This document shows, one piece after another, positions 1 to 64,000 of a stretch of DNA of 64,000 bases; position 1 is the stretch's first letter; each line of letters starts with the position of its first letter. The notes beneath the pieces are model-generated. The model did not search any database and had not been told where the DNA came from. It worked only from the letters and a program-made list of their open reading frames with translations. The stretch covers positions 19,235,501-19,299,500 of the forward strand of contig OX344749.2 of NCBI GenBank assembly GCA_947034885.2. The letters are read 5' to 3'. The position numbers were made by a program, and so were the translations under genes. The DNA is from Thuidium tamariscinum (taxonomy: Eukaryota > Streptophyta > Bryopsida > Hypnales > Thuidiaceae).

Positions 1-231
1 CCAAGTTTTCATAGGGATAAAAAAAGGATTTTTGCCAATTCAAATGTTAATATCTTGCAATCTACACGGTGGAAATTTCTGAAATTTTTTCCATATCTTT
101 TCAAACCACCTTACTACAAGATCCTATAGTTACATGAGTCAATAAATGTTTTTTTTCTAAAAGTTTGCACTCCTATTAGAAATTGGAATTTTAGAGCATT
201 TTTGGTGAAAACCTTTATGGATTAAGGTAGC
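1..231 (-). mobile_element. TTAA-family element, reverse copy cut by window edge
   Basis: Bases 1-130 match, as reverse complement, the segment near 4010-4150: both carry a stretch reading roughly AATATCTTGCAATCTACAC, followed by an 'ACAAGATCCTATAGTTA' block. The copy runs toward its 5' end near 231, where a degenerate terminus (ACCTTTATGGATTAAGG) is recognisable. It has no coding capacity. The left part lies outside the window. Assignment to the family rests on shared internal blocks; the end itself is weak. Confidence 0.5.
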
Positions 232-539
232 AACATTTATAACCATCAATTTAAGGATTTTGAACATGATTTATATCTATAGAAATCCAAAAATTATTAG
301 ACACTATTAGCAAGAGAAAAATAATTTTAGTGCACTTTCAAATGTATTATTTGGAAATTGTAAGTGCAAATTGTGAATTTTAAAGAGTTGACTATGATTG
401 CATCTAAAACCAACACTAGGGTCTTATATTCAAATGTAGTACATCCTTGTAATCACATCTATTCACTTCCCAAGATTTTTCAAGATTTTAAAAGAGATGG
501 TTATAAGTACAATGACACTTATGGATGTTGCTACCTTAA

Positions 540-792
540 GGGTACAAAATCTAGTCAAGCAAGGTGTAAAACAAGCTTGTTTTCTTCACTTTTAATGCAA
601 ATATCTTTCAATCTATACACAATCAAAGTTTTTGAAATTTCTTCTACACATTTTTACACTACTCTATTACAAGATCCTATAATTAGATATGCAAAAGAAA
701 AAAAACATTTTTTTAAAGTTTCTTATTCTTTGCAATGAAAATTGTAGTATTGAGTATTTTTTTGATGAAGAAAGGTCTTGGGACTTTAGGGG
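540..792 (-). mobile_element. TTAA-family element, partial reverse copy
   Basis: Bases 580-690 repeat the internal 'atatcttgcaatct ... acaagatcctata' blocks of the family, and the right end reads GGACTTTAGGGG followed by TTAA at 793-796, which is the inverted 5' terminus. The left limit is uncertain. The open frame at 364-738 crosses this copy and shows no domain; I treat it as chance. Confidence 0.5.
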
Positions 793-796
793 TTAA

Positions 797-2700
797 AAGA
801 TTGATACATTACATGTTGTTGGCATTAGTGCAATGATTTTGTAAGAAAATTAATGGATTTAGATGATTTTTTGGATGAAGTTGGGGTCAAAAGTAGGATG
901 ACAAAATTATGCAATGAATAAAAATGAGTTGGTGTACGTTAATTAGGCTCTTTTTTTTTTCTTACATTTAATAATAAAGTCATCCACTAGACCTTTTAGA
1001 TTTGCAACATCTTTAGAAGATTAATACTCAACTCTTTTATGAAATTATATAGATTTTTGCTTATCTCTTTGTATAATTGTGTTTTGGACTTCAATTTCAT
1101 TGTATTAATTATAGGGAAGGTTATTTTAGAAAAATTCAGACATTACTTTGGATGAATGAGATATCAATTGGACAAAACATTGCCTTGAAGTACTTTATTC
1201 ATCATCCTAAATATGAACGTTAGATCCATTAGGGGATAATAGCCCAACCAAGTACTTGACCCCAATGAAAATGATATTAGAAGAGGTTTCTAGCCTAAAG
1301 AAGTCTACAAGTTTCTTGGAGGAGCTCAATGGCTCAATTGGTTTGTCAAAATTTCCATCTAATCAAAAGATTTCCTATCCTTTAGATTTTGAAGGAGGTA
1401 ATTAATACAAAACTTTGTATGAAATGTTCACAATAAGAATATGAGCCTAAATTTCATCATTGAAAACTTCTTAGAGGTTACCCCCAAAATTGGATTTTTC
1501 TAGAATGCAAATGACTTTATAATAAGTCAATTGTTTTTACAAGAGATGAAAAATTCCTAGAGATTATCTACATTGTAGTGAAATTCAACTAAATTTTTTG
1601 ATGGAATGTTTAGTGATAGTAATGTGTCTTAATAAATTTCAAGGCATATTGACATTGATGAGTACTTGAATTGGCTACTCTAACAAATGTAGGCATAATT
1701 GAAACAAATTCACTGTGCTCACTAGTGTTTGCAATACTCAAATAAGGTTAAAGAAGAGTCTTTGATTACTTCTTTGCCCCTTACAATTACTTTGGGCAAA
1801 TCAAAATATTTAAAAGTACAAATATCATCATCATAAATTTTTACAATTCTTTGCCTTGGCAATTTGCTAGCTTTAGGGAGATTGAAATGACCTAAGAATG
1901 AGGGGTTTGCCAATTTGATTATGATTTTTGAAGTGAATGGCATAATCTATTTGTCATTTGGAGTTATTCTCTAAAAGTTAAAAAGGGTGTAATAGTAGAT
2001 TTTACTTTTGTTCTAATTATTGGAAATGATTAGCAATTAATTTAAGAAACTTCTAAATGTTGGAACAAGTGGGGAGCGGCCTTGGAAAAAGTACAAATTC
2101 TACTCCTTCCTCTCTCAAACCACCTACCTTATTGCATTTGTAAAATCATTGACCATTTTGTGTTTGTATTATTTTTGGTGAATTTTGCCATTTGGTATGT
2201 GCTCATTATTTTTAGTATTTTTGTGCATATCTTGAAGGATGTGGGGGTCCTATCAACCTTTAGCACCTTTTCCTTATTCTTGTATTTTACATATTTTATA
2301 AAAATTGTGGTTCCATGGATTTTCATTAAGTTGGGTCATTAGTTTCTAGTTGTCATTTGTAGTATCTTCTTATGCAAGAATTTCTAAATTGTTGAAATTT
2401 CCCCTAGAGTTTTTACTTACAACTTTGCAAGATACTTGTCTTATCAAAGTTCTTTGTCTTTGGAACCTTGTTTATATTTTAGTACTAACCATCTACAAAG
2501 CTTTGACTTCACCCCATTCATTGTCACACTCACCCTTTTCTTTCAATTTTAGTATAGTCAATAGTCCTTCTATAGTTTGTGCCTCCTATGACAAAGCTTT
2601 AACTTTATTCTTCAATCTCATTTTATGTCTAATTTATATTTAAATTGTTGAATCATTTGAAATCCAACATGGTTACATAACATTCAGTAGCAGCCTGTCA
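797..2700. other. AT-rich filler without recognisable gene
   Basis: About 1.9 kb of AT-rich sequence. Open frames on both strands are under 100 codons, overlap each other and have low-complexity compositions (Phe/Leu/Ile-rich) as expected from A/T runs. I see no domain, RNA gene or clear repeat here. Confidence 0.6.
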
Positions 2701-2720
2701 CACTGCCTCCCAGTGGATGA

Positions 2721-2787
2721 AATGGTGTGGAATATCCCACACCATTCCATCCAACAGATGAAATGGTGTGGAATATTCCACACCATT
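2721..2787. repeat. Two tandem copies of a 26-bp palindrome
   Basis: The half-site AATGGTGTGGAAT followed by its mirror image forms a perfect 26-bp palindrome at 2762-2787. A second copy 41 bp upstream (2721-2746) differs by one base. The two are separated by a short spacer. The short frame at 2727-2933 reads across them and is probably not a gene. They may be a protein-binding site pair or the remnant of a foldback element. Confidence 0.75.
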
Positions 2788-2799
2788 CAGTAACTAAAG

Positions 2800-3931
2800 T
2801 TGCAAACTTCAAAAAATGTGAGATGAAATTAGGTGATGGGGACTTCACAAAGGGAAGGCAGTCCTTCCATGGGCTACTGAATGTTATGTACTATGAGGAT
2901 ATTTTGATTTGGAACAAGATAAAAGTTGACTAGAATAAAGCAACACAATAAACAAAGAGTTGATTAGATCCAACAAGATAGAAAAATTTGATAGCTAATT
3001 GGACCCAATAGGATAGGACATGCCAAAAGTTAACAAGATTTGATAGGGCAAAATAAGCAATAGTTGACAAATTTCAACAAAAATGAGCTTGAAGAGTTGA
3101 AGCCAACTAAATTGACAATGAAGATGAGCCTAGAGCCAACTAAACTCATAATGGAGACAAGCCTAAAGTTGATTAGACCACAATATAACAAGTAATGGGA
3201 TGATTGAACTAACCAAATGAGATGAGCTAGAGAGTCGTCTACAAAAAATGCCATGGAACAATTGGAACAATGAGACAGAACAAGCTAGAGAACTTGGGAT
3301 GATACCAAAGGACAATTGGACTTCGTAACAGAATGAACTTGAATGCCTCTCAATTGTGCTTAGGCCCCTATATGTGCTCAAACCTCTCACTATGGCATTA
3401 TGAGATGCTCATACTACATAAATTAGATGCAATAGAAAAAAAATAATGAAAGAATAGAAGAGTGCAAGTGAGAAGAAAACAAGGAATAAGAAATCTAGAG
3501 CTTGAAGTATTTGAGAAAAAAGTACTATTAAATAAATGAGTATTTGATCTTTTGTTTAAGTTTTGACTTAGAGTTTTAAAAACTATAGAAAACCAAAACA
3601 AACTACAGTTGATTAAATTAGGAGCTAGCATTTTTAGTAACCACTTTGTAGAATCCAATGCTCAAGTTACCTTCCTTATTTTATTCCTTTATTAATTAGA
3701 AAGAATTGGTAGGAAAAAAAGTCAATAGTGATGATGTAGGAAATATTTTTAAAAATAGAAGGAAAAAAAACTTTAAAAATATTGAGGAAAGAAAAGGAGA
3801 AGAAATAGGAGAGAGGAAAACAAAGAAATTAGACTTATAATTACTTTTGGTAAATTTTCTATTTAGCAATATAAAAGAAATTAAAAAACCCTTGAGATGC
3901 AACAGAATAGACATTATGAATCAATCACAGT
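2800..3931. other. Low-complexity A-rich tract, no gene
   Basis: A-rich sequence with loosely repeated phrases such as 'gttgattagatccaacaagat' and 'agccaactaaa..tgagcctaaag', suggesting old degenerate tandem repeats around 2930-3200. Only antisense low-complexity open frames are present. No domain is seen. Confidence 0.5.
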
Positions 3932-4867
3932 TCTAAAGGTTTTTGACTATGTTTCTACCAAAATCACTACAAAACTGCGATTTCTAGTACAAGTGCAATT
4001 TTTTTGAATTTTTTTTTGACATATTTAACCGTAGGATCTTGTAGTTAGGTGGTTTGAAAAGATGTGGAAAAAAATTCAAAAACTTTCACCGTGTAGATTG
4101 CAAGATATTAACATTTGAACTAGCAAAAATCTTTTTTTTATCCCTACGAAAATTAGGGCAGCTGCACTTCACAAGGTCACAGTTGTATGAAAAAATACTC
4201 AAAATGATGGTTACTCTTTGAATTCATTTACAATTCAAGTTGGCTATATGGTCAAAAAAATTTAAATCATTTGGAATTGTACAACATATAGGAAAAAAAT
4301 AGTAAGTAGAAAGAAGTAGAAAATGCTTGAAAATACTAAATTGTGAACAATTTATTTATAAAAATGAAAAATGACAATCCCAATTGTTAAAATATTGTAA
4401 TAAAAAATCTTCACCCAATGTTTTAGTTTTTTTTCAAAAATATTAAAAATTGAATTAAATAAAGAATTTCGAACTTTTTTGTAGAGTAGAAATTCTATAA
4501 CTACCCACAAACTACTACAAATTGAGATTCCTTATAACTTTTGACTCATTTATTGAAATAGAATGATTCAAAGCTTTCCACATAGATAAAAATCTAATAA
4601 ACCAATTTCAAATTTTTATTTATTAAAAAAACAATTTTTAAAGAAGTTTTCTTTGCTGCCTATATTGCCCGCATTTTAAAGGAAACAACATATCATGCCA
4701 TAACTTTTAAACCATATAGTCAAAAGTTATGAAATTGTTGGGCCTTGAAGCTACTCCTCAAACACATGTTTTGTAAAAATTTCAAAGAAAAAAATAAAAA
4801 CTCCATTCATAGTGAGTTGCCTGAAATTTCTATGTTGCCAAAAAAACGTAGTTTAGGGCTTTAGGGG
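3932..4867 (+). mobile_element. TTAA-family element, copy A
   Basis: Non-coding element of about 0.94 kb. The left end is a degenerate version of the 5' terminus (CTAAAGGTTTTTGACTATG). The right end is well kept: GTTTAGGGCTTTAGGGG then TTAA at 4868-4871. Internal blocks (GTAGGATCTTGTAG, GTGTAGATTGCAAGATAT, 'cataacttttaaacc') recur in the other copies. It contains no transposase and so must be non-autonomous or a decayed remnant. It abuts copy B with a single shared TTAA. Confidence 0.6.
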
Positions 4868-4871
4868 TTAA

Positions 4872-6510
4872 ATCCCTTAAGTTTCTTGACTATATTTTCA
4901 CCAAAAACACTCCAAAATTGTCATTCCTAGTACAAATAACAAAATTTTGAAAAAAACCATTTTAGAACACATGTAATTGTAAAATCATGTCGTATGATGG
5001 TTCGAAAAGATGTAGAAAAAATTTCAAAAATTTATAATTCATGCATTGCAAAATATTAGCATTTGAATTGACAAAAATCATTTTTTGAGCCCTGTGAAAG
5101 AATGGGCAACTACACTTCATAGGGTGACATTTGCATGAAAAAATGTCCATTTTGGTGGTTCTTCTTTGTGAGGCATGCACTACTATTGCACTTATTGTGA
5201 AGTAAGGGCATATATTATTGTCAAAGATTCTCATTCTAGAAATAACTACCCCACATTTAGGTGGCATTAGGTTAGGGATTGGTATCACATTAAACTACCT
5301 TAGGTAATGGTAACTTTTCTAGTTAGAAGTTGTGCCAATTCCATAAATCTTGAATAAATAAAAAAGAGTGGTTCAAGTTTTTTGGGTTGCTTTACACCTA
5401 GAGGTTGGCCCAATTCTCTTCAAGGCTAATTGTATAGAATTCAATAGATCTAATTTGTTGAAAAAAACAATATATTTTATTTTTAAAAATCAATTGATAT
5501 TTGCCATTGGCCTTGAGATCAAGAATTGACCTCACATTTTTTAGGGCATCCAATGAATGATCTTGGGCCATATCACATCATGTTTTCCAGATAAAAAAAC
5601 CATTTCACTAAATTGGCTTGGCCTCTTTGTAGAAAGGGGTTGGCATTGATTTCATCCCATTGTCCATTCACAAATGAGGATTTTGGGCTGATTGGCTTGA
5701 CTCTTGATGTAAAGAAAGTAAGCAACCCTTATTTAACTTATTTGAGTAACTTATACCTTCTTGAAATTTTTGGGTAAAAAAACTTATCAAATGCAAGATC
5801 ATAATGCTTGAATTTCAAAATGGAGTATTTTCAACTCTTCCCAAATGGTAAAGTTTCATCTATATATCCAAAAATGTGTATGTCCTACAACTTGCAACTC
5901 TCTACAATATGTTGAAGAAATAAATTGGAAATACAAAAAATAAAAATTTATTCATATTTATACTTAACAAAAATTACAAATTTAAAGAGGCCAAATATGT
6001 TTTTTTAAATACTGAATCATCAAGACTTTAGTTATAGAATTGAACATCTCTCAATTCTAACAGTTGGAATGTGATATTGAATTAATCTTGTATTTTTATT
6101 TTTCCAAAAGTATTGTAAATGATTTGAAATATTGAAAATGAATTCAAAGTTTAGTTTTGAACAGAAGTACTATAACTTGCTTGCAAACTAAAACTCGTCA
6201 TACCTTTCATTTTTTTATTGAAATAAAATAACCCAAAGATTCTACACCTTTGTATAAATATAGAAAATCAAATTTAATTTTTTATTCCTCAAAAAGAGAT
6301 TTTTTCTAAGTTTCTTGGGATGCCAATAAATAAACTACACATTATACAACAATTTAAAACCAAGCAATCAAAAGTTATAAAAATTGTTACTTCTTAAAGC
6401 TATTTTTTGACCATATGTGTAAAATTTGAAAGAAAATAACAAAAATAATGTTTATAAATGGATGACCAGATTTTTATATTGCAAAAAAGTGCTATTTAGT
6501 CTTTTGGAGG
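4872..6510 (+). mobile_element. TTAA-family element, copy B (enlarged)
   Basis: Starts ATCCCTTAAGTTTCTTGAC directly after the TTAA at 4868-4871 and ends GTCTTTTGGAGG before TTAA at 6511-6514. The outer parts match copies A and E. About 0.7 kb in the middle (roughly 5170-5900) has no counterpart in those copies and looks like later inserted or expanded sequence. The antisense frame at 4962-5288 is a shadow with no known domain. Confidence 0.6.
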
Positions 6511-6623
6511 TTAAACCTTACATTAGAAGAGAAACAAGGCCATAATAAAGTTGCCTCCTTCATTCTATAATATATATATTCTTATGTTATCCATTTTATT
6601 TCCACTTTTCATAAATCATTGGT

Positions 6624-7514
6624 AACAAACTCTAAAGGCTTTGAGTGTTTTTGATTTTTGGAATTAGGAAGCATATTTTATACTATTAGAAGCTCATTGT
6701 GACAAACATTCAAATGGTATATTTTTTGCTAACATTTTTCAAACCCAAATTTCAATAGAATGTAGGGATGAGGAATATCTTTCATATGTACTAAAAATCA
6801 AGAAATTTGGAAATATGAATCAAAACTTATGGCCTAATATGTCACCTTTTTTTTGTAAATGGGCAATTTGGGTAGATTGGAAAAAATTGAATTTTTTCAA
6901 AAACAAAAATTTGAAATTGATTTTTTTCATTTATGAATGAGTCAAAAGCTTTGAATCATTTCATTTTGACCAATGAGTCAACTTTCAGTATTTTAAGAAA
7001 AAAAGAAGTCATAGGATGCAAATTGTCTATGACAACATTGCAACCATTGGGATTCACATTTTTAATTCCATAAATAAGTTCTTAACAATTTGATATGTTG
7101 AATCATATGCTACTTCTTTCAACTTTTTTTTCCCCATATATATTGTACAATTCCAAATATTTTGAATTTTCTAGGTAAGTATCCTACTTGGCCTCAACAA
7201 AGAATCCAGGAAGCTTTACTATTTTGGACCATTTTTCATATGATTGTATAATTGTATGATTGTCACCTTTTGAAGCACAAGTGTCATATTTTCCACAAGG
7301 TGAAATTTTTTTTTGAGTATTCAAATATCAATATCTTGCAATCTACTCAACAGAAAACTATGAAAGTTTTTCCACATATTTTCAAACCAGTTTGCAACAA
7401 GATCCTATGGTTATACATGTCAAAAAGTGTTTTTTAAAACACAATTGGTATTGGTACTAGAAATGGCAGTTTTTGAACATATTTGGAGTAAACATAGTCA
7501 AGGAACTTAATAGG
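6624..7514 (-). mobile_element. TTAA-family element, copy C (reverse)
   Basis: Reverse orientation. The right end, ACATAGTCAAGGAACTTAAT then AGG and TTAA (7515-7518), is the inverted 5' terminus. Bases 6740-6845 are the reverse complement of copy E around 13190-13290 ('ggcctaatatgtcacc' against 'taacatattaggccata'). The left terminus near 6624 (ACTCTAAAGGC) is degenerate. Non-coding. Confidence 0.6.
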
Positions 7515-7518
7515 TTAA

Positions 7519-8342
7519 ATTGAAGGGATAACACTAGCTTGCAATATGCATTGATTATAAGACCCTTTGTAATCAACCCTTTTTTTCCGGCACCATGGGG
7601 CCAAATTGCACCATTTCAAAATCAATGTCTTTTTTTTGCCAGATTAAAGTAATCTTTTTTCGCTAGAATTTTTCCGATTCTCTTTAAAATATCGATGAAG
7701 TCACCAAATTTGGATGAAAAAGTGTATGAATATGATGGAAAAGTATTTTCAAGTTCAAAAGACAAATAAATGTAGAAATACAATGCTTCACCAAATTGAA
7801 GTGATCGCCATCTTGGCACTTTTTCAAAAATTAAAAAAAAAAGGTTGTTTATAATAGACTTAGAAGGTTTTTAGTATTGACAATTTGTAAAATTAGTAGT
7901 CATAATTTATACCATTAAAAGAGGTTTTTGGAGAATGATATAAAGAATTTACATCTAATAATGACCTTTGTCTAAAACCAAATCCTATAAATTATTAATT
8001 AAGACATATTGTCTTTTTTAACAAAGCTAAGGATTACTTTTGAATGTAATATTTTTAAAATTCATGGAATGCCCCCAAACTGCATTAAATATATATATAT
8101 TTTGACTTTCAAACAGATCAAACCAAAAATAAAGCAATGTAAGATAATGATGGGATTATTACTCAATTGCAATTTCAATGCAATGCACAGTAGTATTATA
8201 TGATGGATCTGATGAATAATTGCTTCAACAATTTGCATTCAAATTTTCTATGTCAATATTTGTGCCTTGGCATCAACTACCATAGTAATGGCATGGCCAA
8301 TTCATCAAAACCATGTAAATCAGTGAGGAACCCAAATCATTT
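7519..8342. other. AT-rich spacer, nothing recognised
   Basis: AT-rich sequence with only short overlapping open frames (for example 7622-7819 on the minus strand and 8009-8203 on the plus strand). No repeat shared with the rest of the window was noticed, apart from a short (TA)n run near 8088-8100. Confidence 0.5.
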
Positions 8343-8346
8343 TTAA

Positions 8347-9070
8347 CTCCTAAATGCTTAAACTATATTTTTTTTCTTAGCAATATAGTGATTTTTGGCA
8401 ACTCACTACAAATGAAGTTTTGTTTATTTTTCTTTGAAATTTTCACATTACATTTATTCAAGGAGTAGCTTCAACCTCCAAGGCCCAACAATTTTTACAA
8501 TTTTTGATTACATGGTTCAAAAGTTTTTGTATGATATGTAGTTTTCAATGCTTGATAGGATAGAATAGGTACTGGGGTAGCTCAAATTTTCTTAAAAAAA
8601 AATAAACATTAGAATATTTTTTTTAGATTTATCTATATGTGGAAAGTTTTGAATTATTCAAATTTTTATAAGAGATGAAAATTATGAAGAATTTTACTTT
8701 GTGGGTAGTAATGAATTCTCTACTCTAAAATAAACTTTGAAGTCCTTTATTTGACTCAATTTTCAATATTTTTGAAAAAATAAATAAAACATTGGGTGTA
8801 GATTGTTAATGCAACATTGCAACTATTAGGATTGGCATTTTTCAATTCCATAAATAAATTGTTAACAATTTTGTATTTTGAATCATTCTTTACTTTTTTT
8901 ATTTACTATTTTTCCCTATATGTTGCACAACTCCAAATGATTTGAAAATTTTCAAGCATGTGACTAACATGCCTAGAATCATGAATCCAAAGAGTTATCA
9001 CCATTTTGGACATTTTTTCATACTAATGTGATCTTGTAAATTGTAGCTGCCTAGTTTTTTGCAAGGCCAA
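8347..9070 (-). mobile_element. TTAA-family element, copy D (reverse, incomplete)
   Basis: The left end follows TTAA at 8343-8346 and reads CTCCTAAATGCTTAAAC, the inverted 3' terminus. The next 500 bases are the reverse complement of copy A (for example 'ggcaactcactacaaatgaag' against copy A near 4800-4830). The match fades around 9050-9070 and no matching 5' terminus is seen, so this copy is probably truncated. Confidence 0.55.
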
Positions 9071-10337
9071 AAAGAATTTATGTGAAATCAAATGCTTAAT
9101 ATATCTAGCATGTTCCTATGTCAAAAACACTTCTCTTCAATCTTTGGTTGCAACATCATTTACATTGCTTGAGCTTTCAAGGATTGTAACATCAACTTCT
9201 AACTTTCTATAATTCTTTCAAAACAAATATCTTGTAACTTCTAATTGGATGACTACAAACATATCTAAGATTAAATAAAATCCTCTATTGTCAATTTCCA
9301 ACTTTATTTAGCTAGGCTTTACCACATGTACTAATGCATCATTGGATTTGGTTCATTGTCTAATACTAATTTTGCAATCAATAGGTGTAGTTATATTTGA
9401 AACAGTTATATGACCTTTCAAGCATCTTATCATATCTTAGAAGCAAGGGATTGCAATACATTAGACACTTTCAATTTTTATGGTTTAATCATTGTTTTTG
9501 TAGGGACTACCAATTTCAATTTAAGTACTCTTTTCACGGATTTTTGACTATAAAATCTAAGAAAAAGAAGAAAAATGAAAAAATGAAAATAATAAGACAA
9601 ACTTCTCTCTTCCATTCTATTAAGAAAAAGTGTTCTTTGTTGTGGACAAATTTTCTTTCTACAATGATAATTACTAGAATACTAAATGCATGAACTTCTT
9701 ATAACTAGGACACCTATTAGGCTATCATATTCATTGCTATATTATACATGAGATTTCATCTGCCATTAGAACATATTGGTATATGGTTATGAAATTAATT
9801 TTTTATTAGGAGGTCAAGATCAATTAGCCAATTGAATAAGTAGAGGTTTATCAAATTAATTTAGAATTAGAGGTCAAATCAAATTAAGATAGGGTTATGA
9901 AATTAATGAAGGATTAGGAAGTCAAAATCAATAAGCAAGTCAAATTAGTAGAGGATTAATGAAGGATTATTGAACTAGGATAGGATCATTGCATCAAGTT
10001 GAAATTAGAAAGCCAAATCCAAGTAGCAATCGGGATTAGGTTAGGTTCCCCCAATTCAAGCCATATTAGCAAATCAAATTCATTCAACAAAACCAAAGTA
10101 GGTAGAAAATATCCATTGCTTGGAATGCACAATGGATTGATGCTTAAACATCCATAGGATTTAGAAATACATAGAATCCGATTGTGTTCATTTCATTTCA
10201 AAAGTGGAAATCAAGCACCCACAGTGATTAGTCTTGCCAAGAAGTTAGATTTTTGTACTTTACCTTGTAAAGAGGTAAGGGTATGGGTGGCATTTATACC
10301 ATATGGTGTGGAGCCTTGGGACCCTTTTGCTTGATAC
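9071..10337. other. AT-rich spacer with a degenerate tandem stretch
   Basis: No gene seen. Around 9790-10050 a degenerate repeat with words such as 'aggtcaaatcaaattaa' and 'gaaattaatgaaggattag' recurs four or five times at about 50-60 bp spacing. The plus-strand frame at 9397-9693 is Lys/Phe/Ser-rich and has no recognisable domain. Confidence 0.5.
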
Positions 10338-10341
10338 TTAA

Positions 10342-11194
10342 CCCTCAAACGCATACGCATCCAAAAAGTGGATGCACCTTGGTCAACCTTGATTCTAACT
10401 TTAAATATAACCATTTTTGGAATTTGACTTTCATTGAGAAAATGTAGCTTGACAAGTTTTCTTTCAATTTCAACTTGAAATTTTGAAAAAATTCAGAAAT
10501 TGAAAAAGTTATTGCAATTGCAAGCTCTATGTGTCAAAATCCAAAAAATACAATTTGTTCTGTTTTTCATTCATATATTTCAAAAAAAAAGTATTTTCAT
10601 CTTAAATTACAAAATTAGGTTTTCCATTCTTATCTTCATTAATGGTAAAATTTTTAGATTATTCTAATATATATTCTAATTGATATAATTATTTTTTATT
10701 CTTAACTTTAAAAAATAACAATAATTTGTAGTTTTCATTAAAAAATTAGAAAGAATTAGAGTGATTAGGAAGTTCAATTTTCTATTCGTAAAAAATATCA
10801 AATTTTTATACCTCTATTAAATAAAGTATGACATTTGGTTTAATAGGCAAATATTACTTCAAGATCTTTGTTGTGGTTGTTTGGGGTTTTAAAAATACAA
10901 TAATCAATTGAAAATTTTGTACACTAATACCCATTTCTATTTGTATCTCTTGAGAAAATTTCAAATAATTTGGATCATTTTTGCTATTTTTACTTATTTA
11001 TTTCTAGTTTTTGCAACAAAAATGATAACAATTACAATTTTTTACAAAATCAATTGAAATTTCTCTTTATATTATATAATTCATAATTTGAAGGAATAAA
11101 AATATAAGATCAATATTTGAAGGCAATCTAACATGCTAAATTAACCTTGGACATGATGTTTGACCAAATGGCAATGGATCTTGTCCTTTAAGGG
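10342..11194. mobile_element. Candidate TTAA-flanked element (853 bp)
   Basis: Flanked by TTAA at 10338-10341 and 11195-11198. The left end reads CCCTCAAACGC; the right end reads CTTTAAGGG, so the ends are inverted for about 8 bases with a mismatch. Inside each end lies a similar phrase ('ttggtcaacc' on the left, 'tttgaccaaatgg' on the right, inverted). The interior is AT-rich and non-coding and is not obviously related to the other copies, so this could be a distant relative or chance. Confidence 0.4.
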
Positions 11195-11198
11195 TTAA

Positions 11199-12446
11199 AG
11201 GCTGGGATTTCTTCCTTGAAGGCACCTTTTTATTTATATTCTTGAGTTTGGACAATATACACTTAAATTTTCTTTTACTTTAATATGTTTTTGTTGTTGT
11301 TGTAAGTAGAGTTGTATTTCTTTTTGCTAGTGAGGGTCATTCTCTTGGAATTTGAAAGGGTGGTTCTTTGGGTGTAGGAGGCAAACTTAAAGTGACTTCG
11401 AGTGCTACTATTTTTGTCAAGTTTGAAGGTTGAGGTTGTGGGTTGAGGTTACAATACTTCTTGTTGGGATTTTAGTTCTTTTTTGGAATTGTAATTACTT
11501 TAGGTGCAGAATTTAGGTGTTTGGTCTTTTTCATTTCTTTTCAACTCACATACATCAACTACAACTATGAGCCCTATGATTTTTTGGATAGACTAATTTG
11601 AAATCACTCTCATAAGTTATATTTTTCAAATTTTTTTTTGGATTTCCCAAAAAACAAGCTTGTTTATAACTTTTACATCACTAATCCAAATGAAATGAAT
11701 CAAAACTTTCTACGTAGGTAAAAATACAATCTATGTGTGAGTACTTTAATAATTCACCCTTGGTATTAAACAAGCACAATTAAGTTTTGTGTCAAATGTA
11801 AAAATTTATTCCAAATGGGTGCCTAGGCATGATTTGTTGTGCCTTACAAACAATGAATATTTCTATTTGCCTATTGGATATGAATTGCAAAATAAACCAA
11901 ATAAATCTTAAAACAAAACCAATTTTTGGTCAAACAACTGAACTAATCAAAGCTACTAGTTTTTTCTAAAGAAAATAAATGCATAGTCACAAAACATGAA
12001 TCCTATTGTTCTTTTTTGAAAAAAAATTCATAATCACAAAATATGAATCCTATAATAGACATCAGATCATGTCGATCATGAAAATATTAAAAAAAAGTTC
12101 AAATTTGATGTTTCTAGAGAAAGTTATGACTAGATGAAGTTTAGCCTTCGGAGGAGCAATTCAAACTTCATCCTCCATGCCCTAATGATTTCCAAACTCA
12201 ATTTGACTTAGGATTTTGGCTATAAATTTGGTGTAATATCTATCTATTGTCTAATTTATGAATTCTGTATGGGATGGATAAAAAAATTCTAAATTCATCC
12301 AACATCTATTCTAAACTTCATCCTTAAATTTTTTATGGAGTTCACCTAGCTTAATATTTTACTTATAAACTAGTTTTGGACTATTCTAACCTTCTATAAA
12401 TTTCTAAGCTGATGTTCTTACTTGGTTGTTTTCAAAAGATTCTAAT
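11199..12446. other. AT-rich spacer, nothing recognised
   Basis: About 1.25 kb with no open frame of note. There is a G/T-richer patch at 11290-11500 ('ggttgaggttgtgggttgaggtt'). No repeat or RNA gene was identified. Confidence 0.5.
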
Positions 12447-12450
12447 TTAA

Positions 12451-13362
12451 CCCCTTAAGTTCCTTGACTATGTTTATTCCAAAAGTCGTCAAAAACTACC
12501 ATTTCTAGTACAATACCAAATTTTCTTAGAAAACATTTTTTGAGATTTGTTACCATAGGATGTTGTAGTAAATTGGTTTGTGAACATGTGGAAATATTTT
12601 TAGAGTTTTTCACCTTTTAGAATTTTAGATTGCAAGATATCAATATTTGAATGCTCAAAACAAGTTTTTTTCACCCTACAGAAAATATGGCAATAGCTCT
12701 TCAACATGCGACAATCATATGAAAAATGGTGCAAAATTGTTGTGCTTCTTTGGATTCATTATTAGGGTACTTGCCTAAAAATTTCAAATTATTTGGAATT
12801 GTACAACATATAGGAAAAAAATAGTAAGTAGAAGGAAGTAACAAATAATTCAAAATACAAAATTGTTAATAATTTCTTTAAAAATTTGAAAAAGCCAATC
12901 TCAATGGTTTCTATATTTTAATAAATAATTGACATCCTACGATTTTTTTTTTTGAAAATATTGAAAATAGAGTCAAATATAAGACTTGAAAGTTTATTTT
13001 AGAGTAGAGAATCCATAATTGCCCGCAAACAAAAACTCCTCATAACTTTTGACTCATTGATCAAAATGAAATTATTCAAAGCTTTTCACACAAACATAAA
13101 TGAAGAAAGTCAATTTCAAATTTTAGTTTTTGAATTTTTTTTTTTTCAATTTGCCCAAACTACCTAATTATGAAAAAAAGTAACATATTAGGCCATAACT
13201 TTTGACTTGTATTTCCAAATGTCCTAAATTTTAGTGCATTTGAAAGATATCCCTCCTCCCATGTTCAATTAAAATTTGGGCCTCAAATATAGAAATCTCC
13301 ACTCACATGTACCTACCCAAAATTGCTATGCTACTAAATTTAGCATATTGGTCCTTTAGAGG
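12451..13362 (+). mobile_element. TTAA-family element, copy E (best full-length copy)
   Basis: 912 bp flanked by TTAA at 12447-12450 and 13363-13366. The left end is CCCCTTAAGTTCCTTGACTA; the right end reads GTCCTTTAGAGG, so the outer bases form a short inverted repeat (CCCCTTAAG against CCTCTAAAG). Internal blocks match copies A, B, C and D over most of the length. There is no coding capacity. The TTAA flanks and C-rich ends recall piggyBac-type elements, but no transposase is present to test that. Confidence 0.65.
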
Positions 13363-13366
13363 TTAA

Positions 13367-14203
13367 TGTCTATCTTCTTCTAGAGACACTAGACTTGTTC
13401 TATTGGTTTATTATTTTTAGATTTCTAAAACTTGTTCCTTAGAGAGCTTGCATTCACTTACAATTAGCTAAAAGAAATTGAGGATTCAATTTTACTAGTG
13501 AATGTTATGAATGGACAAAGTTTGACAACTATTTAGTACTTCAGACTTTATTTCTTAGTTACACCTAATTTATAGTTTGAAAATAATTTATAATTTCACA
13601 TCTGCACTCTTGAATTTGACTAACTTCTAAGTTTTTATTCTTATTCATTTTTAATTAATTTTATTAATATTCATCCAATTTTATTCCTAAATTTCATCCG
13701 CTCATATCTCCATTATCTTAAGTCTATTTTCTAAACCATGTTTTACATTTTTGGAAACCTCTAGACTATTTTTAATAAGTTTTTGCAAGCTAAACTTGAA
13801 ATAAAATCTAGTTCTAATGGTATGATTCTAACTTGTACTTTAGATATGATTTTAAGTCCCTAATTGCAAGTCTTAGTAGAAAAAAATGGAATTTAAGAAT
13901 TCACCTCAAATTGAACCTCATCTATGATGTGGTCAAAGGCTCCTTCAAAGCCCCCCTTATTTTCCATCCTATTACTTCTTAATTTGAACTTCCTACTTAA
14001 TTTTCAAAGTTTAGATTACAAGTTGTAGAATTTAATTCCAAAAACTACTTCCATCTCTATTTATTTCTACTTCAATTTCTATTCTCTTCAATGATTGAAA
14101 TTCACTTTGCAAGAACAATTGTTCAAATCCCAACAACATTTGAGAAATGTTACTTCTTTCTCCCTCTATCTAAAAGTCAACAATTGTTTGATCTTTAATT
14201 TTT
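13367..14203. other. AT-rich spacer, nothing recognised
   Basis: AT-rich sequence between copy E and the CACTA-ended element. No open frame, RNA gene or shared repeat is seen. Confidence 0.5.
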
Positions 14204-16954
14204 CACTACTAGAATTGGAGGGTATAAATGACCCCAAAGTATAATTGCAGGAGAGTGATTTGGACAAAAATGACTTGTAAGTGATTCAAGCCCTGAAGTC
14301 ATTGTAGACAAGTCATTCTTTAAATGACTCCAATCTTATTATCACCAACTACTTTAGACTTGGATGAAAGAGTCTACGTGGCATATGAATTTCTAAAGGA
14401 AATTTTGTGAAAAGTTTGGATTGCTACCTTTTTTGAGTATAATTTTTTTGATGACCCCCCCATGTCACCTAATTTTGCATTCATTTCAAAGTTGCAGGGT
14501 AGTTGACCAAGGTTGACAAGGCTATCCATGCCATAGTCATTTGGCAATTGCATAGCAGTTGCAATAGTGTCAGTGAGTAGTTTTACTAGTCTAACATGTA
14601 AGTGCATTTATAGTCATTTTGAAGTCACTCTGTAGTTGAGATACTATTAGTAAGCAATTAGATTAGTCTAAAATGTAAGTACATTTATAGAGTCATTTTG
14701 AAGTCACTTTGTAGTTACCATATTGTTAGGAGCAAGTTGACCAATACATGTAAAATTGTAAATGCATTTAAAGAGTTATTTTTCAGTGACAATGGAGTCT
14801 TTGCATTCTGTAGATGGATTGACATGTGGCAAGTCATTTTATAGTCATTCTAAAGTAATATGGATTTAGGGTAACGACAATTGTAAAGGAAGTAGTCATT
14901 CTATAGTTACATATAAGTACATTCAAAGTGTCATAGTGATTTACCATATGCAATATGCCATATACAATAAATCATATGCTATACATAATTATACATCATA
15001 TACAATCTGCCTTACATAATTAAACACCCTAGACAATATACCATATACAATATACTATATATCATACATCATATTTGACACATGTGTCACATGGATTTCA
15101 AAAGCACTTAGTGTATGAGTATCAAGAGATGAAATGAGAAGCTCTTTATAGGAGTGGGATATTGTAGAAGGCAAGACAAACTATGTGGGATATGTAAAAT
15201 GCAAGAATTATATTATAATTAAAATTCTAAACCGAATTAATGCATAGTAGATTAACTTTTTGCAAAAAACTTTAAACTAATGAAAGTTGGTAAATCAATC
15301 TCACTTTCATTTCCAAAAATTCATTTTAGATTTCAAGCCTTTAATCAAAAGCTATAACTAAATTTGCTAAAAGGTTTAAAAAGGATTGGTATAGAAAGAA
15401 TACAACGATCATCTATAGTTGACTTCCTCCAAATAAGGATATATATAGTTGTGTTGAGTCTCCTCACTTCATGCAAGAAAAGTGCAACAATTGATGTATA
15501 AAATGTTTGCAAATAGCACAATGAATCATCATGCACAACATGCCAAAGTAGTAATAGAGGAGTTGTGCAATAGTTTGAAACTTTTGAGTAGTCATTTAGT
15601 AGTCACAAGAAGTCATTCTTTAATGAAACTAGAGTAGCAATGTTGTCATTTGCATAAGGGAGAAATGGGACTTAACAATTGTCATTAGGTTGAGTATTAG
15701 GTCCATTTGAATACTTTAGTGTAAGTTTATTTGGACCCTTAGCAATTCAAATGTGAATCAAATGAAGTGTTCAAAAGTAGTGCAATGATAATGGTGCAAA
15801 TTTTTAGAATTCATCATTGACATACCAATAGGAATTTAAATAAATCATACAAATGAACCCTAAGGAAAAAAATAATATACATCAACAAAGAAAATCCCAC
15901 TAGTAATGCATCAATTTTTAAAAAAGACAAAAGAAGTATTCTATTAATAAATTTTTTTTTTTAAATTGAAAAAGATAAACAAAGAGTAGAGAAATTAGAA
16001 AGAGCTTATTAACTCAAGAAGGATATTAGAGTATGAGTGTTAGAAAATCCTAAATTGCATGTGCTATGTAGTTGCCAACTAGAAGGCTATTAGCTAGAGT
16101 GAATGCAATAGAATTGTACTTTGCATGTGATGTTTTAGTCATCCAACATCTTCTAATTTGGCACACTCATGAACTAATTTTTTGCCAAGCATATCTAATG
16201 TGAATTTTGTTGTTTAAAACTATATTGAAAGTGCTTCAGCAATTTAGAAAATAGTTGCATAGTAGTTGTTGAGGTGAGAAGATGATCCCCCCAAGTCACA
16301 ATTGGTCAATTAGCAATTTCAATGAAGAGGCAACTCTTTGAAGTCATTTTAGATCCGCTTGTGAGGTCCCATTGCTTTGTATCATTTTCTTAAATTGTAG
16401 CAGTCACAATTTGATTACCTTATAGTGACTGAACTCCATGTTAATAAAAAGCCTAACTGATCCAAATTCTAAAACTTACTTTCCAAACAAAAAAGATGTT
16501 GAAGTCATGTTGAAGTCATTTTGAAGTTATCCCATAGTAATGTGCAGTCGCATCCTAGTAACAGTAGCACAATCGTTGTTCACATTAACATGCTGCTTTG
16601 CCCATCCTCTCAAAACAAATTGCAATGGTGCCACCTAAAGACCTTGAAGTCATATCTGAGTTGCAAAATAGTAAAGATTAGTCACAATCAATAATTGTCT
16701 CACAACTAGGATGTCCAAGAAGGTTCTCCCCCATTCCTTGCACTTCAATTTCAATGAATGTCCATTGTGACTATCCCCCTCAATGAGCTCTTCATCCTTG
16801 AGTCACAAAAAATGACTAGAAAATGACTCTAAAATACTATAGAATGAATTTTGATGCAACTATAGAAGTATCAGTCATTTTTTAGTCAAACCGGACAATC
16901 AATTATATATCAGTCATTCGCTGCAATCATATATACCCCCTAATTCTAGTAGTG
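14204..16954. mobile_element. Non-autonomous CACTA-type DNA transposon (2.75 kb)
   Basis: Terminal inverted repeats start CACTACTAGAATTGGAGGG on the left and CACTACTAGAATTAGGGGG when the right end is read inverted, with about 25 of 28 outer bases matching. Subterminal zones are packed with AGTCATT/AATGACT words in both orientations, about twenty across the element (for example 'agtcattttgaagtcac'). In CACTA (En/Spm) elements such short subterminal repeats bind the transposase. No transposase reading frame is present; the small frames at 14374-14607 and 15345-15536 have no domain. A 3-bp target duplication is not clear (TTT before, TCA after), perhaps because another CACTA element lies one base beyond the right end. 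Confidence 0.75.
14945..15075. repeat. Simple CATATACAAT-type repeat
   Basis: An imperfect tandem of roughly 10-bp words (catatacaat, catatgcaat, catacatcat) inside the CACTA-type element. It looks like slippage-derived low-complexity sequence. Confidence 0.6.
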
Positions 16955-16955
16955 T

Positions 16956-17127
16956 CACTACAAGAGAATGGGGTGTTTTAAGTAGTGTCCTAGACATCAT
17001 GTCTTTTAAGTAATGTCTTTTAATGCATCTTTTAAGTAAAATTTTACTTAAAAGATGCATTAAAAGACATTACTTAAAAGACATGATGTCTAGGACACTA
17101 CTTAAAACACCCCATTCTCTTCTAGTG
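16956..17127. mobile_element. 172-bp CACTA foldback MITE, almost perfect palindrome
   Basis: Begins CACTACAAGAGAATGGGG and ends with the inverse of CACTAGAAGAGAATGGGG. The two 86-base arms meet at AAAA|TTTT (centre 17041/17042) with a single mismatch that I can find, in the sixth base. Arms carry internal repeats of the phrase CTTTTAAGTAATGTC. Flanking bases are TGT and TGC, close to the 3-bp duplication expected. The near-perfect pairing implies a recent origin or gene conversion between arms. A transcript would fold into an 86-bp hairpin. It lies one base from the end of the larger CACTA element. Confidence 0.85.
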
Positions 17128-17467
17128 TGCCTTGGCTTTGTTTTGAATCTGCAACCTCTAGATTGCCAAGTTGGTCTTTTGTAAACTAATCAATTGGTCA
17201 CATACTCCTAACCATCATGGCCTTGAGATATAATTGTATCCCTAGCCTTTGTAGCCATAGCCCCAACTTTTTGGGTCATCAAATTTATCTATAATGCAGG
17301 TGGTTGTATCCATTAGATTTGGGCCGAATTTTGGCACCTTATAACCACTAGATCTAGATGGCAACCCTAGCCTCCTAGTCATTGAATAAGAAAGCATCAT
17401 GATGGACATGGGGATCAACCATGGTTCTACCTATAGGCAAGGGAGGGAATTATAAGAGTCTCAAACC
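17128..17467. other. Spacer, no gene
   Basis: Mixed-composition spacer. Phrases resembling the tandem unit near 19100-19340 ('cctttgtagccatagcccc', 'ccattagatttgggcc') occur at 17215-17360, so it may be an older relative of that array. Confidence 0.4.
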
Positions 17468-17585
17468 TATGGGACTCTACTAAACAAGATTGGTTATCTT
17501 CCACTGATATTTAGGAGAAATTACCATATGGGACTCTACTAAACAAGATTGGTTATCTTCCACTGATATTTAGGAGAAATTACCA
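17468..17585. repeat. Perfect 59-bp tandem duplication
   Basis: The unit starting TATGGGACTCTACTAAACAA occurs at 17468-17526 and again at 17527-17585 with no difference that I can see, indicating a recent duplication. It is non-coding. Confidence 0.85.
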
Positions 17586-17898
17586 GTGAAAGGAACAATT
17601 ACGAAAAAAAAGGCACATAAGGAGACTTAAATTGATTTCCCATATTCCATAGGATCCAAGGGACCAAGGAAGGAGATGGAATCTAGGTGAATGGGTGTTT
17701 GCACTTGGGACCCAAGAGTTTTTGTATATAATGCATTAGAGGCGCAATTTCTTTGGCAACCCAAAGATGGTTTGTTGAGAGTACCAAGAGTTGCACCCTT
17801 ACCATTTGTGGAGCTACATACGGCTAGGGTGGTACTATGGGAATCAAAATTACGAAACTTTATAGAATGTAATTCCAAAGAAAATCTAGAACCCCTAA

Positions 17899-18204
17899 CA
17901 TTAGGGGAGATTTGAGGCCTCCGGAAGACCGCAAGTTCCCACAATCTGAAAATGCAAAAATTGCCGCGAGAATGCAAAATTGCAAGAATTCTATGTGGTC
18001 AAGAGGGTGTCACGTCATTAATTAATGAATTTAAATTTATTTTTTGACTTTTTTTCATATTTTAGGACCCCAAATTTTATTTTTAAAATTTAAATTTTTT
18101 GGTAATTGGTGGCTTGATAGCGGCCAGTACGCCTAGTAGTTATAGGAACAGTTTCAGGAATAGTCCCGAAACAGCCCTCTTGAGGCTTCAAATCCCCTCT
18201 AATG
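17899..18204 (+). mobile_element. Small unequal-ended TIR element (306 bp)
   Basis: The left end is CATTAGGGGAGATTTGAGG and the right end, inverted, is CATTAGAGGGGATTTGAAG. Behind the left terminus is module b (…GACCGCAAGTTCCC…ATGTGGTC…GTGTCACGTCATTAA). Behind the right terminus is module a with a GC hairpin (GTTTCAGG…TCCCGAAAC near 18151-18172). The same two modules sit at the ends of the much larger elements at 28254-30267 and 30355-33669, so this appears to be a minimal, internally deleted member. No coding capacity. The target duplication is unresolved. Confidence 0.65.
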
Positions 18205-19098
18205 ACAAAGTCCTAGCCTAGAAAACTCCATGCATCAAGGATCTAGTATGGGATCCAAGGGAGTGAAAGTGGAATAGATTAGGGGCCTTAAAGGAGATGT
18301 AATTCTATTCCTATACTTCCAAAAGAGGGTATAACCAAAGATTCAAGGAAGTCAGCAAAACCTCGGTAAGAGTCAAGATACTAAGAGATCACAACTACAC
18401 TAAATAAGATATAAAGAGTACTTTTCAATTGTTTTGGCATCATACTAAACCACAGAAACAAGCTACATTCATATGGTTGATTATGAACATGGGAGTGGTG
18501 ACAAGGGAATGGCTAAGCTTGAGGATACCTCAAGTTTTCAATGGTTGCTTAGCTTGTTCATATACAATGGAGACTATCACACACCTTTTCTGAGAGTGTC
18601 TGCACGCCTAAGAGTTATGGAGACGTGTCAACATTCTAGCCATTGCAGCGGCAAAAGCCACATTTCAAAATTTTGAACAAGCTTTGTTAGGATAGCTCTA
18701 CTTAAACTATACTAGCAACATAGGCAAACATGTTTATGAAAACTAGCCATGGGGCATCCTTAGGACGTTCTTTCTTTGGTACATTTAGACGGATCGGTGT
18801 AATAAGAGATACTTAGAGCTTACATTGAGCAAAGAACAGGTTCTCTCATCAATTTGAATTTTCACTCTTCATATAGGAGTTTCCATATAGTGGCACATTC
18901 ATTTAGCGGTTAAATCACTTGAAGCTTTAGCTAAACTTGAAAATGTTTTTAATTTAGAATGGTCTCCTCTTTTTTATGTTCAAGGCAATGGTAGATGGAA
19001 TTATACCATTCTTTCTCATTTCCTTAATTGTAATCATTGATTTCCTCTTTTTTCCTTTAATGTGAAGGGGCTCTCGTCCCCTCAAGTCTCTTTGGCTT
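18205..19098. other. Spacer, no recognisable gene
   Basis: Slightly less AT-rich than the surroundings. Open frames are short (for example 18473-18676 plus) and carry no domain. Phrases such as 'acctcaagttttcaatggttgcttagcttg' could be an eroded coding remnant, but I cannot name one. Confidence 0.4.
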
Positions 19099-19099
19099 T

Positions 19100-19345
19100 C
19101 TCAACATAGTCATTGAATCTAGATTGTATTCTAAGCATCATAGCCTTTGAATTTGACCATAACCACAGTACCTTGTGGCCCATTGAATCTAGACTATAAT
19201 CCCATAGCTTTGTGACCATTGAATCTAAACCATAATTGTACGGCTTTGTAGTTGTTGGATCTTGATTATAACCATAGGGCTTTATAGTCAAGGGATCTAA
19301 ATTATGACCCCAAGGCTTTAAAGTTGTCAAATTTTGACTATAATT
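19100..19345. repeat. Degenerate tandem repeat, unit about 43 bp
   Basis: Five to six diverged copies of a unit reading approximately CATTGAATCTAGACTATAAT then CCCATAGCTTTGTGAC. The minus-strand frame at 19082-19330 gives a repeated peptide (Lys-Pro-Tyr/Trp…Asp-Pro/Ser) only because the unit is read repeatedly; I do not regard it as a gene. Confidence 0.65.
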
Positions 19346-19860
19346 CTAACCTTTGAAAGCCTTTGGGGTCTCTTTGGTTTGACTATGATCTTTTATGGCT
19401 TGATTGTTGGAATTTAGTTTAATATATTGAATACTGCATTTGGTTTTAAAATTGGACCTTTGGAACTAAATTTAAAACATGTAGTTGGATACTTGGAAAC
19501 TTAACAAAAACATGTAGGTGGATATTTGAAAACTAAACTTAAACTTAGAATCAATCATTTGAGTACTATCTTGAAAACTTCAACTTGGCTAACATTTAGT
19601 ACTTTGAACCTATTGGAAGTTTATTGGAGTTTTTTCTAGCACCTAGGTTCAAAACTTTTTTGTAGTCTTGTTTTTTACACAAAATTGTAAATACTTGGAT
19701 ACCAAAGCTTTGGTGTAGTTTTGCTTCTAATACAAAAATTTAAATATTTGAATATTTAGGAAGCCAAAGCTTTAGTGCATTATAGAAAGTAGGAAAAATA
19801 GTGAATTAGTTTTAAACAAGGAAAAATCAAGAACACAAGTTAGTACAAAACAAGTTAGTG
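19346..19860. other. AT-rich spacer, no gene
   Basis: Contains loosely repeated phrases around 19440-19790 ('ggatacttggaaacttaac', 'aagctttggtgtagttttgcttctaatac'). Nothing coding is seen. Confidence 0.4.
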
Positions 19861-19990
19861 CACTACAAGAGAAAGGGGTGTTTTAAGTATAGTCCTAATA
19901 GTATAGTCTTTTATGTAATGACCTTTAAGTAAGGTTTTTAGTAAAATTTTATTGAAAAGACTATCTTTTTAGTTTTTAGTAAAATTTTAA
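19861..19990 (+). mobile_element. Diverged partial copy of the CACTA foldback MITE
   Basis: Starts CACTACAAGAGAAAGGGGTG and follows the left arm of the 16956-17127 palindrome ('tttaagtatagtcctaa…tagtctttta'), then loses similarity after the centre. No matching right arm is found. It is much older or more degraded than the perfect copy. Confidence 0.6.
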
Positions 19991-21459
19991 GATTTTGTTT
20001 TGTTTTAGATTGAAAAACAAAACAAAACAAAACAACTATGAGTCCTAAGTAGCAAATTTGGAGCTCACACTATGAGAAAGAAAATTTTAAGATTTTAATT
20101 TCAAATTTGTGTGATTTTTTTATCTATCCACTAAACTAAATTTTAGGCTTACTATTCATTGTTCCATAAATTCTACTCCTAGGGCATTGATTGAAATAAA
20201 AATTATATTCTCCAAAAGCTAATTTGTTCGTCCATTTTTACAAAATATTTCAAAAAATTACAACAACTACTAAGACCATAGGAACTTGTTGAAAATTCAT
20301 TTTGTCCATGAAGAAGACAATGGACTTTAGGGGTCAAATGCATGTACAATTGTTTAGTCAATAATGCTATGACATGTTCAATAGTACTTATCACTCAATA
20401 TGCAAATCAATTAAAAAATTTGCACTTCGAGTCTACAAAGTAGTATTCAAAGCTTAGAGCTAGAGGGGAGAGAGTTTGCAATTAATTCAACAAGGGTTGA
20501 TTTTGTTAAAATATGTAGTGTGAATGCTCTCCATAATATAGTAGAAGATTAGTCAACAAGGAGTAGGTGGTATTCTTTCGATGAATAGGACAAGAGTACT
20601 ATTAATCATGTTTTTGCTTATATATATACTACCAAGTTTTAATAAATGTAGGTGTATTTTTGTCTTACATACTTTTGTGTTTTGTGTTTTGTGTTTTGAG
20701 GTTTTGTTTTGTTTTCTATACTCATCAGCATGCTCTCTCTGGAATTTTGTTCTCAATTTCTAAACATTTTTAACATGCAATTTATTTTTATTTTCTAGGA
20801 GGAGGTTTGGCACCCCCCCCCCTTTCTTTTCTCTATGTACCTTGGTTGCATGACCTTCCTACCTTGCTTAGGCCCCTCTCCCTCCTCCCTCTCCGCTCTG
20901 GCCCCTTCCCCTAACTTGCTAACCCTCCTACTCAGACTTCTCTTCCTTCTTAGCTTGTCTAGTCTATAGGCCTCCCAACCAGCTAGCCCTAGTATTCAAC
21001 ACTCCGCACAGACACCTCTTTATTATTTATTTTTGTTTCTTTTTGTTGCCTCATCATTCCCTCCTTTCATCTTCCTCTTTAGGCTTCTTCACCTTCCACA
21101 ACCTCCTTAACTTTGGACTTGTGTCCCTCCATCTCTCTTCTTGTCAGCCTTCCAAATCCTTGCATTAAAATTCAATTTATTTTTATTTTTATTCTTATTA
21201 ATGATATTTCATTTTTTTAATTTAAATTTATTTAAAATATAGATATTATCTACTTTATTTTCATCTTTATTTTATCTATCTATATATATTTTTAAATTTT
21301 TTTACTTCATATTATTTTATTTTAAATTTTACATTATTTTTTCTTTATATTATCTTTATCTTTATTTTCATCTTTAAATCCAAACCCTAATTTTTTTCTA
21401 CTTAGTCATTTTTCTATTCTTCATCAAACTATTTTTTTTGTTGTTGCTACATTCATGAC
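19991..21459. other. Spacer with simple repeats, no gene
   Basis: Includes (GTTTT)n near 19990-20005 facing (AAAAC)n at 20015-20032, a (TTTTGTG)n run near 20665-20700, a run of about eleven C at 20813-20822 and a pyrimidine-rich stretch up to about 21150. The stretch upstream of 21460 may contain the leader or LTR of the copia fossil, but I cannot place its boundary. Confidence 0.4.
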
Positions 21460-22930
21460 TATTCCAGTAGATGCTACTATTATTGAACCCCTAAGACTTC
21501 AACCTCTTCTTTTTCTACAATGAACAATTGATGGGAGTAATTATTTATTATTGGCTAGAACTACCAAAGTACATATATTTGTGGAGCATTTATCAAATGT
21601 TGTTATTTTGGATACAGATTCCATTGTGACTAATATTGATTCTACTAGCTTTTCTTGGGAAACTTTATTTTTACTTCGTCGTCATACTATTCCTTCTTTA
21701 CAACATCAATATTTAGCCATAGAAAAACTAAATGAGATTTGGCAAAAGCTTAAATCTTGTTTGACCACCAAAAAATGATATTGTTTCTTAGAGCTCTTCA
21801 CAATTGGAGCTATTTACAAGTGTTGAATTTTTCAACTCTTGTTGCTTTTAATAATGAATTATATCGCATTATATTACAACTATGGTTGTATGGTCAAGCC
21901 ATTACTGAGTAGGAAATGATTGAGAAAACTCTCTCATCATTTCTACTAGTTTCTACTATACTTGCTTAATAGTAAATAAATATAAAATTTGAGAATTATT
22001 CACATCTCATGTGTCTATTACAGTACTTGAATCTCATGGTGTTAAAGTTTCTAATAGTAAACCTAAGATGCAGAAATGTAAGAAATACTACAATAAGCAA
22101 TTGAGTAGCAATAGACGTGATAATTAACATGTAAAAAGGAAGAATACTACTTCTTCTCACAATAATTGTAAGCATCCATTAGAGACATATTCTTGCCACA
22201 AATGTGGTAAAGTAGGTCATTTAGCAATTGTTTGTTGGATATTGAATTATTTTGTCAAAATGTTCCAAGAGAACAAGAAGCCCTGAGCTCAAAATTGAGA
22301 AGCACACATTTTGAATGCATCCATGGATCCATTTAAAGTTGAAGACATGTTGTTGAAGATATCTTTACTGATGAGTCTTGTAATGGACTCTTTGATTTTG
22401 CAACAGTGCAACTACACATACAATTCAAAAAGTTAAATAATTTTTTTATGCTAATAATCTTTCAACTTGGCAAATCAAAAATTTAATGACTATAGTTGAA
22501 TCAAATGTATTTCATTTTTAAGAAGGATCAGCAAAGTGATATTACTTGAGGGCACCACCATTAGATGCATACGTGCTATCACTGCTATGTATTCTTCCTC
22601 ATTGCCTCAGAGCATCGGATTAGCTATCAAGATACATGCACCAATAATTTTCATCTCTCAATGAGAATTTAAGATAAGTGAAAGTCTCTAGTTTTTGTAC
22701 AAAATAATAAATTGGTAAAAATAGCCTTTGTTGTGGCAAGTGGCTTGTATTGGATTCCAATCCAACTACCTATTGGATTTAGTTTTACTTTATTTTTCAA
22801 AGATGATAAAAGTTTTCTTTGGCATGAATGATTGGGTCATCCAGGCTTTACTTTATTGCACAAAATTCTTTCATGTATTGCTAGACATGGCTTGCAACCA
22901 ACAAATATCAATGCAATGACATTATGTCAT
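21460..22930 (+). mobile_element. Ty1/copia fossil, part 1: gag and pre-integrase region
   Basis: Translated pieces resemble plant copia Gag ('DGSNYLLLART', 'LRRHTIPSLQHQYLAI', 'AFNNELYRI'). A CCHC zinc knuckle (CHKCGKVGHLAIVC) lies near 22196-22237, and a GAG-pre-integrase-like stretch containing 'RLGHPG'-type sequence lies near 22830. The element is old and heavily broken, with many breaks. It continues in parts further right. Family assignment is by recognition of conserved plant copia motifs. Confidence 0.75.
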
Positions 22931-23306
22931 GCATGCATATGTACAAGGTAAATTAATTGTCAAGCAATTTTCATAAAAATTTCTCCATGAATTACCACCA
23001 ATGCCTTCAAGGCTAAACAATAATATATGTAGTCTAATCACCCCTATATCTAGACCATTCAAATATTTTTTGGTCTTGGTTGAAGTATCAGGCAAACAAT
23101 TACAGTAGATGAAATTTGGGTGAATAGAAGACTATGAGTTCCTGTGCAATGGGGAACTGCGATAATTATAGAACAATAAAAAGATGATGTGATCTAGTAA
23201 AAACCTCGTCAGAGTTTTTTCTTTTCCAAATGTTTAATTCAAGCACTCATCTTGTATAGTTGCTTAAAAAAAACTTTGATTTTTAAAGTATCTATATATT
23301 TAGAAA

Positions 23307-23349
<43 letters not shown>

Positions 23350-24882
23350 TCATATATACATAAATTTTTGATTTTATTCGTACTTATATATGTATAGACT
23401 CTTAACTTTATATATATAATTGATTAGTTACTTGAAAATAGAGTTTATATTTTAGTTCTATTTTCTAATTTTATTTTCTAATTTTTTCAATACTTGACCT
23501 TGGACATATTGAAAAATAAGGTGAATTTAGAATACTTTACATGTCTTTGAGGACAGTTAATGTAGCCTATTTGATTTATTTCCTTCATGTCCATTACCCT
23601 TTTCTTTTGAATTAATATGACAGTAAATAGTTATGGGTGTACACTAATATGACCATCTCTATGTAAGGTGGAATAACGCCACACCTAATGACAAATGATT
23701 TATCCAATGATGTTACATTGATCAATTACCTATTATGGCAATTTAATTCATCTTTTATTAGTCACAAATGCTATAACATCAGTGACTATTAAGCTTTCAT
23801 TTTGCAAAAACTAATGGAATTACTATTTGAAAAATTAACTAGCCTCCACATTTAAAATAGATAGATGCTCATATAGCATCCAAAATCACATACATGATGT
23901 GGAGCTAGAATTTGAGAGTTGGTGGCTAAATTTTCTCTCAATTGAATGGAAATTAATTAACCTATGCTAAACTAATGTCCCTAGTTACTACCACATATGA
24001 GAAGTTGAGAACTGATTAGTCTTAATTGACTGAGCCTTGAGATGCAAGTGATTTGTACAACATTTCTTATTACACAAACCTTCCTTCCTTCATAGACCTA
24101 TTGAGCCCAACTATGATTGTGATTTTTTTCAATTGTAATTGTAATTTTTCTCAGGTTGTGCTCAATTGAGTTGTTACACTTCTTTTGCTCTAAGTTGTTT
24201 ACATAATCAATTTTGTTTTGCTATCTGAATTGTTTCTTGCATTATTGTCTAAGGATTTTTGATTGAGGAATAGGATTTTTTATTTGCATGGTTGCAAAAC
24301 AATCCTCTTCAAGCACTCAGGTTGTTAGAAAGTTTATGAATGAGTTTTTTTGCTTAGTTTAACTTGGACTATGGATTGCACATGATTTTCTTTGTTCTTG
24401 TCCAATGTAAAACAATAGCAAGTGATGTTTAGGCTGAAAACACTTTGTGCATCCTCACTAATATGCTTTTGTAGTTTGTTCTTGGAATGGGCATATGTAA
24501 AGGCTACATCCGTTGGAGAAAACTTGGAACACTTGGAACATCATTCTTAAGAAGTTTTTTCCTATTTTTTTTATTAGTCTACAAAAAGAAAAAAAGTTTG
24601 TGTAGAAACACTTTACTTAGCTTCTTAGATTGAAAATTTCACATTAAGAATATTTTTCTTATGCAGCTTTGACTGATATTTTCTTACATGATACATTATA
24701 ATATGACCTTGTATATATGTATTCAATGAATCAAGTGACTATGGAGATTTCTTGATCAAATTAGTAGTAATATTTTACCTCATGATACAAGCTGGTTATT
24801 ATCTTATAATCCAGCTTCTTTGTTATAATTTAATTAAGTAAAGTGATGGTTTAGCTTTATCTTGATGCGTAAAATGATGAAC
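22931..24882. other. Decayed sequence, probably within the copia fossil span
   Basis: No clear domain is seen between the gag part and the integrase/RT part. It contains an (AT)n microsatellite at 23309-23348. It may be eroded integrase sequence or unrelated insertions. Confidence 0.4.
23309..23348. repeat. (AT)n microsatellite
   Basis: About 20 uninterrupted TA dinucleotides. Confidence 0.95.
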
Positions 24883-24886
24883 TTAA

Positions 24887-25720
24887 CCCCTAAAAGCCCA
24901 GGGGGTTAGGACAAAACACAAATGTGTTATAAAATATAAGCATTACAACTTTTTTGAAGTTAGTATCAAAGAAGATAATGTAAAGCACAAAAAGTAGAAA
25001 GTATCCATATGATCAAAATTAAAAAAATATGTATAGATTCTCTTCAAATGAATTTTGAAGATATAACTTCAAAAATTCACCAAAAATACAATTTCTATTT
25101 TTAGGATTTGAAATTTTTTTTGATTGGTCAAAATTGTGTTTTTTATTGATTTATAAAAAAATGCAAAATATTCAACCTCTAAAAGCCCAAGGGATTAAGA
25201 CAAAATACAAATGTGTTATAAAATATAAGCTTTACAACTTTTTTGAAGTTAGCATCACAGAAGATAATGTAAAGCACAAAAAGTAGAAAGTATCCATATG
25301 ATCAAAATTAAAAAAATATTTATAGATTCTCTTCAAATGAATTTTGAAGATATAACTTCAAAAATTCACCAAAAATACAATTTCTATTTTTAGGATTTGA
25401 AATTTTTTTTGATTGGACAAAATTGTATTTTTTATTGATTTTAAAAAAAATAAAAAATATTTATTAATGAGAGCATCAATACTTCCTCAAAATAGTAAGT
25501 TTTTCAACACTAAGCAATTTTAGACACTTTGTACTATTTCTCCTTTTTTTTGCTATAACTTTTGTTTGACCGTATAGATCTTAGTTTTGAATGCAAATGT
25601 TGAAACACAATCCAATATTTTGAAATTTTGAAAAAAAAAAAATTGAATTTTTTTTTTTGCCCAAAAATGCTGCCCAAAGTTGGGCAGCAATCATAAAATG
25701 GTCGTTTGAGCACTTAGGGG
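24887..25720. mobile_element. TTAA-flanked element, copy F, with internal tandem duplication
   Basis: Flanked by TTAA at 24883-24886 and 25721-25724. The left end is CCCCTAAAAGCCCAGGGGG; the right end reads GAGCACTTAGGGG, so the outer CCCCTAA is inverted at the other end. The first part is duplicated in tandem: two units with a 289-bp period (about 24887-25175 and 25176-25464) differ at only a few positions. The second unit even begins with a terminus-like CCTCTAAAAGCCCAAGGG. Non-coding; the antisense frame 25581-25826 has no domain. It lies within the span of the copia fossil. Confidence 0.7.
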
Positions 25721-25724
25721 TTAA

Positions 25725-26939
25725 AAAATGATTTGGCTTAAGACAAGATTGAATTAAAATGATGATCTTTGAAAAGAGGTGTTCCAAAAAAAGTTTTTTG
25801 TATTTATAACAATTGATAGTAGTCAATCATTCCCTCATTGCTATGAGAACAACATAGGGAAAATGTAAGAAATGGCCCTTTATGGAACCAAATCTCATCT
25901 AATGCATGTTTTCTTATTATCAACTAGAAATTTGGCCTTTGCCAATTTACTTTCAATACTTATCTAATTCAAGGCTCATTTTTTTGACTATTCAATCAAA
26001 ACATTATATATGCATTATATTCAAAAATTTCAATTAAGATCTTTTGAAAACTATTGTACTACAATTGGAATTTGATTTTTTAATATTTATTGAATTTCTT
26101 TATACAATGTCAAATATTTTTTCTCACTATATTTCCTCAAAAAATTACAACATATTTAGTTCCATACAAAAACGCTCAAAATGGATATACTAGAGGAGTC
26201 TTTTATGAAACAAATCCAATTTATTACAAGACTATTTCTCCTTCATGCTAATTTATCTTCGTCTATATAGAGACATGTAGTTTTATATTCTACAACTTAA
26301 TTTCGGTTGTCTTCTTCATTAGTGAAGATTACTTCTTTGGATATGGATTGGCAGTTAATGCCATTTTTTGGTACATTGTATGAACAATGTACCAAAAAGT
26401 GGCAATAACTACTAATTCTTAAAAAAAATTAATTTTAATTTGGGTTTAGTACACTTGGCATGTCTTTATAGGCCAAAGAATTTAAAAGTTGAAAATTAAA
26501 TTTTTTTTTAGGTGCACGATCATTGTACACCCAAAATAATTAAAAAATTTTAAATTTTTAAATCTTCATTTTTCTCTCCCCCCCCCTTTTCTCCTCTTGT
26601 CATTTTTTGAAACCAACTGATTGACAAACATTATGGGACAAGTGATCCTGTATTTATATTCGTATATGGACTGTATCTAGACCGTATCCATATAATCCAT
26701 ATAGTATATGTAGAGTATCTATATCCATATCCGAACGGTTCAGATTAATTCTTACATGATCAATGGCTTGGGAATTTTTGAAAATTCAACGATGATTACA
26801 AAGGTAAGCTTTTTAAAAAAAAAATCAATGGCTTGTAAATTTTTTGAGAGAGGATGGGGGGGCTAATTAATTGACCTGGGTGGTACGCCACTTTTTGTCA
26901 CATTGATGTCACATTGTAAGAACTTCCTTCAAGATGTAT
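25725..26939. other. Spacer with hairpin, no gene
   Basis: AT-rich. It holds a strong hairpin at 26359-26404 (listed separately), a short C run at 26579-26587 and a patch of TATCCATAT-like words at 26640-26750. No domain is recognised. Confidence 0.45.
26359..26404. repeat. Hairpin with 21-bp arms and 4-nt loop
   Basis: The arm TGCCATTTTTTGGTACATTGT is followed by ATGA and then the inverted arm, with one mismatch. A weaker third version of the arm ('gccactttttgtcacattg') appears at 26888-26907, so the region may be a decayed inverted-repeat element of about 0.55 kb. Confidence 0.75.
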
Positions 26940-28253
26940 TTTAAATAAATCTCATTTATGAGTATTTGGTTATCATATTTGGATTCCAATTCTAAAATCT
27001 CAATATCACACAATTGAAGCTCATCGATAAGATGACATTTATGTTGAATTTGATTATCTAAGTATTATTAGTTATATTAACCTATCAACTAGAACATTAC
27101 TTGATGCACGTTTTGCTAATTATTAATTTGAAAAAAATGTATTTCCATTTTTGAAAGAAGGAAAATCTACTTCCAAAGACCTTATATTCAAGGCACCTAA
27201 AACATTAACATTCAACCCTAATTCAAGAACGTCTTTAGCCGAGAATGAAGTTGCCAAAATTTTTTACTTGCAAAAGATTGTAGACCAAACACGTAATGGT
27301 TTTTATGATGCACCAAAAATTACTAAAACTCCATTAAATAAAACTTAGAATCTTCTAGCTTGAGTCTCAATATGAACAATTACAATGACTTCAAGTCTTC
27401 AACCAATGGGCAAACAAACTCATGGTCTCAGGGATAAGTAACCACAAAAACTTAAGGCCATAATTGATGCTACTAATTCTTCTGAACTTATAGCAATCAT
27501 TGTCAATTTTATATGATCACTTGCATTAGACTCTCTACCTTAGTTCAATACAAAATTATTTACATTGTATGCAATATTGAAAAAATAGAAAATAGAAAAA
27601 CAATAAAAATGAATGAATCTTTCATTTGTATGATTGCAAAAAATCTTTTTTTACAAGAAAGATGATTCTGAATCAAATACTATTAAAGAAGCTATGCATT
27701 TATGTAAGTGGCCAAAGCAAAAAGCTATTATTAAGGAGGAGTTGCTTCTATACACAAGAGACAAGTTTTTGGACCTATTACAAATAATCTTATTTATCGA
27801 ATTTTTGGATACAAACTCATCTTTGTTTGCAAATAAGATGACAAAAGTTAGATTATTTGTTACAAAATTTGTCTTGTTGTTCAAAGTTTCACACAACAAT
27901 TTAGTATTCATTATAATTCTACATACTCACTAGTTATGAACTCTATCACTTTTCAATTTCTTAAAATAATAGTGCATGCTATCCTTAAGATGCGTCTTAT
28001 TCATGTAGTGGCTCTTTATCTATATGACTCTCTCCATGTTAATATTTTCATAAAAATTCCATCTGGTCTTATAACCATTAGTTCAAATACACCTATTCCA
28101 AGCAAATATCATGGCATTAAATTATAATACACATTGTATGGTCTTAAACAATTTGGACTCATGTTGTATCAACAATTATATGAATTTTTTCTTCAACATC
28201 ACTTGATAAATGATTTATTACTCCCATTCTTTTTATTAAATAAAATAACAATG
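26940..28253 (+). mobile_element. Ty1/copia fossil, part 2: integrase tail to reverse transcriptase
   Basis: The stretch at 27130-27350 resembles the plant copia linker after the integrase core ('FPFLKEGKS…'). Bases 27620-28250 resemble the RT start ('HNSTYS'-like context, 'SSNTPIPSKYHGIKL', 'LYGLKQ'). It is old, with many breaks. The reverse transcriptase region is interrupted at 28254 by a transposon. Confidence 0.75.
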
Positions 28254-30267
28254 CATTAAATGACATTTGAGGGCATGGGAGGGCCGTTTTGGGTCTGTCC
28301 CCGAAACGATTTCCGATGTTGTTGGCCATTATCAGGTTGGCATTAACCAAAAAAAGGTCTTTTTTGATACATCTTGTGTCCATTGTCCAGATACCTATCT
28401 GACCATTTCTGATTTATTACTTGATTTGAATCATAATCAAATTCCTTTAAACTAAATCATCACAATATCTAACATCACATATGAACAATATTTCTAATTT
28501 ATAGACTTGCCAATATCAGACTCATATCTATATAGGGCATCTTTAAAATTGCCCCTACCAACCAGAATAACTTTGATAAATTTTCAAACTTATCTAGTAT
28601 ATATAGTACAAAGAGAGCCATCTCTTCATAAGAAAAATAGTAATAACCAGTCAAAGTATATGCATAGTAGTATAAACTCCACATTCTACTAGAAGGACTC
28701 CATGAAAATCAAGAAAGTCCTAAATAGGTGTATAAGCAGTGAAACCAAAGTAGTTTGAATAATCAATGTTCCTTGAGGTAGTAAGCTTCACCTACATTCA
28801 TGACAACCAACATCACCATGAGATTAAAAGTCATATGTGAAGTGTCTTCAATTTACTTCAACATGTTATAGTTTTTGCAAGGAAAAGAGGAATCACAACA
28901 AATAGCAATAGTCACAAAACACACTATCATTCAAAGTTATTAGTATTAATAACAAAATTCCTCTGAACCTAACTACTGTTCAATGACTGTGATGATGTCA
29001 TGTTTCTTGCTTGGATCCCACATCTACCATATAGCACACTTTTACAAAACCAGCAACTCATTTTATCAATTACTTACTTGATTCAGCTTATGCTTAGTAA
29101 AAGAAACGACAGAAGCTAAAAACACTTGAACTAAATGTAAAATTTTTTTACCAAACACATAGTTCGTCATGTACAGGAGTACTCAATTATAGTAAAATTG
29201 CTAATAATGCATATATGAGTCCTTTTTCAAACATTGAGTCTTGTTACCATTGGATACAACTTTCAAAACTAGATGTTGGCTCATTAAATTGACAGACTAT
29301 CTAAATCAATGTCCTCGTGACAGAATCATTTTTATTGATACTGGAGTAGTTGAACATTCCATGTACCCTCCAGTTTTAGAACTTAGAGTCTTTTTGAATT
29401 TGTGTCATTGTTGAAACAATAAAATTAAGCTTTTAATACTGAAGGATATTATTATTGAAAGTAGATCTTTGCTTCAAGAACATGTGTAAAGATTATTTCT
29501 ATAGATTTTTCCATGAGGCATGAAAATCTAACTCAAATAAGCCCTTTTCAAAGGCATTATCATTAAATAACCATGGCTAAACTTTCCATTATATATTAGA
29601 GACTTATTCTTTATTTTTAGAAATAAAATGTAAAAATCTTATATATATATATATATATATATATTGTAGCAAAGAAGTCTTAACTTACTATTATACATTA
29701 TAATCAATCTTATGAATACATTTATTAAGATGTCATATGTAATATGTGAGAATATGTGTATATGGCAAAGCTTTCTAATTCCTAAGAAGTGAATTATCCT
29801 TCTATTTTTTGAGATAAAAATAAAAATAGAATGACAAATAGTAGCAAGGCTACTATTAATTTAAGTTATTCTAAATGACAATTATATCTATAAAAAAAAT
29901 ATTACATAGAACTTTTAACTATATATGTTGTGCTAAGGCTTAGTTTCACAACTCTAAGGAAGTAAATAAATGATTATTTTGGGGGACAAAGTCAAAACCA
30001 AAGAAAATATTAAAAAAATTATTATATCTTTAGTTTCATGTGCACATCACATTCATAACATTTCAATATTAATGAATATTATCTCAATGGCATTTCAAGT
30101 AACAAATCTAATTCTTTTGCTTAACTATGAAGGCTAAAAAAATTCAAAAAAAATAAAATTACGTGGTAGTGTCTCAACTATGTAGGATTCCTATTCTCGT
30201 GGCAGAAATTGCGTTCCCGCAGTTTGGGAACCCACAATCTTCCAATGCCCTCAAATTTCACCTAATG
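28254..30267 (-). mobile_element. Unequal-ended TIR element inserted in copia RT (2.0 kb)
   Basis: The left end is CATTAAATGACATTTGAGGG followed by module a with the hairpin CGTTTTGGG…CCCGAAACG (28285-28308). The right end, inverted, is CATTAGGTGAAATTTGAGGG followed by module b (…GTTCCC…GGGAAC…ATTTCTGCCACG…AATCCTACATAG). Copia RT sequence stops at its left edge and resumes at 30268, which supports the boundaries. The interior (28330-30150) is AT-rich with only short frames; one stretch near 29240-29400 gives 'DRIIFIDTGVVEHSMYPP', which I cannot assign. No transposase is recognised. The target duplication is unresolved. Confidence 0.65.
29638..29664. repeat. (AT)n microsatellite
   Basis: A run of TA dinucleotides inside the 28254-30267 element. 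Confidence 0.9.
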
Positions 30268-30354
30268 AATTCGTCATTATTGCAATATATATAAATGACT
30301 TGAACCTTATGGACACCAAATCTGCATGTACTAGAGCTACTCAATTTTTTGTTC
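30268..30354 (+). mobile_element. Ty1/copia fossil, part 3: RT fragment between two insertions
   Basis: An 87-bp fragment whose translation contains 'FVIIAIYINDLNLM', the conserved palm-motif neighbourhood of plant copia reverse transcriptase. It is isolated between two transposon insertions. Its placement shows that the left and right elements entered the same fossil separately. Confidence 0.75.
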
Positions 30355-31027
30355 CATTAGAAGAAATTTGAGGGCATTAGGAGACTGCGGGTTTCCGGAC
30401 TACAGGGACACAATTTCTACCATGTGAACTCGAATCCTACGTGGTCGGGACATTGCCACATAATAAATTTTTTTTTTTCTTTTTTAGACTTATAATTCCA
30501 AAGATTATTTCTTGTGTCTTATAAATAAGTCTACTGCTATTTGCTATGATTCATGATAAACAAAACACAAATATAATTCTCCAAGAATTAAATGTGTCAG
30601 TATGCTAAACTCATTTTATATTCCTCAAGATAAAAATGAATTTGAATATCCAAGCTATGCTCTTGGATACCTATTAGTACCTACACAATCAAAATATATT
30701 GATGTTTCAATATGCTAATTGATTATGACCTTGCCAGGAACACCTGATACATTGAAACACATATTTCAAATGAAGCCCAGATTTCAAATAAAGCCCCTAG
30801 TTTGCTCTTCGCTTAATGGCTTTGAAAACAACCTGATTGTACTTTGGTACTGGGACATTAAACTCTGGAGGCTTTGCAAGTTTGCAAATGACAACAGGAT
30901 TGGATCCGTTGAAACCACTGCCCAGTAAGCATGGCATCGATCCTGCTCAACACCCGGAATACCCTTGTCTCATAGAGGGAACTTCAGAATTGTGTGTCCA
31001 TCGTTCCAACTTCCGGAGTTGCTTATA

Positions 31028-32048
31028 ATCTGATATGCTCAGATCAAAGCTAGGGAGGACTTGTTGCTAGTATCGTTAGGGTGGTGCAAGAACTAGAAGG
31101 CAAGAATGGTGCTCGGATCGCAAATTAGCGGCCAATAGGTGTTGCAAAAGTTTACAACAGTGTTACGTTTGTTGTTCTTTGAACAATTTCGGAATTATTT
31201 TGTGAAGTTTGATTGAAGTTTTTCTCTGGTGAATATACAATAACAAGTAGTGGTAACTTGTAGACACCTTGTATGCATCAAATGGCAAACTAATTGTTGG
31301 CTGGTTGGCATGGGTACAGGTGAGGGTTACCACCTCCGGAAGAAGTTTTTTTCAAAAAAATTTCCAAACTCTTTACAGACATATGAAGTCTACTTCTCCT
31401 TTGCAATGAAGTGCTTTGTGCTCTTTGCATTTATGAGCTATGCTCTAGCTTTCCAGACAGAAGATACTTGTAGGATTAGAGCTCAGTCACTTTGGGCAGG
31501 TGAAGTTTTTCGAAGCTTCCACGGCTGAAGGAAACGGAGACAAGCTGCAGTGTTTATTTTCGTGACTGAACCTACTGGTTCATCTCGGCATGAATATACA
31601 TCTTGATCTCTCTCTAGAGATCAGGAAGAAAACAATATTATACCCCATTTTTTTTGTCAATCATACGGGCCTTTTTTGTTAGACTGTGTTTGTGAAATGC
31701 TAGCAGATCATGAAAGCAGTATTGAACTACTACGTTCACTGTGAACTGATCGATTACCATGAACTTTCGAACTGAATCTTTAGTTACAATGAGTCTTACT
31801 ACTTGGAATATAATGGTTGAAAATTATTGCCAAGGAGTGTAAGAATTTCTATGATGATGGTTTACATTACTCACTTATTCGTTAGATTAACTTTGAGCCT
31901 CTAGTTCGTCTCTGCTTATTGAAACTGGATGTCGATTTTAGTTCCAATTCCAAAAAAGATTCCTAAAATCTATACTTAAGTGGGAAGATCGAAAGGGAAT
32001 AGAATCTACTCTGAAAACAGGGAAGTATCGAAAAAACATTTTTTTTTC
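31028..32048. repeat. Direct duplication inside 3.3-kb element, unit 1
   Basis: Shares ordered blocks with unit 2 at an offset of 1.53-1.57 kb: AGCGGCCAATAGGTG at 31127, GGTTGGCATGGGTACAGGTG at about 31303, and AGAATCTACTCT near 32001 followed by GAAAAAACATTTTTTT. Similarity is patchy, so the duplication is old. Confidence 0.7.
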
Positions 32049-32589
32049 TTTTTTTAGGCTTGAATTCTAGGTATTTTTCTTAGATTTTCGTCAAAGTCTA
32101 CTACTGAATTATGGGATAAACGCAGAGATTAAAATCTTTTTTATTGTAATTTACAATATGAAGACTCCTTATTTGTATACTTTCTGTTATAACTCATGCA
32201 AATAGAAGGACTTAATCCATAATAGATACAAGTCACCCAAGTTACATCCCAGAGCATTACTTTGTATCTTGTACAAACTTAAATGTAGCATAATAAGCAC
32301 TGATACCCAATTTGCAAATTTGATCTATACATGGTAGTCAGAGATACCCAGGGTATCCTCTAACACTTGTCAGCATATATTATAGAATAAGTGACGGTTA
32401 GTTGGGGCTTGTGCTTTAACTACGACAATTAAGTTGTTTAGCAAAGCTCGCAAACTGGATGCATGAATGCAGTCAATGCACCCAAACTGCCACGCTTCCA
32501 CATCCCACCGATACTTTCAAAAGTTTTTGAATTTTTAGCGCGTCTGTTGCACTACCTTTAGGGCTCTATATGATTGTGAAGCAATTTAT

Positions 32590-33572
32590 AGAATGAGGAT
32601 TACGTTGGGGTGATTTGCAAGCTAGTATCAAGTGCTGTAATTTGATTTAGGGTTTGTTGAACATGGTGCTTGGCTCCTAGAACAGCGGCCAATAGGTGCA
32701 GTTTAGCTCATACAGCAGAATCGTAAACTCTGTTGTGATGTGGCCATTTTTGCACGTTTTATACGTTAAATTTTGAGTTTTGTGTGCACTTTCTCTTGTG
32801 ATATAACGATAACAAGTTGTGGTAGGCTATAGACACCTCGTGCACGTCAAATGGCAAACTAATGGTTGGTTGGTTGGCATGGGTACAGGTGAGGACTACC
32901 ACCTCTCGGGAATTGCTTCAAAAAACTCCAATTCCACTTTACAGATGGTTGATGATTCTGAGTATTAGCAATGCTTATTGAGTTTATTCTTTCATAGTTT
33001 TCTACTCATGAAACTTGTTATTTGCAGTTGCTTCAAAAGATCTGTGTTAAGCGGTTGTTGATGTTTACTCAAGTCCTAGTCAGGCTTAGAGTTTGTGTTT
33101 TGTGTTTTGTGTTTTGTTGACAAAGATCAAGAAAGAAGGTTCCCGATTTACTTTGATCATTGGGTTGGATCTTACTAGCTTTATACATACAATTTTTTAA
33201 TGGAGTTCTTCGGCTCTACCCCCAGTAGTCAGACAAATTTTTTGAAGGAAGTTTCTTCTTAGTGGCTCTCACAAACAAGGCTCACGTATTGTGCTCATTA
33301 TTTTCTGATGCATAAATTGCTCTTGGGATCACTCACTCTCTTTGCTTTTTTAGTACTTAGTATAAAGATTACTAAAAGTCCTGTAGAATATGATATGATC
33401 ATATACTTCAAGTCATATTGTCTTGAGATGCATAACCTTATACCATCTCTACACTGACAATCTTGGTAGAAATTATTTGGAGTACTTACAGGTACTTGGA
33501 AGTTTGATTTTAGAAAGGGAGTTAGAATCTACTCTCAGTCTATCAGAGAAGTACCGAAAAAACATTTTTTTA
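32590..33572. repeat. Direct duplication inside 3.3-kb element, unit 2
   Basis: Counterparts of the unit 1 blocks lie at 32684, about 32872 and 33534 in the same order. The junction between units lies near 32050-32590. I found no reading frame shared by both units, which argues against conserved coding function. Confidence 0.7.
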
Positions 33573-33669
33573 TTTATAAAAGTCGGCTTGACAGGGGTCT
33601 GCAGCATTGGGAGCCGTTTCGGGAACAGACCCGAAACGGCCCTGTAATGCACTCAGATTTCATCTAATG

Positions 33670-34500
33670 ATGAGTTTGAGATAAAATTGCTTGAAAAATT
33701 TATATTTTGCAATGTTCTACAAGTTTTTAATTTGAAAGATGGTAGCATTTTTTTTTTGCAAATGACTTATATCAATTACATTTTGAAACAATTCAATATA
33801 ATTCATATCTATCCACTTTTCACACCTATAGTTAGTCAAAGTAACAAAAAAGATAATCTTTATTAAGCTTGTGAAGAAGAAAAAGATCCATTGAGTGAAC
33901 AATATTTATACCTTGCAACAGTTGAAATACTTTTATATTTGGCTACATCTACAAAGCCTGATATTACATTTGCAGTTAATAACCTTGTAAGACATAGTGC
34001 TTGTCTCACTCTTCCACATTAATATGGCATTATATATATTTTTTGTTATTTGAAAGGAATTGAAAATTTGAGACTATATTATACTCAATCAGTATAGCAA
34101 ACAATCACTATAACATTATCAAATTGTACAAAAATTATTGCTTTGCATGAAGCATCTCTAGAATGCATCTGGTTGAAGTCAATTGATAAATTTATTTAAA
34201 AAAATTGTAGACTACCACATGATGATTGTGTAGCTATCTTATATGAAGACAATAATGCTTGTATTGTACAAATGCAATTGAATTTTACCAAAAGTAATTG
34301 AACATAACATATTAATCAAAAGTATTTTAGCTAAACCCATAATTTAATTACAAATTAAGTACTAGAAATCAAAAAAATTGTATCAATTGATAACCTAATT
34401 GATCACTTTACTAAGGCTCTTCCATCATGCATCCATCGCCAACCTATTCATGGCATTGGAATGCAATGACTTAATATTTTGAAGCAAGAAATTTTATAGT
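33670..34500 (+). mobile_element. Ty1/copia fossil, part 4: RT end and RNase H
   Basis: Translation pieces match the end of plant copia polyproteins: 'LKDGSIFFLQ', 'LLYLATSTKPDITFAVNN', 'LHEASLECIWLKSI', 'LYEDNNACI' and a final 'TKALPS…HGIG' block near 34410-34470. It is old and heavily broken. The sequence after 34470 may be the element's 3' non-coding end. Confidence 0.8.
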
Positions 34501-34906
34501 TTTTCATTATGAAAAATATGAAATTTTTTCACAATCTTTCTACAAATTCTTTTTCCATTGGATTTTACCATGTGAATGAATTGATAAAAGTGTTGAATTC
34601 TTTTTCTTTCATTTATAATTTTGTCTTTGATTACAATCAAAGTTTTTTCAGATAAGATTTTAATGACGTAATAACCATAATTTTACAAGAGTACAATATT
34701 TATTGCAAAGAACATTACATACAAGGGTGATGATGAGAACCATGGTTTAGGTATCAATGCTAGAGCTTGTTAATGATCTTACAGTGCCTTGCATCTTGTC
34801 ATAACATAGATCAAGGGTGGGATATTGGATCAACTACATAATTCCTCCCTCACTAGTGATGCTAAGGCACAGGTTATCCAAATCAGTTAGTGAAGCCGAT
34901 GAAGAT
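34501..34906. other. Spacer, possible 3' end of copia fossil
   Basis: A purine-rich 'aagggtggga' followed by 'tattggatcaac' at about 34813-34835 resembles the polypurine tract/LTR boundary of plant copia elements. I cannot find the matching 5' LTR, so this stays tentative. Confidence 0.35.
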
Positions 34907-37358
34907 TGTGGGCGATTCTAACTCCACCCTGAAGCTAGAACTTAACACACAATTTTTGATGACAATTTTAAGTAGTAAATTCTAGGGTGATCAAAGTAAG
35001 TGCCTTATAAGAAATTAACAATCAAATGATGTGATTTTTTCCTACAAAAGTCTAAAAAATAACTTAAAAGTGTAAAAAATTAGTCTAGTTTATGGATTAT
35101 TAGATGGCTAGTCAAATGTCAAGGTAAATGGATTCTAATCAAAGTTTTATCTAATCCTATCTTTAAATCTTGTTTTAAGGGTTCTAAAATGGTAAAGCAA
35201 GTTAATTTTGGAAATTCTCTTTAAAAGTTATGAAAGGATGAAAATAAGCCTCTAATAAGCCTTTCAAACTTCATCCGTCATTTAAAAATAGCAAATGAGG
35301 TTGATTTTATTTCAAATTTTATCTTTGGCTTTCTATTGAACTATAGTTTTGGATTTAATTTTATTGTAAATTTTAGGCTAATTTTGAAAAAGTTCATCCA
35401 AATGGGTCCCAAATTTCATCCATTGATATCTCACTCAAAAATGAATGATTTTTCAAATAGAAAATGATTTGAAAATTTTATTTAGATTTTTTTAAATATT
35501 TCCGAATGGAATATTCTTTAGATATTTTTTCCAAAAAATCTTAGTTGAATGATTGTTTAATCTAGTTTTTATGAGGGATTTTATCCTAAACTATTATTTC
35601 TAGAGTCTTTGGATTTTTTAAGCAAAATTAAAAGATTATCTTTTTTATGTGGTTAAAAGTGGAAATTCTAAATTCCTAATGAAGAAGTTATTAATGTATG
35701 AAGTTTTGGTTAAAGTTTAGCGAGAATGGCTTTCATCCATAAATTACTTTTAATCTAAAAGAGCAATTTCAAGTTCTTTAATGAATCTAATTTCTTAAGT
35801 CCTATTCAGTTTGAAAGTTTTTTCTACTCTATGCTAAGCGTTGTTTTAAAAGTTAATTGTAATTGAAAAATTCTAGTTTAGAAAATCAAACAAAATTGGA
35901 AATCAAAAGGTTTTTCAATCATACCTCACTCACAAAGGACTCTATCGTGCCGTCATCGAAAAACATCATGTTGATTCATTCTCCTTAAATTTCTTCCTCC
36001 ATTTTGCTAAGTCATTGCAATTTCGGATTTGTATTTTGAGTTGTAATTTTGGTCCCTTTTTAATTTCCTACCTAAAAGTTATGGGATTTTAATTCAATTT
36101 GGTTGTATTTTAGATAATTTCTAATTAACTAAAAAGTATTTTAATACCCAAAACAATTAAATCCACTAAATCTAATCAAATTTAATATATTCTTTGAATT
36201 TTTAATTTTCCTAATTAATTGGAAGTATTAGTTGGCAATTTATTTGATCTTCTTGACTTATTAAGCCTAATAAAACAAAATCCCACTACAAGCCAAATTC
36301 CCTAAATTCCTTGGGAATATATTAACTAACTAACCAAGAAAAAATTAAGAATAAAAAATGATTTTTGCAATAGTAGGATCCCTTTAAGAAATGATATTTT
36401 AATGTTAATTCTTCACGTGTGTAGATTCCTTCATCTACCAACTCCCTTTATGGTCCTATTCTTCATTCTTATCTCATTTGTTTTGGAGTTTTTTGGAGAG
36501 AGTGTAGTTTGAGAAGTAGAGAGGAGTTAGAGAGAATGTTTTGAAGACAAATTTTGATGCTCCAAATGTTGGGTTTTGTTTAAAAGTCATAATTCGGATG
36601 TGGCTCCATGTCACGGACATAAGAAGATAGAAGAAGCTTCTCCCGAAGCTTCCTACTTCGTCGAACCTTCTGGAACCTCGTGGAACCTCTTAGAACCTCG
36701 AGGAAACTTCTCAAGCAGCTTCCTCTTAGATAGAAGTAGCTCAAGAAGCTCTCAAGTTTGTGGAAGCTCCTCAAGAAGCTTCTTGATAGGTAGAAGTTGC
36801 TGAAGAAACTTCTAGAAACACCTCACATCCTCTATGAGGAGTTCCTCAGTCTCGACAACTCCTTTCGACCCCTAGTTCATAGTACCTAGCCTCTGCTTGG
36901 ACTTTAAGATAGTCTTTGTACCTTTATTGTCCATAATACATCTGGATCTTGGACGAACTTCTATCTTGTGTCTTTTGGAGATTTCCTCTCCATTCTGTCT
37001 TGTTCTGTTCCAGTACATCCCTGACACTCTAATTGCCAACCCGTTTAATTTTTCAACAAAAATCAACTTTTGATGTGTTGATCAAGGTCTAGATTGCTTA
37101 CAGAATGTTTGAGTTTAATGATTTGTTTGGTCACTCACTGTTTGATTTTAGTTCAGACTATCTTAGATTCTCTAGCAAGCTCATAGCTTTGATGCCCTCT
37201 TTTCCCCGAGGACACGTGGCTTTCCATGATTTGTCTAACTTCTCATAGCCTTGTTACAACATAGACACGTGGCGAGGCGCTGTTGGCCTGTCCCTAGTGA
37301 CCGTTCGTCCTTGTCTTCATCACCCTAGTTCTCTTTAGGGTTATGGCTCCTCGAGGTT
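34907..37358 (-). mobile_element. LTR-like unit 1 (with HSE-array insertion)
   Basis: Starts TGTGGGCGATTCTAACTCC and aligns along most of its length with unit 2 (shared phrases: 'aaattctagggtgatcaa', 'ttcaaatgatgtgatt', 'caagttaattttggaaattc', 'ggatgtggctcc', 'caaaaatcaacttttgatgtg'). By comparison with the complete LTR at 43686-48001 the transcribed strand is probably minus. It is fossil and non-coding. It carries about 425 bp (about 36610-37034) absent from unit 2 and ends where unit 2 begins. Two ACACGTGGC motifs lie at 37211-37220 and 37265-37273. Confidence 0.6.
36630..36820. promoter_or_regulatory. Phased array of heat-shock-element-like motifs
   Basis: Two perfect three-unit heat shock elements (GAAnnTTCnnGAA) lie at 36663-36675 and 36805-36817. 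Between 36663 and 36710, GAA recurs every 10 bp (36663, 36673, 36683, 36693, 36703), with TTC in the intermediate phase at 36668 and 36708. Further GAAGCTTC pairs lie at 36633, 36645 and 36775. Plant heat shock factors bind such arrays, and some plant LTRs (ONSEN) use them. Here the array may instead be a simple repeat of GGAACCTC-type units that resembles the motif. No binding data can be inferred. Confidence 0.55.
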
Positions 37359-40340
37359 TGTGGACAATTCTAACTCCACTCTTGAGCTAAAACCTAACAC
37401 ACAGGTTTCGATGCCAATTTTAATTAGTAAATTCTAGGGTGATCAATTTAAATGCCTTACAAGCAATGGACATTCAAATGATGTGATTTGTTCCTGGATT
37501 AGTTTAAAAAAATAATTAAAAAGTGTAAAAAGTTAGTTTGGTTTATGGATTATTGGTTGGTTAATCAAATGTCAAATTTTATGGATTCTAATCAAAGTTT
37601 TATCTAATCCAACCTCTAAATATTATTTTAAGGTTTCTAAAATGATAAAGCAAGTTAATTTTGGAAATTCCCTTCAAAAGTTATGAAAGGATGAAATATA
37701 GCCCCTAATAAGCTTTTCAAACTTCATCCATCATTTAAAAATAGCAAATTATGTCAATTTTGTTCCAAATTTAATCCTTTATCTTCCGATGGTTTCTAGT
37801 TTTAGGATTAATTGTTTTGACTATTTTGGATTAATTTTGGAAAACTTCATCCAAATGAGTTCGAAACTTCATCCACTGATATCTCTCTCAAAAATGAATA
37901 ATTTTTCAAATGAAAAATGGTTTTAGACTCTCCATTAGATTTTCTATCAGATTTCTAAATGGAATATCCTTTAATTATTCCTCCCAAATTCTTAATTAAA
38001 AGGTTGTTTGATCTAGTTTTAATGATGGATTTTAATCAAAACTATTATTAAGGGTTTTGAGGGTTTTGAGTGAAATTTAGTAATTATCTTTTCAATGTGG
38101 TTTAAAAGTGAAAATTCTAAATTAGTAATGAAAAGTTATCGATGGATGAAATTTTGGTCAAAGTCTACCGGAACAACTTCATTTTTGAATTACTTTTTCT
38201 AAAAGAGCAATTTCAAGTTCTAATCTTCCTAAGTCCAATTCGATTCTAAAGTTGTTCTATCCTAGTCTAATTTGTTGTTTTAAAAGGTTAATAATGATAA
38301 TTGTAAATCAAACAAAATTGAAAATAAAAGGGTTTTTAAATCATACCTTGCTCATGAAAGATTCCATCATGCTGTCATCAAAAAATATAATCTTGAATTG
38401 CTTCTTGTAAATTTCTTCCTCCATTTTGCTAAATCATCACAATTTTGGTTTCAATCTTGTATTTTTGGTTGAAATTTAGGTCCTTATTTGAATTTGTTAA
38501 CCTAGTAGTTATAAGATTTAATTTAATTTGGTTGTATTTTAGATCATCTCTAATTAATTGAGAATTATTTTTATATCCAAAACAATTAAATCCTACTAAA
38601 TATAATAAAATCTAATAGATTCTAATTAATTTTTAATTTTTAAAATTAATTTGAAAATATTAGTTGACAATTTGTTTTATCTCTTTGTCTTAAGGCACCT
38701 AATAAAACAAAACGACACTACATTTCATACCCATTAAATTCCCTCAAGAATATATCAACTACTAACTAACAAAGAATTAAGAATAAAGGAATGTCAATGC
38801 AGTAGTAGGATTCTTTGAGAAATAATTTTTTAATGCCAATTTCTCACCAGTAGGAATTCCTTCATCTTCTAACTTCTCTTATGCTTCTCCTTTTTTTTCT
38901 CTCTCTCTCTACTTCATTAGTTTTGAGTTTTTGGAGAGAGTGGAGAAGTTGAGCTATGTGAGAAAATGACAAGAATGATGAAGGAATTTGTGGGCACATC
39001 AAATATTGGATTTCGTTTTAAAAATCAAAATTTGGACGTGGCTCCAACCACCAACCCTCTGGGTTTTGTTTTTTTTATCAAAATCAACTTTTGGTGTGTT
39101 TTAATTGCAGATCGCTGAAATGAACATACTATTTGTGTTGGATTGCTTGTTTAGTGTTGGATGCTGGTTAATGTGTTAGATCACTACTCTTTAAATCCGC
39201 CCCTTGTTGGCTCGTTGTCCGGCTGGCCCTTCTCCCTTGTGAACATGTCGCACAGTGCTACTCATCAGACCTCCCTTTCGTAGCCCCGTTATCTTTGGTT
39301 ATGTCCGAGACATGTAGCGAGGCACAATTAGACTGGCTCTATATTCGTGATGGTTTGGCTTTGTATTTGGATGGTCCTCATTCTAATCAGTTGGTTTTGG
39401 CTCTGTTTTGGCTAAATAACGTCTAATTTTTGAATTGTTGAAGGAAAAACTGAAAGAGAAAAAAAAACTACCAAATTAATTAGATCACTAAAATACTAAC
39501 CATTTCTAATTTTTATGGATTTTTCAAAGTATAGAGGACCATCAATTTGGGGAAAATGAAATAACACGTGGCAACCCTTAGAACCTATAATTCCAATATT
39601 TTCATAATTGAAAAAGAAAGAATGATTTATGGGCTTTTTGGCTTGAAGTAGTCTTCACAAGGAATAGTTTCCTTGATTAATTCCAATATTCAATAAAGTC
39701 AAAGCTTCACCATTTGGAGGCATCCTCAAGTTTATCGATGTAATTTTCCCAAAAAATTAAGGTTCAAAGTCAAAGTTTTGCCTTGCGGAGACAACCCTAA
39801 GTTTATACGGTAGATTTTAGGAAGAAATTAGAAAATTAAAGGGCTGTAGCTTTGACATGCAGAAGTGACCCTAGGCACTAACAATGTCAAAAGACAAATT
39901 TAATATTTGAAGAGTTTAAGTGATGAAAGACGTACATATGCCAGTGTTTAAAATAAATTTCAACACTAATTTCTCAAAATGTCAAGGTTGTTGTCACTTA
40001 AACACCGAAGGAGGTACATATGATAGTGTTTAAACCAAACTTTGATATTCAATATTCAAATTCCATTAAAGAAAAAACTTTAAGTTAGAGAATTAATCTA
40101 ATATACTTTTGGCAAGGTTAAGCTTCACCGCTTTAAATATATTAGCACTAAATGTTGTTGCAAGTACTACAAAATGTTAGTTTAAGACAATTTAAAGCAA
40201 AGTAAAACTTTAGAGGTCTATCCCTTCTAAACTCTATCAAAATAAACATAATTGAGGTTTAACATCTAAAGTAGGTACACCTAAAATTGCGCCGTGCCTT
40301 ACATCGCATTTTAAAACAATACCTAAAATGCACTTTGGAT
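37359..40340 (-). mobile_element. LTR-like unit 2
   Basis: Starts TGTGGACAATTCTAACTCC. Homologous to unit 1 and, more distantly, to the 43686-48001 LTR: it shares the segment reading AGGAGGTACATATGATAGTG then TTTAAACC near 40010-40040. It lacks the HSE-array block, continuing straight from 'ggacgtggctcc' to 'accaaccctctggg'. It is fossil and non-coding, and the right limit is approximate. The head-to-tail arrangement with unit 1 without an internal region is odd. Confidence 0.55.
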
Positions 40341-41226
40341 GTACTTAAAATGGTGAGTTAGTAAAAGTGGCAGCTTAAGGTGACATCAATGCTCTTCTAT
40401 CTCAATTAAGATCTGGAGAAGGTACTGTATGAAGAGTATTTAGATGACGGTTTAAGGATTTTGCAGCAGAGGAAAAGTAATAGATGTATATCCAAAAAAC
40501 AGTTTAACAATTGATAATGCGACTTCCAAGGAGTAAAAACATATTATAAAGTGCTTGCTGTCATTAATTTGAGACACAATTGGTGTTCTTCAGTTCGCTC
40601 CTAAAAATCATTTTCAGATTTGTTAATGGCACTTTCACAATTTGGAAGTAAATGTACAATTCAGGATATATACAGTTTTTAGGTTTTTAGACAAAAGCAG
40701 TAGCACTTTTGTTTTTAGAGAAGGCACTGCAACAACATTGAGAGTGTTCTAGCTTGCTTTAATCCCATTCACTTTTTTCACCTTCACTAGGTACAAACAC
40801 AGAAACATGGAAGGAGATGAGGGAAGAAAGAGTTTGAGAGAATAGGATGTATCATTCACATCACAGTTCACAAGTGAAGACGAGGAAGTATAATTTGTAG
40901 GGAAAGGCTTGGTTTTACGACCAAAGCCAGCCGTGGGAGGGATAGATTTAGTGGCTGCAATGTATGAGAGGGATGAAGTCGATAAGTTGAAAGACGTGCG
41001 AGTGTTGTGGGCTAAAAGTCCTAAGTATAGAAGAGAGCCTCTGCAGTCATTTGAGCGAGGTAAACATGGCAGCATTTCATTACTTCCGCCCAAGATAGAG
41101 GGTATAGACAGATCAATACCAACAACGTTGTAGTCAGGCGAAAATGAAAGAGAGATGGAAGATGACAGAAAACACACCTTCAATGTTGCAGGCAGTTCTA
41201 GAGGAGTAATGGAACTACGTCTATAG
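40341..41226. other. Unassigned sequence upstream of transposase remnant
   Basis: Two opposed open frames overlap here: minus 40749-41279 (176 codons, Ser/Leu-rich, no known domain) and plus 40909-41133 ('KPAVGGIDLVAAMYERDEVDKLKDVRVLW'-like, so acidic/basic mixed). The plus-strand frame has more ordinary protein composition and lies in the same frame as the transposase start, so the minus-strand frame may be its shadow. I cannot name either, and the owner (DNA transposon or neighbouring LTR element) is undecided. Confidence 0.35.
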
Positions 41227-43010
41227 GAGCAAAAACAAGCGCCTTTCAAGCCAAGGAAACTAAAGGCAGACCAAGTCATTAGTAGGCCAAAGAGTGAAAG
41301 GCGAGGAGATTTTCAAAGGTCTGCTCTAGATTCTTCTATAGTGGAGAACTTCAATAAGCCAAAAGGTATACTGACTTCTTCTACACTGAAAGACAAGAAA
41401 AGTTTGAAGAAAAATGACAATTGGAGTGATGGTCAATTGAAGGCCGCCTTGAGCGCAGTAGACAAAGGAGAAAAATCAAACTTAGTAGCTGATTATTATA
41501 ACATTCCTAGATCTACATTAAGAGGGCATGTACGTGGTAGAATTTTATCAAGGAAAAGAGGTCCTAATATTGTACTCACTACTGTTGACAAAGAAGAACT
41601 TGTCAAATATTTGTTAGACATGGCAGAGAGAAGATTTCCCTTGACTTGGATGAGACTCAGAATTCATGTATCCATAATGATACAACATCAAAAATACCAT
41701 TTAGAGAAGGCATCCCAAGCAATGGATGGGTTAGATGGTTTTAAAAGAGGCATCCACAGATTTCATTGAGAAAGACCCAGATACTAGAGGTCGCTAGAGC
41801 AACAAGGTTATGTCCAGAACTAGTTGCTACTTTCTACAAGAACTTAGAGGTGTTCTATGAAGAGAAGCAATACGCCCCAAGCCACATTTGGAACGCAGAT
41901 GAAAGTGAAGCTCAAGCAGGAAGAAGTGGAGGAGCTAAAGTTTTAGTCAAGACTGGTTTCAATAATGTACATATCATTGTACCAAATAAAAGAGAGCATC
42001 TCATAGCTCTTTCATACACAAATGCAGCAGGAGATGCCATACCTAATTACTATGTCTTCGAAGGGAAGCAATATCAAAGGAAACACATAGCTAAATGTGA
42101 AGAAGGAGCTCAAATGGGAATGCAAGAGAATGCTTGGATGACAAGGTTCCTATTTGATAAGTGGTTGGATCATTTCATCGAAATTTTAAAAAGACATGGA
42201 GGTGTATCTCCGTCTAATCGTCATCTATTCATTGTTGATGGACACAACTCTCATGTGACCTTGGATGTCATAGAAAAATGTCAAAGTATTAGTATAGATC
42301 TACCGATCCTTCCATCTCACAATCTCACACCTCCCATGAATTACAACCCTTGGATGTGAGTTGCTTCAGTAGTTTCAAATTAGCTTTTCGAATCTATCGA
42401 GTTATTTGGTGTAAGCACAACAAAGGTATTAAAGTGAACAAAACCATCTTGACCGAATGGGTTTGCAAAGGTTTACAGCGAGCTCTCAATCCATCCAACA
42501 TTTAAAGCAAGTTCAGAGCTACAGGGATTTTTCCTTTCAACCCTCACGCAATGGATAAAAAATACGAACCATCCAAACTACTTGTCGAACAGGTTGTAGA
42601 GGAGGTTCAAGTTGATGGTTATGAAGAATTGAAGAAGGAGGTTTTGACAGAACCAGAGCCAGAATTGAAGGCACTTGAACATGTAGATTACGAGGATACA
42701 TCATCTACTGACCATGTGACAGGGATTGACCAAAACGATGGACAGTCCAACCAACAACACAACCCTAGTGATATGCTTGCTTGTAAGAGTTTGAAGGATT
42801 CTTCTAGGTTGCTCCACATTCAACCATACATAGACTACTCGAAGTCTCTCTTACTGACAAACAGTAGCCACATCCAAAAGCTTAAGGATTTACAAGAAAA
42901 AAGGAAGGTTACAACTGAAGAACAAGAACGCGGAAGATTGGAGAGTGAAGCTAAAAAAAAAAAAAAAACTCTGAAGAGAAAGAGGGCTGCTGATTAGAAA
43001 GAGAAACTGG
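41227..43010 (+). pseudogene. Pogo/CENP-B-like (Tc1/mariner superfamily) transposase, broken
   Basis: Encodes a DDE transposase of the pogo branch in three frames. The first part holds a psq-type helix-turn-helix (NWSDGQLKAALSAVDKGEKS, then 'ADYYNIPRSTLRGHV', near 41425-41540). The second part (to about 42340) holds the first acidic residue in 'IWNADES' and the second in 'FIVDGHNSHV'. The third acidic residue ('HELQPLDVS') lies at 42335-42361 in yet another frame, followed by 'GIFPFNPHAMDKKYEPS' and a Lys/Arg-rich tail to 42997. There are at least two frame changes (about 41640-41705 and about 42330) plus in-frame stops, including one near 42502. No ATG precedes the helix-turn-helix. The family length is about 450-600 residues, so most of the protein is represented. 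It cuts and pastes DNA at TA sites in related elements. Terminal inverted repeats were not found. Confidence 0.85.
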
Positions 43011-43102
43011 AGGAGAAGGCAAATGAAAAGATGTTGAAGACATACTACGAGCATCAGAAGCAATGAGGTTGAGAAAATGAACTGCACAAAAGAAAGAGGC
43101 AA
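43011..43102. other. Junction between transposase remnant and gypsy fossil
   Basis: Transposase-like charged sequence ('KEKLEEKANEKMLKTYYEHQ') fades here and gypsy polyprotein sequence starts soon after. No clean boundary signature was found. Confidence 0.4.
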
Positions 43103-43685
43103 ATGACTGCTAAAGCTGTGATGGTGAGCGCTTTGGACACCCACGTGAATAAAGATGAAGAAACAGAGATTGATGAAGTTTTTGCCATGATGGATGAGCC
43201 TATAGTTCAAAAAGGTGAAAATACAAATCTTTGTATTATAGAAGAAAGACTAGAGAGGGTGGCCAATTCAAAGATGAAGGCCAATACTTATAATGTGAAG
43301 ATTCAAGCATTAGAGGAGGAAGATTCAAAGGTTGAGACTCAAACTTTTGAATGTGCCTATGATCATGATGTGAAGGGAAAGCATGATGAGAAGGATGAAT
43401 TTCACCTTCCATTTTGGACTAGAGCCACTACTGAGACCAGAGTGAAGCTTGAAGGATTAGATGAGACTGTGCTTGCTCTTGTTGATCATGGCTTTGAGAT
43501 CAACATCATTTCTAGAGATGTATATGAGAAGGGCAAGTGGCCAATTGATACCGAGAATGGTTGGATCATGAGAGCAACCAATAGTGGGCGTACTCGATTG
43601 CATGGAGCTTATCCATCTCTTTCCACAAAGATTGGAGATGTATATGTTGAACAAAACTTTTTTGTTCAAAATTCCAGTACATATC
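43103..43685 (+). mobile_element. Ty3/gypsy fossil, part 1: protease region
   Basis: Contains a retropepsin-like stretch ('ETVLALVDHG…INIISRDVYEKGKWPID') preceded by an acidic linker typical of the gag-pol boundary. No gag is recognised upstream, so the 5' end is missing or displaced. The region is interrupted by the LTR inserted at 43686. The last five bases (ATATC, 43681-43685) are one copy of the target duplication. Confidence 0.75.
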
Positions 43686-45424
43686 TGTGAGCGCTCCTAA
43701 CTCTACCCTCGAGCTAAGAGTTTTTCACACGGGTCTTGTGTCTAATTGAGTTTTCTTTTTAATTGGGTATTAAAAGAAAGCCTTCCAAGCAATGAATTCT
43801 TTTAGTCACGTCTTTTAAGTGTTTCTAATTTAATTTCGTGGTTATAATTCTATCTATTCTATTCTAAAATTCAACCAAGCGATCCTACTCTATTCTATTC
43901 TATCAAATGATATTGCCTAAATCTAATTCCAAGCATTTGGTAAAAAGAAACTTAACAGTAAAACAATGAGAATGAAAATCAAATGTGAGCGGTTTACCTC
44001 CTTTGCGTAAATCTCCATAGTCCCGTCGTCAAACATTATCATGTGTAAATATTCTCCCACAACCTCGCCATCGAAATCATCCCGACTCTCCATCTAATCT
44101 ATAATAATTCTCACGTTGTTGGTCAATTAATTCTGTCTTGATTAAAAAGAAATTAAAGGTTATGTAACGTTAATTCAATTGCGTAATTATTTTAATTCCT
44201 AAATTCCCGATAATTGGGAAATACTGCAATTAAATTAGTCTACCTAGTTTGTTAATGTTCTATTCTAAAGAAATCAACGGAAATCTAATAGTTAACTATT
44301 TGTTGTTTTTAGCTTTTATTTTAGTTCTCAATTGATATTATAAAATTCCAACGAATTCCAATTGAATTAAATTAATTTGGATGGAAATTTCCATCAAATC
44401 TTTTCAAATCTAATTAAATTTTGGATTTGTTTTAATTCTAAGAAATTGGTTGTCAATTTGTTTGTTTCTTTTTTGGCTTATTAGAATATTTTAATAAAAA
44501 ACTATCATAAAATCTTTTCAAATCTAATTAATTTTTGAATTTGCGTTAATTCTAAATAAATTGGTTGTCAATTTGTTTGTTTCTTTTTTGGCTTATTAGG
44601 CCTAATAAAACAAAACCAACAAAATCCAAGCCGTCTAAGAATCTAAGTAATAACTAACTACCAAAGAATGTAGAACATACCCCAAGAATAAAAGCCAATT
44701 CAATAGTGAGATTCCGAAACAATTAGTTTTTAATTGCCAAAGGTCAAACATAAAGAATATAGTACCTTATTCAATAGTGAGATTCTTTTAAGCAATGATT
44801 TTTTAATGCTAAATTCCCTCACGTGGTTGTCTCTCCCGTAATCCTTCTTCCCTTAATTCCTTTCTTCTTTTTCAATCTTGCACTTAGTTTTTTGCAATGG
44901 TTAGTGAAGAAGTTGGCTATGGAGTCTTGAGTGAATGGAGCTTCTAGGATGGAGTATCAAAGTTGCAAAGATTGGATTTTTAATGTAAAATCAAAAGTGG
45001 TAGAGGAGGTTTAATTCCGCATCTTTTGATTTTTAATTAAAACCCAATTTTTGTAATATCACTTTTCCAACCTAATTTGGTGTGAGGAGCACTTACTTGC
45101 TTTGTTGTGTGTGTGTGTGTTGGCTTTGGTTTGTTTGTTTTTTTGGGTTGTCTTTTTTTTCTTCAGTTGGAACCAGTCCCTGGACCTGGCCTCGCTTCTC
45201 CATGTCTGGCCTCCGCCCTCCCGACTCTGGCCTCCGCTCACCCGGCCCACGTGGCACTCTCCCGTTGGCCAGACCCCGCCTTGTCACCCGGCTACGTGGT
45301 AGCTCCTGATTGGGTCTCGGGGGGAGGCTGCCGTTGCCTGTCCTCTGGCTTGCTCCGCTCCCGGTCTGGTTTGACTCCACCGGTTCGGCCTCCTGGAATT
45401 TGAATTCTGAAATTTTGAACACTA

Positions 45425-45735
45425 ACTAAATTGAATCTTGAAACTTGAAAGGAAATTTTGAACACTCACTAAATTGAAACTTTGAAAACTAAAGGAAATT
45501 TTGGATACTAAACTAAAGGAAATTTTGGATACTAAACTAAAGGAAATTTTGGATACTAACTAAAGGAAATTTTAGATACTAAACTAAAGGAAATTTTGGA
45601 TACTAACTAAAGAAAATTTTAGATACTAAACTAAAGGAAATTTTAGATACTAAACTAAAGGAAATTTTGGATACTAACTAAAGAAAATTTTAGATACTAA
45701 ACTAAAGGAAATTTTTGATACTAAACTAAAGGAGT
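45425..45735. repeat. Minisatellite inside LTR, unit 22-25 bp
   Basis: About eleven copies of a unit reading ACTAAAGGAAATTTTGGAT with small variants (TTTGG/TTTAG, AACTAAA/AACTAA). A higher-order alternation of 25- and 22-bp units is visible. It is absent from units 34907-40340, so it expanded in this lineage. Confidence 0.9.
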
Positions 45736-46431
45736 CATCTAAATTGACGAGGTGGTAATCAAGACTCTAAGTGCTATTTTGACTTGCAAGGGTCCTTGTC
45801 AACCAAAAACTATCAATTGTGAAGTTCAACTTAGAAAGAGTACACTTGATGGATTTGGGTGTAGATTTTATAGGTTTAAGTTTTCCCAATTGTTCCTATT
45901 CAAGTACACTTGTAGTCAAGGATGTGTTTAGTGGGTTGTCAAATTTCCTTAGAGGTAAGGAATAGCACTCTGGAATCAAAATGCAATTAGGTGCAGTTTG
46001 TCGTGTAGGGTTACCCTTGGTTGACACGAAACTACTTTAGTATTCCAAGTATTTAGGCACAGAAGGAGGTACACATGACAGTGTTTAACCGAACTTCCAC
46101 TGGAAAATATTTTAGAATGTCTACAACTTAGTACTTTAAAATCTGGGACCAAAGGAGGTACACATGACAGTGTTTAAACCGAACTTTGGTACCAAATTCT
46201 TCAAGTTTCCGAGAAAAAGGCTTAAAAGAGAAGTTGAGGTTGGCCTAATGGCAGAGGGGAAATGTGAATCTTTTGAAGGGGCTCTAGGCCTTCAAAGTCC
46301 CAAATAAACACAACAAGACTTGGCCAAGAATTTTGGTCCAAGCAGTGCTCCGACCACATCGATAGCACAAGTAGAATAACAAACTGTCGGTAGGCGAAAG
46401 AAAAAGGTACTGGCAACCTCGAGGGGGGCCC

Positions 46432-46439
46432 TTATATAC
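46432..46439 (-). promoter_or_regulatory. TATA box of LTR
   Basis: Minus strand reads GGGTATATAAGGGCCC. The same box is at 62657-62664 in the sibling copy and, modified (TATAAAGG), near 58477 in the older mosaic copy. Conservation across three copies supports a promoter role. Confidence 0.65.
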
Positions 46440-48006
46440 CCGTGGTCGGGCCCCTCTCGGTAATTGCCAGTGAAAACACTTTGTTATTTCTTACCCTAAA
46501 CTACCCTAATGTAATTCCAGAATAATATTTGTTTAATGGTGGAAATTTCTAAAAACATCCCCATTTGGCTAACGAAATCTTGGCCAAATCAAATCCAAGA
46601 TCTTAACCCAAAACATTTTGGAATTAACCCTAATTTACGTAGATATTTTGCAAATTAACCAAAAGTCAGTTTGAAAATTGTCTTTCTTTAGCCCAAAGAT
46701 GGCTTTTTACGCAAGAAAGAGATCTTGACCAAATCCAATCTTTGATTTTCCAAGAGATATTTCCAAAATCACTTCTAATCAACCGCAATTAACGATTAAA
46801 AAGTCAAACTAAGAGCTGACCCTCTCTATCTTTTAGGGAACAACTCGAAACGGAAAACCGTCTGCGCCATTGTCTTCAGAAGACCCCAATTAGCCTAAAA
46901 GACCCCTTACCCCTCACTCCTAGGCCGTTTGTGCGCCCATATTGGAATTACGGTAACTCCAATTAAAAGTAAAAAATCTAACTTCTAGGATTTGCGCATT
47001 TTGATGAATCTGTCAGGCCAGGGTCGTTAGGAATGTCCGTGAGAGTAAGTAATGACTCCTTATTTGCGACAATCGGACATCATTCGCTCCTGATACGCCG
47101 GTCAACCCGCTGCCAACTTGTAAATTCCAGTGAAATTCGATGTCGATGTCGGTTCTGGTAGTTGGGAATGTTGGAATGTCTTCAAACTTGATCGGGCGCT
47201 TATTAAGCACACAAAAACCTATCCTAATTTTTAGTGAGATTTTACCGCATCATAAGTAATTTCTATGAATTTACGAACATTTCTATGTGTGGTTGACTTC
47301 CCATGGAGTCAATGTGGAATTTTGGAAAAATCCGAAATAATTTGGGTAACATCTAGGGCACTCCTAGACTCTTGGTGTAAGTCCCACGCAACCTTGCACC
47401 TTTCTAATTTTAGTAATTTGGAATTACTTTGCCCAATTGGACAATTTAATTCCCGATGCCCGGGAATCTTGGACAATTGTTTGATTCTTGTTCGCTCCTG
47501 GCATGCTCCTACCCTTGGAACACCTCTCTGTAGTCTTCAATCTCCAATCCTCCATCTTTTGTCTCGTGAAATTCGAACTTTCCAAATCCATTGTAGTGGT
47601 TTTACCTTTAAATCCAATTTGTTTCAAAATTGAACTTAAGCCTTGGTAACTCTTCTAGGCTTGTAGTAGACTCTTCTAGCTTAGTCAGTATGTCGTGTGC
47701 ATCCTTAAAAGGTTGACTTTGCACAGACAATTGCTAGGACTGACTAACTCTTGATTCCTTATTTCTCTCGGAATTACCAAATCTTCACATAAACTTACTT
47801 TGGAGAATTAGAATGTTTCAAATTTCTAGGATTAGGAATTTTCCACCTTCTAAGTTGGTTTTCCACCATTTTGGCATAGACTGATACCAAAACTCCTTCA
47901 ACACTTTTTTTATGTCTTTTTCTTGAATATTTTGGCTAATTTTCGCTATTTAATCGCGAAAAATGGACCCAGAGTCCTGAGTGCCATCTCGAGGGCTCAC
48001 AATATC

Positions 48007-51000
48007 CCGTGCTTTTGGGCCAACCATTCATCACTGCTTCATGTATGGAGACTAAAGTGTTGGATGATGGATCACACTATGCTCGAATTCAAAGCATTGA
48101 TGGAAAGAAGTCAGTACAGTTTTTGACTGTAAGAGCCAATAATGAAAGACATCGGCTTCAACTTAGGGAGACTCTTCTTTCTACTTTTATCAACTTTTCA
48201 AATTTCTAGAAGGCACAAGTGGAGTGAGGGGATCCGCTAGTGCCAAGAAATTCGAAGGTGTTAAAGTCCCGAATGTACATATCAATGTTGGGTGTGGATT
48301 TTTGAGTGTGACTAGAGATGAAGTTATTAGTTTTACAAGTGTTCAAGACTTGGAACCTGTATATAAAAGATTTGTGAGAAAAATGGAGAAAGACCTAAAA
48401 AGAGTGAAGGTTTTAGAAGAAAATGAAGCCATCTCAAGAGTTTACGAGGAGAATGGTATACTTGATAACTTTTTGCAAATTTTGCAAGAAGTGAAGGCAA
48501 AAGAAGAAGCTTGTATGGCCAATTCTTATGTAATGAACATTCATTCAGCTTCATTGCATCATGAGATTTTAATAGCAGTTACAGAGCTGTATGATTCAAC
48601 TATAGATGGGCATAGACTGGAAGCTGTAGTACATACTAAATACAAGACTGTGGCCAAGAAAGTGAAGCCCATGGCTACTCAGCTACCATCTGACACTAAT
48701 GAACATATCAAGCAAGCTGAGAAAGAGCCAAGTTTGAGGGAGACAAGAAAGATTGGACATAAGTTTACTAAAGAGAGTTTGGGAAGCTTGAAGATTGGAA
48801 GAGATGAATTCTTGACTGAGCCAGAGAAGAAGAAATTTCAAGACATGTTTGTTTTGCATGGAAAGACCTTTGTTTCTTCGCCAGATGAAATTGGATGTGT
48901 GCAACCAAGTGTTGTGACACCTATGGTGATTTTCACGGTGCCTCACATACCGTGGGATTTGAAGCCCATACCTGTGCCTAGAGCTATACTTCCAAAACTT
49001 GTGGAGTTGCTCAAAGAGAAGGTCAAAATGGGCATACTTGAGCCATCAATGGCTCCTTACTCAAACCGATGGTTCACCGTTCCAAAGAAATCAGGAGCAT
49101 TGAGATTTATTTAAGACATGCAGCCTGCTAATAGGATGATTATTAGGAACAAAGGATCCGGTCCAATCGTTGATGAAGTGGCTGAAGCATTTGCTGGACA
49201 TGCAATTTATTCCATTGGAGATCTATATTCTGGTTATGATTAATTTCAATTGGTTGCTGAAAGCAGAGATTTGACAATCATGAAGACTCCACTTGGTTTA
49301 GTACGCATGTGTACGTTGCCTCAAGGTGCCACCAATTTGGTGGTACATATGCAAAGCGCCATGAATCAAATCCTTCGAGATTTTGTGTCTGAGAAGACCA
49401 TACCTTTTGTAGATGATATTCCTATGAAAGGATGTGAGGGAAAAAAAAAGGACTTGACAATTCAAGATGATGGGTGTAAAGTTTTTGTGAACGATCATAT
49501 CAAAGATGTAGCCAAAATTTTGAGTAGACTTGAAGAAGTGAATTTGACTCTTTCCATTGAAAAGTCAAAGTTTGGGGTTGATGAGATTTTGGTTGTTGGA
49601 CATTTGTGTGGTTCCTATGGAAGAAAACCCAATCCTGAAAAAGTTGATGCTATTGGAAGGATGAAGGCCTATAGCAATGTCACTGAAGTAAGGAGGTTTT
49701 GGAGAGCCTGTATCTTCTATCAAATTTGGATCCCTCATTTTGCTCATGTATCAGAGCCATTGTACAAACTTTTGCGTAAGAAAAACAAATTTCTTTGGCA
49801 AAATGAACAGAGCTTGGCTACGGAGGAGTTGAAAGAGATTTTGAAATCACCACCGATTCTTAAACAAGTGAGCTACGATTGTGGAAGATTGGTGATAGTG
49901 ACTGTTGATACAAGTCCAATTGCTATTGGATGGGCTATTGAACAAGATGATGAGGCAGGAAAGAGGTTTGCTATCCGATTTGGAGCAAAGATCTTAATTG
50001 AGCGGTAGAGAGCATACCCACAAGTTAAGAGAGAACTTTGGGGAGTACTCACAGCTCTCAAAGCAGACAGAAACTAGCTAATTGGAGCAGAAGTGGTAGT
50101 AGAGACTCATTGTTTACCTTTGCTGGGGATGATAGCAAATTGTAATTCCCCAAATATTGCTATGCTACGATGGATTGTTTACATCAAGTCTTTGAACCCT
50201 GTTCTAATTCACATTGAAGGCAAAAAGAATTGTATTACTGATATGTTGTCTAGAGCAAGGTATTTCTATGAAGATGAGATGATGGCTGAAGAATCTAGTG
50301 AAGAACTATCTTATGGGAGCTATGTGATGACAACAAATGGAGAGAGTTCATCCACAAGAGCTTTGCCTTTCAAAGCAAATTTGTATGAAGAAAAGTTTAA
50401 AGACATTGAACTCTATTTGAGTACCATGGAAAGGCAAGAAGGTTGGATGGACAAGACTTTCAAAGACATTAGACATCAGTCTTATGGTTTCCTATTGAAA
50501 GATGGTTTTCTATAGAAGAGGACAAAAAGAACTGGTAAAATGCCATTGAGAGTGGTAGGAGACTCTGAGACCAAAGGCCAAGTCTTAAGGGAGTTTCACG
50601 ATACACATTGGGCTGGTCATAGGGGAGTTTGGGCCACGTATACAAAGATTAAGGAAAGGTATTGGTGAAAAGGACTCTACAAAGATGTTGAAGAGTTTGT
50701 AGCATCTTGTGTAGTGTACCAATTGCAATCTAAAATGCGACACAAAGATGAATTGCATCCTACCTACCCTATTGCTATCCATTTCCAATGGATGATTGAT
50801 TTGGTCGCTATGCCAAATACTATGAGGGGAATGAAGTACCTTGTTTTGGCCCGAGAAGAGCTTTCAAACTTTGTTGAAGGAAGGGCTTTAAGGACCAAGG
50901 CAACGGAAAATATATGCTGGTTTATTCTTGAAGACATTTTTAGCCGGTATGGAAGCATTGGCCGCATGAGAGCTGATAGAGGAGAATTGAATGCCACTGA

Positions 51001-51780
51001 AGCCAAAGAATTTTTCCAACGGTATGGAGTGCAATTAAAGCTTACAACAGCTTACAATCTGGAGGCTAATGGCAAGATTGAGAGGGGACATCCTCCTATC
51101 ATTCATGCTTTAGTAAATGCCTGCAAAGAAAAGCCAAATTTATAACCGAAATTGCTACCATTTGCTTTATGGGCTGACAGAACTACACATAGTATTGTAA
51201 CCGGTTACATGCCTGTGGAGCTTATATATGGACAAAAGCCAATTATGCCAACGGAGCAAGATATCCCTACATGGATGTTTCTTGTATGGAAGGATGGCAT
51301 AAACAGAGAAAGATTATTGGACTTCGTATTCAACAGCTTAGAAGGTTACCTGAAGACCTTGAGACTGCAATTCAAAAGATGAAAGCTGCAAGACTCAGCA
51401 ACAAGGAGAGATTTGATAAAACACATAGATTGCGGGTTAAGAAGATCAGAGAGGGTGATTGGATACTTGTATTTGACAGTACATTGGAGCATCAATATAG
51501 TACAGTGAAAAAAATTTCGAAGAGATGCTTTGGCCCGTATGTTGTTGTGAAAGTACATTCAAATGGCACCTATTCCCTACGAGAATTTGATGGAGTTCCC
51601 TTACGCGTGGCTATGGCTGGAAAACGAATCAAAGTTTTTCGAAGGAGTGAAAGATATCATCTTGAAGACTTTCAAGCAATATTCGATCCCGAAGACATGG
51701 ATGATGGTCAACAAGATGAAGAAGATGATGAAGATTTAGACGATGCAGTTCACGAGACCCAAGATATCGGAGATGACTGA
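48007..51780 (+). mobile_element. Ty3/gypsy fossil, part 2: protease end, RT, RNase H, integrase
   Basis: Order as in gypsy Pol. The protease tail and linker (48010-48700) are followed by RT (about 48790-49750; 'LKPIPVPRAILPKL', 'LPQGATNLVVHMQSAMNQIL', 'FVDDIPMKGC', 'VGHLCGSYGRKPNPEKVDAI'), RNase H (about 49800-50270; 'VTVDTSPIAIGWAI', 'RFGAKIL', 'MLRWIVYIKSLNP'), then integrase (about 50560-51400; zinc-binding N-part, core, 'EANGKIERGHPP') and a tail to 51780 with an acidic C-terminus. No chromodomain is evident. About half a dozen breaks in total. Much of the polyprotein is still readable, so it is of middle age, older than the LTR inserted in it. Confidence 0.85.
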
Positions 51781-52630
51781 ATTTGGCACATACCGAAGAA
51801 TGTGCAGGTTTAGAGAGGGTGAATGTCCTGTTGTAAATTCTTACATAGTGTACAAACATATTATAATATGTTTTATTGGGTAGCTTCAAGGTGACGTTAA
51901 TTCTTTGAATAACTTCAAGGTGAGGCTGTTCTATTGAGGTATACAACAACCATATAAGAACACGATTTTGCCTTACACTTTTATTGGATTTCATTAGTAA
52001 GTTTAGTTTCCACATTAGAATTAGAATGTCGAACTGGAGGGTTTTTTCTGAGTCTCAAGATGAAGAGCCTCAACCGGAGGCTGAATTTGAACTTTCATTG
52101 TCACAACTGCCGGATCAACCTCTTCTGCTGCGAGATATTGTATTGCCACATGAGTATCTACGGGATGAAGCTGGGCCTTCTCGATCGCCGAAACAACATC
52201 GTGTGGAGCAACGGTGGTACGGAAACCTTCAGCGAGATGCTCGAGCTTTGGTAATCTTATTGCAAGTTGGGTGTATTGAGCCCGAAAGTCGTGAAATGAC
52301 ATTTGAAGGATGTTTTGAAGGTTTGAACGACGAACAATACTTTGGTATGGGAGGGCTATCAAAGGGAGTCGCGGTCATGAACGATGGTTAGAAGGACCGA
52401 TGAATCCTTTGACAAAGGTGGATCGTGCCGATTATGTCGCTGCGATAATCAAACGCATCCTCAAGTTTCTGCAGATGGAGTGAAGCTTCGATTGGAACTC
52501 TAGTTTTTTACTTCTAGTATACATTTATTGAATGTTAGTTCTCAATTTAATATTTTGAGTATTTTATTTAAGTCACAATGTGTGATTATAAATGTAGAAT
52601 GAAGATTTTGTGAATAAAAAGATTAGCTTG
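51781..52630 (+). mobile_element. Gypsy fossil 3' region with an extra open frame
   Basis: An open frame at 51984-52391 ('MSNWRVFSESQDEEPQPEAEFELSLSQ…') follows the integrase and has an acidic N-part. I do not recognise it. An antisense frame (52021-52362) overlaps. It may be a 3' accessory frame of the element or the start of untranslated/LTR sequence. The boundary of the 3' LTR is not located. Confidence 0.4.
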
Positions 52631-54339
52631 AGGTTTGATGATAAGGGAAAGTGTGAATGGGGAAGTGGTTAGAATCTTAGGTGGGGTCTTGGTAGGGGTA
52701 TAGGCTGATGTGCCTCACCCCCTCACTTATTATAGGGAGGAAATTAGGGAAAAGATGCTTAGTTGGTGTGTGGAGAGGGGGAAGTGTGTGTGTGTGTTTT
52801 GGGAGAGTTTTGGTCGAATTTCGGGTTGATGTAGCTCATTGAGCATGAAGAATTGAGTAATGAAATTTTGGCATGACATTACTTGTGTTTATAGCTTTTC
52901 AAAGAGTGTTTACAAGTTGGATTTGAAGTTGGGAGTCAAAAGTTATGAGAGCTTGAAATTGTGAAGACCCAAGGATCTCCATTGAGAGGTCAGAGGCTTC
53001 AACAAGCTATAACTTTTGTAATACTTGTTTGTTTGACTTGAGATTTAGAGGTATTGTATATCATTGTAGTATCTTTTCAAAAAGTCATCACTCATCTGGT
53101 TTAGAGTTTACAAGAGAAAGTTATGAGGAGTTGAAGGTCTGGAGGAAAATTGGAGTTTGGAAGGAGAAAGGCCGTGACTTGAAACGACCACAACTTTGGG
53201 TGTGTTTTTCATATGTCTTTGAAAATTCTTGTGGAGTTATTTTGTAGAATTTCCTATCCATAATGAGTTCATTCACTTCATTTGAACTCTTATTGAAGAA
53301 ATTATAGAGTGTAGAAGATAGGAAGGAGTGTTGCCTTTATAGTTTAGAAACCCAAAACTTTGTTCCTTAATAACTTTTGGACAGAGTTTTAGTTTCTCAT
53401 GAAACTTTTTGAAATTGTGGATATTGAGTTTGAGGATTTTAAATTGCTATTACACTTGCAATTTGGATTTGCAGTTCAAAAGTTATAGAAAAATATAGAG
53501 GCAGTAGTTGGTTGCCAAGGGATTTGAGGAACCTCTACTTTGCACTCTAATAACTTTTGGACAGTAGTTTAGATAGAGTTGAGATTTGAAGGGTGTTTTT
53601 CTTATAAAGTTATCTTTCCAAAATGCTATTACACTAAGTATTTGAAGACTTAAGCCATCTGTAGCACTAGAAAGAAGGTCACAGCTAGTGAGAGGAGAAG
53701 TTTTTTAGTGTTCTTTGGGGTTCTTTGAAGTTCTTTGGGGTTCTTTGGATTCTTTTGAAGACTTGAAAATTCGAAGGCCGTACATGACGAGGACCTAGCC
53801 TTGTGTTGTGGCTTGTGGCTCGTTTTCATTTCTGTTATTCCCAGCCAGTTTTGGAGGCTAGTTGAAAATTCAATTTCTGCATTGTAAAACTGTTGCGAGT
53901 CGTGATTATCCAGTAAGCGCTCCATTTTGTATTTGTGGCGACGAAGTGGAGTTAATGGCCCACATGGTCGATCTTTTATGTTGTTCCCATTGATGAAAGG
54001 CGCTTCTTGGTCATCGTGGGTTTGAAGTTTAGAGGCCCATCATCCGAATGGTCACTCGTGTTGGCCATCCCGTTTTACATGTTCGAAGCCTTGTTTCTTA
54101 TTACACATCTTCACCTTTGGCCCTATAGAGCCAGCCACAGGATAGGCCAACGAAAAAACAAGTGAAAATTCAAGCAAAGATTCGAGTGAAGATCAAAAGA
54201 AGATTCGAGTTTTGAAGACTTACCCAACTTCACTCATCAACGTGCAGCCAGACACTCTCTGTGTTCTCTAAGCGCGCTCCTCTCTACCCGACAACGTACC
54301 TGTGGTGTAGATGGTCGTTGTGAAGATTGTCGCTGCTAC
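52631..54339. other. Probable 3' LTR/UTR-like and unassigned sequence
   Basis: A TATA-like 'cttattatagggagg' near 52727-52742 and a (GT)n run near 52787-52798 suggest LTR material of the gypsy fossil. Phrases repeat at 53340-53600 ('cctctacttt…ctaataacttttggacag' and 'ttccttaataacttttggacag'). A small tandem GGTTCTTTGGGGTTCTTTGAA lies at 53708-53757. No gene is seen. Confidence 0.4.
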
Positions 54340-54343
54340 ACTT

Positions 54344-55072
54344 GGGTGATTGCAAGAAACGCCGGTCCTATTTCCCGTCACAATTGGAGTTTTGTTGTTC
54401 TTTTCTGCTATAACTTTTGAATAAAAATATTCGAGAATATGAAATAATTATTGGACCTCTCTAACTTGATGGTTTTTACATCCCTTATTTTTCAGAAATA
54501 AAAAAAAATCATTTTATATTTAAAATTAATTTTTGTTAATTTGTCACAAACTAAGGTTTAGGGGTTTTTACTACGTTCGAAGTATTCAAATTTAATGATC
54601 TAAAGTTGAAATTTTCATGGTGCGTTTGCATAGTAGGAAAGTATATTCCTATCAAAGAAAATCTAAAAATATATTATTTTATGTCCTCTACATGCATGCA
54701 AACAACACTCCAATTGCACGCAATTTTTGACCATTGACAATGGTTCTAAGATTATTTTTTTGGTGAAATCTCATCACCGTCAACTCTTCTCAAATGGAAA
54801 ATTTTTAAATTTGTGAAAAAGAGCTTTTCCTATTTTTTACAAATTAAAATGTAAATATGCCCATTTTCATGAGATTTCCCACTTTTCTAGTTCTCCTACT
54901 TAGAGAATTTTCCTAAGTTTTTCCTCCATAGGGTACCTTCTTCTTTAAGGTATATACATTGTACATATTTTTCATATTTTTTAAAAATTGTTTTTCTAAT
55001 TAAATAGTACTCCTAAAGTGGGGTGTACTATAAAACGCTATGAAAAATGGACGGCGTTTCTTGCAATGACCC
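54344..55072. mobile_element. 729-bp TIR element with ACTT target duplication
   Basis: The left end is GGGTGATTGCAAGAAACGCC and the right end, inverted, is GGGTCATTGCAAGAAACGCC (one mismatch in 20). Direct ACTT flanks lie at 54340-54343 and 55073-55076. The interior is AT-rich and non-coding. It is a MITE-like, non-autonomous DNA element; a 4-bp duplication does not fit hAT (8), Mutator (9), PIF (3) or mariner (TA), so the superfamily is uncertain. Confidence 0.75.
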
Positions 55073-55310
55073 ACTTCAAAGTTCAAACAGCAACTACTAC
55101 TGCTGCCCTCATTTGAGCCATCGAATGCACTATCTCATATCATCGAAAGAGTTACTTCTAAACAAAGTTGGCAAAGACAGTTTCCTGACACCATGATATT
55201 ATATCGAACTAAGCATTCAAGCTTACCTGTGGATTGTCATGAAAGCTGAGAAGTTTACAGTCATTAGTCCAATAGCTATAGTATACACAATATATATACA
55301 GCATACATTT

Positions 55311-56288
55311 GCATGTGGGCAAATGCATGGTTGAGTGGCTCGATTTTGGCAAAAGTCCAAGTCCACACAGTCCCTTGAAAATTTGAAAAACATGAATTAA
55401 ATGTATTCTAACTCAAGTACTAGCATAAATAAGCCATTATTGAGTCCAATCAACAACCCAATCTCCTCCACTAAGTTTTTATTTGCAATTCTTTAGAGCT
55501 GAATGTGGACCCCATAAATTTAAAAATAATTTGGTTAATGAAAAAGTCCAAAATTCAATGGGCGCATCTAAAATTTATAAAAACATAAAGCATAGACAAA
55601 AAAAAATGAGAAAAAAAATCAACACAAAGTAGAAAAGGACCGCAGAAAATTCAAGGTTTTGAAAGTCATTAAAAAGTCCTTTGCAAACAATCAATACATG
55701 TCTACACAACAAGATTATGATTTCTTGAAAGTTTAGTAAATTCCTCCTTAGAATCAAAGTCCCTTCACTAGAAGAAAACCATGTTGGAACCCCCCAAATC
55801 ACGTTGGGTCGGTACTGTTGAGTTTCTAGTTTCAAACACAAAATTTTGGTGTTCTAACGTAAAATTTTGTGTTTGCTGGAACAATGCAAAATTTGGAACG
55901 CAAGAACAACGCAAAATTTTGTGTTTGAAACTGGAAACTCAACAGCACCGACCCAACGTGATTTGGAGGGTTCCAACACAGTTTTCTTCTAGTGCTTGTT
56001 TGAATTTGGATACTTGAGACATCCTTAAAAAGTCCTTAAAAAATATGCTGACAGCAAATCTGTCACACTCCTGTATTTTCAAAAGTCCACTATGCTTTCA
56101 TGAAATGCTATAAAAATTATTTAAAAATATAGGTATACTTATCATGAAGTTTAAGACCCTAGAATGGACTTTTTTTTTCTTTTCTAATTTTTGAAGCATA
56201 TCCTACATGCATTTGAAAATTTGTTAAGTGCAATTTTTGATAGTGTGACACAATTTTGAGCCACTCAACCACGCATTCACCCATGTGC
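55311..56288. mobile_element. 978-bp TIR element hosting a CACTA MITE
   Basis: The left end is GCATGTGGGCAAATGCATGG then TTGAGTGGCTC; the right end, inverted, is GCACATGGGTGAATGCGTGG then TTGAGTGGCTC, which is about 27 of 31 matching. The interior is AT-rich with a partly symmetrical layout ('aaaagtccaa…' on the left, '…aaaagtccac' on the right). No coding frame and no clear target duplication. A CACTA foldback (55766-55994) is inserted near its middle. Confidence 0.65.
55766..55994. mobile_element. 229-bp CACTA foldback MITE with CTT duplication
   Basis: Both ends read CACTAGAAGAAAAC when oriented inward. The arms of about 90 bases match at roughly 94% by eye ('ATCACGTTGGGTCGGT', 'GTTTCAAACACAAAATTTTG'). 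Direct CTT flanks lie at 55763-55765 and 55995-55997, the 3-bp duplication of CACTA elements. The frame at 55781-56017 simply crosses it. Confidence 0.85.
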
Positions 56289-56899
56289 TAATTTTCAAGC
56301 TGGTACCATCTTTCTATGCCTTTGAATTTGTACATGTGAAAATAGAGCAGAGGCAACATTACATAAATGTATAAGGAGGATTTTCTACAGTCTACTTTGG
56401 TAAGAAAAAACGTATCAATAATGGAACTAGTCTTTCAATTATCGAAATGTACACATGTTTTGTTATAATGAGAAGCCTAATGCTTATAACATCATCACTA
56501 TGAAGTCTACTTCTCTTTGTGAGTCTGACATGTTGATGGACGATGATGAGCATTCCAATCTGTGGTCACTGTTGTCTGTAGTCACCGCAAGTGAGAGGCA
56601 TCTGCAGAACAAGCACAGAGAAGTCATATGGGAAAATTCAGAGCACACGAACTTGAATAAATTGAAGTTGTAATAAGGGACTCAAAGTAAAAATGACTAA
56701 GCACAATGACTTGGCAATTGTTCGGATGTTCCATTGGACTTCGATTTGATGTAGTAGTTCTGATAGTCGAGGAGTAACAGAACTTGATGGGACTGGCGCA
56801 ACAAAACACGCAAGGACCAATGAACCTCAGCTGAAAAGCACATGATGAACAAAGCGACTCCTCCAACACTAAGCATTCCAGTTTTTTCAACTTCACAGA
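56289..56899. other. Spacer, no recognised gene
   Basis: Short overlapping frames on both strands (for example 56455-56673 plus and 56624-56896 minus), with no domain. It grades into the GC-richer island to the right. Confidence 0.4.
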
Positions 56900-57700
56900 A
56901 GAACAGAGGCACGAAAATTATATGAAGGCAGGCCGACAAACCAAAATCCTAATTTCGAGTACGCATGGCAAAAAGGCAATACGATTTGGAAATGGAGCGG
57001 CCCCGAAGCACATCCTTGTCCGATACAAATCCTACCTCTCCATCCAAAACATCTCTCACATAGAACTGAAAAGCGAAAGGAAGAAGGTTCACGCTTACTT
57101 GCGGACTTGCGGTCACTCATTCGCAAGCGGAGAAGTTACTCGCCGCAATCCTTGCCGCGCTCCACGTCGTCGGTGTCGTCGCCGACCTTCTTATTATCGC
57201 CGACCTTATAGTCGCCCGCCAGCTTCTATGAAAGTCACCGCAGAGCCCTCCTGATGCACCTTTAGAGCGGCAGCCCACCTCCGACTGAAGTGGGGAAGCT
57301 GCAATCCTCCCCAAGCCCCTACCTTTTGGCATGTGGATGTGCACTTTACACCTATGTGTCTTTCGTGATGGCCAAGCCTCTTTCACCACCGGTGCTTTGA
57401 TTCATTTGCACTGCAGAAAGACCAATTGCAAGCATGAGCAACAAGAAAATTTTGGAACTTTATAGCACGCAACATACATCAAAATGTTTAAGAATATGAG
57501 GAACACAAACTTACACTTATAGAAGGGAAGAAGTCGATCAGCCACATCATCGGTAGCTGAAGTCCATCGCATGAATGGAAGCCGTAGCTGCAGTGTTAGA
57601 AAACGAAGCTGCTGTCGTTCGCTGTGGGCTTAAATGAAGAAGGTAGGGCCGACATTTTCAAACTGCCAAAGATGACTGCACGCTAAATCGTTGCAATGGC
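56900..57700 (-). other. GC-richer island with splice-like signals (possible gene fragment)
   Basis: On the minus strand a donor-like GTAAGT (57514-57509) and an acceptor-like TTTCTGCAG ending at 57411 bound a possible 104-bp intron. A second donor-like GTAAGC lies at 57098-57093, leaving a 312-bp exon-like block with a frame rich in Ala/Ser/Arg. A short ORF upstream ('MRWTSATDDVADRLLPFYK') ends at the first donor. The frames do not connect into a recognisable protein, so this may be a gene remnant, a non-coding transcript or a captured fragment. On the plus strand the open frame at 56922-57254 ends Arg/Pro-rich and is probably a shadow. Confidence 0.3.
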
Positions 57701-58259
57701 CGCGGTTGTGACTTGCATTCAAATTTGCTCGTTGGATTCCTCCCCTCCCTTCAACTTCCCTTGTCCTCAACGGCTTTTGGAATACTCACTAACACTATCA
57801 GGTTCTCTACGTTCCATTTATTATATACAAAAGAAGGTTTTAAGATGGTTTAATGCACACTTTTGTGACAAACCTTCAGCACTTCTAGCACCCTAGTAAG
57901 ACTATTTAATAAACTGCATCTGACAGTTGCTCATCGTAACTCACCTCTCCATTGCTCATTTTTCTGCAACATTGAATTACTTTTTCAACATGCAGAACAC
58001 GATGGTAGCTGGTTATATTCCTCTTCTGACACTCTTTGAGGGGGGCCATAGCTTCCTCATAACTCTTTTACAATAGTGCCTATGAGCTCTTTCAGTCATC
58101 TTACTCGTAAAACTTTACAGCCCTATTGTGTTCTTAGATTTTTCAAATTTTGAGAGCTCATTGGACCTCTGCTCCTTTTCAACACATTTCTTCAACTTCA
58201 TGTGTGCCCTACTGTCCACTTAGCCTTCAGATAACCCACAGTCCAATTAGTGGCACTTT
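57701..58259. other. Spacer, no recognised gene
   Basis: Mixed composition. The frame at 57696-57896 plus has no domain. Nothing else was identified. Confidence 0.4.
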
Positions 58260-61093
58260 TAGGTGTATCCACCTTAACCAAAAGTAAAATAGAAATACTT
58301 TGAAAGAACCCTCTGGTCCTTTAAAGTAGACAAATGGCAAATAGATGGTACTTCGGCTTAATCAATAATACAAAGTAAGAGAATGGTGCTCCAACTTATG
58401 TCGATAGCACAACAAAGGAAATGAGAGCAGAATATTGTTGTATGAAAATGAAGGTACCGACAACCTTGAGGAAGGGCCTTTATACTTTTACCACACATAC
58501 CCCTCAGTTAGTTGACGATGAATTACATTTTGCTTTCAACTTTAAGATATAAGCTAAACTACCTAAATGTAATTGCAAAATAATCTTTGTTTAATGAAAA
58601 AAAACTTTAGAAGCCTCTCCATTTAGCAATTATATCTTGGCCAAATCAAATCTAAGATTTGCTCTCAAAAATATTTTGAAATTAACCCTAATTAACCCAG
58701 ATATTTAGTGTTTTAATTCAAAGTTATTTCTAAATTGTTCTTTTTCATCCAATGATGTCTTGTTATGCAAGAAAAGAGATCTTGACCAAATCCAATTTTA
58801 GATTTTTCAAAAAATATTTATGAAATTCACCTAGGATTACCACTAATTATGATTTAAAAAAGTCAAATTAAAAGTTAACCCTCTCTGTCTTTTAGGGAAG
58901 AGCTCAAAATCAAAAATAATTTGTGCTATCATGTTCAAAAGACCCTAATAAGACTATAGGATTCCTAACCCCTACTTCTTAGGCCATTTTGTGAGCGTAA
59001 AATCCACTCACGGTGTCGTAATGGAAATACTTCCATCGTGTAGATATTTGTTTTATCATTAATTTGTTTTTTATTCAATAAGTTTAAAAATAAGAGGGAA
59101 AAGGGTTGGTCGAGGAAAAAGGGTTGGTCATAGAAAGATCCACGGTTTGAGTATAATGTATTTTGTCACTTAGCTCAGGGGAAATGGGTGGCCGGCTGGC
59201 TATTTATTTCATGCTTTCACCAATGGTACCAAGTTATAGTTGCTCAGACCGATTCAACGAGTCTAGCGGGTTTCGAACTCGGATCTAGTTAGCAATTAAT
59301 GAGAAATTTTGATAGCCAATTGTAAGCACTTTATTCCCACCTTTGGAATTAAGCGAACACAACCGGGCTCTAACTAAATCCTATGTCATATAGGTGTTTA
59401 GCATCAATCCATTGTGCCTTCCAAACAATGAATCTTTTTTATTAGCCTATCTACTTTAATGTGTGGATTGGTTCTACCTTAAGCATTCTCCTTTCCCACT
59501 TAAGTGCTTTAATTCTCTCTATTTTCTTTCAGTTGATTGTCCCTTCCCATTCTAACTTACGTATTTATCCTTCTACTATATGTATAGGTACCCCTTCCTC
59601 TACTCTAATTGTGTGTATTTGGTCTCTCTACTCTATTCCATGTATTAATTTCTCTACTCTACTTCTACGGATGTGGTTTCTCTACTCTATATTAGGTATT
59701 TTATCCCTCTATTCTACTTCTATGTATTTGTTTTTTTAATCTACCTCTACATATTTGTTCCTTTAATCTTCTTTTACGTATCTTGTCCTTCTACTCTACT
59801 CTACATAGTTTGTCCCTTTACCCTATGTTTACGTATTCGTTCCTTAAATCTACTTCTATATGTTTGAGTTCATCATTGAATTTGTGTCCTTGTCCATTTT
59901 AATTTACTAATTGTTGTTCCCTAATTATAATTAGATCACTAGTTCCTTGTTCCTAACTATTCCCGAATTGCATAATTGATTTAAATCAAAGAAGAGCTAA
60001 AGTTAGGAACCTACCTCTAATTCGTGTGTGGCGCCTTTCGGGTCCCCTCCATTCCACTCCATGTTCATAGCTCCTCCTTTGTTGAGTTGGTTGGGCTTCA
60101 ATCCCCAAATTGTCCATTTTCTTTTTAGACTATCTCCCTATTAATTGACTCCTACTTCTAAACTATTCCTCCTTTAATTTTCTAATTTATTCCTCCTTTA
60201 ATTTCTTAATCTAACCCTTTTAACTTAACCTTTGCCCCTAAACTATACCCCCTAAACTATCCCTTTTTTTTCCTACTTCAGTTCTTGGACCTAAATCAAG
60301 CGCCTAACCCTCTAGCTAAACGGCCCAATCCCTTGACTGAGCAGCCCTACCCCCGGCTGGACAGTCCGACCTCCGATACTACGCGGGACAGTCCGGCTGG
60401 ATCCCAATTGGGGTCTCTTAGCGGACTGGAATCCCTCAACGGACTAAGGGGGCTCACAACAGACTAGGAGGCTCACTCTAGACTAGGGGGCTCATGCTCG
60501 ACTAGACTTATGGACTGAATACTAGTCCTATTTCCTAATTAACCATGCAAGGCTACACCAAACTTAGGATGCCAACACCTACATACTCCAAAGACTAACT
60601 AACACTAATTGTTGGAGACTAAATGTTGTATTAGTTCCCAACGTGTTGGAATCTAAAAGTTGAGACTAGCTCAAAGAAAGTTGCTTTTGACACCCCGCTA
60701 AGATTTAGGGGGTTCAAAGCTTCGCCGTAGAATTAGAAAATTTGACACTTGACTAAGACTTATAGCTCCCTAAGAACCTATGGGAGTTAAAGCTTCGTAG
60801 ACCTGCATAAAACTTTTATAATTTCGTGAATAAGAGAAGAGGGGGAAGAGAAGATTGTACAAAAATTGTATACTCTCATAAGTCACTTCCCTGGTAACCT
60901 CTCAATTCCTCCCAATTCTCTTCCACAAATACCCAAAGTTTCTCCAATATCAATTGCATCAAATACCATACAAGTTTTGGGGGGTCTCAAGTCCCCAAGG
61001 TGCAAAACACAAGTGCCAAAGGTGTAAAAAACCAAAAAACTATCAAAGGCTTCTTTAGTATAACAAGTCAAAGAAAATCCGGTATAACATGGG
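58260..61093 (-). mobile_element. Older mosaic LTR of the 4.3-kb LTR family
   Basis: 58350-59010 follows the promoter-proximal part of the 43686-48001 LTR ('gtcgatagcacaa', 'gaaggtaccgacaacctt', a minus-strand TATAAAGG near 58477, 'gagatcttgaccaaatccaa'). From about 59270 the sequence follows the opposite end of that LTR ('cacaaccgggctctaac', 'gtgccttccaaacaatgaat', 'cttggacctaaatcaag'). The two halves are thus joined in swapped order, as at a junction between adjacent LTRs or after a rearrangement. It is fossil, non-coding and clearly older than the two near-identical copies. Confidence 0.55.
59500..59875. repeat. Pyrimidine-rich tandem repeat, unit about 30 bp
   Basis: Nine or ten degenerate units reading about TTTCTCTACTCTACTTCTAC then GTATTTG. 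Strong C/T bias on the plus strand. The frames here (59461-59867) are translations of the repeat. Confidence 0.75.
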
Positions 61094-62656
61094 TGTGAGC
61101 CCTTGAGATGGCACTCAGGACTCTGGGTCCATTTTTCGCGATTAAATAGCGAAAATTAGTTAAAATATTCAAGAAAAAGACATAAAAAGAGTGTTGAAGG
61201 AGTTTTGGTGTCAGTCTATGCCAAAATGGTGGAAAACCAACTTAGATGGTGAAAAATTCCTAATACTAGAAATTTGAATCATTCTAAGTCTCCAAAGCAA
61301 GTATATGTGAAGAATTAGTAATTCCGAGAGAAATAAGGAATAGAGAGTTAGTCAGTCCTAGCAATTGTCTGTGCAAAGTCAACCTTTTAAGGATGCACAC
61401 GACATACTGACTAAGCTAGAAGAGTCTACTACAAGCCTAGAAGAGTTACCAAGGCTTAAGTTCAATTTTGAAACAAATTGGATTTAAAGGTAAAACCACT
61501 ACAATGGATTTGGAAAGTTTGAATTTCACGAGACAAAAGATGGAGGATTGGAGATTGAAGACTACAGAGAGGTGTTCCAAGGGTAGGAGCATGCCAGGAG
61601 CGAACAAGAATCAAACAATTGTCCAAGATTCCCGGGCATCGGGAATTAAATTGTCCAATTGGGCAAAGTAATTCCAAATTGCTAAAATTAGAAAGGTGCA
61701 AGGTTGCGTGGGACTTACACCAAGAATCTAGGAGTGCCCTAGATGTTACCCAATTTATTTCGGATTTTTCCAAAATTCCACGTTGACTCCATGGGAAGTC
61801 AACCGCACATAGAAATGTTCGTAAAATCATAGAAATTACTTATGATGCGGTAAAATCTCACTAAAAATTAGGATAGGTTTTTGTGTGCTTAATAAGCGCC
61901 CGGTCAAGTTTGAAGACATTCCGACATTCCCAACTACCAAAACCGGCATCGACATCGAAATTCACTGGAAGTTACAAGTTGGCGGCGGGTTGACCGGCGT
62001 ATCAGGAGCGAATGATGTCCGATTGTCGCAAATAAGGAGTCATTCCTTACTCTCACGGACATTCCTAACGACCCTGGCCTGACAGATTCATCAAATTGCG
62101 CAAATCCTAAAAGTTAGATTTTTGACTTTTAATTGGAGTTACCGTAATTCCAATTGGGGCGCGCAAATGGCCTAGGAGTGAGGGGTAAGGGGTCCCCCAG
62201 GCTAATTGGGGTCTTCTAAAGACAATGGCGCAGACGGTTTTCTGTTTCGAGTTGTTCCCTAAAAGATAGAGAGGGTCAGCTCTTAGTTTAACTTTTTAAT
62301 CGTTAATTGCGGTTAATTAGAAGTGATTTTGGAAATATCTCTTGGAAAATCAAAGATTGGATTTGGTCAAGATCTCTTTCTTGCGTAAAAAGCCATCTTT
62401 GGGCTAAAGAAGGACAATTTTCGAAATGACTTTGGATTAATTCGCAAAATATCTAGGTAGATTAGGGTTAATTCCAAAATATTTTGGGTTAAGATCTTGG
62501 ATTTGATTTGGCCAAGATTTCTTTGACAAAATGGGGATGTTTTTAGAAATTTCCACCATTAAACAACTAATATTTTGGAATTACATTAGGGTAGTTTAGG
62601 GTAGGAAGTAACAAAGTGTTTTCACCGGCAATTACCAAGAGGGGCCCGGCCACGGG

Positions 62657-62664
62657 TATATAAG
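62657..62664 (+). promoter_or_regulatory. TATA box of LTR, second copy
   Basis: TATATAAG in the context CACGGGTATATAAGGGCCC, 1.56 kb from the LTR start. Conserved with the other copies. Confidence 0.65.
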
Positions 62665-63394
62665 GGCCCCCCTCGAGGTTGCCAGTACCCTTATTTCTCG
62701 CACCGACACTTTGTTATTTCACTTAAGTGCTACCGGCGTGGCTGGAGCACTACTTGGACCAACGGTTTGGCCAAGTTTTATGTATTTTGTTGGAATTTGA
62801 AGGCTTAGGGCCCCTTCAAGTGACTTTTAGTTTGCATTTAAGGATAATCTTCAATCTTTGGTTGGCTACTTGAAGTGAAAATCTCAAGTGTGAAGCATTA
62901 AAGTTCGGTTTAAACACTGTCATGTGTACCTCCTTTGATTGCAAAACCTTGAAATATTGGAAATTTTGAAGACTTAAAGTGAAAGTCCGGTTAAGCACTG
63001 TCATGTGCACCTCCTTTTGCGATTAAAGTACTCAGAATACTATTGGAACCTCCTTAAACGGCGGAGCCTTGAACCTTTTACAAGAAATTTGACAAACAAT
63101 TAAACAATTGAAGTTGAAAAGCTAGCACAAGGTGGGGTATATGCTAAGAATAAGGGAAGACTTGGAATCTCACTCATAACCCTTTATTAGCATTCCCAAG
63201 TGGAAACCTTAACCACTTCTCTTGTTCTATTAAAGCGAGACGTTATGGGATCACCCAAAATGATGAGTCATTAAGTGGTGTGTCAAAACCCTCCTCATAT
63301 TTGGTTTAGCCCAAAAATCCTAGAGAGTTCAATTGAGTGATTAGTTAGTTTAGTTATCCAAAAATTAGTCCAAAAATCCCAAAAAAAAGAGTGA

Positions 63395-63662
63395 ATTAGG
63401 AACCAATCCAGCACCGGAGCAGTCCAACACCGAAGGGAGACAGTCCAGCACCACCGGGAGACACCCCCCCACCCACCAGTAGCGCCGCTCCACGTGGCGG
63501 AGGGCTGACGGGGCAGGGGGAGGGGGTCTGCCCACCCACCAGCCGCCACGTGTCCCAGCGGGGCGGGGGAGCCAACCAGAGGGAGCCGGGGGAAGTCCAG
63601 AGGGAGCCGGGGAGTCCAAGGAGAGCCGGGGGAAGTCCAGGGAGGGAGCCGGGGAGTCCAGA
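63395..63662. repeat. GC-rich block with G-rich tandem repeat and G-box motifs
   Basis: Contains CACGTGGC at 63491-63498 and its inverse, as part of GCCACGTGTC, at 63545-63554. G runs (GGGGCAGGGGGAGGGGG, 63510-63526) are followed by about five copies of GGGAGCCGGGGGAAGTCCAG (63565-63660). The G spacing would allow G-quadruplexes on the plus strand. The two minus-strand frames (63295-63669, 63365-63619) are translations of this repeat. Confidence 0.75.
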
Positions 63663-64000
63663 ATCTCATTTCAATTAACTAAACCACAACTCACACTTTA
63701 CAAGTAAGTTCAAACGGTTACAAAATATTTTTGGCATTACAAACATTGAAATTTTTGACCAAATTAAAAGAAATTGGAAGGGAAATTCCCAACCTCTCTC
63801 TTCAATTTTCCATCAAAAAACTCAAAATTTGCAACATCTAAAGAGGATCCTCAATCATTGACAACTCAACCGCCATAGCCATCCTCTAACTCACAAAATT
63901 GCAACAACTTTTGCACAACAAGAATGAGAAAGAAAGAGAACTAGGGGGGAGATTAAGGTGAGGAGATTCCTAACCGTGACAAATTAGATTAAAAAACTAA

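Follow-up and report, generated by a model that had tools for sequence, protein, structure and literature searches.

The repeats in the analysed stretch of Thuidium tamariscinum DNA (the window, 64,000 nucleotides at full length) almost certainly form a high-copy, non-autonomous family of the piggyBac superfamily, a MITE-like deletion derivative presumably moved by the transposase of a full-length relative. piggyBac is the jumping gene best known from insects, and the moss sequences are new families within this known superfamily, in an unusual host. Members of the short family are gene-less and about 950 bp long, and the best window copies lie at 3932-4871 and 12447-13366. Both ends carry the terminal inverted repeat CCCCTAAAG, which starts with CCC. 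The exact 22-base 5' end TTAACCCCTAAAGGTTTTTGAC is found 1,082 times across the 363 Mb genome, against 0 times in the reversed control, and copies show a mean identity of 93.5% to the consensus.

Copies of the short family in the window

A profile HMM of the short family was built from 27 genomic copies, among them the window copy at 3932, which therefore matches by construction. Searching the window with this profile identified the following copies, while the same search of reversed sequences gave zero matches at E<1.

3932-4871, forward strand: non-autonomous element, the best-kept window copy (profile positions 7-952; match at 3932-4870, E 0)
4868-6517, forward strand: longer relative with other DNA between the MITE 5' part (4871-5168, E 8e-52) and 3' part (5984-6513, E 7.6e-32)
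6624-7521, reverse strand: decayed copy with its 5' end at 7517 and the opposite end decayed (7517-6978, E 9.1e-69; 6981-6799, E 1.5e-14)
8344-9111, reverse strand: copy with the 3' end preserved (TTAA-CTCCTAAATG), lacking the 5' 177 positions (profile positions 178-952; 9111-8344, E 2.2e-124)
12447-13366, forward strand: complete, diverged copy flanked by TTAA at each end (profile positions 2-952; 12448-13365, E 1.2e-122)
1-222, reverse strand: partial copy (5' part) interrupted by the window start (profile positions 4-237; 222-1, E 2.9e-50)
563-796, reverse strand: partial copy, 5' end with TTAA (profile positions 2-224; 795-563, E 6.8e-15)

The two partial copies add to the six that the initial annotation had listed from the window; five of those six are recognised by the profile as family members, and the sixth, at 24887, is not found by it. 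The end sequences quoted there are correct, since well-kept copies begin with TTAA-CCCCTAAAGGTTTTTGACTATG at the 5' end and finish with CTTTAGGGG-TTAA at the 3' end. The copy at 3932 has lost its left TTAA, with CACA in its place, and its right TTAA (4868-4871) also serves as the left TTAA of the next copy, the longer relative, whose own right end reads GGAGG-TTAA. Compared with the copy at 3932-4871, other copies are 91-94% identical. The partial copy at 563-796 additionally resembles the end of element B, one of the full-length elements described below (68% over 204 columns).

The unmatched sixth sequence is a separate element.

24883-25724, forward strand: gene-less element with piggyBac-type ends, read as TTAA-CCCCTAAAAGCCC ... 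GCACTTAGGGG-TTAA

Its first 289 bp are present in tandem duplicate (a 289-bp unit twice). It has no match with the MITE profile, and its interior is without homology to the short family. Membership in the short family was rejected because the ends alone are common; of the distant kinship previously proposed, the likeness of the ends stands, but the interior is different.

Target-site duplication

The target duplication of the short family is 4 bp. A table of 28 copies provided 27 with both ends present (L002 was left out), and among the two-ended copies with a left TTAA, the right flank is TTAA in 20 of 21 and TCAA in the remaining one. Insertions with a left flank other than TTAA were collected through two exact-pattern searches (34 + 32 matches). 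L082, whose locus and 3' end are the same as those of L081, was removed from the variant count; the rows number 65 in all, with a readable 3' end in 46 and 19 dropped as unreadable. Among the 46 readable rows, the two flanks match in 11 of 14 insertions for TTAT, 3 of 11 for ATAA and 2 of 7 for TTAG, and in none for TTAC (0/4), GTAA (0/7) and CTAA (0/3). The match is specific for TTAT (11/14 versus 0/53 others; Fisher p 2.8e-10) and for ATAA (3/11 versus 0/46 others; p 0.0056). Because these non-canonical flanks match, the duplication is 4 bp long rather than 2 or 3 bp.

An unoccupied counterpart of one insertion lies within the window itself.

14259-14369, reverse strand: empty paralogue of the L003 insertion site, matched by the joined L003 flanks, with one TTAA and no element (80% over 112 bp, E 8.5e-23)

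The initial annotation had suggested empty sites as the means of fixing the duplicated bases, and this one does hold a single TTAA. It would read alike under a TA target with ACCCC ends, so it was rejected as proof of TTAA, and the matched non-canonical duplications were therefore used to fix the length at 4 bp. For L049, L052 and L063, alignments of the joined flanks cross the junction but are diverged, without a clean TTAA.

Orientation of the non-TTAA insertions appears uneven, with 13 TTAT/TTAT or TTAG/TTAG cases against 3 ATAA/ATAA cases (p 0.021, in a small sample). Totals for TTAT and ATAA are 18:13 at left ends and 20:8 at right ends, where the right-end pattern also picks up elements carrying that sequence at both ends. 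Given the small sample, the bias was not accepted as established and remains a lead.

Full-length piggyBac elements in the genome

The genome has 659 candidate loci for a piggyBac transposase; PF13843 is present in the 116 that were scored, 74 of them without an internal stop. Element A is 5,143 bp long, has TTAA at both ends and contains an open 613-aa ORF (PF13843, E 1.1e-79). Its transposase matches the PDB entries of Trichoplusia ni piggyBac (6x67, E 8.9e-33) and piggyBat (9c0f, E 2.1e-22). In the alignment with T. ni piggyBac, the catalytic aspartates, which lie in the motifs TIDE, DN and GVD..DQ and are numbered 268/346/447/450, are conserved. At the C-terminus, where piggyBac transposases have a cysteine-rich zinc domain, there is a C..C...C...C pattern whose alignment to piggyBat is weak (-5.0 bits for the second domain). 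A comparison of this transposase with IMG/VR viral contigs, in a search that reaches close relatives, yielded no relative: there were two pattern matches, neither of them confirmed. In element B, the transposase is broken by two stops. Both A and B have CCCCTAA at their ends, and three full-length elements of the short-family end type have both ends seen (A twice, B once).

A third, young family has nine compared copies that are 99.9-100% identical over about 4 kb. Because its full-length copies are near-identical in sequence, this family must, on that evidence, have moved recently. It carries a 1,009-aa transposase ORF, and a Pfam search of a 273-aa ORF overlapping the start of that ORF came back empty.

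Subterminal homology links the short family to these elements. The MITE profile matches element B at both ends (positions 2-215, E 7.8e-16; 737-953, E 5.6e-9), running up to the final TTAA, and the 5' subterminal region of the short family is matched by element A, at its 3' end (E 4.5e-11). These matches lie in AT-rich subterminal DNA and carry sizeable bias terms (12-20 bits), although the reversed control gave none at E<1. Homology with A and B reaches about 160-215 bp into the element, and in B it is present at either end. L042 is a gene-less derivative that retains the two ends of an A-like element. The closest full-length elements are about 70-75% identical to the short family at the ends; in the part of the 659 candidates that was searched, no full-length element has ends as close as MITE copies are to each other, so the exact source of the short family may be extinct.

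The autonomous copy that the initial annotation proposed searching for has relatives in this genome, namely elements with piggyBac transposases (PF13843), CCCCTAA ends, TTAA flanks and homologous subterminal DNA. Its reading of the repeats as a piggyBac-type TTAA family gains support from the 4-bp duplication and from these piggyBac-encoding relatives.

Proposed mechanism and alternative explanations

The main alternative in the initial annotation was a TA-targeting MITE, here of Tc1/mariner type, with ACCCC...GGGGT ends and a preference for TTAA. Such an element would equally leave TTAA to the left and right and an empty site holding just one TTAA. In that case, however, the base beside the 5' CCCC would be part of the element, the outer right base would come from the target, and the two should vary independently; instead they co-vary (TTAT/TTAT 11/14, TTAG/TTAG 2/7), and the outer base on the left co-varies with the inner base on the right (ATAA/ATAA 3/11). 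The matched 4-bp variants reject this alternative, whose probability is close to nil; moreover, the full-length elements that share these ends code for piggyBac transposases. A Tourist-like MITE of the PIF/Harbinger type with a 3-bp TTA/TAA duplication has a similarly negligible chance. TTAT/TTAT by itself fits a 3-bp TAT duplication with T ending the element, but ATAA/ATAA (3/11 versus 0/46) is then out of phase, TTAT/TTAT misfits the other phase, and only 4 bp fits both; relatives with matching ends, moreover, carry PF13843 transposases.

piggyBac is not alone in duplicating TTAA or in having C-rich ends, and Sola3 is an example of another TTAA-duplicating superfamily. A superfamily of this kind could have moved the short family, its piggyBac ends being convergent. 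The homology with A and B, which reaches ~160-215 bp inwards (in B, from each end) and has no counterpart in the reversed control, exceeds what convergence of ends would produce, which makes this explanation very unlikely. Under the favoured piggyBac explanation, a full-length relative would supply the transposase, which would bind the CCCCTAA ends and subterminal DNA common to both and excise the element. Insertion at TTAA, occasionally at TTAT/ATAA or TTAG, would then leave the 4-bp duplication. We infer that the short family was moved by an element of the A/B lineage, probably by cut and paste.

Comparison with known systems

The moss elements resemble T. ni piggyBac and piggyBat of Myotis lucifugus in their 4-bp TTAA duplication, C-rich ends, transposase family and catalytic aspartates. 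They differ in their moss host and in the window family, which is gene-less and exceeds 1,000 copies. Full-length moss elements span 5.1-6.5 kb, compared with the 2,472 bp given for T. ni piggyBac in a passage of PMC10140906. PiggyBac-type MITEs of insects and angiosperms are likewise gene-less, with TTAA flanks and CCC ends; the moss family differs in having transposase-bearing relatives in the same plant genome and documented matched TTAT/ATAA/TTAG duplications.

Passages of PMC10004981 count PiggyBac as one of seven angiosperm MITE superfamilies, and the repeat table for the fern Ceratopteris richardii gives 1,230 PiggyBac copies covering 122,417 bp (PMC6890710). This fern is also a land plant, and its PiggyBac entry is one line of an annotation table, with no ends, duplications or transposase in the portion of text compared. 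In beetles, the commonest piggyBac end is CCCT, according to part of PMC12732532. That piggyBac is rare or little described in plants, as the initial annotation had it, is partly borne out: an extract of PMC12732532 terms it occasional there, but extracts of other papers (PMC10004981, PMC10140906 and others) include it among plant superfamilies. Passages of PMC8086355, PMC10794571 and PMC5505980 were also consulted; in PMC10619864, the two matches to piggyBac include 'expression piggybacking', and the transposon itself does not come up in the passages. No description of moss piggyBac elements was found in the portions of open-licence literature covered, which is not proof of absence.

Implications

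These results may point to a native, plant-adapted piggyBac system that has not previously been characterised, a possibility put forward tentatively. In this proposal, the moss lineage would host a large, still mobile population together with its gene-less passengers. Several divergent transposase families would live side by side, among them one whose full-length copies are practically identical and have a 1,009-aa ORF, and short families would accept TTAT/ATAA/TTAG besides TTAA, with an orientation bias. In animals, piggyBac is a tool for seamless genome engineering, and it is used in plants too, as an import derived from animals (passages of PMC12732532 and others).

The recently moved full-length families and the more than 1,000 gene-less copies indicate that the piggyBac superfamily can thrive in land plants. 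They also raise the question of whether moss piggyBac was kept from an early ancestor or acquired through horizontal transfer. This moss genome is a source of plant-adapted transposases for testing, and its many insertions document natural target choice on a large scale, tolerated non-TTAA sites included.

Copies and ends of the short family

The short, gene-less, MITE-like family has two copies that are the best in the window.
3932-4871, short-family copy
12447-13366, short-family copy

A profile HMM of 27 copies, including the one at 3932, gave a 953-bp consensus to which the copies are 91.0-95.3% identical (mean 93.5%, n=27), while a reversed control returned nothing at E<1. The model recovered five of the six related copies listed in the initial annotation and added a pair of incomplete copies (1-222 and 563-795). 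The sixth lacks homology to the family when the interiors are compared and is a separate element.
24883-25724, gene-less element with TTAA flanks, CCCCTAA ends and a tandem duplication (about 95% identity) of its first 289 bp

Across the 363-Mb genome (19 contigs), in which the window is C1:19235501-19299500, a 469-base query from a window copy produced 6,873 first-look candidates, 40 of which were scored, and the exact 22-base end TTAACCCCTAAAGGTTTTTGAC occurs 1,082 times against 0 in the control.

Elsewhere in the window are ORFs that by eye resemble other transposon types.
41766-42359, 197-aa ORF that looks like a fragment of another kind of DDE transposase
43103-43690 and 48224-50008, ORFs that look like LTR retrotransposon gag-pol pieces

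Target duplication

The 5' end could be read in 28 copies, and 27 of them have both ends. Among these 27, TTAA stands on the left in 21, followed on the right by TTAA in 20 and TCAA in one; the other left/right pairs are CACA/TTAA, ATAA/TGAA, TTAG/TTAG, TTTA/TTAA, TTCA/TTAA and ACAG/TTAA. Flanks outside the four bases vary from copy to copy. A paralogous empty site of one copy, L003, lies in the window and carries a single TTAA; the joined flanks of L049, L052 and L063 also align over the junction, yet are diverged and lack a clean TTAA.
14369-14259, empty site of L003, 80% identity over 112 bp

The initial annotation proposed TTAA-specific insertion, with a TA-targeting family bearing ACCCC ends as the main alternative. 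An empty site alone cannot separate the two, because the joined sequence is identical for TTAA and for TA with ACCCC...GGGGT ends. A search was therefore made for copies in which the outer or inner base of the left flank departs from TTAA; it gave 34 matches for TTAB and 32 for VTAA, or 65 rows after one of two overlapping matches was dropped; a 3' end was readable in 46. Matched pairs were TTAT/TTAT in 11/14 (0/53 elsewhere, p 2.8e-10), ATAA/ATAA in 3/11 (0/46 elsewhere, p 0.0056) and TTAG/TTAG in 2/7, with none for TTAC (0/4), GTAA (0/7) or CTAA (0/3). Two of the seven GTAA-left copies have ATAA on the right, and unmatched variants are read as point mutations on one side. TTAT/TTAT and ATAA/ATAA each rule out a TA duplication; for a 3-bp duplication, the former excludes one phase and the latter the other. 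Since only 4 bp fits both matched variants, the duplication is 4 bp. The matched variants support the proposal of TTAA rather than TA.

At matched non-TTAA insertions, the odd base adjoins the 5' end in 13 cases (TTAT/TTAT or TTAG/TTAG) and not in three (ATAA/ATAA; p 0.021), a possible orientation preference at non-canonical targets (genome-wide 3' ends; L067-L130). The end AGGGCTTTAGGGG also faces outward on both sides of intervals of 0.9-3.6 kb with matching TTAT, TTAG and ATAA flanks. These pairs, placed by coordinates alone, probably mark related elements that carry one sequence at either end.
C7:5822261-5823211, outward-facing pair
C9:17569609-17570562, outward-facing pair
C1:21442546-21446128, outward-facing pair

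Full-length elements and their link to the short family

The piggyBac transposase domain PF13843 (DDE_Tnp_1_7) scored above cut-off at no fewer than 116 loci (116 scored of 659 candidates), without a stop inside the match in 74 of the 116. Elements A and B are two of the full-length ones.
C7:1354927-1360069, element A, 5,143 bp, TTAA-CCCCTAAATGCCC to GGGAACTTAGGGG-TTAA
C7:17555611-17562063, element B, 6,453 bp, ends CCCCTAAAGGCCCAAG, TTAA on both sides

Element A encodes 613 aa from the first Met, matching PF13843 (E 1.1e-79), Trichoplusia ni piggyBac (6x67, E 8.9e-33) and piggyBat (9c0f, E 2.1e-22). In the alignment to T. ni piggyBac, its TIDE, DN and GVD..DQ motifs keep their Asp residues, which we take to be the catalytic ones. 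Further A copies, L032 (TTAA at both ends) and L033 (read at one end only), show 98% and 96% identity across some 4.26 kb. The transposase of B is 74% identical to that of A and has two stops. Querying the genome with A's transposase gave 87 scored loci (of 849 candidates) at 100% to 41% identity.

With the short-family HMM, matches fall on either end of B (positions 2-215, E 7.8e-16; 737-953, E 5.6e-9, running to the final TTAA) and on the end of A (positions 33-195, E 4.5e-11), with a clean reversed control. The block TTTAACCGTAGGATCTTGTAGTT, about 100 bp from the end, is identical in the short-family consensus and A and nearly kept in B, making it a candidate subterminal binding site. Another locus, L042, is 70% identical to an A-like element over its stretches 1-261 and 4362-5032, with the middle gone, the shape that would be expected of a deletion derivative. 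Element A, with PF13843, TTAA and CCCCTAA-type ends, is a transposase-bearing relative of the kind that the initial annotation proposed to look for; none of the full-length elements examined proved to be the exact source of the window copies.

Recent movement of a third family

Nine copies of another piggyBac family (L020-L028) each start at TTAACCCTGAAACGCCGGGC. Eight are 99.93-100% identical to L021 over about 3,984 bp, and all nine left flanks differ, which means that this family moved recently. One copy, L022, is inserted precisely at a TTAA that adjoins an older short-family copy on its 3' side. One of the nine was read at both ends.
C1:16226788-16231883, 5,096 bp, bounded by TTAA, with a single ORF of 1,009 aa that has the piggyBac domain at its end

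A different reading frame holds a 273-aa ORF that overlaps the start of the 1,009-aa ORF; Pfam gave no match for it.

Plastid genes in the host assembly

Mosses characteristically lack plastid rpoA, which has moved to the nucleus. PF01000, the bacterial-type RNA polymerase alpha domain, scored above cut-off on nuclear contig C2 and below it on C5, and was not found on C19. This distribution points to a moss as the most likely host, but less strongly should C19 be incomplete. One nuclear chromosome carries a broken copy resembling rbcL, probably derived from transferred plastid DNA.
C19 (115,000 bp), rbcL, between frames presumed to be atpB-like (reverse strand) and accD-like
C1:38347545-38348475, broken rbcL-like copy

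Relation to known piggyBac elements

The piggyBac element of T. ni is 2,472 bp long (PMC10140906), and piggyBac is described as occasional in plants (PMC12732532). It is listed among angiosperm MITE superfamilies (PMC10004981), and a repeat table for a fern gives it one row of 1,230 copies (PMC6890710); no description of moss piggyBac elements was found in the open-licence literature searched. We therefore class the elements of Thuidium tamariscinum as new families within a known superfamily, in a host that is unusual for it. What is unusual is the abundance, diversity and recent movement of piggyBac in a plant, together with the natural use of TTAT, ATAA and TTAG target sites.
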